Shown: positions 1-64,000 of the stretch, one piece after another | How the letters are laid out: each line of letters starts with the position of its first letter | How positions within the stretch are numbered: position 1 is the first letter of the stretch | Notes under the pieces: model-generated | The model's input: only the letters and a program-made list of their open reading frames with translations | Told to the model about the DNA's origin: nothing | Database searches by the model: none | Position numbers and translations under genes: made by a program | Source: Hydractinia symbiolongicarpus | Taxonomy: Eukaryota > Cnidaria > Hydrozoa > Anthoathecata > Hydractiniidae | DNA: 64,000 bases | Direction: 5' to 3' | Assembly: GCF_029227915.1 (NCBI RefSeq) | Contig: NC_079885.1 | Span: forward strand, 3,720,001-3,784,000

Positions 1-3000
1 CAGAAAAACATCGCTAAATACATGCTTGTACGAATATGTGACGCAACCGTTGTAATTGAAACGGACCGATGCTGTTAGAAATTCAATGAAATGTAGTTTT
101 TAAAACAGTCTCTATTTCTTTAACGCGCGCTAACGACCAGGATTGGTCCCATAGTAAGAAAAGACTTATTTATCTAAATTTTTAAATGAAGTGCTCCAAA
201 CAGCGACCAGTGTAATCGCTGAGTTTCGGGAATCATGTCAAATTAAGAAGAATGTTATTTCTTGGGTCCCATTGTCTCACTTATCACCTTTATAATGTCA
301 CAGTACAAAATCAATTCAATTAAGTCCCACAGTCAATCGTTTCACTGTTAAAAGCGATACAACCTAGAATTATCAGAAAAATATCGCTAAATAGATGTTG
401 GTACGAATATGTGACGCAATCGTTGTAACACAAACGGACTGATACCGTTAGAAAGTCATTGAAATGTAGTTTTTGAAACTGTCTCTATTTCTTTAACACG
501 CGATAACGGCCAGGATTGGTCTCATAGTAAAAAAAGGACTTATTTATCTAAATTTTTAAATGAAGCGCTCCAAACAGCGACCAGTGTAATCGCTGAGTTT
601 TGGCAATCATGTCAAATTAAGAAGAATGTTGTTTCTTGTAGTCAAACTGGCTCACTTATCACATTTATAAGGTCACAGTCCAAAGTTACTTCAATTACGT
701 CCCACAGTCAATCGTTTCACTGTTAAAAGCGATACAACCTAGTATTATCAGAAAAATATCGCTAAATACATGTTGGTACGAATATGTGACGCAATCGTTG
801 TAACACAAACGGACTGACACGTTAGAAAGTCATTGAAATGTAGTTTTTGAAACTGTCTCTATTTCTTTAACGCGCGATAACGGCCAGGATTGGTCCCATA
901 GTAAAAAAAGACTTATTTATCTAAATTTTTAAATGAAGTGCTCCAAAGAGCGACCAGTGTAATCGCTGAGTTTCGGCAATCATGTCAAATTAAGAAGAAT
1001 GTTATTTCTTGTAGTCAAACTGGCTCACTTATCACATTTATAAGGTCAGAGTCCAAAGTTACTTTAATAAAGTCCCAGAGTCAATCGCATCACTGTTAAA
1101 AGCGATACAACTTAGTAATATCTGAAAAAAATCACTAAATACATGTTGATACGAATATGTGACGCAACCGTTGTAACACAAACGGATTATTACCGTTAGA
1201 AAGTCATTGAAATGTAGTTTTTGAAACCGTCTCTAATTCTACAACTTGCGCGAACGGCCAGGATTGGTCCCACCGTAAAAAATGACTTATTTATCTAAAT
1301 TTTGAAATGAAGCGCCTTCACAACGCCCAGTGAAGTCGGTTAATTCCAGCAATCATGTCAATTTAAGAAGAATGTTATTTCTTGGGTCTAATTGTCTCAC
1401 TTATCACATTTATAAAGTCACAGTCCAAAATCAGTTCAATTAAGTCCCACAGTCAATCGTTTCACTGTTAAGAGGGATACAACCTAGTATTATCAGAAAA
1501 ACATCGCTAAATGCATGTTGGTGCAAATATGTGACGCAACCGTTGTAACACAAACGGACTGATACCGTTAGAAAGTCATTGAAATGTAGTTTTTGAAACT
1601 GTCTCTATATCTTCAACGCGCGCTAACAGCCAGGATTGGTCCCACAGTAAAAAAAGATTATCTATCTAAATTTTTAAATGAAGCGCTCCATACAGCGACC
1701 AGTGTAATCGCTGAGTTCCAGCAATCATGTCAAATTAAGAAGACTGTTACTTCTTAGGGTCTAGTTGGCTCACTTATCACCTTTATAAGGTCACAGTCCA
1801 AAGTTACTTTAATTAAGTCCCAGAGTCACTCGTTTCACTGTTAAAAGCGATACAACTTAGTAATATCGCAAAAAAATCACTAAATACATGTTGCTACGAA
1901 TATGTGACGAAACCGTTGTAACTCAAGCGGATTGATATCGTTAGAAAGTCAATGAAATGTAGTATTTGAAACTGTATCTATTTCTTCAGCGCGTGCTAAC
2001 GGCTAGGATTGGTCCCCAGTAAAAAATGACTTATTTTATCTAAATTTTTAAGTGAAGCGCTACCATTGGGCCGAGTGTAATCGCTGAATTGCAGCAATCA
2101 TGTCAAATTAAGAAGAATGTTGTTCTTTGGAGTCCGATTGGCTCATTTATCACATTTATAAGGTCACAGTACAAGGTTACTTCAATTAAGTCCCACAGTC
2201 AATCGTTTCACTGTTAAAAGCAATACAACTTAGTAATATCGGAAAAAAATCATTAAGTGCATGTTGGTACGAATATCTAATGCAACCGTTGTAGTTGAAA
2301 CGGACTGATACCGTTAGAAAGTCAATGAAATGTAGTATTTGAAACTGTGTCTATTTCTTCAGCGGGTGCTAACGGCTAGGATTGGTCCCCAGTAAAAAAT
2401 GACTTATTTTATCTAAATTTTTAAGTGAAGCGCTACCATTGGGCCGAGTGTAATCGCTGAATTGCAGCAATCATGTCAAATTAAGAAGAATGTTATTCTT
2501 TGGAGTCCAATTGGCTCATTTATCACATTTATAAGGTCACAGTCCAAAATCATTTCAATTAAGTCGCACAATCAATCGTTTCACTGTTAAAAGCGATACA
2601 ACTTAGTAATATCGGAAAAAAATCACTAAATACATGTTGGTACGAACATGTGACGCAACCGTTGTAACTCAAACGGATTGACACCGCAAGAAAGTCGATG
2701 AAATGTAGTTTTTTAAAATGTTTCTATTTCTTCAGCACGCGCTAAAGGCTAGGATTGGTCCCACAATACAAAATGACTTATTTATCTAAACTTTTAAATA
2801 AAGCTATACCACAGCGCCCAGCGAAATCGGTAAATTCCAGCAGTCATGTCAAATTAAGAAGAATGTTATTTCTTGGGTCCAATTGTCTCACTTATCACAT
2901 TTATAAGCTCACAGTCCAAAATCAGTTCAATTAAGTCCCACAGTCAATCATTCCACTGTTAAAAGCGATACAACCTAGTATTTTCAGAAAAATATCGCTA

Positions 3001-5280
3001 AACACATGTTGGTGCGATAATGTGACGCAACCGTTGTAACACAAACGGACTGATACCGTTAGAAAGTCATTCAAATGTAGTTTTTGAAACTGTCTCTAAT
3101 TCTTCAACGCGTGCTAACGGCCAGGATTGGTCCCATAGTAAAAAAAGACTTATTTATCTAAATTTTTAAATGAAGTGCTCCAAAAAGCGACCAGTGTAAT
3201 CGCTGAGTTCCGGCAATCATGTCAAATTAAGAAGAATGTTATTTCTTGGGGTCCAGTTGGCTCACTTATCACATTTATAAGGTCACAGTCCGACGTTACT
3301 TTAATTAAGTCCCAGAGTCAATCGCTTCACTGTTAAAAGCGATACAACTTAGTAATATCGGAAAAAAATCACTAAATACATGTTGGTACGAATATGTGAC
3401 GCAACCGTTGTAACTCAAGCGGATTGATACCGTTAAAAAGTCATTGAAATGTAGTTTTCAAAACTGTCTCTATTTCTTCAGCGCGCGATAACGGCTAGGG
3501 TTGGTCCCACAGTACAAAATGACATATTTATTTAAACTTTTAAATAAAACGCTACCACAGCGCCCAGCAAAATCGGTAAAGACCAGCAATCATGTCAAAT
3601 TAAGAAGATTGTTATTCCTTGGGTCCAGTTGTCTGATTTATCACACTTATAAGGTCACAGTCCAAAATCAGTTTAATTAAGTCCCACAGTCAATCCTTTC
3701 ACTGTTATAGGCGATACAACCTAGTATTATCAGAAAAATATCCCTAAATACATGTGGGGAGGAATATGTGACGCAACCGTTGTAACTCAAAGGGACTGGT
3801 ACCGTTAGAAATTCATTGAAATGTAGTTTTTAAAACTGTCTCTATTTCTTTAGCGCGCGATACCGGGTAGGATTGGTCCCACGGTAAAAAATGACTTATT
3901 TATCTCAATTTTTAAATGAAGCGCTCCAAGCAGCGCCGAGTGTAGTCGCTGAGTTGCGGCAATCATGTCAAATTAATAAGAATGTTATTTCTTGGGGTCC
4001 AGTTGGCTCACTTATCACATTTGTAAGGTCACAGTACAAGGTTACTTCAATTAAGTCCCACAGTCAATCGTTTCACTGTTAAAAGCAATACAACTTAGTA
4101 ATATCGGAAAAAAATCATTAAGTGCATGTTGGTACAAATATCTAATACAACCGTTGTAGCTGAAACGGACTGATACCGTTAGAAAGTCAATGAAATGTAG
4201 TATTTGAAACTGTATCTATTTCTTCAGCGCGTGCTAACGGCTAGGTTTGGTCCCCAGTAAAAAATGACTTATTTTATCTGAATTTTTAAGTAAAGCGCTA
4301 CCATTGGGCCGAGTGTAATCGCTGAATTGCAGCAATCATGTCAAATTAAGAAGAATGTTATTCCTTGGGTCCAGTTGTCTCATTTATCACATTTATGAGG
4401 TCAAAGTGCAAAATCAGTTCAATTAAGTCCTGCAGTCAATCGTTTCACTGTTAAAAGCGATGCAACCTAGTAATATCGGAAAAAAATCACTAAGTACAAG
4501 TTGGTACGAATACGTGACGCAACCGATGTAACTTAAGCGGATTGACACCGTTAGGAAGTCATTAAAATGCAGTTTTTAAAAATGTTTCTATTTCTTCAGC
4601 GCGTGCTAACGGCTAGGATTAGTCCCACAGTACAAAATGATTTATTTATCTAAACTTTTAAATAAAGCGCTACCATAGGGCCGAGTGTAATTGCTGAATT
4701 CCAGCAATCATGTCAAGCTAAGAAGAATGTTATTCCTTGGAGTCCAATTGGCTTATTTATCACATTTATCAGGTCACAGTACAGAATCACTTCAATTAAG
4801 TCCCACAGTCAATCGTTTCACTGTCAAAAGCAATACAACTTAGTAATATCGGAAAAAAATCACTAAGTACATGTTGGTACGAATACGTGACGCAACCGAT
4901 GAAAATTAAGCGGACTGATGCAGATTGAAAGTCATTGAAATGTAGTTTTTCAAACTGCCTCTATTTTTTTAACGCGCGCTAACGGCCAGGATTGGTCCCA
5001 CAGTAAGAAATGACTTATGTATCTAAATTTTTAAATGAAGTACTACCACAGCGCCCAGTGAAATCGGTAAATTCCAACAATCATGTCAAATTAAGAAGAA
5101 TGTTATTTCTCGGGTCCAATAGTCTCACTTATCACATTTATAAGGTCACAGTTCAAAATCACTTCAATTAAGTCCCACAGTCAATCGTTTCACTGTTAAC
5201 AGCGATACAACTTAGTAACATCGGAAAGAAATCACTAAATACATGTTTGTACGAATGTGTGACGCAACCGTTGTAAATCA
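1..5280 (+). repeat. Satellite sub-block with mixed monomer subtypes
   Basis: About 14 monomers of mixed type: CCAAACAGCGACCAG (early part), ACCATTGGGCCGAGTG and ACCACAGCGCCCAG. Two adjacent monomers carrying TACCATTGGGCCGAG (2061 and 2434, 373 bp apart) are nearly identical and a further relative lies near 4310, so local duplication of single monomers is visible. A 63-codon open frame at 3891-4082 is a chance opening in one monomer and is not taken as a gene. Confidence 0.85.
11..383 (+). repeat. Representative complete satellite monomer (373 bp)
   Basis: This is one full period from TCGCTAAATA to the next equivalent. It carries the landmarks used to follow the array: GTGACGCAACCGTTGTAA, ACGCGCGCTAACG, GGATTGGTCCC, the variable box GTGCTCCAAACAGCGACCAG, and AAGTCCCACAGTCAATCG. 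The start point is arbitrary because the array is tandem. Confidence 0.9.
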
Positions 5281-5289
5281 AACGGATTA

Positions 5290-7830
5290 ACACCGTTAGA
5301 AATTCAATGAAATGGAGTTTTAGAAACTGTCTCTATTTCTTCAGCGCGCGCTAACGGCTAGGATTTGTCCCACAGTAAAAATGACATTCTTATCTAAATT
5401 TTTATATGAAGCGCTACCACCGGGGCCAATGAAATCGCTGTGTTGCGACAATCATGTCGAGTTAAGAAGAATGTTATTTCTTGGAGTCCAATTGTCGCAT
5501 TATCACATTTACCAGATCAAAGTCTAAAATCGGTTCAGTTAAGTCCCACAGTCGATCGTTTTACTGTTAAAAGCGATGCAACCTGGTAACGCCGGAAAAA
5601 CATCGTTAAGTGCATGATCGTACGAATATGTGACGGAACCGTTGTAATTGAAACGGACTGATACCGTTCGAAAGTCAATTAAATGCAGTTTTTGAAGCTG
5701 TCTCTATTTCTTCAGCGCGCGATAACGGCTAGGATTGGTCCCACAGTACAAAAATGACTTTTATATCTAAATTTTTAAATAAAGCGCTGCCACAGCGCCC
5801 AGTGTAACTGCTGAGTTCAAGCAATCATGTAAAATTAAGAGGAATGTTATTTCTTGGAGTTCAATTGGCTCATTTATCACATTTATAAGGTCACAGTCCA
5901 GAATCACTTCAATTAAGTCCCACAGTCAATCGTTTCACTGTTAAAAGCAATGCAACCTAGTAATATCAGAAAAATGTCGCTAGGTAAATGTTGGTACGAC
6001 TATGTGACGTAACCGTTGTCACTCAAACAAACTGATGCTATTAGAAAGTCATTGAAGTGTAGTTTTTGAAACTGTCTCTATTTCTTCAGCGCGTCCTGAC
6101 GGCTACGATTGGTCCCACAGTAAAAATTGACTTATTTATCTAAGTTTTCAAAGGAAGCGCTACCACAGGGTCCAGTGTAATCGCTGAGTTCCGACAATCA
6201 TGTCGAGTGAAGAAGAATGTTTTTTCTTGGAGTCCAATTTTCTCATTTATCACATTTATCAGATCAAAGTCAAAAATCAGATCAATTGAGTCCCACAGTC
6301 AATCATTTCACTGTTAAAAGCGATGCAACATAGTAACATCAGAAAAACATCGCTAAATACATGTTGGTCCAAATATGTGACCCAACCGTTGTAACTTAAA
6401 CGGACTGACACAGTTAGAAAGTCAATAAAATGGAGTTTTTGAAACTGTCTCTATTTCTCCGGCGCGCGCTAACGGCTAGGATTTGTCCCACAGTAAAAAT
6501 GACTTATTTATCTAAATTTTTTAATAAAGCGCTACCACAGGGTCCAGTGTAATTGCTGAGTTCCGACAATCATAACGAGTTAAGAAGAATGTTTTTTCTT
6601 GGAGTCCAATTGTCTCATTTATCACATTTATCAGATCAAAGTCAAAAATCAGTTCAATAAAGTCCCACAGTCAATCGTTTTACTTTGAAAAGCGATGCAA
6701 CCTGGTAACATCGGAAAAACATCTTTAAGTTCATGATGGTAAGAATATGTGAGGGAACTGTTGTAATTGAAACGGACTGATACCGTTAGAAAGTCAATTA
6801 AATGGAGTTTTTGAAACTGTCTCTATTTCTTCAGCGCGCGATAACGGCTAGGATTTTATCCCACAGTACAAAAATTACTTTTTCATCTAAATTTTCAAAG
6901 AAAGCGCTGCCATAGCGCCCAGTGTAACTACTGAGTTCAAGCAATCATGTCAAATTAAGAAGAATTTTATTTCTTGGATTTCAATTTTCTCATTTATCAC
7001 ATTCATAAAGTCAAAATCGAAAATCAGTTATATTAAGTCTCACAGTAAATCGTTTTACTGTTAAACGCCATACAACCTAGTATTATCCGAATAACCTGGC
7101 TAAATACATGTTGGTACGAACATGTGACGCAACCGTTGTAACTCACACGCATTTATACCGCTAGAAAGTCAATGAAATGTAGTTTTTGAAACTGTTCCTA
7201 TTTATTCAGCGCGTGCTAACGGCCAGGATTGGTCCCGCAGTAAAAAATAACTAATTTATCCAAATTTTTAAGTAAAGCATTACCACAACGCCCAGTGTAA
7301 TCGCTGAATTCCGGCAATCATTTCAAATTAAGAAGAATGGTTTTCCTTGGAGTCCAACTCGCTCAATTATCGCATTTATAAGGGCACAGTCCAGAATCAG
7401 TTCAATTAAGTCCCACAGTCAATCGTTTCACTGTTAAGAGTGGTACAACTTTGTAATATCGGAAAAAAATCCCTTAAATACATGTTGGTAAGAATATGTG
7501 ACGCAACAGTTGTAATTGAAACGGATTTATACCGTTAGAAAGTCATTGAAATTTTGTTTTTAAAACTGTCTCTATTTCTTCAGCGCGCGATAACGTCTAG
7601 GATTGGTCCTACAGTAAAAAATGACTTTTTCATCTAAATTTTTAAATGAAGTGCTACCACAGCGCCCAGTGTAACTGCTGAGATCCTGCAATCATGTCAA
7701 ATTAAAAAGAATGTTATTTCTTGCAGTTCAATTGTCTCACTTATCACATTTATAAGGTCACAGTCCAAAATCAGTTCAGTTAAGTCCCACAGTCAATCGT
7801 TTAACTGTTAAAAGCGATACAACTTAGTAA
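5290..7830 (+). repeat. Multi-monomer block X, first copy (~2.5 kb)
   Basis: About 6.8 monomers with unusual diagnostic variants: ACCACCGGGGCCAATG near 5414, TCGCTAGGTAAATG near 5978, ACCACAGGGTCCAGTG, and CACGCATTTATACCG near 7146. The same ordered set recurs at 13863-16400 with constant offset 8573 bp (23 monomers). Parts also recur at 8465-10070 (offset about 2240), 19300-20375 (offset 13419) and 34525-35130. This shows that blocks of several monomers were copied together. Confidence 0.85.
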
Positions 7831-8464
7831 TATTGGAAAAAAATCACTAAGTACATGTTGGTACGAATATGTGACGCAACCGTTGCAGTTGAAACGGACT
7901 GATACCGTTAGAAAGTCAATGAAATATAGTATTTGAAAATGTCTCTATTTCTTCAGCGCGCGCTAACGGTAGGATTGGTCCCACAGTTAAAAATGACTTA
8001 TTTATCTAAATTTTTAAATAAAGCGCTATCATAGGGCCGAGTGTAATCGCTGAGATCTGGCAATCAAGTCAAATTAAGAACAATGTTATTTCTTTCAGTC
8101 CAATTGTCTCACTTATCATATTTATAAGGTCACAGTCATGAATCAGTTCAATTCAGTCCCACAATCAATCGTTTCACTGTTGAAAGCGATACAACCTAGT
8201 ATTACCAGAAAAATATCACTTAATACATGTTGGTACGGATATGTGACGCAATCGTTGTAAGCCAAACGGACTGATACCGTTAGAAAGTCATTGAAATGTA
8301 GTTTTTGAAACTGCCTCTATTTCTTCAACGCGCGCTACCGGCCAGGATTGGTCCCACAGTAAAGAAAGACTTATTTATCGAAATTTTGAAATGAAGCGCT
8401 CCAAACAGCGACCAGTGTAATCGCTGAGTTCCGGCAATCATGTCAAATTAAGAAGAATGTTATT

Positions 8465-10070
8465 TCTTGGAGTCCAATTGTCTCATTTATCACATTTATC
8501 AGATCAAAGTCAAAAATCAGATCAATTGAGTCCCACAGTCAATCATTTCACTGTTAAAAGCGATGCAACCTAGTAACATCAGAAAAATATCGCTAAATAC
8601 ATGTTGGTCCAAATATGTGACCCAACCGTTGTAACTTAAACGGACTGACACAGTTAGAAAGTCAATAAAATGGAGTTTTTGAACTGTCTCTATTTCTCCG
8701 GCGCGCGCTAACGGCTAGGATTTGTCCCACAGTAAAAATGACTTATTTATCTAAATTTTTTAATAAAGCGCTACCACAGGGTCCAGTGTAATTGCTGAGT
8801 TCCGACAATCATAACGAGTTAAGAAGAATGTTTTTTCTTGGAGTCCAATTGTCTCATTTATCACATTTATCAGATCAAAGTCAAAAATCAGTTCAATAAA
8901 GTCCCACAGTCAATCGTTTTACTGTTAAAAGCGATGCAACCTGGTAACATCGGAAAAACATCTTTAAGTTCATGATGGTAAGAATATGTGAGGGAACTGT
9001 TGTAATTGAAACGGACTGATACCGTTAGAAAGTCAATTAAATGGAGTTTTTGAAACTGTCTCTATTTCTTCAGCGCGCGATAACGGCTAGGATTTTATCC
9101 CACAGTACAAAAATTACTTTTTCATCTAAATTTTCAAAGAAAGCGCTGCCATAGCGCCCAGTGTAACTACTGAGTTCAAGCAATCATGTCAAATCAAGAA
9201 GAATTTTATTTCTTGGAGTTCAATTTTCTCATTTATCACATTCATAAAGTCAAAATCGAAAATCAGTAATATTAAGTCCCACAGTAAATCGTTTTACTGT
9301 TAAACGCGATACAACCTAGTATTATCCGAATAACCTGGCTAAATACATGTTGGTACGAATATGTGACGCAACCGTTGTAACTCACACGCATTTATACCGC
9401 TAGAAAGTCAATAAAATGTAGTTTTTGAAACTGTTCCTATTTCTTCAGCGCGTGCTAACGGCCAGGATTGGTCCCGCAGTAAAAAATAACTAATTTATCC
9501 AAATTTTTAAGTAAAGCATTACCACAACGCCCAGTGTAATCGCTGAATTCCGGAAATCATTTCAAATTAAGAAGAATGGTTTTCCTTGGAGTCCAACTCG
9601 CTCAATTATCGCATTTATAAGGGCACAGTCCAGAATCAGTTCAATTAAGTCCCACAGTCAATCGTTTCACTGTTAAGAGTGGTACAACTTTGTAATATCG
9701 GAAAAAAATCCCCTAAATACATGTTCGTAAGAATATGTGACGCAACAGTTGTAATTGAAACGGATTTATACCGTTAGAAAGTCATTGAAATTTTGTTTTT
9801 AAAACTGTCTCTATTTCTTCAGCGCGCGATAACGTCTAGGATTGGTCCTACAATAAAAAATGACTTTTTTATCTAAATTTTTAAATGAAGTGCTACCACA
9901 GCGCCCAGTGTAACTGCTGAGATCCTGCAATCATGTCAAATTAAGAAGAATGTTATTTCTTGCAGTTCAATTGTCTCACTTATCACATTTATAAGGTCAC
10001 AGTCCAAAATCAGTTCAGTTAAGTCCCACAGGCAATCGTTTAACTGTTAAAAGCGATACAACTTAGTAAT
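8465..10070 (+). repeat. Block X, second (partial) copy
   Basis: Matches 6225-7830 with a constant offset of about 2240 bp, i.e. six monomers. The diagnostic AGATCAAAGTCAAAAATCAG run is at 6261 and 8501. Only scattered single-base differences are visible. Its 3' part overlaps the start of the 1861-bp tandem duplication that follows. Confidence 0.85.
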
Positions 10071-11787
10071 ATCGGAAAAAATCACTAAATACATGTTGGT
10101 ACGAATACGTGACGCAACCGATGTAACTTAAGCGGATTGACACCGTTAGAAAGTCAATGAAAGGTAGTTTTTAAAAATGTTTCTATTTCTTCAGCGCGTG
10201 CTAACGGCTAGGATTGGTCCCACAGTACAAAATGACTTATTTATGTAAAATTTTATATAAAGCGCTACCACAGCGCCCACTGAAATAGGTAAATTCCAGC
10301 AATCATGTCAAATTAAGAAGAATGTTATTTCTTGGGTCCAATTTTCTCACTTATCACATTTATGAAGTCACAGTCCAAAATCAGTTCAATTAAGACCCAG
10401 AGTCAATCGTTTCACTGTTAAAAGCGATACAACTAAGTAATATCGGAAAAAAATCACTAAATACATGTTGGTACGAATATTTGACGCAACCGTTGTAACT
10501 CAAGCGGATTGATACCGTTAGAAAGTCATTGAAATGTAGTTTTTAAAACTGTCTCTATTTCTTTAGCGCGCTATAACGGCCAGGATTGGTCCCACAGTAA
10601 AAAATGACTTATTTTATATAAGTTTTTAAATGAAGTGCTACCACAACGCCCAGTGTAATCGCTGAGTTCCGGCAATCATGTCAAATTAAGAAGAATGTTA
10701 TTCCTTGGGTCCAATTGTCTCACTTATCGCATTTATAAAGTCACAGTCCAAAATCAGTTCAACTAAGTCCCACAGTCAATCGTTTCACTGTTAAAAGCGA
10801 TACAACCTAGAGATATCCGAATACTACCGCTAAATACATGTTGGTCCGAATATGTGACGCAACCGTTGTAACTCAAACGGATTTATACCGCCAGAAAGTT
10901 AATGAAATGTAGTCTTTGAAACTGTTCCTATTTATTCAGCGCGTGCTAACGGCCAGGATTGGTCCCACAGTAAGAAAATACTTATATATCTAAATTTTTA
11001 AATGAAGTACTACCACAGCGCCCAGTGAAATCGGTAAATTCCAACAATCATGTCAAATTAAGAAGAATGTTATTTCTCGGGTCCAATAGTCTCACTTATC
11101 ACATTTATAAGGTCACAGTCCAAAATCAGTTCAATTAAGTCCCACAGTCAATCGTTTCACTGTTAACAGCGATACAACTTAGTAACATCGGTAAGAAATC
11201 ACTAAATACATGTTTGTACGAATGTGTGACGCAACCGTTGTAAATCAAACGGATTAACACCGTGAGAAATTCAATGAAATGGAGTTTTTCAAACTGCCTC
11301 TATTTTTTCAACGCGCGCTTACGTCCAGGATTGGTCCCACAGTAAGATATTACTTATATATCTAAATTTTTAAATGAAGTACTACCACAGCGCCCAGTGA
11401 AATCGGTAAATTCCAACAATCATGTCAAATTAAGAAGAATGTTATTTTTCGGGTCCAATAGTCTCACTTATCACATTTATAAGGTCACAGTCCAAAATCA
11501 GTTCAATTAAGTCCCACAGTCAATCGTTTCACTGTTAAAATCGACACAACCTAATATTACCAGAAAAAAATCACTAAGTACATGTTGGTACGAATACGTG
11601 ACGCAACCGATGTAACTTGAGCGTATTGACACCGTTAGAAAGTCAATGAAATGTAGTTTTTGAAAATGTTTCTATTTCTTCAGCGCGTGCTAACGGCTAG
11701 AATTGGTCCCACAGTACAAAATGACTTATTTATCTAAACTTTTAAATAAAGCGCTACCACAGCGCCCAGTGAAATCGGTAAATTCCC
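9927..11787 (+). repeat. 1861-bp (5-monomer) tandem duplication, copy 1
   Basis: The next 1861 bp repeat this segment almost base for base. AAGTCCCACAGGCAATCG, with its private GG variant, is at 10021 and again at 11882. The break before the copy is visible at 9926/11787, where the flanking bases differ. Confidence 0.9.
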
Positions 11788-13648
11788 GCAATCATGTCAA
11801 ATTAAGAAGAATGTTATTTCTTGCAGTTCAATTGTCTCACTTATCACATTTATAAGGTCACAGTCCAAAATCAGTTCAGTTAAGTCCCACAGGCAATCGT
11901 TTAACTGTTAAAAGCGATACAACTTAGTAATATCGGAAAAAATCACTAAATACATGTTGGTACGAATACGTGACGCAACCGATGTAACTTAAGCGGATTG
12001 ACACCGTTAGAAAGTCAATGAAAGGTAGTTTTTAAAAATGTTTCTATTTCTTCAGCGCGTGCTAACGGCTAGGATTGGTCCCACAGTACAAAATGACTTA
12101 TTTATGTAAAATTTTATATAAAGCGCTACCACAGCGCCCACTGAAATAGGTAAATTCCAGCAATCATGTCAAATTAAGAAGAATGTTATTTCTTGGGTCC
12201 AATTTTCTCACTTATCACATTTATGAAGTCACAGTCCAAAATCAGTTCAATTAAGACCCAGAGTCAATCGTTTCACTGTTAAAAGCGATACAACTAAGTA
12301 ATATCGGAAAAAAATCACTAAATACATGTTGGTACGAATATTTGACGCAACCGTTGTAACTCAAGCGGATTGATACCGTTAGAAAGTCATTGAAATGTAG
12401 TTTTTAAAACTGTCTCTATTTCTTTAGCGCGCTATAACGGCCAGGATTGGTCCCACAGTAAAAAATGACTTATTTTATATAAGTTTTTAAATGAAGTGCT
12501 ACCACAACGCCCAGTGTAATCGCTGAGTTCCGGCAATCATGTCAAATTAAGAAGAATGTTATTCCTTGGGTCCAATTGTCTCACTTATCGCATTTATAAA
12601 GTCACAGTCCAAAATCAGTTCAACTAAGTCCCACAGTCAATCGTTTCACTGTTAAAAGCGATACAACCTAGAGATATCCGAATACTACCGCTAAATACAT
12701 GTTGGTCCGAATATGTGACGCAACCGTTGTAACTCAAACGGATTTATACCGCCAGAAAGTTAATGAAATGTAGTCTTTGAAACTGTTCCTATTTATTCAG
12801 CGCGTGCTAACGGCCAGGATTGGTCCCACAGTAAGAAAATACTTATATATCTAAATTTTTAAATGAAGTACTACCACAGCGCCCAGTGAAATCGGTAAAT
12901 TCCAACAATCATGTCAAATTAAGAAGAATGTTATTTCTCGGGTCCAATAGTCTCACTTATCACATTTATAAGGTCACAGTCCAAAATCAGTTCAATTAAG
13001 TCCCACAGTCAATCGTTTCACTGTTAACAGCGATACAACTTAGTAACATCGGTAAGAAATCACTAAATACATGTTTGTACGAATGTGTGACGCAACCGTT
13101 GTAAATCAAACGGATTAACACCGTGAGAAATTCAATGAAATGGAGTTTTTCAAACTGCCTCTATTTTTTCAACGCGCGCTTACGTCCAGGATTGGTCCCA
13201 CAGTAAGATATTACTTATATATCTAAATTTTTAAATGAAGTACTACCACAGCGCCCAGTGAAATCGGTAAATTCCAACAATCATGTCAAATTAAGAAGAA
13301 TGTTATTTTTCGGGTCCAATAGTCTCACTTATCACATTTATAAGGTCACAGTCCAAAATCAGTTCAATTAAGTCCCACAGTCAATCGTTTCACTGTTAAA
13401 ATCGACACAACCTAATATTACCAGAAAAAAATCACTAAGTACATGTTGGTACGAATACGTGACGCAACCGATGTAACTTGAGCGTATTGACACCGTTAGA
13501 AAGTCAATGAAATGTAGTTTTTGAAAATGTTTCTATTTCTTCAGCGCGTGCTAACGGCTAGAATTGCTCCCACAGTACAAAATGACTTATTTATCTAAAC
13601 TTTTAAATAAAGCGCTACCACAGCGCCCAGTGAAATCGGTAAATTCCC
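11788..13648 (+). repeat. 1861-bp (5-monomer) tandem duplication, copy 2
   Basis: Near-identical to 9927-11787. One of the few differences seen is GAATTGGTCCC (11700) versus GAATTGCTCCC (13561). Similarity to the continuing sequence of copy 1 stops near 13680, where TTATTTATTGGGG replaces TTATTTCTTGCAG. The near-identity indicates a recent unequal exchange or amplification event. Confidence 0.9.
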
Positions 13649-13862
13649 GCAATCATGTCAAATTAAGAAGAATGTTATTTATTGGGGTCCAGTTGCCTCA
13701 CTTATCACATTAAGGAGGTCAAAGTCCAAAATCACTTCAATTAAGTCCGACAGTCAATCGTTTCACTGTTAACAGCGATACAACTTAGTAAAATCGGAAA
13801 GAAATCACTAAATACATGTTTGTACGAATGTGTGACGCAACCGTTGTAAATCAAACGGATTA

Positions 13863-16400
13863 ACACCGTAAGAAATTCAATGAAATGGAGTTTTTGAAAC
13901 TGTCTCTATTTCTTCATAGCGCGCTAACGGCTAGCATTTGTCCCATAGTAAAAATGACATTCTTATCTAAATTTTTATATGAAGCGCTACCACCGGGGCC
14001 AATGAAATCGCTGTGTTGCGACAATCATGTCGAGTTAAGAAGAATGTTATTTCTTGGAGTCCAATTGTCGCATTATCACATTTACCAGATCAAAGTCAAA
14101 AATCAGTTCAGTTAAGTCCCACAGTCGATCGTTTTACTGTTAAAAGCGATGCAACCGGGTAACGCCGGAAAAACATCGTTAAGTGCATAATCGTACGAAT
14201 ATGTAACGGAACCGTTGTAGTTGAAACGGACTGATACCGTTCGAAACTCAATTAAATGCAGTTTTTGAAGCTGTCTCTATTTCTTCAGCGCGCGATAACG
14301 GCTAGGATTGGTCCCACAGTACAAAAATGACTTTTATATCTAAATTTTTAAATAAAGCGCTGCCACAGCGCCCAGTGTAACTGCTGAGTTCAAGCAATCA
14401 TGTAAAATTAAGAGGAATGTTATTTCTTGGTGTTCAATTGGCTCATTTATCACATTTATAAGGTCACAGTCCAGAATCACTTCAATTAAGTCCCACAGTC
14501 AATCGTTTCACTGTTAAAAGCAATGCAACCTAGTAATATCAGAAAAATGTCGCTAGGTAAATGTTGGTACGACTATGTGACGTAACCGTTGTCACTCAAA
14601 CAAACTGATACTATTAGAAAGTCATTGAAGTGTAGTTTTTGAAACTGTCTCTATTTCTTCAGCGCGTCCTGACGGCTACGATTGGTCCCACAGTAAAAAT
14701 TGACTTATTTATCTAAGTTTTCAAATAAAGCGCTACCACAGGGTCCAGTGTAATCGCCGAGTTCCGACAATCATGTCGAGTGAAGAAGAATGTTTTTTCT
14801 TGGAGTCCAATTGTCTCATTTATCACATTTATCAGATCAAAGTCAAAAATCAGATCAATTGAGTCCCACAGTCAATCATTTCACTGTTAAAAGCGATGCA
14901 ACCTAGTAACATCAGAAAAATATCGCTAAATACATGTTCGTCCAAATATGTGACCCAACCGTTGTAACTTAAACGGTCTGACACCGTTAGAAAGTCAATA
15001 AAATGGAGTTTTTGAAACTGTCTCTATTTCTCTGGCGCGCGCTAACGGCTAGGATTTGTTCCACAGTAAAAATGACTTATTTATCTAAATTTTTTAATAA
15101 AGCGCTACCCCAGGGTCCAGTGTAATTGCTGAGTTCCGATAATCATGACGAGTTAAGAAGAATGTTTTTTCTTGGAGTCCAATTGTCTCATTTATAACAT
15201 TTATCAGATCAAAGTCAAAAATCAGTTCAATAAAGTCCCACAGTCAATCGTTTTACTGTTAAAAGCGATGCAACCTGGTAACATCGGAAAAACATCTTTA
15301 AGTTCATGATGGTAAGAATATGTGAGGGAACTGTTGTAATTGAAACGGACTGATACCGTTAGAAAGTCAATTAAATGGAGTTTTTGAAACTGTCTCTATT
15401 TCTTCAGCGCGCGAGAACGGCTAGGATTTTATCCCACAGTACAAAAATTACTTTTTCATCTAAATTTTCAATGAAAGCGCTGCCATAGCGCCCAGTGTAA
15501 CTGCTGAGTTCAAGCAATCATGTCAAATTAAGAAGAATTTTATTTCTTGGAGTTCAATTGTCTCATTTATCACATTCATAAAGTCAAAATCGGAAATCAG
15601 TTATATTAAGTCCCACAGTAAATCGTTTTACTGTTAAACGCGATACAACCTAGTAATATCCGAATACTATTGCTAAATACATGTTGGTACGAATATGTGA
15701 CGCAACCGTTGTAACTCAAACGGATTTATACCGCCAGAAGGTCAATGAAATGTAGTTTTTGAAACTGTTCCTATTTATTCAGCGCGTGCTAACGGCCAGG
15801 ATTGGTCCCACAGTAAAAAATAACTAATTTATTCAAATTTTTAAGTAAAGCATTACCACAACGCCCAGTGTAATCGCTGAATTCCGGCAATCATTTCAAA
15901 TTAAGAAGAATGGTTTTCCTTGGAGTCCAACTCGCTCAATTATCGCATTTATAAGGGCACAGTCCAGAATCAGTTCAATTAAGTCCCACAGTCAATCGTT
16001 TCACTGTTAAGAGTGGTACGACTTTGTATTATCGGAAAAAAATCCCTTAAATACATGTTGGTAAGAATATGTGACGCAACAGTTGTAATTGAAACGGATT
16101 TATACCGTTAGAAAGTCATTGAAATTTTGTTTTTAAAACTGTCTCTATTTCTTCAGCGCGCGATAAGGTCTAGGATTGGTCCTACAGTAAAAAATGACTT
16201 TTTTATCTAAATTTTCAAATGAAGTGCTACCACAGCGCCCAGTGTAACTGCTGAGATCCTGCAATCATGTCAAATTAAAAAGAATGTTATTTCTTGCAGT
16301 CCAATTTTCTCACTTATCACATTTATAAGGTCACAGTCCAAAATCAGTTCAGTTAAGTCCCACAGTCAATCGTTTCACTGTTGATAGCGATGCAACTTAG
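13863..16400 (+). repeat. Block X, third copy
   Basis: Follows 5290-7830 at a constant offset of 8573 bp. The ACCACCGGGGCC variant is at 13987, TAGGTAAATG at 14554 (5981 in copy 1) and AGATCAAAG at 14834 (6261 in copy 1). A 76-codon open frame at 13885-14115 lies in this satellite block and is not supported as a gene. Confidence 0.85.
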
Positions 16401-19400
16401 TAATATCGGAAAAAATCACTAAGTACATGTTGGTACGAATACGTGACGCAACCGATGTAACTTAAGCGGATTGACACTGTTAGAAAGTCAATGAAATATA
16501 GTATTTCAAAATGTCTCTATTTCTTCAGCGCGCGCTAACGGCTAGGATTGGTCCCACAGTTAAAAATGACTTATTTATCTAAATTTTTAAATAAAGCGCT
16601 ATCATAGGGCCGAGTGTAACTGCTGAGAGCCTGCAATCATGTCAAATTAAAAAGAATGTTATTTCTTGCCGTCCAATTGTCTCACTTATCACATTTATGA
16701 AGTCACAGTCCAAAATCAGTTCAATTAAGTCCCACAGTCAATCGTTTCACTGTTAAAAGTGATACAACCTAGTATTACCAGAAAAATATCACTTAATACA
16801 TGTTGGTACGAATATGTGACGCAACCGTTGTAAGCCAAACGGACTGATACCGTTAGAAAGTCATTGAAATGTAGTTTTTGAAACTGCCTCTATTTCTTCA
16901 ACGCGCGCTACCGGCCAGGATTGGTCCAACAGTAAAAAAAGACTTATTTATCAAAATTTTTAAATGAAGCGCTCCAAACAGCGACCAGTGCAATCGCTGA
17001 GTTCCGGCAATCATGTCAAATTAAGAAGAATGTTATTTCTTGGGGTCCATTTGGCTCACTTATCACATTTATAAGGTCACAGTCCAAAGTTACTTCAATT
17101 AATTCCCAGAGTCAATCGTTTCACTGTTAAAAGCGATACAACTTAGTAATATCGGAAAAAAATCACTAAATACATGTTGGTACGAATATGTGACGCAACC
17201 GTTGTAACTCAAGCGGATTGATACCGTTAGAAAGTCATTGAAATGTAGTTTTTAAAACTGTCTCTATTTCTTTAGCGCGCTATAACGGCCAGGATTGGTC
17301 CCACAGTAAAAAATGACCTATTTTATATAAGTTTTTAAATGAAGTGCTACCACAACGCCCAGTGTAATCGCTGAGTTCCGGCAATCATGTGAATTAAGAA
17401 GAATGTTATTCCTTGGGTCCAATTGTCTCACTTATCACATTTATAAAGTCACAGTCCAAAATCAGTTCAATTAAGTCCCACAGTCACTCGTTTCACTGTT
17501 AAAAGCGATACAACCTAGTATTACCAGAAAAAAATCACATAATACATGTTGGTATGAATTTGTGACGCAACTGTTGTAACTCAAACGGACTGATACCGTT
17601 AGAAAGACATTAAAATGTAGTTTTTGAAACTGCCTCTATTTCTTCAACGCGCGCTAACGGCCAGGATTGGTCCCACAGTAAGAAATGACTTATTTATCTA
17701 AATTTTTAAATGAAGTACCACCACAGCGCCCAGTGAAATCGGTAAATTCCAACAATCATGTCAAATTAAGAAGAATGTTATCCTTGGATCCAGTCGTCTC
17801 ATTTATCACATTTATGAGGTCAAAGACCAAAATCAGTTCAATTAAGTCCCACAGTCAATCGTTTCACTGTTAAAAGCGATGGAACCTAGTAATATCCGAA
17901 TACTACCGCTAAATACATGTTGGTACGAATATGTGACGCAACAGTTGTAACTCAAACGGACTGATACCGTTAGAAAGTCATTGAAATGTAGTTTTTGAAA
18001 CTGCTTCTATTTCTTCAACGCGTGCTAACGGCCAGGATTGGTCCCACAGTAAAAAATGACTTATTTTGTATAAATTTTTAAGTGAAGCGCTACCATAAGG
18101 CCGAGTGTAATCGCTGAATTCCAGCAATCATGACAAATTAAGAAGAATGTTATTCCTTGGAGTCCAATTGGCTCATTTATCACATTTAAAGGTCACAGTA
18201 CAGAATCACTTCAATTAAGTCCCACAGTCAATCGTTTCACTGTCAAAAGCAATACAACTTATTAATATCGGAAAAAAATCACTAAATACATGTTGGTACG
18301 AATACGTGACGCAACCTATGTAACTTAAGCGGATTGACACCGTTAGAAAGTCAATGAAATGTAGTTTTTGAAAATGTTTCTATTTCTTCAGCGCGTGCTA
18401 ACGGCTAGGATTGGTCCCACAGTACAAAATGAATTATTTATCTAAACTTTTATGTAAAGCGCTACCACAGCGCCCAGTAAAATCGGTAAATTCCAGCAAT
18501 CATGTCGATTAAAGAAGAATGTTATTTCTTGGGTCCAATTTTCTCATTTATCACATTTAAAATGTCACAGTACAGAATCACTTTCCATTAAGTCCCACAG
18601 TCAATTGTTTCACTGTCAAAAGCAATACAACTTAGTAATATCGGCAAAAAATCACTAAGTACATGTTGGTACGAATACGTGACGCAACCGATGTAACTTA
18701 AGCGGATTGACACCGTTAGAAAGTCATTAAAATGTAGTTTTCAAAAATGTTTCTATTTCTTCAGCGCGTGCTAACGGCTAGGATTAGTCCCACAGTACAA
18801 AATGACTTTTTTATCTAAACTTTTAAATAAAGCGCTACCACAGCGCCCAGTGAAATCGGTAAATTCCAGCAATCATGTCAAATTAAGAAGAATGTTATTT
18901 CTTGGGTCCAATTGTCTCACTTATCACATTTAGAAAGTCACAGTCCAAAATCAGTTCAATTAAGTCCCACAGTCAATCGTTTCACTGTTAAAAACGATGC
19001 AGCCTAGTAATATCCGAATTCTACCGCTAAATACATGTTGGTCCGAATATGTGACGCAACCGTGGTAACTCAAACGGATTTATACCGCCAGAAAGTTAAT
19101 GAAAGGTAGTTTTTAAAAATGTTTCTATTTCTTCAGCGCCTGCTAACGGCTAGGATTGGTCCCACAGTACGAAATGACTTATTTATCTAAACTTTTATAT
19201 AAAACGCTACCACAGCGCCCACTGAAATAGGTAAATTCCAGCAATCATGTCAAATTAAGAAGAATGTTATTTATTGGGTCAAATTGTCTCACTAATCACA
19301 TTTATAAGGTCACAGTCCAGAATCACTTCAATTAAGTCCCACAGTCAATCGTTTCACTGTTAAAAGCAATGCAACCTAGTAATATCAGAAAAATGTCGCT

Positions 19401-21996
19401 AGGTAAATGTTGGTACGACTATGTGACGCAACCGTTGTCACTCAAACAAACTGATACTATTAGAAAGTCATTGAAGTGTAGTTTTTGAAACTGTCTCTAT
19501 TTCTTCAGCGCGTCCTGACGGCTACGATTGGTCCCACAGTAAAAATTGACTTATTTATCTAAGTTTTCAAATGAAGCGCTACCACAGGATCCAGTGTAAT
19601 CGCTGAGTTCCGACAATCATGTCGAGTGAAGAAGAATGTTTTTTATTGGAGTCCAATTGTCTCATTTATCACATTTATCAGATCAAAGTCAAAAATCAGA
19701 TCAATTGAGTCCCACAGTCAATCATTTCACTGTTAAAAGCGATGCAACCTAGTAACATCAGAAAAATATCGCTAAATACATGTTGGTCCAAATATGTGAC
19801 CCAACCGTTGTAACTTAAACGGACTGACACCGTTAGAAAGTCAATAAAATGGAGTTTTTGAAACTGTCTCTATTTCTCCGGCGCGCGCTAACGGCTAGGA
19901 TTTGTTCCACAGTAAAAATGACTTATTTATCTAAATTTTTTAATAAAGCGCTACCCCAGGGTCCAGTGTAATTGCTGAGTTCCGACAATCATGACGAGTT
20001 AAGAAGAATGTTTTTTCTTAAAGTCCAATTGTCTCATTTATAACATTTATCAGATCAAAATCAAAAATCAGTTCAATAAAGTCCCACAGTCAATCGTTTT
20101 ACTGTTAAAAGCGATGCAACCTGGTAACATCGGAAAAACATCTTTAAGTTCATGATGGTAAGAATATGTGAGGGAACTGTTGTAATTGAAACGGACTGAT
20201 ACCGTTAGAAAGTCAATTAAATGGAGTTTTTGAAACTGTCTCTATTTCTTCAGCGCGCAATAACGGCTAGGATTTTGTCCCACAGTACAAAAATTACTTT
20301 TTCATCTAAATTTTCAAAGAAAGCGCTGCCATAGCGCCCAGTGTAACTGCTGAGTTCAAGCAATCATGTCAAATTAAAAAGAATGTTATTTCTTGCAGTC
20401 CAATTGTCTCACTTATCACATTTATGAAGTCACAGTCCAAAATCAGTTCAATTAAGTCCCACAGTCAATCGTTTCACTGTTAAAAGCGATTCAACCTAGT
20501 ATTACCAGAAAAATATCACTTAACACATGTTGGTACGAATATGTGACGCAACCGTTGTAAGCCAAACGGACTGATACCGTTAGAAAGTCATTGAAATGTA
20601 GTTTTTGAAACTGCCTCTATTTCTTCAACGCGCTATAACGGCCAGGATTGGTCCCACAGTAAAAAATGACTTATTTTATATAAGTTTTTAAATGAAGTGC
20701 TACCACAACGCCCAGTGTAATCGCTGAGTTCCGGCAATCATGTGAAATTAAGAAGAATGTTATTCCTTGGGTCCAATTGTCTCACTTATCACATTTGTAA
20801 AGTCACAGTCCAAAATCAGTTCAATTAAGTCCCACAGTCAATCGTTTCACTGTTAAAAGCGATAGAACCTAGTATTACCATAAAAAAATCACTTAATACA
20901 TGTTGGTATGAATATGTGACGCAACCGTTGTAACTCAAACGGACTGATACCGTTAGAAAGACATTAAAATGTAGTTTTTGAAACTGCCTCTATTTCTTCA
21001 ACGCGCGCTAACGGCCAGGATTGGTCCCACAGTAAGAAATGACTTATTTATCTAAATTTTTAAATGAAGTACCACCACAGCGCCCAGTGAAATCGGTAAA
21101 TTCCAACAATCATGTCAAATTAAGAAGAATGTTATCCTTGGATCCAGTCGTCTCATTTATCACATTTATGAGGTCAACGACCAAAATCAGTTCAATTAAG
21201 TCCCACAGTCAATCGTTTCACTGTTAAAAGCGATGCAACCTAGTAATATCCGAATACTACCGCTAAATACATGTTGGTACGAATATGTGACGCAACCGAT
21301 GTAACTTAAGCGGATTGACACCGTTAGAAAGTCAATGAAATGTAGTTTTTGAAAATGTTTCTATTTCTTCAGCGCGTGCTAACGGCTAGGATTGGTCCCA
21401 CAGTACAAAATGAATTATTTATCTAAACTTTTATGTAAAGCGCTACCACAGCGCCCAGTGAAATCGGTAAATTCCAGCAATCATGTCGAATAAAGAAGAA
21501 TGTTATTTCTTGGGTCCAATTTTCTCATTTATCACATTTAAAAGGTCACAGTACAGAATCACTTCAATTAAGTCCCACAGTCAATTGTTTCACTGTCAAA
21601 AGCAATACAACTTAGTAATATCGGCAAAAAATCACTAAGTACATGTTGGTACGAATACGTGACGCAACCGATGTAACTTAAGCGGATTGACACCGTTAGG
21701 AAGTCATTAAAATGTAGTTTTTAAAAATGTTTCTATTTCTTCAGCGCGTGCTAACGGCTAGGATTAGTCCCACAGTACAAAATGACTTTTTTATCTAAAC
21801 TTTTAAATAAAGCGCTACCACAGCGCCCAGTGAAATCGGTAAATTCCAGCAATCATGTCAAATTAAGAAGAATGTTATTTCTTGGGTCCAATTGTCTCAC
21901 TTATCACATTTAGAAAGTCACAGTCCAAAATCAGTTCAATTAAGTCCCACAGGCAATGGTTTCACTGTTAAAAACGATGCAGCCTAGTAATATCCG
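16401..21996 (+). repeat. Satellite sub-block, mixed subtypes, including block X fragment at 19300-20375
   Basis: About 15 monomers. The part at 19300-20375 repeats 5880-6955 (TAGGTAAATG at 19400, offset 13419). Two monomers (near 17740 and 21095) share the variant ACCACCACAGCGCCCAGTG followed by GTTATCCTTGGATCC. They leave 62-codon open frames at 17685 and 21039, which recur because the monomers are copies, not because of coding. Confidence 0.8.
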
Positions 21997-24900
21997 AATT
22001 CTACCGTTAAATACATGTTGGTCCGAATATGTGACGCAACCGTGGTAACTCAAACGGATTTATACCGCCAGAAAGTTAATGAAATGTAGTCTTTGAAACT
22101 GTTCCTATTTATTCAGCGCGTGCTAACGGCCAGGATTGGTCCCACAGTAGAAAATGACTTATTTTATATAAATTTTTAAGTGAAGCGCTACGATAGGGCC
22201 GAGTGTAATCGCTGAATTCCAGCAATCATGTCAAGCTAAGAAGAATGTTATTCCTTGGAGTCCAATTGGCTCATTTATCACATTTATAAGGTCACAGTAC
22301 AGAATCACTTCAATTAAGTCCCACAGTCAATCGTTTCACTGTCAAAAGCAATACAACTTAGTAATATCGGAAAAAAATCACTAAGTACTTGTTGGTACGA
22401 ATACGTGACGCAACCGATGTAACTTAAGTGGATTGATACCGTCAGAAAGTCATTGAAATGTAGTTTTTCAAAATGTCTCTATTTCTTCAGCGCGCGATAA
22501 CGTCTAGGATTGGTCCTACAGTAAAAAATGACTTTTTTATCTAAATTTTAAAATGAAGTGCTACCACAGCGCCCAGTGTAACTGCTGAGATCCTGCAATC
22601 ATGTCAAATTAAAAAGAATGTTATTTCTTGCAGTCAAATTGTCTCACTTATCACATTTATAAGGTCACAGTCCAAAATCAGTTCAGTTAAGTCCCACAGT
22701 CAATCGTTTAACTGTTGAAAGCGATGCAACTTAGTAATATCGGAAAAAATCACTAAGTACATTTTGGTACGAATACGTGACGCAACCGATGTAACTTAAG
22801 CGGATTGACACCGTTAGAAAGTCAATGAAAGGTAGTTTTTAAAAATGTTTCTATTTCTTCAGCGCGTGCTAACGGCTAGGATTGGTCCCACAGTACAAAA
22901 TGACTTACTTATCTAAACTTTTATATAAAACCCTACCACAGCGCCCACTGAAGTAGGTTAATTCCAGCAATCATGTCAAATTAAGAAGAATGTTATTTCT
23001 TGGGTCCAATTGTCTCACTTATCACATTTATAAGGTCACAGTCCAAAATCAGTTCAGTTAAGTCCCACAGTCAATCGTTTAACTGTTAAAAGCGATACAA
23101 CTTAGTAATATCGGAAAAAAATCACTAAGTTCATGTTGGTACGAATATGTGACGCAACCGTTGCAGTTGAAACGGACTGATACCGTTAAAAAGTCAATGA
23201 AATATAGTATTTGAAAATGTCTCTATTTCTTCAGCGCGCGCTAACGGCTAGGATTGATCCCACCGTTTAAAATGACTTATTTATCTAAATTTTTAAATAA
23301 AGCGCTATCATAGGGCCGAGTGTAATCGCTGAGATCCGGCAATCAAGTCAAATTAAGAAGAATGTTATTTCTTTCAGTCCAATTGTCTCACTCATCATAT
23401 TTATAAGGTCCCAGTCATGAATCAGTTCAATTCAGTCCCACAATCAATCGTTTCACTGTTGAAAGCGATGCAACTTAGTAATATCGGAAAAAATCACTAA
23501 GTACATGTTGGTACGAATACGTGACGCAACCGATGTAACTTAAGCGGATTGACACCGTTAGAAAGTCAATGAAAGGTAGTTTTTAAAAATGTTTCTATTT
23601 CTTCAGCGCCTTCTAACGGCTAGGATTGGTCCCACAGTACGAAATGACTTATTTATCTAACCTTTTATATAAAACGCTACCACAGCGCCCACTGAAATAG
23701 GTAAATTCCAGCAATCATGTCAAATTAAGAAGAATGTTATTTCTTGGGTCCAATTTTCTCACTTATCACATTTAGAAAGTCACAGTCCAAAATCAGTTCA
23801 ATTAAGTCCCACAGTCAATCGTTTCACTGTTAAAAACGATGCAGCCTAGTAATATCCGAATTCTACCGTTAAATACATGTTGGTCCGAATATGTGACGCA
23901 ACCGTGGTAACTCAAACGGATTTATACCGCCAGAAAGTTAATGAAATGTAGTCTTTGAAACTGTTCCTATTTATTCAGCGCGTGCTAACGGCCAGGATTG
24001 GTCCCACAGTAGAAAATGACTTATTTTATATAAATTTTTAAGTGAAGCGCTACCACGGCGCCCAGTGTAATCGCTGAGCTCCGGCAATCATCTCAAATTA
24101 GGAAGAATGTTATTTCTTGGGTCCAATTGTCTCACTTATCACATTTAGAAAGTCACAGTCCAAAATCAGTTCAATTAAGTCCCACAGGCAATCGTTTCAC
24201 TGTTAAAAACGATGCAGCCTAGTAATATCCGAATTCTACCGTTAAATACATGTTGGTCCGAATATGTGACGCAACCGTGGTAACTCAAACGGATTTATAC
24301 CGCCAGAAAGTTAATGAAATGTAGTCTTTGAAACTGTTCCTATTTATTCAGCGCGTGCTAACGGCCAGGATTGGTCCCACAGTAGAAAATGACTTATTTT
24401 ATATAAATTTTTAAGTGAAGCGCTACGATAGGGCCGAGTGTAATCGCTGAATTCCAGCAATCATGTCAAGCTAAGAAGAATGTTATTCCTTGGAGTCCAA
24501 TTGGCTCATTTATCACATTTATAAGGTCACAGTACAGAATCACTTCAATTAAGTCCCACAGTCAATCGTTTCACTGTCAAAAGCAATACAACTTAGTAAT
24601 ATCGGAAAAAAATCACTAAGTACTTGTTGGTATGCATACGTGACGCAACCGATGTAACTTAAGTGGACTGATACCGTCAGAAAGTCATTGAAATGTAGTT
24701 TTTCAAAATGTCTCTATTTCTTCAGCGCGCGATAACGTCTAGGATTGGTCCTACAGTAAAAAATGACTTTTTTATCTAAATTTTAAAATGAAGTGCTACC
24801 ACAGCGTCCAGTGTAACTGCTGAGATCCTGCAATCATGTCAAATTAAAAAGAATGTTATTTCTTGCAGTCCAATTGTCTCACTTATCACATTTATAAGGT

Positions 24901-27900
24901 CACAGTCCAAAATCAGTTCAGTTAAGTCCCACAGTCAATCGTTTAACTGTTGAAAGCGATGCAACTTAGTAATATCGGAAAAAATCACTAAGTACATTTT
25001 GGTACGAATACGTGACGCAACCGATGTAACTTAAGCGGATTGACACCGTTAGAAAGTCAATGAAAGGTAGTTTTTAAAAATGTTTCTATTTCTTCAGCGC
25101 GTGCTAACGGCTAGGATTGGTCCCACAGTACAAAATGACTTACTTATCTAAACTTTTATATAAAACGCTACCACAGCGCCCACTGAAGTAGGTTAATTCC
25201 AGCAATCATTTCAAATTAAGAAGAATGTTATTTCTTGGGTCCAATTGTCTCACTTATCACATTTATAAGGTCACAGTCCAAAATCAGTTCAGTTAAGTCC
25301 CACAGTCAATCGTTTAACTGTTAAAAGCGATACAACTTAGTAATATCGGAAAAAAATTACTAAGTTCATGTTGGTACGAATATGTGACGCAACCGTTGCA
25401 GTTGAAACGGACTGATACCGTTAGAAAGTCAATGAAATATAGTATTTGAAAATGTCTCTATTTCTTCAGCGCGCGCTAACGGCTAGGATTGGTCCCACCG
25501 TTTAAAATGACTTATTTATCTAAATTTTTAAATAAAGCGCTATCATAGGGCCGAGTGTAATCGCTGAGATCCGGCAATCAAGTCAAATTAAGAAGAATGT
25601 TATTTCTTTCAGTCCAATTGTCTCACTTATCATATTTATAAGGTCACAGTCATGAATCAGTTCAATTCAGTCCCACAATCAATCGTTTCACTGTTAAAAG
25701 CGATGCAACTTAGTAATATCGGAAAAAATCACTAAGTACATGTTGGTACGAATACGTGACGCAACCGATGTAACTTAAGCGGATTGACACCGTTAGAAAG
25801 TCAATGAAAGGTAGTTTTTAAAAATGTTTCTATTTCTTCAGCGCCTTCTAACGGCTAGGATTGGTTCCACAGTACGAAATGACTTATTTATCTAACCTTT
25901 TATATAAAACGCTACCACAGCGCCCACTGAAATAGGTAAATTCCAGCAATCATGTCAAATTAAGAAGAATGTTATTTCTTGGGACCAATTTTCTCACTTA
26001 TCACATTTAGAAAGTCACAGTCCAAAATCAGTTCAATTAAGTCCCACAGTCAATCGTTTCACTGTTAAAAACGATGCAGCCTAGTAATATCCGAATTCTA
26101 CCGTTAAATACATGTTGGTCCGAATATGTGACGCAACCGTGGTAACTCAAACGGATTTATACCGCCAGAAAGTTAATGAAATGTAGTCTTTGAAACTGTT
26201 CCTATTTATTCAGCGCGTGCTAACGGCCAGGATTGGTCCCACAGTAGAAAATGACTTATTTTATATAAATTTTTAAGTGAAGCGCTACCATAGGGCCGAG
26301 TGTAATCGCTGAATTCCAGCAATCATGTCAAGCTAAGAAGAATGTTATTCCTTGGAGTCCAATTGGCTAATTTATCACATTTATAAGGTCACAGTACAGA
26401 ATCACTTCAATTAAGTCCCACAGTCAATCGTTTCACTGTCAAAAGCAATACAACTTAGCAATATCGGAAAAAAATCACTAAGTACTTGTTGGTACGAATA
26501 CGTGACGCAACCGATGTAACTTAAGCGGACTGATACCGTCAGAAAGTCATTGAAATGTAGTTTTTCAAAATGTCTCTATTTCTTCAGCGCGCGATAACGT
26601 CTAGGATTGGTCCTACAGTAAAAAATGACTTTTTTATCTAAATTTTAAAATGAAGTGCTACCACAGCGCCCAGTGTAACTGCTGAGATCCTGCAATCATG
26701 TCAAATTAAAAAGAATGTTATTTCTTGCAGTCCAATTGTCTCACTTATCACATTTATAAGGTCACAGTCCAAAATCAGTTCAGTTAAGTCCCACAGTCAA
26801 TCGTTTAACTGTTGAAAGCGATGCAACTTAGTAATATCGGAAAAAATCACTAAGTACATTTTGGTACGAATACGTGACGCAACCAATGTAACTTAAGCGG
26901 ATTGACACCGTTAGAAAGTCAATGAAAGGTAGTTTTTAAAAATGTTTCTATTTCTTCAGCGCGTGCTAACGGCTAGGATTGGTCCCACAGTACAAAATGA
27001 CTTACTTATCTAAACTTTTATATAAAACGCTACCACAGCGCCCACTGAAGTAGGTTAATTCCAGCAATCATGTCAAATTAAGAAGAATGTTATTTCTTGG
27101 GTCCAATTGTCTCACTTATCACATTTATAAGGTCACAGTCCAAAATCAGTTCAGTTAAGTCCCACAGTCAATCGTTTAACTGTTAAAAGCGATACAACTT
27201 AGTAATATCGGAAAAAAATCACTAAGTTCATGTTGGTACGAATATGTGACGCAACCGTTGCAGTTGAAACGGACTGATACCGTTAGAAAGTCAATGAAAT
27301 ATAGTATTTGAAAATGTCTCTATTTCTTCAGCGCGCGCTAACGGCTAGGATTGGTCCCACCGTTTAAAATGACTTATTTATCTAAATTTTTAAATAAAGC
27401 GCTATCATAGGGCCGAGTGTAATCGCTGAGATCCGGCAATCAAGTCAAATTAAGAAGAATGTTATTTCTTTCAGTCCAATTGTCTCACTTATCATATTTA
27501 TAAGGTCACAGTCATGAATCAGTTCAATTCAGTCCCACAATCAATCGTTTCACTGTTAAAAGCGATGCAACTTAGTAATATCGGAAAAAATCACTAAGTA
27601 CATGTTGGTACGAATACGTGACGCAACCGATGTAACTTAAGCGGATTAACAACGTTAGAAAGTCAATGAAAGGTAGTTTTTAAAAATGTTTCTATTTCTT
27701 CAGCGCCTTCTAACGGCTAGGATTGGTCCCACAGTACGAAATGACTTATTTATCTAACCTTTTATATAAAACGCTACCACAGCGCCCACTGAAATAGGTA
27801 AATTCCAGCAATCATGTCAAATTAAGAAGAATGTTATTTCTTGGGTCCAATTTTCTCACTTATCACATTTAGAGAGTCACAGTCCAAAATCAGTTCAATT

Positions 27901-29735
27901 AAGTCCCACAGTCAATCGTTTCACTGTTAAAAACGATGCAGCCTAGTAATATCCGAATTCTACGGTTAAATACATGTTGGTCCGAATATGTGACGCAACC
28001 GTGGTAACTCAAACGGATTTATACCACCAGAAAGTTAATGAAATGTAGTCTTTGAAACTGTTCCTATTTATTCAGCGCGTGCTAACGGCCAGGATTGGTC
28101 CCACAGTAGAAAATGACTTATTTTATATAAATTTTTAAGTGAAGCGCTACCATAGGGATGAGTGTAATCGCTGAATTCCAGCAATCATGTCAAGCTAAGA
28201 AGAATGTTATTCCTTTGAGTCCAATTGGCTCATTTATCACATTTATAAGGTCACAGTACAGAATCACTTCAATTAAGTCCCACAGTCAATCGTTTCACTG
28301 TCAAAAGCAATACAACTTAGCAATATCGGAAAAAAATCACTAAGTACTTGTTGGTACGAATACGTGACGCAACCGATGTAACTTAAGCGGACTGATACCG
28401 TCAGAAAGTCATTGAAATGTAGTTTTTCAAAATGTCTCTATTTCTTCAGCGCGCGATAACGTCTAGGATTGGTCCTACAGTAAAAAATGACTTTTTTATC
28501 TAAATTTTAAAATGAAGTGCTACCACAGCGCCCAGTGTAACTGCTGAGATCCTGCAATCATGTCAAATTAAAAAGAATGTTATTTCTTGCAGTCCAATTG
28601 TCTCACTTATCACATTTATAAGGTCACAGTCCAAAATCAGTTCAGTTAAGTCCCACAGTCAATCGTTTAACTGTTGAAAGCGATGCAACTTAGTAATATC
28701 GGAAAAAATCACTAAGTACATTTTGGTACGAATACGTGACGCAACCGATGTAACTTAAGCGGATTGACACCGTTAGAAAGTCAATGAAAGGTAGTTTTTA
28801 AAAATGTTTCTATTTCTTCAGCGCGTGCTAACGGCTAGGATTGGTCCAACAGTACAAAATGACTTACTTATCTAAACTTTTATATAAAACGCTACCACAG
28901 CGCCCACTGAAGTAGGTTAATTCCAGCAATCATGTCAAATTAAGAAGAATGTTATTTCATGGGTCCAATTGTCTCACTTATCACATTTATAAGGTCACAG
29001 TCCAAAATCAGTTCAGTTAAGTCCCACAGTCAATCGTTTAACTGTTAAAAGGGATACAACTTAGTAATATCGGAAAAAAATCACTAAGTTCATGTTGGTA
29101 CGAATATGTGACGCAACCGTTGCAGTTGAAACGGACTGATACCGTTAGAAAGTCAATGAAATATAGTATTTGAAAATGTCTCTATTTCTTCAGCGCGCGC
29201 TAACGGCTAGGATTGGTCCCACCGTTTAAAATGACTTATTTATCTAAATTTTTAAATAAAGCGCTATCATAGGGCTGATTGTAATCGCTGAGATCCGGCA
29301 ATCAAGTCAAATTAGGAAGAATGTTATTTCTTTCAGTCCAATTGTCTCACTTATCATATTTATAAGGTCACAGTCATGAATCAGTTCAATTCAGTCCCAC
29401 AATCAATCGTTTCACTGTTGAAAGCGATGCAACTTAGTAATATCGGAAAAAATCACTAAGTACATGTTGGTACGAATACGTGACGCAACCGATGTAACTT
29501 AAGCGGATTGACACCGTTAGAAAGTCAATGAAAGGTAGTTTTTAAAAATGTTTCTATTTCTTCAGCGCCTGCTAACGGCTAGGATTGGTCCCACAGTACG
29601 AAATGACTTATTTATCCAAACTTTTATATAAAACGCTACCACAGCGCCCACTGAAATAGGTAAGTTCCAGCAATCATGTCAAATTAAGAAGAATGTTATT
29701 TCTTGGGTCCAATTTTCTCACTTATCACATTTATG
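21997..29735 (+). repeat. Higher-order repeat: 5-monomer (1862-bp) units, three complete plus one partial
   Basis: The private variant GAATTCTACCG (GAATTCTACGG in the last copy) is at 21997, 23858, 24231, 26093 and 27955. A second private variant, CAGTCATGAATCAG, is at 23412, 25647, 27509 and 29371. Steps are 1861-1862 bp (five monomers), except that a single extra 373-bp monomer sits at 23858-24230, making one step 2235 bp. Units are 21997-23857, 24231-26092, 26093-27954 and a partial unit from 27955. Similarity ends near 29735. Copies differ by only scattered bases. This is classic higher-order satellite structure. Confidence 0.9.
23858..24230 (+). repeat. Extra single monomer inside the higher-order array
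   Basis: Both boundaries fall at GAATTCTACCG and the unit is 373 bp. It shortens the spacing of that variant to one monomer and lengthens the CAGTCATGAATCAG spacing from 1862 to 2235 bp. It carries ACCACGGCGCCCAGTG rather than the ACGATAGGGCCGAG of its neighbour, so it looks like a single-monomer insertion by unequal exchange. Confidence 0.8.
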
Positions 29736-32700
29736 AAGTCACAGTCCAAAATCAGTTCAATTAAGTCGCACAGTCAATCGTTTCACTGTTAAAAGCGATA
29801 CAACCTAGTATTACCAGAAAAATATCACTTAATACATGTTGGTACGAATATGTGACGCAACCGTTGTAAGCCAAACGGATAGATACCGTTAGAAAGTCAT
29901 TGAAATGTAGTTTTTGAAACTGCCTCTATTTCTTCAACGCGCGCTACCGGCCAGGATTGGTCCCACAGTAAAAAAAGACTTATTTATCAAAATTTTTAAA
30001 TGAAGCGCTCCAAACAGCAACCAGTGTAATCGCTGAGTTCCGGCAATCATGTCAAATTAAGAAGAATGTTATTTCTTTGGTCCAATTGTCTCACTTATCA
30101 CATTTAGAAAGTCACAGTTCAATTAAGTTCCACAGTCAATCGTTTTACTGTTAAAAGCGATGCAACCTAGTGATATCCGAATACTACCGCTAAATACATG
30201 TTGGTACGAATACGTGACGCAACTGATGTAACTTAGGCGGATTGACACCGTTAGAAAGTCATTGAAATGTAGTTTTTGAAACTGCTTCTATTTCTTCAAC
30301 GCGTGCTAACGGCTAGGATTAGTCCCACAGTACAAAATGACTTTTTTATCTAAACTTTTAAATAAAGCGCTACCACAGCGCCCAGTGAAATCGGTAAATT
30401 CCAGCAATCATGTCGAATAAAGAAGAATGTTATTTCTTGGGTCCAATTTTCTCATTTATCACATTTAAAAGGTCACAGTACAGAATCACTTCAATTAAGT
30501 CCCACAGTCAATTGTTTCACTGTCAAAAGCAATACAACTTAGTAATATCGGCAAAAAATCACTAAGTACATGTTGGTACGAATACGTGACGCAAACGATG
30601 TAACTTAAGCGGACTGATACCGTCAGAAAGTCATTGAAATGTAGTTTTTCAAACTGTTCCTATTTATTCAGCGCGTGCTAACGGCCGGGATTGGTCCCAC
30701 ATTAAAAAATGACTTATTTTATATAAATTTTTAAGTGAAGCGCTACCATAGGGCCGAGTGTAATCGCTGAATTCCAGCAAAATTAAGAAGAATGTTATTT
30801 CTTGGGTCCAATTGTCTCACTTATCACATTTAGAAAGTCACAGTCCAAAATCAGTTCAATTAAGTCCCACAGTCATTCGTTTCACTGTTAAAAACGATGC
30901 AGCCTAGTAATATCCGAATTCTACCGCTAAATACATGTTGGTCCGAATATGTGACGCAACCGTTGTAACTCAAACGGATTTATACCGTCAATAAGTCATT
31001 GAAATGTAGTTTTTCAAACTGTCTCTATTTCTTCAGCGCGCGATAACGTATAGGATTGGTCCTACAGTAATAATCGACTTTTTTATCTAAATTTTTAAAT
31101 GAAGTGCTACCACAGCGCCCAGTGTAACTGCTGAGATCCTGCAATCATGTCAAATTAAAAAGAATGTTTTTTCTTGCAGTCCAGTTGTCTCACTTATCAC
31201 ATTTATAAGGTCACAGTCCAAAATCAGTTCAGTTAAGTCCCACAGTCAATCGTTTAACTGTTAAAAGCGATACAACTTAGTAATATCGGAAAGAAATCAC
31301 TAAGTACATGTTGGTACGAATATGTGACGCAACCGTTGCAGTTGAAACGGACTGATACCGTTAGAAAGCCAATGAAATATAGTATTTGAAAATGTCTCTA
31401 TTTCTTCAGCGCGCGCTAACGGCTAGGATTGGTCCCACCGTTAAAAATGACTTATTTATCTAAATTTTTAAATAAAGCGCTATCATAGGGCCGAGTGTAA
31501 TCGCTGAGATCCGGCAATCAAGTCAAATTAAGAAGAATGTTATTCCTTGGGTCCAATTGTCTCACTTATCACATTTATAAAGTCACAGTCCAAAATCAGT
31601 TCAATTAAGTCCCACAGTCAATCGTTTCACTGTTATAAGCGATACAACCTAGTATTACCAGAAAAAAATCACTTAATACATGTTGGTACGAATATGTGAC
31701 GCAACCGTTGTAACTCAAACGGACTGATACCGTTAGAAAGACATTAAAATGTAGTTTTTGAAACTGCCTCTATTTCTTCAACGCGCGCTAACGGCCAGGA
31801 TTGGTCCCACAGTAAGAAATGACTTATTTATCTAAATTTTTAAATGAAGCTCCACCACAGCGCCCAGTGAAATCGGTAAATTCCAACAATCATGTCAAAT
31901 TAAGAAGAATGTTATCCTTGGATCCAGTTGTCTCATTTATCACATTTATGAGGTCAAAGACCAAAATCAGTTCAATTAAGTCCCACAGTCAATCGTTTCA
32001 CTGTTAAAAGCGATGCAACCTAGTAATATCCGAAAACTACCGCTAAATACATGTTGGTACGAATATGTGACGCAACAGTTGTAACTCAAACGGACTGATA
32101 CCGTTAGAAAGTCATTGAAATGTAGTTTTTGAAACTGCCTCTATTTCTTCAACGTGCGCTACCGGCCAGGATTGGTGCCACAGTAAAAAAAGACTTATTT
32201 ATCAAAATTTTTAAATGAAGCGCTCCAAACAGCGACCAGTGTAATCGCTGAGTTCCGGCAATCACGTCAAATTAAGAAGAATGTTATTTCTTGGGATCCA
32301 TTTGGCTCCCTTATCACATTTATAAGCTCACAGTCCAAAGTTACTTCAATTAATTCCCAGAGTCAATCGTTTCACTGTTAAAAGCGATACAACTTAGTAA
32401 TAGCGGAAAAAAATCACTAAGTACATGATGGTACGAATACGTGACGCAACTGTTGTAACTCAAACGGATTGACACCGTTAGAAAGTCATTTCAAATGTCG
32501 TTTTTGAAATTGCTTCTACTTCTTCAACGCGCGCTAACGGCCAGGATTGGTCCCACAGTAAGAAATGATTGACACCGTTAGAAAGACATTAAAATGTAGT
32601 TTTTGAAACTGCCTCTATTTCTTCAACGCGCGCTAACGGCCAGGATTGGTCCCACAGTAAGAAATGACTTATTTATCTAAATTTTTAAATGAAGTACCAC

Positions 32701-35700
32701 CACAGCGCCCAGTGAAATCGGTAAATTCCAACAATCATGTCAAATTAAGAAGAATGTTATCCTTGGATCCAGTTGTCTCATTTATCACATTTATGAGGTC
32801 AAAGACCAAAATCAGTTCAATTAAGTCCCACAGTCAATCGTTTCACTGTTAAAAGCGATGCAACCTAGTAATATCCGAATACTACCGCTAAATACATGTT
32901 GGTGCGAATATGTGACGCAACAGTTGTAACTCAAACGGACTGATACCGTTAGAAAGTCATTGAAATGTAGTTTTTGAAACTGCCTCTATTTCTTCAACGT
33001 ACGATACCGGCCAGGATTGGTGCCACAGTAAAAAAAGACTTATTTATCAAAATTTTTAAATGAAACGCTCCAAACAGCGACCAGTGTAATCGCTGAGTTC
33101 CGGCAATCACGTCAAATTAAGAAGAATGTTATTTCTTGGGATCCATTTGGCTCACTTATCACATTTATAAGGTCACAGTCCAAAGTTACTTCAATTAATT
33201 CCCAGAGTCAATCGTTTCACTGTTAAAAGCGATACAACTTAGTAATATCGGAAAAAAATTACTAAGTACATGATGGTACGAATACGTGACGCAACTGTTG
33301 TAACTCAAACGGATTGACACCGTTAGAAAGTCATTTCAAATGTCGTTTTTGAAATTGCTTCTATTTCTTCAACGCGCGCTAACGGCCAGGATTGGTCCCA
33401 CAGTAAGAAATGACTTATTTATCTAAACTTTTAAATAAAGCACTACCACAGCGCCCAGTGAAATCGGTAAATTCCAGCAATCATGTCAAATTAAGAAGAA
33501 TGTTATTTCTTGGGTCCAATTTTCTCACTTATCACATTTAGAAAGTCACAGTACAGAATCACTTCAATTAAGTCCCACAGTCAATCGTTTCACTGTCAAA
33601 AGCAATACAACTTAGTAATATCGGAAAAAAATCACTAAATACATGTTGGTACGAAAACGTTACACAACCGATGTAACTTAAGCGGATTGACACCGTTAGA
33701 AAGTCATTGAAATGTAGTTTTTCAAACTGTTCCTATTAATTCAGCGCGTGCTAACGGCCGGGATTGGTCCCACAGTAAAAAATGACTTATTTTATATAAA
33801 TTTTTAAGTGAAGCGCTACCATAGGGCCGAGTGTAATCGCTGAATTCCAGCAATCATGTCAAGCTAAGAAGAATGTTATTTCATGGAGTCCAATTGGCTC
33901 ATTTATCACATTTATAAGGTCACAGTACAGAATCACTTCAATTAAGTCCCACAGTCAATCGTTTCACTGTCAAAATCAATACAACTTAGTAATATCGGAA
34001 AAAAATCACTAAGTACATGTTGGTACGAATACGTGACGCAAACGATGTAACTTAAGCGGACTGATACCGTCAGAAAGTCATTGAAATGTAGTTTTTCAAA
34101 CTGCCTCTATTTCTTCAACGCGCGCTAACGGTCAGGATTGGTCCCACAGTAAGAAATGACTTATATATCTAAATTTTTAAATGAAGTACTACCACAGCGC
34201 CCAGTGAAATCGGTAAATTCCAACAATCATGTCAAATTAAGAAGAATGTTATTCCTTGGAGTCCAATTGGCTCATTTATCACATTTATAAGGTCACAGTA
34301 CAGAATCACTTCAATTTAGTCCCACAGTCAATCGTTTCACTGTCTAAAGTAATACAACTTAGTAATATCGGAAAAAAATCACTAAGTACAAGTTGGTACG
34401 AATACGTGACGCAACCGATGTAACTTAAGCGGATTGACACCGTTAGGAAGTCATGAAAATGTAGTTTTTAAAAATATTTCTATTTCTTAAGCGCGTGCTA
34501 ACGGCTAGGATTAGTCCCACAGTACAAAATGACTTTTTCATCTAAATTTTCAAAGAAAGCGCTGCCATAGCGCCCAGTGTTACTGCTGAGTTCAAGCAAT
34601 CATGTCAAATTAAGAAGAATGTTATTTCTTGGAGTTCAATTGTCTCATTTATCACATTCATCAAGTCAAACTCGAAAATCAGTTATATTAAGTCCCACAG
34701 TAAATCGTTTTACTGTTAAACGCGATACAACCTAGTAATATCCGAATAACCTGGCTAAATACATGTTGGTACGAATATGTGACGCAACCGTTGTAACTCA
34801 CACGCATTTATACCGCTAGAAAGTCAATGAAATGTAGTTTTTGAAACTGTTCCTATTTATTCAGCGCGTGCTAACGGCCAGGATTGGTCCCACAGTAAAA
34901 AATAACTAATTTATCCAAATTTTTAAGTAAAGCATTACCACAACGCCCAGTGTAATCGCTGAATTCCAGCAATCATTTCAAATTAAGAAGAATGGTTTTC
35001 CTTGGAGTCCAACTTGCTCAATTATCGCATTTATAAGGGCACAGTCCAGAATCAGTTCAATTAAGTCCCACAGTCAATCGTTTCACTGTTAAGAGCGGTA
35101 CAACTTTGTAATATCGGAAAAAAATCCCTTAAATACATGTTAGTACGAATATGTGACGCAACCGTTGCAGTTGAAACGGACTGATACCGTTAGAAAATCA
35201 ATGAAATATAGTATTTGAAAATGTTTCTATTTCTTCAGCGCGCGCTAACGGCTAGGATTGGTCCCACAGTTAAAAATGACTTATTTATCTAAATTTTTAA
35301 ATAAAGCACTATCATAGGGCCGAGTGTAATCGCTGAGATCCGGCAATCAAGTCAAATTAAGAAGAATGTTATTTCTTTCAGTCCAATTGTCTCACTTATC
35401 ATATTTATAAGGTCACAGTCATGAATCAGTTCAATTCAGTCCCACAATCAATCGTTTCACTGTTGAAAGCGATGCAACTTAGTAATATCGGAAAAAATCA
35501 CTAAGTACATGTTGGTACGAATACGTGACGCAACCGATGTAACATAAGCGGATTGACACCGTTAGAAAGTCAATGAAATGTAGTTTTTAAAAATGTTTCT
35601 ATTTCTTCAGCGCGTGCTAACGGCTAGGACTGGTCCCACAGTACAAAATGACTTATTTATCTAAACTTTTATATAAAGCGCTACCACAGCGCCCACTGAA

Positions 35701-38107
35701 ATAGGTAAATTCCAGCAATCATCTCAAATTAAGAAGAATGTTATTTCTTGGGTCCAATTTTCTAACTTATCACATTTATGAAGTCACAGTCCAAAATCAG
35801 TTCAATTAAGTCCCACAGTCAATCGTTTCACTGTTAAAAGCGATACAACCTAGTATTACCAGAAAAATATCACTTATTACATGTTGGTACGAATATGTGA
35901 CACAACCGTTGTAAGCCAAACGGACTGATACCGTTAGAAAGTCATTGAAATGTAGTTTTTGAAACTGCCTCTATTTCTTTAACGCGCGCTAACAGCCAGG
36001 ATTGGTCCCACAGTAAGAAATGACTTATTTATCTAAATTTTTAAATGAAGTACCACCACAGCGCTCAGTGAAATCGGTAAATTCCAACAATCATGTCAAA
36101 TTACGAAGAATGTTATCCTTGGATCCAGTTGTCTCATTTATCACATTTATGAGGTCAAAGACCAAAATCAGCTCAATTAAGTCCCGCAGTCAGTCGTTTC
36201 ACTGTTAAAAGCGATGCAACCTAGTATTATCTGAATACTACCGCTAAATACATGTTGGTACGAATATGTGACGCAACAGTTGTAACTCAAACGGACTGAT
36301 ACCGTTAGAAAGTCATTGAAATGTAGTTATTGAAACTGCCTCTATTTCTTCAACGTGCGCTACCGGCCAAGATTGGTCCCACAGTAAAAAAAGACTTATT
36401 TATCAAAATTTTTAAATGAAGCGCTCCAAACAGCGACCAGTGTAATCGCTAAGTTCCGGCAATCACGTCAAATTAAGAAGAATGTTATTTCTTGGGATCC
36501 ATTTGGCTCACTTATCACATTTATAAGGTCACAGTCCAAAGTTACTTCAATTAATTCCCAGAGTCAATCGTTTCACTGTTAAAAGCGATACAACTTAGTA
36601 ATATCGGAAAAAAATCACTAAATACATGTTGGTACATATATGTGACGCAACCGTTGTAACTCAAGGAGATTGATACCGTTAGAAAGTCATCGAAATGTAG
36701 TTTTTAAAACTGTCTCTATTTCTTTAGCGCGCTATAACGGCCAGGATTGGTCCCACAGTAAAAAATGACTTATTTTATATAAATTTTTAAATGAAGTGCT
36801 ACCACAACGCCTAGTGTAATCGCGGAGTTCCGGCAATCATGTCAAATTAAGAAGAATGTTATTCCTTGGAGTTCAATTGGCTCATTTATCACATTTATAA
36901 GGTCACAGTCCAGAATCACTTCAATTAAGTCCCACAGTCAATCGTTTCACTGTTAAAAGCGATACAACTTAGTAATATCGGAAAAAAATCACTAAGTACA
37001 TGATGGTACGAATACGTGACGCAACTGTTGTAACTCAAACGGATTGACACCGTTAGAAAGTCAATGAAATGTAGCTTTTGAAACTGCTTCTATTTCTTCA
37101 ACGCGCGCTAACGGCCAGGATTGGTCCTACATTAAGAAATGACTTATTTATCTAAACTTTTAAATAAAGCGCTACCACAGCGCCCAGTGAAATCGGTAAA
37201 TTCTAGCAATCATGTCTAATTAAAAAGAATGTTATTTCTTGGGTCCAATTGTCTCACTTATCACATTTAGAAAGTCACAGTCCAAAATCAGTTCAATTAA
37301 GTTCCACAGTCAATCAATTCACTGTTAAAAGCGATGCAACCTAGTAATATCCGAATACTACCGCTAAATACATGTTGGTACGAATATGTGACGCAACAGT
37401 TGTAACTCAAACGGATTTATACGGCCAGAAAGTCAATAAAATTTAGTCTTTGAAACTGTTCTTATTTATTCAGCGCGTGCTAACGGCCAGGATTGGTCCC
37501 ACAGTAAAAAATGACTTATTTTGTATAAATTTTTAAGTGAAGCGCTACCATAGGGCCGAGTGTAATCGCTGAATTCCAGCAATCATGTGAAATTAAGAAG
37601 AATGTTATTCCTTGGAGTCCAATTGGCTCATTTATCACATTTATGAGGTCACAGTCCAGAATCACTTCAATTAAGTCCCACAGTCAATTGTTTCACTGTC
37701 AAAAGCAATACAACTTAGTAATATCGGAAAAAAATCACTAAATACATGTTGGTACGAATACGTGACGCAACCGATGTAACTTAAGCGGATTGACACCGTT
37801 AGAAATTCAATGAAATGTGGTTTTTGAAAATGTTTCTATTTCTTCAGCGCGTGCTAAGGGCTAGGATTGGTCCCACAGTACAAAATGAATTATTTATCTA
37901 AACTTTTATATAAAGCGCTAACACAGCGCCCAGTGAAGTCGGTAAATTCCAGCAATCATGTCGAATGAAGAAGAATGTTATTTCTTCGGTCCAATTTTCT
38001 CACTTATCACATTTATAAAGTCACAGTCCAAAATCAGTTCAATTAAGTCCCACAGTCAATCGTTTCACTGTTAAAAGCGATACAACCTAGTATTACCAGA
38101 AAAATAT
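29736..38107 (+). repeat. Satellite sub-block, mixed subtypes, with small deletions
   Basis: About 22 monomers. Local losses of roughly 10-25 bp are seen near 30115 (AGTCACAGTTCAATTAAG, missing the usual CCAAAATCAG stretch) and near 30780 (CCAGCAAAATTAAG, missing TCATGTC). Monomers with GTTATCCTTGGATCC recur near 31915, 32758 and 36113. A block X fragment lies at about 34525-35130. The CAGTCATGAATCAG variant recurs once, at 35416. No gene seen. Confidence 0.8.
32522..32620 (+). repeat. Truncated satellite monomer (99 bp step)
   Basis: CTTCAACGCG at 32522 is followed by the next CTTCAACGCG only 99 bp later instead of about 373. The junction is near 32568, where CAGTAAGAAATGA runs straight into TTGACACCGTTAG. 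About 274 bp of one monomer is missing. Confidence 0.85.
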
Positions 38108-41100
38108 CACTTTATACATGTTGGTACGAAGATGTGACGCAACCGTTGTAACTCAAGCAGATTGATACCGTTAGAAAGTCATTGAAATGTAGCTTTTAAA
38201 ACTGTCTCTATTTCTTTAGCGCGCTATAACGGCCGGGATCGGTCCCACAGTAAAAAATGACTTATTTTATAAAAAATTTTAAATGAAGTGCTACCACAAC
38301 GCCCAGTGTAATCGCTGAGTTCCGGCAATCATGTCAAATTAAGAAGAATGTTATTTCTTGGGGTCCATTTGGCTCACTTATCACATTTATGAGGTCACAG
38401 TCAAAAGTTACTTCAATTAAGTCCCAGAGTCAATCGTTTCACTGTTAAAAGCGATACAACCTAGTATTACCAGAAAAATATCACTTAATACATGTTGGTA
38501 CGAATATGTGACGCAACCGTAGTAACTCAAACGGACTGATACCGTTAGAAAGTCATTGAAATGTAGTTTTTGAAACTGCCTCTATTTCTTCAACGCGCGC
38601 TAACGGCCAGGATTGGTCCCACAGTAAGAAATGACATATTTATCTAAATTTTTAAATGAAGTACTACCACAGCGCCAAGTGAAATCGGTAAATTCCAGCA
38701 ATCATGTCAAATTAAGAAGAATGTTATTCCTTGGAGTTCATTTGGCTCATTTATCACATTTATGAGGTCACAGTCCAGAATCACTTCAATTAAGTCCCAC
38801 AGTCAATCGTTTCACTGTTAAAAGCGATGCAACCTAGTAATATCCGAATACTACCGCTAAATACATGTTGGTGCGAATATGTGACGCAGCAGTTGTAACT
38901 CAAACGGATTTATACCGCCAGAAAGTCAATAAAATGTAGTCTTTGAAACTGTTCTTATTTATTCAGCGCGCGCTAACGGCCAGGATTGGTCCCACAGTAA
39001 AAAATGACTTATTTTGCATAAATTTTCAAATGAAGTGCTACCATAGGGACGTGGGTAATCGCTGAATTCCAGCAACCATGTCAAATTAAGAAGAATGTTA
39101 TTCCTTGGAGTCCAATTGGCTCATTTATCACATTTAAAGGTCACAGTACAGAATCACTTCAATTAAGTCCCACAGTCAATCGTTTCACTGTCAAAAGCAA
39201 TACAACTTAGTAATATCGGAAAAAAATCACTAAATACATGTTGGTACGAATACGTGACGCAACCGATGTAACTTAAGCGGATTGACACCGTTAGAAAGTC
39301 AATGAAATGTAGTTTTTGAAAATGTTTCTATTTCTTCAGCGCGTGCTAACGGCTAGGATTGGTCCCACAGTACAAAATGAATTATTTATCTAAACTTTTA
39401 TATAAAGCGCTACCACAGCGCCCAGTGAAATCGGTAAATTCCAGCAATCATGTCGAATGAAGAAGAATGTTATTTCTTGGGTCAAATTTTCTCACTTCTC
39501 ACATTTGTTAAGTCACAGTCCAAAATCAGTTCAATTAAGTCCCACAGTCAATCGTTTCACTGTTAAAAGCGATACAACCTAGTATTACCAGAAAAATATC
39601 ACTTTATACATGTTGGTACGAATATGTGACGCAACCGTTGTAACTCAAGCAGATTGATACCGTTAGAAAGTCATTGAAATGTAGCTTTTAAAACTGTCTC
39701 TATTTCTTTAGCGCGCTATAACGGCCGGGATTGGTCCCACAGTAAAAAATGACTTATTTTATAAAAATTTTTAAATGAAGTGCTACCACAACGCCCAGTG
39801 TAATCGCTGAGTTCCGGCAATTATGTCAAATTAAGAAGAATGTTATTTCTTGGAGTTCAATTCGCTCATTTATCACATTCATAAGGTCACAGTCCAGAAT
39901 CACTTCAATTAAGTCCCACAGTCAATCGTTTCACTGTTAAAAGCGATACAACTTAGTAGTATCGGAAAAAAATCACTAAGTACATGTTGGTACGAATACG
40001 TGACGCAACTGTTGTAACTCAAACGGATTGACACCGTTAGAAAGTCAATGAAATGTAGTTTTTGAAAATGTTTCTATTTCTTCAGCGCGTGCTAACGGCT
40101 AGGATTGTTCCCACAGTACAAAATGACTTATTTATCTAAACTTTTATATAAAGCGCTACCACAGCGCCAAGTGAAATCGGTAAATTCCAGCAATCATGTC
40201 GAATGAAGAAGAATGTTATTTCTTGGGTCCAATTTTCTCACTTATCACATTTATAAAGTCACAGTCCAAAATCAGTTCAATTAAGTCCCACAGTCAATCG
40301 TTTCACTGTTAAAAGCGATACAACCTAGTATTACCAGAAAAATATCACTTTATACATGTTGGTACGAATATGTGACGCAACCGTTGTAACTCAAGCAGAT
40401 TGATACCGTTAGAAAGTCATTGAAATGTAGCTTTTAAAACTGTCTCTATTTGTTTAGCGCGCTATAACGGCCGGGATTGGTCCCACAGTAAAAAATGACT
40501 TATTTTATAAAAATTTTTAAATGAAGTGCTACCACAACGCCCAGTGTAATCGTTGAGTTCCGGCAATTATGTCAAATTAAGAAGAATGTTATTTCTTGGG
40601 GTCCATTTGGCTCACTTATCACATTTATGAGGTCACAGTCAAAAGTTACTTCAATTAAGTCCCAGAGTCAATCGTTTCACTGTTAAAAGCGATGCAACTT
40701 AGTAATATCGAAAAAAAATCACTAAATACGTGTTGGTACGAATATGTAACGCAACCGTTGTATCTCAAGCGGATTGGTACCGTTAGAAAGTCATTTAAAT
40801 GTAGTTTTTAAAACTGTCTCTATTTCTTTAGCGCGCGATAACGGCCAGTATTGGTCCCACATTAAAAAATGACTTATTTTAAATAAATTTTTAAATGAAG
40901 TGCTACCACAACGCCCAGTGTAATCGCTGAGTTCCGGCAATAATGCAAATTAAGAAGAATGTTATTCCTTGGAGTTCAATTCATTCATTTATCACATTTA
41001 TAAGGCCACAGTCCAGAATCACTTCAATTAAGTCCCACAGTCAATCGTTTCACTGTTAAAAGTGATACAACTTAGTAGTATCGGAAAAAAATCACTAAGT
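38108..41100 (+). repeat. Dimeric/tetrameric satellite units (746 and 1491 bp)
   Basis: The variant TCACTTTATACATG followed by TCAAGCAGATTG is at 38108, 39599 and 40345, i.e. steps of 1491 bp (4 monomers) and 746 bp (2 monomers). The surrounding bases, including GTAGCTTTTAAAACTG and GCGCTATAACGGCCGGGAT, repeat along with it. Confidence 0.75.
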
Positions 41101-44100
41101 ACATGTTGGTACGAATACGTGACGCAACTGTTGTAACTCAAACGGATTGACACCGTTAGAAAGTCAATGAAATGTAGTTTTTGAAAATGTTTCTATTTCT
41201 TCAGCGCGTGCTAACGGCTATGATTGTTCCCACAGTACAAAATGACTTATTTATCTAAACTTTTATATAAAGCGCTACCACAGCGCCCTGTGAAATCGGT
41301 AAATTCCAGCAATCATGTCAAATTAAGAAGAATGTTATTTCTTGGGTCCAATTGTCTCACTTATCACATTTATAAGGTCACAGTCCAAAATCAGTTCAAT
41401 TAAGTCCCACAGTCAATCGTTTCACTGTTAAAAGCGATACAACCTAGTATTACCAGAAAAAAATCACTTAATACATGTTGGTACGAATATGTGACGCAAC
41501 CCTTGTAACTCACACGGACTAATACCGTTAGAAAGTCATTAAATGTAGTTTTTGAAACTGCCTCTATTTCTTCAACGCGCGCTAACGGCTAGGATTGGTC
41601 CCACAGTAAGAAATGACTTATTTATCTAAATTTTTGAATGAAGTACTACCACAGCGCCCAGTGAAATCGGTAAATTCCAACAATCATGTCAAATTAAAAA
41701 GAATGTTATTTCTTGGGTCCAATTGTCTCGCTTATCGCATTTATAAGGTCACAGTCCAAAATCAGTTCAATTAAGTCCCAGAGTCACTCGTTTCACTGTT
41801 AAAAGCGATACAACCTAGTATTACCAGAAAAATATCACTAAATACATGTTGATACGAATATGTGACGCAACCGCTGTAACTCAAACGGACTGATACCGTT
41901 ATAAAGTCATTGAAATGTAGTTTTTGAATCTGCCTCTATTTCTTCAACGCGCGCTACCGGCTAGGATTGGTCCCACAGTAAAGAAAGACTTATTTATCAA
42001 AATTTTTAAATTAGGCGCTCCAAACAGCGACCAGTGTAATCGCTGAGTTCCGGCAATGATGTCAAATTAAGAAGAATGTTATTTCTTGGGATCCATTTGG
42101 CTCACTTATCACATTTATAAGGTCACAGTCCAAAGTTACTTCAATTAATTCCCAGAGTCAATCGTTTCACAGTTAAAAGCGATACAACTTAGTAATATCG
42201 GAAAAAAATCACTAAATACATGTTGGTACGAATATGTGACGCAACCGTTGTAACTCAAGCGGATTGATACCGATAGAAAGTCATTGAAATGTAGTTTTTA
42301 AAACTGTCTCTATTTCTTAGCGCGCTATAACGGCCAGGATTGGTCCCACAGTAAAAAATGACTTATTTTATATAAATTTTTAAATGAAGTGCTACCACAA
42401 CGCCCAGTGTAATCGTTGAGTTCCGGCAATCATGTCAAATTAAGAAGAATGTTATTCCTTGGAGTTCAATTGGCACATTTATCACATTTATAAGGTCAAA
42501 GACCAAAATCAGTTCAATTAAGTCCCACAGTCAATCGTTTCACTGTTAAAAGCGATGCAACCTAGTAATATCCGAATACTACCGCTAAATACATGTTGGT
42601 ACGAATATGTGACGCAACAGTTGTAACTCAAACGGATTTGTACCGCCAGAAAGTCAATAAAATGTAGTTTTTGAAAATGTTTCTATTTCTTCAGCGCGTG
42701 CTAACGGCTAGGATTGGTCCCACAGTACTAAATGACTTATTTATCTAAACTTTTATATAAAGCGCTACAACAGCGCCCAGTGAAGTCGGTAAATTCCAGC
42801 AATCATGTCAAATTAAAAAGAATGTTATTTCTTGTGTCAAATTGTCTCACTTATCACATTTATAAGGTCACGGTCCAAAATCAGTTCAATTAAGTCCCAC
42901 AGTCAATCGTTTCACTGTTAAAAGCGATACAACATAGTTTTACCAGAAAAATATTACTAAATACATGTTGGTACGAATATGTGACGCAACCGCTGTAACT
43001 CAAACGGACTGATACCGTTAGAAAGTTATTGAAAGGTAGTTTGGGAAACTGCCTCTATTTCTTCAACGCGCGCTACCGGCCAGGATTGGTCCCACAGTAA
43101 AAAAAGACCTATTTATCTAAGTTTTTAAATGAAGCGCTCCAAACAGCAACCAGTGTAATCGCTGAGTTCCGGCAATCATGTCAAATTAAGAAGAATGTTA
43201 TTTCTTGGGTCTAATTGTCTCACTTATCACATTTAGAATGTCACAGTCCAAAATCAGTTCAATTAAGTCCCACAGTCAACCGTTTCACTGTTAAAAGCGA
43301 TGCAACCTAGTAATATCCGAATACTACCGCTAAATACATGTTGGTACGAATATGTGACGCAACCGCTGTAACTCAAACGGACTGATACCGTTAGAAAGTC
43401 ATTAAAATGTAGTTTTTAAAACTGCCACTATTTCTTCAACGCGCGCTACCGGCCAGGATTGGTCCCACAGTAAAAAAAGACTTATTTATCTAAATTTTTA
43501 AATGAAGTGCTACCACAACGCCCAGTGTAATCGCTGAGTTCCGGCAATCATGTCAAATTAAGAAGAATGTTATTCCTTGGAGTTCAATTGGCTCATTTAT
43601 CACATTTATAAGGTCACAGTCCAGAATCACTTCAATTAAGTCCCACAGTCAATCGTTTCACTGTCAAAAGCAATACAACTTAGTAATATCGGAAAAAAAT
43701 CACTAAATACATGTTGGTACGAATACGTGACGCAACCGATGTAACATAAGCGGATTGACACCGTTAGAAAGTCAATGAAATGTAGTTTTTGGAAAAGTTT
43801 CTATTTCTTCAGCGCGTGCTAACGGCTAGGATTGGTCCCACAGTAAAAAATGACTTATTTTATATAAATTTTTAAATAAAGTGCTACCACAACGCCCAGT
43901 GTAATCGCTGAGTTCCGGCAATCATGTCAAATTAAGAAGAATGTTATTCCTTGTAGTTCAATTGGCTCATTTATCACATTTATGAGGTCACAGTCCAGAA
44001 TCACATCAATAAAGTCCCACAGTCAATCGTTTCACTGTTAAAAGCGATACAACTTAGTAATATCGGAAAAATATCACTTAATACATGTTGGTACGAATAT

Positions 44101-47100
44101 GTGACGCAACCGTTGTAATTCAAACGGACTGATACCGTTAGAAAGTCATTGAAATGTAGTTTTTGAAACTGCCTCTGTTTCTCCAACGCGCGCTAACGGC
44201 CAGGATTGGTCCCACAGTAAGAAATGACATATTTATCTAAATTTTAAATGAAGTACTACCACAGCGCCAAGAGAAATCGGTAAATTCCAGCAATCATGTG
44301 AAATTAAGAAGAATGTTATTTATTGGGTCAAATTGTCTCACTAATCACACTTATAAGGTCACCGTTCAAAATCAGTTCAATTAAGTCCCACAGTCAATCG
44401 TTTCACTGTTAAAAGCGATACAACCCAGTATTACCAGAAAAATATCACTAAATACATGTTGGCACGAATATGTGACGCAGCCGCTGTAACTTAAAAGGAC
44501 TGATACCGTTAGAAAGTCATTGAAATGTAGTTTTTGAAACTGCCTCTATTTCTTCAACGCGCGCTACCGGCCAGGATTGGTCCCACAGTAAAAAAAGACT
44601 TATTTATCTAAATTTTTAAATGAAGCGCTCCAAACAGCCACCAGTGTAATCGCTGAGTTCCGGCAATCATGTCAAATTAAGAAGAATGTTATTTCTTGTG
44701 GTCCATTTGGCTCACTTATCACATTTATAAGGTCACAGTCCAAAGTTACTTCAATTAAATCCCAGAGTCAATCGTTTCACTGTTAAAAGCGATACAACTT
44801 AGTAATATCGGAAAAAAATCACTAAATACATGTTGGTACAAATATGTGACGCAACCTTTGTAACTCAAGCGGATTAATACCGTTAGAAAGTCATTGAAAT
44901 GTAGCTTTTAAAACTGTCTCTATTTCTTTAGCGCGCTATAACGGCCAGGATTGGTCCCACAGTAAAAAAAGACTTATTTATCTAAATTTTTAAATGAAGC
45001 GCTCCAAACGGCGACCAGTGTAATCGCTGAGTTCCGGCAATCATGTCAAATTAAGAAGAATGTTATTTCTTCTGGTCCATTTGGCTCACTTATCACATTT
45101 ATAAGGTCACAATCCAAAGTTACTTCAATTAAATCCCAGAGTCAATCGTTTCACTGTTAAAAGCGATACAACTTAGTAATATCGGAAAAAAATCACTAAA
45201 TACATGTTGGTACAAATATTTGACGCAACCGTTGTAACTCAAGCGGATTGATACCGTTAGAAAGTCATTGAAATGTAGCTTTTAAAACTGTCTCTATTTC
45301 TTTAGCGCGCTATAACGGCCAGGATTGGTCCCACAGTAAAAAATGATTTATTTTATATAAATTTTTAAATGAAGTGCTACCACAACGCCCAGTGTAATCG
45401 CTGAGTTCCGGCAATCATGTCAAATTAAGAAGAATGTTATTTCTTGGGGTCCATTTGGCTCACTTATCACATTTATAAGGTCACAGTCCAAAGTTACTTC
45501 AATTAAGTCCCAGAGTCAATCGTTTCACTGTTACAAGCGATACAACTTAGTAATATCGGAAAAAAATCACTAAATACATGTTGGTACGAATATGTGATGC
45601 AACCGTTGTAACTCAAGTGGATTGGTACCGTTAAAAAGTCATTGAAATGAAGTTTTTAAAACTGTCTCTATTTCTTTAGCGCGCGATAACGGCCAGGATT
45701 TGTCCCACATTAAAAAATGACTTATTTTATATATATTTTTAAATGAAGTGCTACCACAACGCCCAGTGTAATCGCTGAGTTCCGGCAATCATGTCAAATT
45801 AAGAAGAATGTTATTCCTTGGAGTTCAATTGGCTCATTTATCACACTTATAAGGTCACAGTCCAGAATCACTTCAGTTAAGTCCCACAGTCAATCGTTTC
45901 AATGTTAAAAGCGATGCAACCTAGTAATATCCGAATACTACCGCTAAATACATGTTGGTGCGAATATGTGACGCAACAGTTGTAACTCAAACGGATTTAT
46001 ACCGCCAGAAGGTCACAAAAATGTAGTCTTTGAAACTGTTCTTATTTATTCAGCGCGCGCTAACGGCCAGGATTGGTCCCACAGTAAAAAATGACTTATT
46101 TTGTATAAAATTTTAAGTGAAGCGCTACCATAGGGACGAGTGTAATCGCTGAATTCCAGCAATCATGTCAAATTAAGAAGAATGTTATTCCTTGGAGTCC
46201 AATTGGCTCATTTATCACATTTATAAGGTCACAGTACAGAATCACTTCAATTAAGTCCCACAGTCAATCGTTTCACTGTCAAAAGCAATACAACTTAGTA
46301 ATATCGGAAAAAATCACTAAGTACATTTTGGTGCGAATACGTGACGCAACCGATGTAACTTAAGCGGATTGACACCGTTAGAAAGTCAATGAAATGTAGT
46401 TTTTAAAAATGTTTCTATTTCTTCAGCGCGTGCTAACGGCTAGGATTGGTCCCACAGTACAAAATGACTTATTTATCTAAACTTTTATATAAAGCGCTAC
46501 CACCGCGCCCAGTGAAATAGGTAAATTCCAGCAATCATGTCAAATTAAGAAGAATGTTATTTCTTGGGTCCAATTTTCTCACTTATCACATTTATGAAGT
46601 CACAGTCCAAAATCAGTTCAATTAAGTCCCACAGTCAATCGTTTCACTGTTAAAAGCGATACAACCTAGTATTACCAGAAAAATATCACTTAATACATGT
46701 TGGTACGAATATGTGACGCAACCGTTGTAAGCCAATCGGACTGATACCGTTAGAAAGTCATTGAAATGTAGTTTTTGAAACTGCTTCTATTTCTTTTACG
46801 CGCGCTACCGGCCAGGATTGGTCCCACAGTAAAAAAAGACTTATTTTATATAAATTTTAAAATGAAGTGCTACCACAACGCCCAGTGTAATTGCTGAGTT
46901 CTGGCAATCATGTCAAATTAAGAAGAATGTTATTCCTTGGAGTTCAATTGGCTCATTTATCTCATTTATAAGGTCACAGTCCAAAGTTACTTCAATTAAT
47001 TCCCAGAGTCAATCGTTTCACTGTTAAAAGCGATACAACTTAGTAACATCGGAAAAAAATCACTAAATACATGTTGGTACGAATATGTGACGCAACCGTT

Positions 47101-50100
47101 GTAACTCAAGCGGATTGATACCGTTAGAAAGTCATTGAAATGTAGTTTTTAAAACTGTCTCTATTTCTTTAGCGCGCTATAACGGCCAGGATTGGTCCCA
47201 CAGTAAAAAATGACTTATTTTATATAAATTTTAAAATGAAGTGCTACCACAACGCCCAGTGTAATTGCTGAGTTCTGGCAATCATGTCAAATTAAGAAGA
47301 ATGTTATTCCTTGGAGTTCAATTGGCTCATTTATCTCATTTATATGGTCACAGTCCAGAATCACTTCAATTAAGTCCCACAGTCAATCGTTTCACTGTTA
47401 AAAGCAATACAACTTAGTAATATCGGAAAAAAATCACTAAGTACATGTTGGTACGAATACGTGACGCAATTGTTGTAACTCAAACGGATTGACACCGTTA
47501 GAAAGTCAATGAAATGTAGTTTTTGAAAATGTTTCTATTTCTTCAGCGCGTGCTAACGGCTAGGATTGTTCCCACAGTACAAACTGACTTATTTATCTAA
47601 ATTTTAAAATGAAGTACTACCACAGCGCCCAGTGAAATAGGTAAATTCCAACAATCATGTCAAATTAAGAAGAATGTTATTTCTTGGGGTCCATTTGGCT
47701 CACTTATCACATTTATAAGGTCACAGTCCAAAATTACTTCAATTAATTCCCAGAGTCAATCGTTTCACTGTTAAAAGCGATACAACTTAGTAACATCGGA
47801 AAAAAATCACTAAATACATGTTGGTACGAATATGTGACGCAACCGTTGTAACTCAAGCGGATTGTTACCGTTAGAAAGTCATTGAAATGTAGTTTTTAAA
47901 ACTGTCTCTATTTCTTTAGCGCGCAATAACGGCTAGGTCTGGTCCCACCCTAAGAAACGACTTTTTTATCTAAATTTTTAAATGAAGTGCTACCACAATG
48001 CCCAGTGTAATCGCTGAGTTCCGGCAATCATTTCAAATTAAGAAGAATGTTGTTCCTTGGAGTTCAATGGGCTCATTTATCACATTTATAAGGTCACAGT
48101 CCAGAATCACTTCAATTAAGTCACACAGTCAATCGTTTCACTATTAAAAGCGATACAACTTAGTAATAACGGAAACAAATCACTAAATACATGTTGGTAC
48201 GAACATGTGACGCAACTGTTGTAACTCAAACGGATTGACACCGTTAGAAAGTCAAGGAAATGTAGTTTTGGAAAATGTTTCTATTTCTTCAACGCGCGCT
48301 CACGGCTAGGTTTGGTCCCACAGTACAAAATGACTTATTTATCAAAACTTTTAAATAAAACGCTACCACAGCGCCCAGCGAATCGGTAAATTCCAGCAAT
48401 TATGCCAAATTATGAAGAATGTTATTCCTTGGGTTCAGTTGTATCATTTATCACATTTTTGAGGTCAAAGTCCAAAATCAGTTCAATTAAGTCCCACAGT
48501 CAATCCTTTCACTGTTAAAAGCAATGCAACCTAGTAATATCGGAAAAAAATCATTAAGTACTTGTTGGTACGAATATGTGACGCAACAGTTGTAACTCAA
48601 ACGGATTTATACCGCCAAAAAGTCAATAAAATGTAGTCTTTGAAACTGTTCCTATTTATTCAGCGCGTGCTAGCGGCCAGGATTGGTTCCACAGTAAAAA
48701 ATGACTTATTTTATATAAATTTTAAAATGAAGTGCTACCACAACGCCCAGTGTAATTGCTGAGTTTTGGCAATCATGTCAAATTAAGAAGAATGTTATTC
48801 CTTGGAGTTCAATTGGCTCATTTATCTCATTTATAAGGTCACAGTCCAGAATCACTTCAATTAAGTCCCACAGTCAATCGTTTCACTGTTAAAAGCAATA
48901 CAACTTAGTAATATCGCAAAAAAATCACTAAGTACATGTTGGTACGAATACGTGACGCAACTGTTGTAACTCAAGCGGATTGATACCGTTAGAAAGTCAT
49001 TGAAATGTAGTTTTTAAAACTGTCTCTATTTCTTTAGCGCGCTATAACGGCCAGGATTGGTCCCACAGTAAAAAATGACTTATTTTATATAAATTTTAAA
49101 ATGAAGTGCTACCACAACGCCCAGTGTAATTGCTGAGTTTTGGCAATCATGTCAAATTAAGAAGAATGTTATTCCTTGGAGTTCAATTGGCTCATTTATC
49201 TCATTTATAAGGTCACAGTCCAGAATCACTTCAATTAAGTCCCACAGTCAATCGTTTCACTGTTAAAAGCAATACAACTTAGTAATATCGGAAAAAAATC
49301 ACTAAGTACATGTTGGTACGAATACGTGACGCAACTGTTGTAACTCAAACGGATTGACACCGTTAGAAAGTCAATGAAATGTAGTTTTTGAAAATGTTTC
49401 TATTTCTTCAGCGCGTGCTAACGGCTAGGATTGTTCCCACAGTACAAACTGACTTATTTATCTAAATTTTTAAATGAAGTACTACCACAGCGCCCAGTGA
49501 AATAGGTAAATTCCAACAATCATGTCAAATTAAGAAGAATGTTATTTCTTGGGTCCAATTGTCTCGCTTATAACATTTTTAAGGTCACAGTCCAAAATCA
49601 GTTCAATTAAGTCCCACAGTCAATCGTTTCACTGTTAAAAGCGATACAACCTAGTATTATCAGAAAAATATCACTAAATACATGTTGGTACGAAAATGTG
49701 ATGCAATTAAGTCCCACAGTCAATCGTTTCACTGTCAAAAGCAATACAACTTAGTAATATCGGAAAAAATCACTAAGTACATTTTGGTGCGAATACGAGA
49801 CGCAACCGATGTAACTTAAGCGGATTGACACCGTTAGAAAGTCAATAAAATGTAGTTTTTAAAAATGTTTCTATTTCTTCAGCGCGTGCTAACGGCTAGG
49901 ATTGGTCCCACAGTACAAAATGACTTATTTATCTAAACTTTTATATAAAGCGCTACCACAGCGCCCAGTGAAATAGGTAAATTCCAGCAATCATGTCAAA
50001 TTAAGAAGAATGTTATTTCTTGGGTCCAATTTTCTCACTTATCACATTTATGAAGTCACAGTCCAAAATCAGTTAAATTAAGTCCCACAGTCAATCGTTT

Positions 50101-50930
50101 CACTGTTAAAAGCGATACAACCTAGTATTACCAGAATAATATCACTTAATACATGTTGGTACGAATATGTGACGCAACCGTTGTAAGCCAATCGGACTGA
50201 TACCGTTAGAAAGTCATTGAAATGTAGTTTTTGAAACTGCCTCTATTTCTTTAACGCGCGCTACCGGCCAGGATTGGTCCCACAGTAAAAAAAGACTTAT
50301 TTATCAAAATTTTTAAATAAAGTGTTTCAAACAGCGACCAGTGTAATCGCTTAGTTCCGGCAATCATGTCAAATTAAGAAGAATGTTATTTCTTGGGGTC
50401 CATTAGGCTCACTTATCACATTTATAAGGTCACAGTCCAAAGTTACTTCAATTAATTCCCAGAGTCAATCGTTTCACTGTTAAAAGCGATACAACTTAGT
50501 AACATCGGAAAAAAATCACTAAATACATGTTGGTACGAATATGTGACGCTACCGTTGTAACTCAAGCGGATTGATACCGTTAGAAAGTCATTGAAATGTA
50601 GTTTTTAAAACTGTCTCTATTTCTTTAGCGCGCGATAACGGCTAGGTCTGGTCCCACCGTAAGAAACGACTTTTTTATCTAAATTTTTAAATGAAGTTCT
50701 ACCACAATGCCCAGTGTAATCGCTGAGTTCCGGCAATCATTTCAAATTAAGAAGAATGTTGTTCCTTGGAGTTCAATTGGCTCATTTATCACATTTATAA
50801 GGTCACAGTCCAGAATCACTTCAATTAAGTCACACAGTCAATCGTTTCACTATTAAAAGCGATACAACTTAGTAATAACGGAAACAAAAACACTAAATAC
50901 ATGTTGGTACGAACATGTGACGCAACTGTT
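41101..50930 (+). repeat. Satellite sub-block, mixed subtypes, dominated by ACCACAACGCCCAGTG monomers
   Basis: About 26 monomers. The variant ATATAAATTTTAAAATGAAG is at 46848 and 47222, and again at 48713 and 49087, so adjacent pairs 374 bp apart occur twice, about 1865 bp from each other. A reverse-strand 61-codon open frame at 44001-44186 is a chance opening in satellite sequence. No gene seen. Confidence 0.8.
49611..49710 (+). repeat. Truncated satellite monomer (100 bp step)
   Basis: GTCCCACAGTCAATCG at 49611 recurs at 49711. The junction is at about 49701-49706, where GAAAATGTGATGCA jumps into ATTAAGTCCCACAG. Roughly 273 bp of a monomer is missing. Confidence 0.85.
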
Positions 50931-53900
50931 GTAACTCAAACGGATTGACACCCTTAGAAAGTTAAGGAAATGTAGTTTTTGAAAATGTTTCTATTTATTC
51001 AACGCGCGCTCACGGCTAGGTTCGGTGCCACAGTACAAAATGACTGATTTATCAAAACTTTTAAATGAAACGCTACCACAGCGCCCAGCGAATCGGTAAA
51101 TTCCAGCAATTATGCCAAATTAAGAAAAATGTTATTCCTTGGGTTCAGTTGTCTCATTTATCACATTTTTGAGGTCAAAGTCCAAAATCAGTTCAATTAA
51201 GTCCCACAGTCAATCCTTTCACTGTTTAAAGCAATGCAACCTAGTAATATCAGAAAAAAATCATTAAGTACTTGTTGGTACGAATATGTGACGCAACAGT
51301 TGTAACTCAAACGGATTTATACCGCCAGAAAGTCAATAAAATGTAGTCTTTAAAACTGTTCCTATTTATTCAGCGCGTGCTAACGGCCAGGATTGGTTCC
51401 ACAGTAAAAAATGACTTATTTTATATACATTTTTAAGTGAAGGGCTACCATAGGGCCGAGTATAATCGCTGAATTCCAGCAATCATGTCAAATTAAGAAG
51501 AATGTTATTCCTTGGAATCCAATTGGCTCATTTATCACATTTATAAGGTCACAGTACAGAATCACTTCAATTAAGTCCCACTGTCAATCGTTTCACTGTC
51601 AAAAGTAATACAACTTAGTAATATCGGAAAAAGTCACTAAGTACATGTTGGTACGAATACGTGACGCAACCGATGTAACTTAAGCGGATTGACACCGTTA
51701 GAATGTCAATGAAATGTAGTTTTTGAAAATGTTTCTATTTCTTCAGCGCGTGCTAACGGCTAGGATTGGTCCCACAGTACAAAATGACTTATTTATCTAA
51801 ACTTTTATATAAAGCGCTACCACAGGACCCAGTGAAATCGGTAAATTCCAGCAATCATGTCAAATTAAGAAGAATGTTATTTCTTAGGTCCAATTTTCTC
51901 ACTTATCACATTTATAAAGTCACAGTCCAAAATCAGTTCAATTAAGTCCCACAGTCAATCGTTTCATTGTTAAAAGCTATACAACCTAGTATTACCAGAA
52001 AAATATCACTTAATACTTGTTGGTACAAATATGTGACGCAACCGTTGTAACTCAAACGGACTGATACCGTTAGAAAGTCATTGAAATTTAGTTTTTAAAA
52101 CTGTCTCTATTTCTTTAGCGCGCGATAACGGCCAGAATTGGTCCCACAGTAAAAAATGACTTATTTATCTAAATTTTTTAATGAAGCGCTCCAAACAGCG
52201 ACCAGTGTAATAGCTGAGTTCCGGCAATCATGTCAAATTAAGAAGAATGTTATTTCGTGGGGTCCATTTGGCTCACTTTTCACATTTATAAGGTCACAGT
52301 CCAAAGTTACTTCAACTAAGTCCCAGAGTCAATCGTTTCACTGTTAAAAGCGATACAATTTAGTAATATCGGAAAAAAATCACTAAATACATGTTGGTAC
52401 GAATATGTGACGCAACCGTTGTAACTCAAACGGACTGATACCGTTAGAAAGTCATTAAAATGTAGTTTTTGAAACTGCCTCTATTTCTTCAACGCGCGCT
52501 AACGGCCAGGATTGGTCCCACAGTAAGAAATGACTTATTTATCTAAATTTTTAAATGAAGTACTACCACAGCGCCCAGTGAAATCGGTAAATTCCAACAA
52601 TCATGTCAAATTAAGAAGAATGTTATTTCTTGGGTCCAATTATCTCGCTTATCACATTTATAAGGTCACAGTCCAAAATCAGTTCAATTAAGTCCCACAG
52701 TCAATCGTTTCACTGTTAAAACTGATACAACCTAGTATTACCAGAAAAATATCACTACATACATGTTGGTACGAAAATGTGACGCAAACGCTGTAACTCA
52801 AAGGGACTGATACCGTTAGAAAGTCATTAAAATGTAGTTTGGGAAACTGCCTCTATTTCTTCAACGCGCGCTACCGGCCAGGATTGGTCCCACAGTAAAA
52901 AAAGACTTATTTATCTAAATTTTTTAATGAAGCGCTCCAAACAGCGACCAGTGTAATAGCTGAGTTCCGGCAATCATGTCAAATTAAGAAGAATGTTATT
53001 TCTTGGGGTCCATTTGGCTCACTTATCACATTTATAAGGTCACAGTCCAAAGTTACTTCAATTAAGTCCCAGAGTCAATCGTTTCACTGTTAAAAGCGAT
53101 ACAACTTAGTAATATCCGAAAAAAATCACTAAATACATGTTGGTACGAATATGTGACGCAACCGTTGTAACTCAAGCGCATTGATACCGTTAGAAAGTCA
53201 TTGAAATGTAGTTCTTAAAACTGTCTCTATTTCTTTAGCGCGCGATAACGGCTAGGTCTGGTCCCACAGTAAGAAACGACTTATTTATCCAAATTTTTAA
53301 ATGAAGTGCTACCACAACGCCCAGTGTAATCGCTGAGTTCCGGCAATCATGTCAAATTAAGAAGAATGTTATTCCTTGGACTTCAATTGGCTCATTTATC
53401 ACATTTATAAGGTCACAGTCCAGAATCACTTCAATTTAGTCACACAGTCAATCGTTTCACTATTAAAAGCGATACAACTTAGTAATATCGGAAACAAGTC
53501 ACTAAATACATGTTGGTACGAACATGAGACGCAACTGTTTTAACTCAAACGGATTGACACCGTTAGAAAGTCAAGGAAATGTACTTTTTGAAAATGTTTC
53601 TATTTCTTCAACGCGCGCTCACGGCTAGGTTTGGTCCCACAGTACAAAATGACTTATTTATCTAAACTTTTAAATAAAACGCTACCACAGCGCCCAGCGA
53701 ATCGGTAAATTCCAGCAATCATGCCAAATTAAGAAGAATGTTATTCCTTGGGTTCAGTTGTCTCATTTATCACATTTTTGAGGTCAAAGTCCAAAATCAG
53801 TTCAATTAAGTCCCACAGTCAATCCTTTCACTGTTAAAAGCAATGCAACCTAGTAATATCGGAAAAAAATCATTAAGTACTTGTTGGTACGAATATGTGA

Positions 53901-56677
53901 CGCAACAGTTGTAACTCAAACGGATTTATACCGCCAGAAAGTCAATAAAATGTAGTCTTTGAAACTGTTCCTATTTATTCAGCGCGTGCTAACGGCCAGG
54001 ATTGGTCCCACAGTAAAAAATGACTTATTTTATATACATTTTTAAGTGAAGGGCTACCATAGGGCCGAGTGTAATCGCTAAATTCCAGAAATCATGTCAA
54101 ATTAAGAAGAATGTTATTCCTTGGAATCCAATTGGCTCATTTATCACATTTATAAGGTCACAGTACAGAATCACTTCAATTAAGTCCCACTGTCAATCGT
54201 TTCACTGTCAAAAGTAATACAACTTAGTAATATCGGAAAAAAATCACTAAGTACATGTTGGTGCGAATACGTGACGCAACCGATGTAACTTAAGCGGATT
54301 GACACCGTTAGAAAGTCAATGAAATGTAGTTTTTGAAAATGTTTCTATTTCTTCAGCGCGTGCTAACGGCTAGGATTGGTCCCACAGTACAAAATGACTT
54401 ATTTATCTAAACTTTTATATAAAGCGCTACAACAGCGCCCAGTGAAATCGGTAAATTCCAGCAATCATGTCAAATTAAGAAGAATGTTATTTCTTAGGTC
54501 CAATTTTTTCACTGATCACATTTATAAAGTCACAGTCCAAAATCAGTACAATTAAGTCCCACAGTCAATCGTTTCACTGTTAAAAGCTATACAACCTAGT
54601 ATAACCAGAAAAATATCACTTAATACATGTTGGTACAAATATGTGACGCAACCGTTGTAACTCAAACGGACTGATACCGTTAGAAAGTCATTGAAATTTA
54701 GTTTTTAAAACTGTCTCTATTTCTTTAGCGCGCGATAACGGCCAGAATTGGTCCCACAGTAAAAAATGACTTATTTTATTTAAATTTTTAAATGAAGTGC
54801 TACCACAACGCCCAGTGTAATCGCTGAGTTCCGGCAATCATTTCAAATTAAGAAGAATGTTGTTCCTTGGAGTTCAATTGGCTCATTTATCACATTTATA
54901 AGGTCACAGTCCAGAATCACTGCAATTAAGTCACACAGTCAATCGTTTCACTATTAAAAGCGATACAACTTACTAATAACGGAAACAAATCACTAAATAC
55001 ATGTTGGTACGAACATGTGACGCAACTGTTGTAACTCAAACGGATTGAAACCGTTAGAAAGTCAAGGAAATGTAGTTTTTGAAAATGTTTCTATTTCTTC
55101 AAGGCGCGCTCACGGCTAGGTTTGGTCCCACAGTACAAAATGACTTATTTATCTAAACTTTTAAATAAAGCGCTACCACAGCGCCCAGCGAATCGGAAAA
55201 TTCCAGCAATCATGCCAAATTAAGAAGAATGTTATTCCTTGGGTTCAGTTGTCTCATTTATCACATTTTTGAGGTCAAAGTCCAAAATCAGTTCAATTAA
55301 GTCCCACAGTCAATCCTTTCACTGTTAAAAGCAATGCAACCTAGTAATATCGGAAAAAAATCATTAAGTACTTGTTGGTACGAATATGTGACGCGACAGT
55401 TGTAACTCAAACGGATTTATACCGACAGAAAGTCAATAAAATGTAGTCTTTGAAACTGTTCCTATTTATTCAGCGCGTGCTAACGGCCAGGATTGGTCCC
55501 ACAGTAAAAAATGACTTATTTTATATACATTTTTAAGTGAAGGGCTACCATAGGGCCGAGTGTAATCGCTGAATTCCAGCAATCATGTCAAATTAAGAAG
55601 AATGTTATTCCTTGGAATCCAATTGGCTCATTTATCACATTTATAAGGTCACAGTACAGAATTACTTCAATTAAGTCCCACTGTCAATCGTTTCACTGTC
55701 AAAAGTAATACAACTTAGTAATATCGGAAAAAAATCACTAAGTACATGTTGGTACGAATACGTGACGCAACCGATGTAACTTAAGCGGATTGACACCGTT
55801 AGAAAGTCAATGAAATGTAGTTTTTGAAAATGTTTCTATTTCTTCAGCGCGTGCTAACGGCTAGGATAGGTCCCACAGTACAAAATGACTTATTTATCTA
55901 AACTTTTATATAAAGTGCTACCACAGCGCCCAGTGAAGTCGGTAAATTCCAGCAATCATGTCAAATTAAGAAGAATGTTATTTCTTAGGTCCAATTTTCT
56001 CAATTATCACATTTATAAAGTCACAGTCCAAAATCAGTTCAATTAAGTCCCAGAGTCAATCGTTTCACTGTTAAAAGCGATACAACTTAGTAATATCGGA
56101 AAAAAATCACTTAATACATGTTGGTACGAATATGTGACGCAACCGTTGTAACTCAAGCGGATTGATACCGTTAGAAAGTCATTGAAATGTAGTTTTTGAA
56201 TCTGCCTCTATTTCTTCAACGCGCGCTAACGGCCAGGATTGGTCCCACAGTAAGAAATGACTTATTTATCTAAATTTTTAAATGAAGTGCTACCACAACG
56301 CCCAGTGTAATCGCTGAGTTCCGGAAATCATGTCAAATTAAGAAGAATGTTGTTCCTTGGAGTTGAATTGGCTCATTTATCACATATATAAGATCACAGT
56401 CCAGAATCACTTCAATTCAGTCCCACAGTCAATCGTTTCACTGTTAAAAGCGATACAACTTAGTAATATCGGAAACAAATCACTAAATACATGTTGGTAC
56501 GAACATGTGACGCAACTGTTGTAACTCAAACGGATTGACACCGTTAGAAAGTCAATGATATGTAGTTTTTAAAAATGTTTCTATTTCTTCAACGCGCGCT
56601 CACGGCTAGGTTTGGTCCCACAGTACAAAATGACTTATTTATCTAAACTTTTAAATAAAACGCTACCACAGCGCCCA
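50931..56677 (+). repeat. Satellite block with 7- and 4-monomer spacing, leading to the insertion site
   Basis: The variant AGGGCTACCATAGGGCCGAG is at 51441, 54050 and 55541, giving steps of 2609 bp (7 monomers) and 1491 bp (4 monomers). A linked variant, GCGCGCTCACGGCTAGGTT, marks the monomer type that ends at the transposon. The array breaks inside the variable box at GCGCCCA (56671-56677). A 63-codon open frame at 52156-52347 is in satellite and is not a gene. Confidence 0.8.
56674..56677. repeat. Left target-site duplication CCCA
   Basis: CCCA precedes CACGTTCG and is repeated immediately after CGAACGTG at 61309. The undisturbed monomer (for example near 53690) reads GCGCCCAGCGAATCGG with one CCCA. 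A 5-bp duplication GCCCA, usual for RAG/Transib elements, is possible if the final G of the right end is counted as duplicated target. Confidence 0.8.
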
Positions 56678-56724
56678 CACGTTCGTTTACGGTATGAAAT
56701 TAATTATGCGCATGCGTCAAATTT
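56678..56724 (+). repeat. Left terminal inverted repeat, 12-bp-spacer type
   Basis: From the tip: CACGTTC (56678-56684), a 12-bp spacer (56685-56696), AAATTAATT (56697-56705), then GCGCATG at 56708-56714. The first 11 bases are identical to the right end. The block beginning GAAATTAATT at 56696 matches the right end at 23 of 29 positions, but is 11 bp closer to the tip here. This end lies at the 3' side of the recombinase gene. Confidence 0.88.
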
Positions 56725-57183
56725 TGTTTTGATTAAAAATAGTAACCATAGCAAACGTGGCTGTGCTGAATACAGCTGAAATGTGTATGGTTTATTTTGA
56801 TTAAAAGGAAGCCCTATGGACGAATTTATAACCGTTGAGAGAGATTGTCGCATTATCTGATCCGTGGTCACTCTAGACAAACGTTTTTAATTTGTTCGGA
56901 GCCGGAAAGCGCTGTGAACGTAGCTGAGAATACAAACTTGAAAAATTAGCCAAATTTTTCTCTGTGAGTTTGTCGACTTCGTTTACAAAGAGAAAAATTT
57001 CTTATGGGCTATGCATGGTATATTTGAAGTTTCAAAGGATCTAACTTTTTAGCAAATATATCCCTGGTATCCTACCACTTTTTTAAAGTGATGTAAATGT
57101 GTTTTGAAAATGTCCTAAATTCACTCAAATCTATTGGTGGGCTTGATGTGGAAAAGAGGTAGGTACATGCTTCCAAACTGTTT
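56725..57183 (-). other. Transposon 3' non-coding region
   Basis: AT-rich sequence between the poly(A) signal and the left inverted repeat. No reading frame with RAG2-like kelch motifs, and no RNA gene, is seen. Confidence 0.5.
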
Positions 57184-57189
57184 TTTATT
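57184..57189 (-). promoter_or_regulatory. Poly(A) signal AATAAA
   Basis: AATAAA on the minus strand starts 32 bases after the stop codon of the RAG1-like gene, a plausible place for 3'-end formation. It is a short motif in AT-rich DNA, so support is modest. Confidence 0.5.
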
Positions 57190-57221
57190 TATATTTTTCA
57201 TACAAAGCTAGCTATTAACAT

Positions 57222-57538
57222 TCATTGTAAGGCAAGCTTCCTTTTTCTGGGCTTTACAACAGGCTTTAAAGTCTTTGCCGAAGGATTTACTCTTGCATGA
57301 TGCTCTTTTAACATGCTGAATAGTCTCCGCCAGTTTGGTTTCATTCGACAGAACTGTCTGTGCAAGTCATTAAACTCAGAATGAATACCCTCACCACCTT
57401 GCTCGTTATATAATCCTAGCCCCACTCTCCATTTTGTGATAAACTGCAATACGTGATCTTCTGTCATGTGCAGTTTGGGAGTAATGCGTACATTTGGCCA
57501 AGTCGAACGGAAAAAGCTCAGCTCTTTGATTGCACCAT
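57222..57538 (-). CDS. Exon 10: HxxxxH zinc ligands, catalytic glutamate, C-terminus
   Basis: Acceptor CATTTTAG at 57539; the exon runs to the stop at 57224-57222. VRITPKLHMTEDHVLQFI supplies H-x4-H, matching H937/H942 of RAG1. Twenty-one residues after the second His comes NEQGGEGIHSEFN, whose first glutamate after GG (57392-57390) is the likely third catalytic residue (E962 in human RAG1). The tail ends with a basic KPRKRK, possibly a nuclear signal. Confidence 0.88.
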
Positions 57539-57612
57539 CTAAAATGTTGAAGAAAAGTATATACCTTACTATAAAAGAGAATTTAAAGTGTATGATTTTA
57601 AGGCCAACTCAC

Positions 57613-57805
57613 CAAGTTGACTTAGTTTTTCATCATCAAAGTTATTTGAAGAATTCATCAAATTATGACACAAAGAGTATTTCATGAATAACTTCTTAAA
57701 ATCACTACACGCCTTAATTGCTTCTTCATGAATTTCTGTGCCAACAAATGCAAGCTGGCATACAATTATTGGCAACGAATTGCACAGTTTGATTAGGTTT
57801 TTATG
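57613..57805 (-). CDS. Exon 9: core segment before the catalytic glutamate
   Basis: Acceptor CAATTTTAG at 57806, donor G|GTGAGT at 57612; 193 nt. It encodes HKNLIKLCNSLPIIVCQL and FKKLFMKYSLCHNLMNS. Frame and splice phases fit exons 8 (3' part) and 10. Confidence 0.8.
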
Positions 57806-57895
57806 CTAAAATTGAAAAAATATATATGATGAATACATAAAGTCCTTGATACACATGCAAAAAAGTAAACTTGTAAAATTTGTTAATTTTCTTAC

Positions 57896-58044
57896 TTGTA
57901 ACATTTTGTGAACATGATTTCCCACAAAACTTTTACCATGATAAGCCTGTCGCTCGACATTTAATGAACACAATGTTTCATCCAATTTTTTAACACATTC
58001 TTATCCAGTGGATTCTCCTGAGTAAGATCATCTATTTGTTTTAA
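57896..58044 (-). CDS. Exon 8: core segment with a -1 frameshift
   Basis: Acceptor TTTACAAG at 58045, donor CAA|GTAAGA at 57895. The exon is 149 nt although both flanking junctions are phase 0, so one base is missing. The first part reads LKQIDDLTQENPLDKNVLK. The second part is in the next frame: ERQAYHGKSFVGNHVHKML. The change falls at a run of six A (57991-57986), so a base lost from a homopolymer is the simplest cause. Confidence 0.75.
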
Positions 58045-58131
58045 CTTGTAAAAATAAAGAAAATGGGTATGTTAGTTCATATGTATATATAACTGAAAGT
58101 TAAAAATAAATATATATAAATTTTAACTAAC

Positions 58132-58461
58132 TCTTTTATTCAGTTTATCATTAAGGTAAACAAGTCTTGGGTCATAAATTCGTCTTATTTCTGTTTCATT
58201 TTCAGGATTATTCAAGATTGGAGTGTTGGTTGCATCGTGAACTAATTCGATTTTGCTTCGGATGTCTGCAACAACATATTCTAGCCGGCTTTTTTCTTGG
58301 TGACTTTGAATATACTTATCAAAACTTTTTTGTCGAAGCAATGTATTATTTTTTGCAAGGGCAGCTGCTATTTTTACATCCGTTGTGTGACAGAAATCCT
58401 CAAGCATATTAAAAAACTTCAAGTATGTTCCCAGTGATATCTGAAGTGCAGGTAGTGCAAC
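58132..58461 (-). CDS. Exon 7: helical insert of the catalytic core
   Basis: Acceptor ACAATAG at 58462, donor AGA|GTTAGT at 58131; 330 nt, exactly 110 codons. VALPALQISLGTYLKFFNML continues VPIDQ from exon 6 and parallels the RAG1 segment with IDALHCDIGNAAEFYKIF. A long charged, probably helical stretch follows (KSFDKYIQSHQEKSRLEY). Confidence 0.78.
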
Positions 58462-58536
58462 CTATTGTAAATAACTATTGTAAGTTTACAGTAAAAGAAA
58501 ATGTATTGAGCTGTATAAAACAATGTATATACACAC

Positions 58537-58739
58537 CTGATCAATTGGCACATTTAACATCCTATCATCGATAACATTGTTACACTGTTTAGCAAGCTTA
58601 ATATCACTTCCAAGACTTTTAAACTGTTCCAAATCATTCTTCAGTGATTCTAACGTTCGTAGAGATGATATTCCTCTTTCAGTCAAGGACAGTTGCATCT
58701 TTTGTTTGGTAGTTGTGCAGAAAAGACAACAATGGCGAC
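58537..58739 (-). CDS. Exon 6: CxxC half of the RAG1 zinc site
   Basis: Acceptor CTACAG at 58740, donor CAG|GTGTGT at 58536; 203 nt. The split glycine codon joins exon 5 to GRHCCLFCTTTKQKM; C-x2-C here equals C727/C730 of human RAG1. The rest, up to MLNVPIDQ, is the insert between the second aspartate and the final glutamate. Confidence 0.82.
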
Positions 58740-58824
58740 CTGTAGATGCGTATATAATTAATAGTTATGTGTTTCAATTATGTTTAAGGATAACACGATA
58801 TATATATTACAAAGTTGACTTTAC

Positions 58825-58901
58825 CATTTGCTCCAGTTATTCCATAGACATGACAAAGAAATTCATAATCACCAAACACAAATACACGGATTTTTTGTTG
58901 C
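58825..58901 (-). CDS. Exon 5: second catalytic aspartate (FGDYEFLCHVYG)
   Basis: Acceptor TTTTAG at 58902, donor G|GTAAAG at 58824; 77 nt, in phase with exons 4 and 6. The aspartate at 58870-58868 in RVFVFGDYEFLCHVYG matches D708 of RAG1, in the same context, followed by a glycine-rich turn (GITGANG). Confidence 0.82.
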
Positions 58902-58973
58902 CTAAAACATAAATATTTATATGATTTTTTAAACATTTTTTGGACATTTCCCTTCATAAAATATTTGACTTAC

Positions 58974-59190
58974 TTCCACATTGCAATTTGCAGCTCATCA
59001 ACTTGACTTTTGAATTTTGCCAATCCAATTTTTAAATTAGCTCTGTAATCTTTTGCTTCAAAGATGCTATATACTACAGTATTACTTTTGCTGTTAGGTT
59101 TGTCAGTATTGCATGCTTGGTATGAAATCTTAAAGGATCCACCTCCATGATCACCTCCAATTTTAATATGTATTTCATTCTGTACCGTAT
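58974..59190 (-). CDS. Exon 4: first catalytic aspartate (GGDHGGGSFK)
   Basis: The frame reads IHIKIGGDHGGGSFKISYQ and continues to FEAKDY and LQIAMWK. The aspartate at 59152-59150 corresponds to D600 of human RAG1 by position and context. The donor is AA|GTAAGT at 58973. The only AG near the expected start is at 59192-59191, which gives a phase one base off relative to exon 3. In-frame sequence also extends upstream of it, so either a 1-base indel is present or the boundary is wrong. Confidence 0.8.
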
Positions 59191-59260
59191 CTTTTGCAAC
59201 AAACAGATTTGTTTTAAAATATATAATTTGATATATAGTATCTAATTGTAGTTAACTTAC

Positions 59261-59473
59261 TTGTTTAAGCAATTAAGATATCGTAGGATGTTTGCCGTTA
59301 GGTCCTTAACATACCCCCAGGGCGCTGTACGGACCTCACGGCAGCTCTTCTCACTGTTAACGTTAAATGTGAAAGGAGTGTCTTCTACTATTATGTCGTC
59401 ACCAGACCAATCATTAAAAATTTTCTGTTGCTTACCATGTGAAGCTGTTATGATATTGAATGTTTTTAACCAC
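59261..59473 (-). CDS. Exon 3: pre-catalytic region of the RAG1-like protein
   Basis: Acceptor TTTCAAG at 59474, donor AA|GTAAGT at 59260; 213 nt. The AGG codon split across intron 2 restores MARWLKTFNI, supporting the junction. The exon ends in APWGYVKDLTANILRYL, typical of the segment before the first catalytic aspartate in RAG1-like proteins. It leaves two bases (AA), which do not match the phase needed by exon 4. Confidence 0.75.
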
Positions 59474-59484
59474 CTTGAAAAAAA

Positions 59485-59510
59485 TTATATATATATATAT
59501 ATATATATAT
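59485..59510. repeat. (TA)n microsatellite in intron 2
   Basis: Alternating TA run next to the exon 3 acceptor tract; ordinary intron simple repeat. Confidence 0.9.
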
Positions 59511-59520
59511 TTCAGTCTAC

Positions 59521-59810
59521 CTAGCCATTGTCTTTAATTTTTCCCATGGTACTCCCATATCAACTTTCACAGCAACCATCGATTCAGGTGAAATAACAGA
59601 TGCTGACAAATCGCTCTCCTTTAAAATCTGTGATCGTTCTTCACTGCCAAATGTTTTTAGTAATTTAACAGTTTGTTGAGCTATTGACTGCGATGAATTC
59701 CCTGATATTGTACTGATGTGGCCCCTAACATACAAATTTCTGTTGTATACAGTTCTACTGGTCACATTTCCTTCTTTGACTGCCTTGGGGGTAGACGTGA
59801 ACACCAGTGG
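59521..59810 (-). CDS. Exon 2: nonamer-binding region of the RAG1-like protein
   Basis: Acceptor TTTTAAG at 59811-59812, donor AG|GTAGAC at 59520; 290 nt, leaving two bases of a split codon. It continues directly from GGPR of exon 1. Residues such as SSQSIAQQTVKLLKTFGSEE and VPWEKLKTMAR resemble the helical part of the RAG1 nonamer-binding and dimerization region. In RAG1 this region grips the AT-rich nonamer of the recombination signal (established knowledge). The GGRPR signature is shortened to GGPR here. Confidence 0.75.
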
Positions 59811-59916
59811 CTTAAAATAGAATACATATAAAATGTAAATATATGTATATAAATCATTAATGTACACATCTATGGTATACTTTAATCGAATAAAGAAAAC
59901 AACAGAATAATTGTTT

Positions 59917-59930
59917 ATATATATATATAT
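59917..59930. repeat. Short (TA)n run in intron 1
   Basis: TATATATATATAT run near the donor of exon 1. Confidence 0.8.
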
Positions 59931-59944
59931 TGTTTAACTCTTAC

Positions 59945-60841
59945 TCTTGGCCCACCACTCTTAAATTCAATAGTTCTGTCTTCAGAACGTGCCATCTTTT
60001 GCTTTATTATGTGAAGAGCAGCATCTTCATATTCTCGTGGTATAACACTGCTTTGCTCGTCAATTTTGAAAATATCGTTTAAAGATGTCTCTGATCTACT
60101 ACTTGAAAAACTTGTTTGTAAGCCATTACATACTTTTTCATGTTGGTTTATTTCAGTTACAGTTAGAGCCTCTCCACAATCTTTTCTACATTTTAGTTTT
60201 AAGCACTGTATCATTGATATTATATTTTTTGAAACTTTGAGCGACTCAATTTTTATAACAAAAAAACAAGTGGGACATAAACTCTCAATTTATTGCTTTC
60301 CCAGTATTTTTGGCGCCAAGCAATTATAACAAAAAGTGTGTTCACATGTTGTTGTTACAGGTTTTCGCAAAATATTGTGACACAGCTGACAACGACAGAG
60401 GCTAACATGAGGGTTAAGACTAGTGTTTAAGTGTTCCAGTGTTAATTCTGGGGGAACGACATCTTTGGTGTTTTCGAAAATGTTTAACAAAATTCGTGTC
60501 CATATTGGTTTTTTTGCTGTTGGCCTGCCTGATTTGTGTTTCTTCGTTTTACGTCCTCTCTTAAGTTTTTCGAAGCAGTAAGGACAATTTTCAGAGTGTG
60601 GATGCCAATGAATTTCATGCATTACAGAAGTTGTTGTTCTCTTTTCACTATGTGTCAGTTTTGAACAGCATTTGAGGCACATTTTTGTTGGATGTATCTC
60701 ATTTGAGTCTTGGTCAACATCAATAAAAAAGCATTTTAATAATCTGCTTTTATGTTTAGATACTAAAACTGTGTCCTTTGATAGCAATTGTCCACAAAAT
60801 CTGCAAAGTCTGTTTATTTTCTCAGAGTGATATTCAGCCAT
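59945..60841 (-). CDS. Exon 1: N-terminal zinc region, RING finger, C2H2 finger (interrupted by TAA)
   Basis: Starts at ATG 60841-60839 with A at -3 and G at +4. Visible zinc ligands are C13/C16, C55/C58 and the RAG1 hallmark WHPHSENCPYC (residues 79-89). A basic stretch follows (93-111, RGRKTKKHKSGRPTAKK). The RING finger is C151-x2-C154-x11-C166-x-H168-x2-C171-x2-C174, continuing after the stop as CPTC (189-192). The RAG1-type finger after it has CLKLKC and HEKVC. Codon 184 is TAA (60292-60290), between the sixth and last pairs of RING cysteines, and the frame on both sides is the same. The exon is 897 nt and ends with GGPR at a GTAAGA donor, where the GGRPR of the RAG1 nonamer-binding domain is expected. 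Confidence 0.85.
60290..60292 (-). other. In-frame premature stop (TAA) inside the RING finger
   Basis: CAA TAA ATT separates the upstream 183 codons from downstream codons that are in the same frame and still encode the last RING cysteine pair and the C2H2 finger. No GT...AG pair around it would splice it out. It is therefore read as a nonsense mutation, or less likely a sequence error. Confidence 0.8.
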
Positions 60842-61250
60842 ATTGGATAAATTTTAAGAGAAAACCATGATATAAAAAGTCTTCAAAAAATGTGGTACAA
60901 AAAAGTGGTAGGGGTTAAAGTAAGGTTTGTAGAAATAAAGTAAAGTCTGTAGAACGTTTTACATTAATTTATAAGTCGCCAAAAATTTTATTTTTATAGA
61001 TATAATGATTCAAAGTAGCTCAAATTTCGTAAACAGAACATGGAAATTTTCCCGCTTTTTTTTAGTGTTTGTTTACATATCGAAATGTATCAAAGGTCAT
61101 TTTTAAGTACCTTGGTCACTCTTTCTATGAAAATATTATGTTTAAAATGCCCAGCTTCATTTTAAATGTAGTTTTGGAGCTTAAATGTAATGGGTGGTAG
61201 TGTGACCCTAGCTAGCGTTATCATACAAAAAAACAAGATGACGTAATCTG
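60842..61250 (-). other. Transposon 5' non-coding region (presumed promoter and leader)
   Basis: No open frame of note lies between the right inverted repeat and the start codon. It must contain the promoter if the gene is expressed, but no clear TATA or initiator element is recognised. Confidence 0.5.
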
Positions 61251-61308
61251 AAATTCCGCACATGCGCGAAATTAATTTCCACTCCCGTGGTAGCGGCAAA
61301 CGAACGTG
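61251..61308 (-). repeat. Right terminal inverted repeat, 23-bp-spacer type
   Basis: Read inward on the minus strand: CACGTTC (61308-61302), a 23-bp spacer (61301-61279), AAATTAATT (61278-61270), then GCGCATG (61267-61261). The extra 11 bp, relative to the left end, lie between the common CACGTTCGTTT tip and the shared GAAATTAATT block. This end lies upstream of the recombinase start codon. Confidence 0.88.
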
Positions 61309-61312
61309 CCCA
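61309..61312. repeat. Right target-site duplication CCCA
   Basis: Partner of 56674-56677; the satellite continues as GCGAATCGG. The base before it (G at 61308) can be read either as the last base of the inverted repeat or as the first base of a 5-bp GCCCA duplication. Confidence 0.8.
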
Positions 61313-62047
61313 GCGAATCGGTAAATTCCAACAATCATGTCAAATTAAGAAGAATGTTATTTCTTGGGTCCAATTGTCTCGCTTATCACATTTATAAGGT
61401 CACAGACCAAAATCAGCTCAATTAAGTCCCACAGTCAATCGTTTCACTGTTAAAACTGATACAACCTAGTATTACCAGAAAAATATCACTAAATACATGT
61501 TGGTACGAAAATGTGACGCAACCGCTGTAACTCAAAGGGACTGATACCGTTAGAAAGTCATTGAAATGTAGTTTGGGAAACTGCCTCTATTTCTTCAACG
61601 CGCGCTACCGGCCAGGATTGGTCCCACAGTAAAAAAAGACTTATTTATCTAAATTTTTTAATGAAGCGCTCCAAACAGCGACCAGTGTAATAGCTGAGTT
61701 CCGGCAATCATGTCAAATTAAGAAGAATGTTATTTCTTGGGGTCCATTTGGCTCACTTATCACATTTATAAGGTCACAGTCCAAAGTTACTTCAATTAAG
61801 TCCCAGAGTCAATCGTTTCACTGTTAAAAGCGATACAACTTAGTAATATCGGAAAAAAATCACTAAATACATGTTGGTACGAATATGTGACGCAACCGTT
61901 GTAACTCAAGCGCATTGATACCGTTAGAAAGTCAATGAAATGTAGTTTTTAAAAATGTTTCTATTTCTTCAGCCCGTGCTAACGGCTAGGATTGGTCCCA
62001 CAGTACAAAATGACTTATTTATCTAAACTTTTATATAAAGCGCTACC

Positions 62048-62250
62048 ACAGCGCCCAGTGAAATAAGAAAATACATTATGGTACGAATATGTGACGCAAC
62101 CGTTGTAACTTAAGCGGATTGACACCGTTAGAAAGTCAAGGAAATGTAGTTTTTGAAAATGTTTCTATATCTTCAACGCGCGCTCACGGCTAGGTTTGGT
62201 CCCACAGTACAAAATGACTTTTTATCTAAACTTTTAAATAAAACGCTACC
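62048..62250 (+). repeat. Truncated satellite monomer (203 bp step)
   Basis: ACAGCGCCCA at 62048 recurs at 62251. The junction at about 62064 joins CCCAGTGAAAT to AAGAAAATACATTATGG, skipping roughly 170 bp of the monomer. Confidence 0.8.
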
Positions 62251-64000
62251 ACAGCGCCCAGCAAATCGGTAAATTCCAGCAATCATGTCAAATTAAGAAG
62301 AATGTTATTCCTTGGGTCTAGTTGTCTCATTTATCACATTTATGAGGTCAAAGTCCAAAATCAGTTCAATTAAGTCCCACAGTCAATCCTTTCACTGTTA
62401 AAAGCAATGCAACCTAGTAATATCGGAAAAAAATCATTAAGTACTTGTTGGTACGAATATGTGACGCAACTGTTGTAACTCAAACGGATTGACACCGTTA
62501 GAAAGTCAATGAAATGTAGTTTTTGAAAATGTTTCTATTTCTTCAGCGCGTGCTAACGGCTAGGATTGTTCCCACAGTACAAAATGACTTATCTATCTAA
62601 ACTTTTATATAAAGCGCTACCACAGCGCCCTGTGAAATCGGTAAATTCCAGCAATCTTGTCAAATTAAGAAGAATGTTATTTCTTGGGTCCAATTGTCTC
62701 GCTTATCACATTTATAAGGTTACAGTCCAAAATCAGTTCAATTAAGTCCCACAGTCAATCGTTTCACTGTTAAAACTGATACAACCTAGTATTACCAGAA
62801 AAATATCACTAAATACATGTTGGTACGAAAATGTGACGCAACCGCTGTAACTCAAAGGGACTGATACCGTTAGAAAGTCATTGAAATGTAGTTTGGGAAA
62901 CTGCCTCTATTTCTTCAACGCGCGCTACCGGTCAGGATTGGTCCCACAGTAAAAAAAGACTTATTTATCTAAATTTTTTAATGAAGCGCTCCAAACAGCG
63001 ACCAGGGTAATAGCTGAGTTCCGGCAATCATGTCAAATTAGGAAGAATGTTATTTCTTGGGGTCCATTTGGCTCACTTATCACATTTATAAGGTCACAGT
63101 CCAAAGTTACTTCAATTAAGTCCCAGAGTCAATCGTTTCACTGTTAAAAGCGATACAACTTAGTAATATCGGAAAAAAATCACTAAATACATATTGGTAC
63201 GAATATGTGACGCAACCGTTGTAACTTAAGCGCATTGATACCGTTAGAAAGTCATTGAAATGTAGTTTTTAAAACTGTCTCTATTTCTTTAGCGCGCGAT
63301 AACGGCTAGGTCTGGTCCCACAGTAAGAAACGACTTATTTATCTAAATTTTTAAATGAAGTGCTACCACAACGACCAGTGTAATCGCTGAGTTCCGGCAA
63401 TCATGTCAAATTAAGAGGAATGTTATTCCTTGGACTTCAATTGGCTCATTTACCACATTTATGAGGTCAAAGTCCCAAATCAGTTCAATTAAGTCCCACA
63501 GTCAATCCTTTCACTGTTAAAAGCAATGCAACCTAGTAATATCGGAAAAAAATCATTAAGTACTTGTTGGTACGAATATGTGACGCAACAGTTGTAACTC
63601 AAGCGGATTTATACCGCCAGAAAGTCAATAAAATGTAGTCTTTGAAACTGTTCCTATTTATTCAGCGCGTGCTAACGGCCAGGATTGGTCCCAGAGTAAG
63701 AAATGACATATTTATCTAAATTTTTATATGAAGTACTACCACAGCGCCAAGTGAAATCGGTAAATTCCAGCAATCACGTCAAATTAAGAAGAATGTTATT
63801 TCTTTGGTTCATTTGCCTCACTTATCACATTTATAAGGTCACAGTCCAAAATCAGTTCAATTAAGTCCCACAGTCAATCGTTTCACTGTTAAAAGCTATA
63901 CAACCTAGTATTACCAGAAAAATATCACTTAATACATGTTGGTACGAATATGTGACGCAACCGTTGTAACTCAAGCGGATTGATACCGTTAGGAAGTCAT

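What the first reader, a model, noticed from the sequence alone, without database searches (positions are those of the whole stretch)
56678..61308. 12/23-like asymmetric spacing in the two transposon ends
Seen: both ends begin CACGTTCGTTT and both have a second block (GAAATTAATT, two bases, GCGCATG; 23 of 29 matches), but this block sits 11 bp farther in on the right end. With heptamer CACGTTC and AAATTAATT as nonamer-like element, spacers are 12 bp (left) and 23 bp (right). Known: vertebrate recombination signals pair a 12-bp with a 23-bp spacer. Inference: this RAG1-only element may use, or have invented, a 12/23-type pairing rule. The exact 12 and 23 depend on choosing AAATTAATT rather than GAAATTAATT (11/22); the 11-bp difference, one DNA turn, does not.
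Basis: partly seen in the sequence, partly recalled or inferred. Interest (0 to 1): 0.93.

Follow-up and report, generated by a model that had tools for sequence, protein, structure and literature searches.

The report
Chapaev transposon with 12/23-like ends
This is a broken copy of a Chapaev-type DNA transposon, a distant cousin of the enzyme that rearranges our antibody genes; its two ends carry the same recognition pattern set about one DNA turn further in on one end than on the other, an arrangement kept in divergent sister families and reminiscent of the 12/23 signals of antibody genes.

Summary
In detail: in the 4631-bp element at 56678-61308 the second end block lies 11 bp further in on the right end. 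The family copies found in the host genome that keep their termini share this, so it is not a private indel.

Six more Chapaev families of the same genome (transposases 37-52% identical) were examined. The shift is exactly 11 bp in four of seven families, 10 bp in one, ambiguous in two (10 or 4; 1 or 9). The long end is on the gene's 5' side in 5 of 5 clear cases. Long-spacer sequences are near chance identity (29%) while their length stayed fixed, which suggests selection on spacing.

Best reading: asymmetric bipartite ends that a RAG1-fold transposase uses in unlike pairs without RAG2. The pairing is inferred, not shown. Exact '12' and '23' depend on where the box is said to start.

The parts
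56678..61308 (.). Chapaev-type transposon, 4631 bp, inserted in a ~373-bp satellite array
   Evidence: Exact boundaries from satellite units without the insert and a 4-bp TSD
56674..56677 (+). Left target site duplication CCCA
61309..61312 (+). Right target site duplication CCCA
56678..56684 (+). Heptamer-like terminus CACGTTC of the gene-3' (short-spaced) end; shared block CACGTTCGTTT runs to 56688
56695..56707 (+). A+T-rich box TGAAATTAATTAT, positions 18-30 of the short end
56708..56714 (+). GCGCATG motif, positions 31-37 of the short end
61302..61308 (-). Heptamer-like terminus CACGTTC of the gene-5' (long-spaced) end; shared block runs to 61298
61268..61280 (-). A+T-rich box of the long end, positions 29-41; two private base changes in this copy
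61261..61267 (-). GCGCATG motif, positions 42-48 of the long end
57222..60841 (-). Transposase gene, ten predicted exons (60841-59945, 59810-59521, 59473-59261, 59190-58974, 58901-58825, 58739-58537, 58461-58132, 58044-57896, 57805-57613, 57538-57222); broken
   Evidence: splice sites read from sequence, no transcript data
60506..60742 (-). RAG1_imp_bd (PF12560) match, taken as the Chapa zinc finger
   Evidence: residues 34-112; equation with Chapa inferred from PMC4411706
60266..60394 (-). RING finger
   Evidence: residues 150-192
60290..60292 (-). In-frame stop codon within the RING: this copy is broken
57896..58044 (-). Exon 8, with a frameshift
59521..59810 (-). Exon 2, region after a GG.PRP motif; possible equivalent of the RAG1 nonamer-binding domain (inferred)
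   Evidence: Motif and three predicted helices at this place in relative P0001; no domain match

Best explanation
A dead copy of a Chapaev transposon. Its transposase has N-terminal Chapa and RING fingers and, by prediction on a relative, the RAG1/Transib core fold. Each end is bipartite: a CACG.. heptamer-like terminus where cutting would start, and an A+T-rich box (RGAAWTTAA-like) usually followed by GCGCATG. The box lies about one helical turn further in on the end next to the gene's start than on the other end. Most likely the transposase contacts both parts, reaching the box at the near position on one end and at the far position, on the same DNA face, on the other, so that an unlike pair of ends is synapsed and like pairs are disfavoured: a 12/23-like arrangement without RAG2. 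Shown: membership, bipartite ends, asymmetry, polarity, fixed spacer length in four families. Inferred: contact with the box, synapsis of unlike pairs, any rule.
Against: No pairing test. F4 is tied between offsets 10 and 4, F7 scores best at 1 and second at 9, neither significant. The short spacer is still 45% identical (19/42). No NBD match by sequence or profile. Protostome RAGL are thought insensitive to TIR asymmetry (PMC7204232). All seven families come from one genome.
Confidence: 0.6

Rival explanations
1. Host-factor model: the second block is mainly a transcription-factor or promoter element (GCGCATGCGC resembles the NRF1 site, recalled) that sits differently at the promoter end; the transposase reads only the terminal ~15 bp.
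For: GCGCATGCGC is the best-kept part, 54/60 identical on each end among F1, F2, F3, F5. In ProtoRAG the second conserved block TR5 is a YY1 site that affects transcription and precise cutting (PMC7481187), and ~15-17 bp of TIR are thought to suffice in RAGL (PMC7204232).
Against: The A+T box, not GCGCATG, is what all 14 ends keep (G and A at box positions 2 and 3 in 14 of 14); GCGCATG is off its place in F4 and has no clear copy at the 5' end of F7. A promoter does not explain the fixed position on the gene's 3' end.
Confidence: 0.2
2. Frozen accident: the asymmetry was inherited from one ancestral element and has no function.
For: All families share one ancestor and live in one genome; a single event can explain the shared 11 bp. 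The most lenient neutral setting gives probability 0.042.
Against: Long spacers have turned over to 29% identity without net length change in four families; the other five settings give 0.0045 or less for both lengths unchanged (assumed star tree, indel rate and length).
Confidence: 0.15
3. A true RAG1L/RAGL transposon that obeys the V(D)J 12/23 rule.
For: RAG1-like N-terminal fingers and RAG1-like predicted core fold.
Against: 4-bp not 5-bp TSD; no RAG1-core sequence match; no RAG2L seen and no room for it; DUF1280 core.
Confidence: 0.02
4. Private indel or chance similarity in this copy.
For: None found.
Against: Same spacing in the other F1 ends that keep the terminus and significant offsets of 10-11 in four sister families.
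Confidence: 0.01

Closest known systems
Chapaev superfamily, Chapa+RING subgroups (Kapitonov & Jurka 2007, as cited in PMC4411706; CMC/CMCT clade)
   Same: CAC..GTG ends, 4-bp TSD, Chapa then RING then distant DDE core, C(2)C and H(4)H motifs
   Different: A conserved one-turn end asymmetry was not in the papers I could see; the original reports are not held
Transib with 12/23-like ends (Transib5 of Drosophila, some Anopheles Transibs; as told in PMC8355894)
   Same: Heptamer-like CAC end plus second element at 12/23-like spacing; no RAG2; same core fold
   Different: 5-bp TSD, no Chapa/RING, different transposase family
ProtoRAG of amphioxus (PMC8289069, PMC7481187)
   Same: Bipartite asymmetric TIRs; second block at fixed spacing; same core fold
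   Different: 27/31 spacers (4-bp shift), 5-bp TSD, needs RAG2L, CACTATG and TR5 (YY1 site)
Vertebrate RSS with RAG1/RAG2
   Same: CAC heptamer, A+T-rich second element at about positions 20 and 31, 11-bp difference
   Different: Nonamer sequence differs; no RAG2 here; no pairing rule tested
N-RAG-TP of Aplysia (as told in PMC8355894)
   Same: Transposon with a RAG1 N-terminal-like part; RSS-like TIRs claimed (recalled)
   Different: Not compared; the paper is not held. It may itself be Chapaev-like (guess)

Membership tests
Chapaev | 3- to 4-bp TSD | tested here: met
   4 bp in 13 of 14 insertions of seven families, 3 bp in one; hallmark from PMC4079192 (passages)
[quoted passage not shown]
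   Window and sister families; decayed copies L016 (CAAG) and L055 right end (CATG) noted
Chapaev | Chapa finger followed by RING | tested here: met
   PF12560 residues 34-112, RING 150-192; that PF12560 covers Chapa is inferred from PMC4411706
Chapaev | C(2)C, LH and H(4)H motifs of the core | tested here: met
   C(2)C and H(4)H seen in F1-F7 alignment (F3 aligns poorly at C(2)C); the LH column reads LQ in the window copy but LHI in relatives
Chapaev | Clusters with named Chapaev transposases in a tree | not tested
   No Repbase sequences on hand
RAGL (RAG1L-RAG2L) transposon | 5-bp TSD | tested here: not met
RAGL (RAG1L-RAG2L) transposon | Convergent RAG2L gene (kelch + PHD) | tested here: not met
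   Transposase gene fills 57222-60841; 544 and 467 bp remain at the ends. No kelch/PHD search was run on the whole element
RAGL (RAG1L-RAG2L) transposon | RAG1 core by sequence | tested here: not met
   No RAG1 hit for residues 300-961 up to E 10; with the profile only a marginal C-terminal stretch, i-E 7.8. The predicted fold is RAG1-like
Transib | 5-bp TSD | tested here: not met
12/23 rule (works like) | Heptamer and A+T-rich second element at two spacings differing by ~11 bp | tested here: met
   11 bp in 4, 10 bp in 1, ambiguous in 2 of 7 families
12/23 rule (works like) | Unlike ends pair, like ends do not | not testable with these tools
   Needs an excision assay
12/23 rule (works like) | Nonamer-binding domain reads the second element | tested here: inconclusive
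   GG.PRP motif and three helices at the right place; no domain match

The most novel reading that the evidence does not exclude
A 12/23-like pairing rule is older than RAG2 and older than the split of Chapaev from Transib/RAG1: Chapaev transposases, through an NBD-like region, synapse one short-spaced and one long-spaced end, and the V(D)J rule is a retained feature of the whole RAG1-fold group.
Probability: 0.28. Interest if true: 0.92.

Novelty: new variant of a known kind. Interest (0 to 1): 0.72.

Why it matters
The origin of the 12/23 rule, which keeps antibody-gene assembly in order, is open: ProtoRAG ends are 27/31, protostome RAGL are thought insensitive to asymmetry, and 12/23-like ends are told only for some Transibs (PMC8289069, PMC7204232, PMC8355894). 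A Chapaev group with near-identical recent copies (F2 copies 99.6% alike), a RAG1-fold transposase, no RAG2 gene seen and a conserved one-turn end asymmetry would be an independent system for asking whether unlike-end pairing needs RAG2, and whether asymmetry is ancestral or arose more than once.

Tried and rejected
RAG1-only / RAGL membership: rejected on 4-bp TSD, no RAG2L seen and no RAG1-core sequence match.

5-bp TSD (GCCCA) in the window: considered because the preceding satellite base and the element's last base are both G; set aside because the other insertions match at 4 bp and not 5.

'AAATTAATT' as a true nonamer: not kept as a unit; the shared block is longer in this family and the box reads RGAAWTTAA-like across families, so 10/21, 11/22 or 12/23 are all possible names.

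Relatives outside this genome: scans of viral contigs and genome contigs gave none. The one viral-contig hit to the end pattern (L001) looks like chance: one end only, another spacing, no transposase looked for.

Genome-wide count of end spacings (pattern CACGNTNNTTN{10,40}GCGCATGCG), similarity search for right ends, and a PF06918 survey: not completed (tool busy). Seven families is a lower bound drawn from one search, which scored 48 of 637 candidates. Of the 12 regions fetched, L053 (F2-like, right end missing), L058 and L059 (F3-like, 3' ends not found) gave no end pair and were left out of the offset counts; their 5' ends put GCGCATG at 42, 41 and 42. L049, L051 and L055 are second copies of F2, F4 (internally deleted) and F5.

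The neutral simulation (20,000 runs per setting) uses a star tree and assumed indel rates and lengths, and distances worked out by hand from the 29% identity; a rough guide only. For 'same 5'-3' difference' it gave 0.046 to 0.0003.

Papers not seen: Kapitonov & Jurka 2005 (PMC1131882, not held); 10.1093/molbev/msad232 (query failed). Literature searches answered; I saw in them no report of a Chapaev end asymmetry, but they show listings and starts of abstracts only, and Repbase Reports are not in the library. Two further searches failed, so the NRF1 site stays recalled.
Full report
WHAT IS IN THE WINDOW. The window is a ~373-bp tandem satellite with one insertion, 56678-61308. Because the satellite repeats, empty sites exist: a junction-spanning query gave 161 aligned stretches (the two half-units flanking the element included), three of them the variant that fits the right flank. 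They fix the element: 4631 bp, CAC...GTG, flanked by CCCA. The window lies in a 480.9-Mb, 76-contig genome. The named close relatives of the protein are from Hydra vulgaris. Genome and contig sizes would suit a hydrozoan such as Hydractinia; that is recall and inference.

THE OBSERVATION. The two ends, read inward, are CACGTTCGTTT-7 bp-GAAATTAATT-AT-GCGCATG (left) and CACGTTCGTTT-18 bp-GAAATTAATT-TC-GCGCATG (right). The 11-bp difference and the 23/29 match are correct. Counting the window, the genome search gave 8 left-end matches and 5 right ends (pattern search). The spacing is 7 bp in 7 of 8 left ends (L017 matches only from base 25 on) and 18 bp in 5 of 5 right ends; some of these are duplicated loci, and the right-end pattern itself required both blocks within 20 bp. 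In the four other right ends the second block is 19 of 19 identical to the left block; the window's right end has a private two-base change. The difference is therefore older than this copy.

WHAT THE ELEMENT IS. One gene runs on the minus strand, 60841 to 57222, in ten predicted exons. Read through, it gives 961 residues: a RAG1 importin-binding match (PF12560), a RING finger, and DUF1280 (PF06918). The N-terminal part also finds RAG1 in the PDB sequences (9jpu_A, residues 29-235, E 5.3e-13), but residues 300-961 find no RAG1 or Transib even at E 10; the one hit is IS621 at E 1.2. Kapitonov & Koonin 2015 (PMC4411706; passages and section 6) give Chapa finger, RING and a distant core as the make-up of two Chapaev subgroups. 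The Chapaev hallmarks told in PMC4079192 (passages), 3- to 4-bp TSD and CAC/GTG termini, are met: exact 4-bp TSDs in 13 of 14 insertions of seven families, two of them with identical flanks and so probably one duplicated locus, and 3 bp in the other. The window copy is dead: a stop in the RING (60290-60292), a frameshift in exon 8, and a phase misfit at exon 3/4. A protein search gave 34 relatives (7988 candidates scored), named ones from Hydra, Patiria, Holothuria, Lytechinus, Haliotis and Branchiostoma. At E 1 or better DUF1280 matches 30 of 34, PF13923 (RING) 16 and PF12560 12; several members are fragments.

SISTER FAMILIES. A search of the host genome with the protein gave 89 matches. I fetched 12 regions and found both ends of six more families, F2-F7, with boundaries set by homology breaks or TSDs. 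The transposases of F1-F7 are 37-52% identical pairwise over F1-anchored columns. In a tree, F1, F2, F3, F5 and F6 fall in one group (support 92/92) with two Hydra proteins (P0005, P0012) and P0001/P0002, mostly unresolved inside; F4 and F7 pair (100/99). If there was no horizontal transfer, the group is at least as old as the split from Hydra.

END GEOMETRY. Family F1 is represented by copy L005/L006 in these scans. An ungapped offset scan between the 5' (gene-start) and 3' ends gave the best offset 11 in F1, F2, F3 and F5 and 10 in F6; 0 of 2000 shuffles reached each of these scores. F4 is tied between 10 (A+T box) and 4 (GCGCATG); F7 scores best at 1 and second at 9; their scores are reached by 249 and 102 of 2000 shuffles. 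Cross-family comparisons of 5' with 3' ends among F1, F2, F3 and F5 gave 11 in 12 of 12 ordered pairs; pairs with F4 or F7 scatter. The longer spacing is on the gene's 5' side in 5 of 5 clear families. With the box placed by eye in F4, F6 and F7, it starts at 18 on the 3' end in 7 of 7 and at 29 (F1, F2, F3, F5), 28 (F4, F6) and 27 (F7) on the 5' end; box positions 2 and 3 are G and A in 14 of 14 ends. GCGCATG, or a one-base variant, starts at 31/42 in F1, F2, F3 and F5, 31/41 in F6, about 33/37 in F4, and 33 with no clear partner in F7 (counted).

IS THE SPACING SELECTED? Among F1, F2, F3 and F5 the long spacer (positions 11-28) is 31/108 = 29% identical, near the 25% of chance, while on the same end the heptamer is 83%, the box 62% and GCGCATGCGC 90%; the short spacer (11-17) is 19/42 = 45%. 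Sequence has turned over but length has not. A rough star-tree simulation gives unchanged lengths of both spacers in four lineages with probability 0.042 at the most lenient setting, 0.0045 at another and 0.0022 or less at the other four. This favours constraint without proving it.

MECHANISM. Known: RAG needs CAC, reads the nonamer with its NBD and pairs 12 with 23; ProtoRAG prefers unlike TIRs with 27/31 spacers and loses activity when these are shortened (PMC8289069; abstract, passages and section 12). I infer that the Chapaev transposase works alike: the heptamer-like terminus sits in the core, the A+T box is reached at two distances one turn apart so that it stays on the same DNA face, and an unlike pair is the preferred synapse. 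The third box base is at position 20 on the short end and 31 on the long end of F1, F2, F3 and F5, which is where RSS nonamers begin; the count depends on which base is called first. GCGCATGCGC may be a host-factor site (NRF1-like, recalled), as TR5 of ProtoRAG is a YY1 site (PMC7481187, passages).

NOVELTY. Asymmetric ends are known for ProtoRAG and, in 12/23 form, told for some Transibs (PMC8355894, passages, which also calls the oyster C. virginica TIRs asymmetric in a legend). Chapaev elements are known. A conserved one-turn asymmetry across Chapaev families did not show in the listings; the original Chapaev and N-RAG-TP reports were not seen, so priority is open. I rate it a new variant of a known kind.

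Noticed in passing
window 1-56677 and 61309-64000: The rest of the window is one ~373-bp satellite array, all units found in the same orientation (161 of 161 aligned stretches); another F1 copy and a duplicate sit in the same satellite at C11:28.49 and 28.71 Mb.
   Followed up: partly
G000 C11:28491614-28501451 and 28711726-28735145 (L005-L008): Two F1 copies with identical flanks are 9.8 and 23.4 kb between their ends instead of 4.6 kb, so they probably hold nested insertions.
   Followed up: no
L050 and L051: Family F4 has at least 15 near-identical matches of one exon; L051 is a 2.8-kb internally deleted form of the 4.5-kb L050 that keeps both ends, as expected of a non-autonomous element.
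   Followed up: partly
window 56732-56750 and the 3' end of F2 (L048): Just inside the short end F1 and F2 share TGGTAACCATAGC (one base differs in the window copy), which looks like an RFX X-box (recalled).
   Followed up: no
L052, L054, L055 flanks: Families F3 and F5 also sit in or beside a satellite-like repeat of about 200 bp shared between C7, C6 and C4.
   Followed up: no
Pfam PF06918 (DUF1280): This 'unknown function' family is, by the predicted fold of P0001, part of a RAG1-fold transposase core in Chapaev-type elements.
   Followed up: partly
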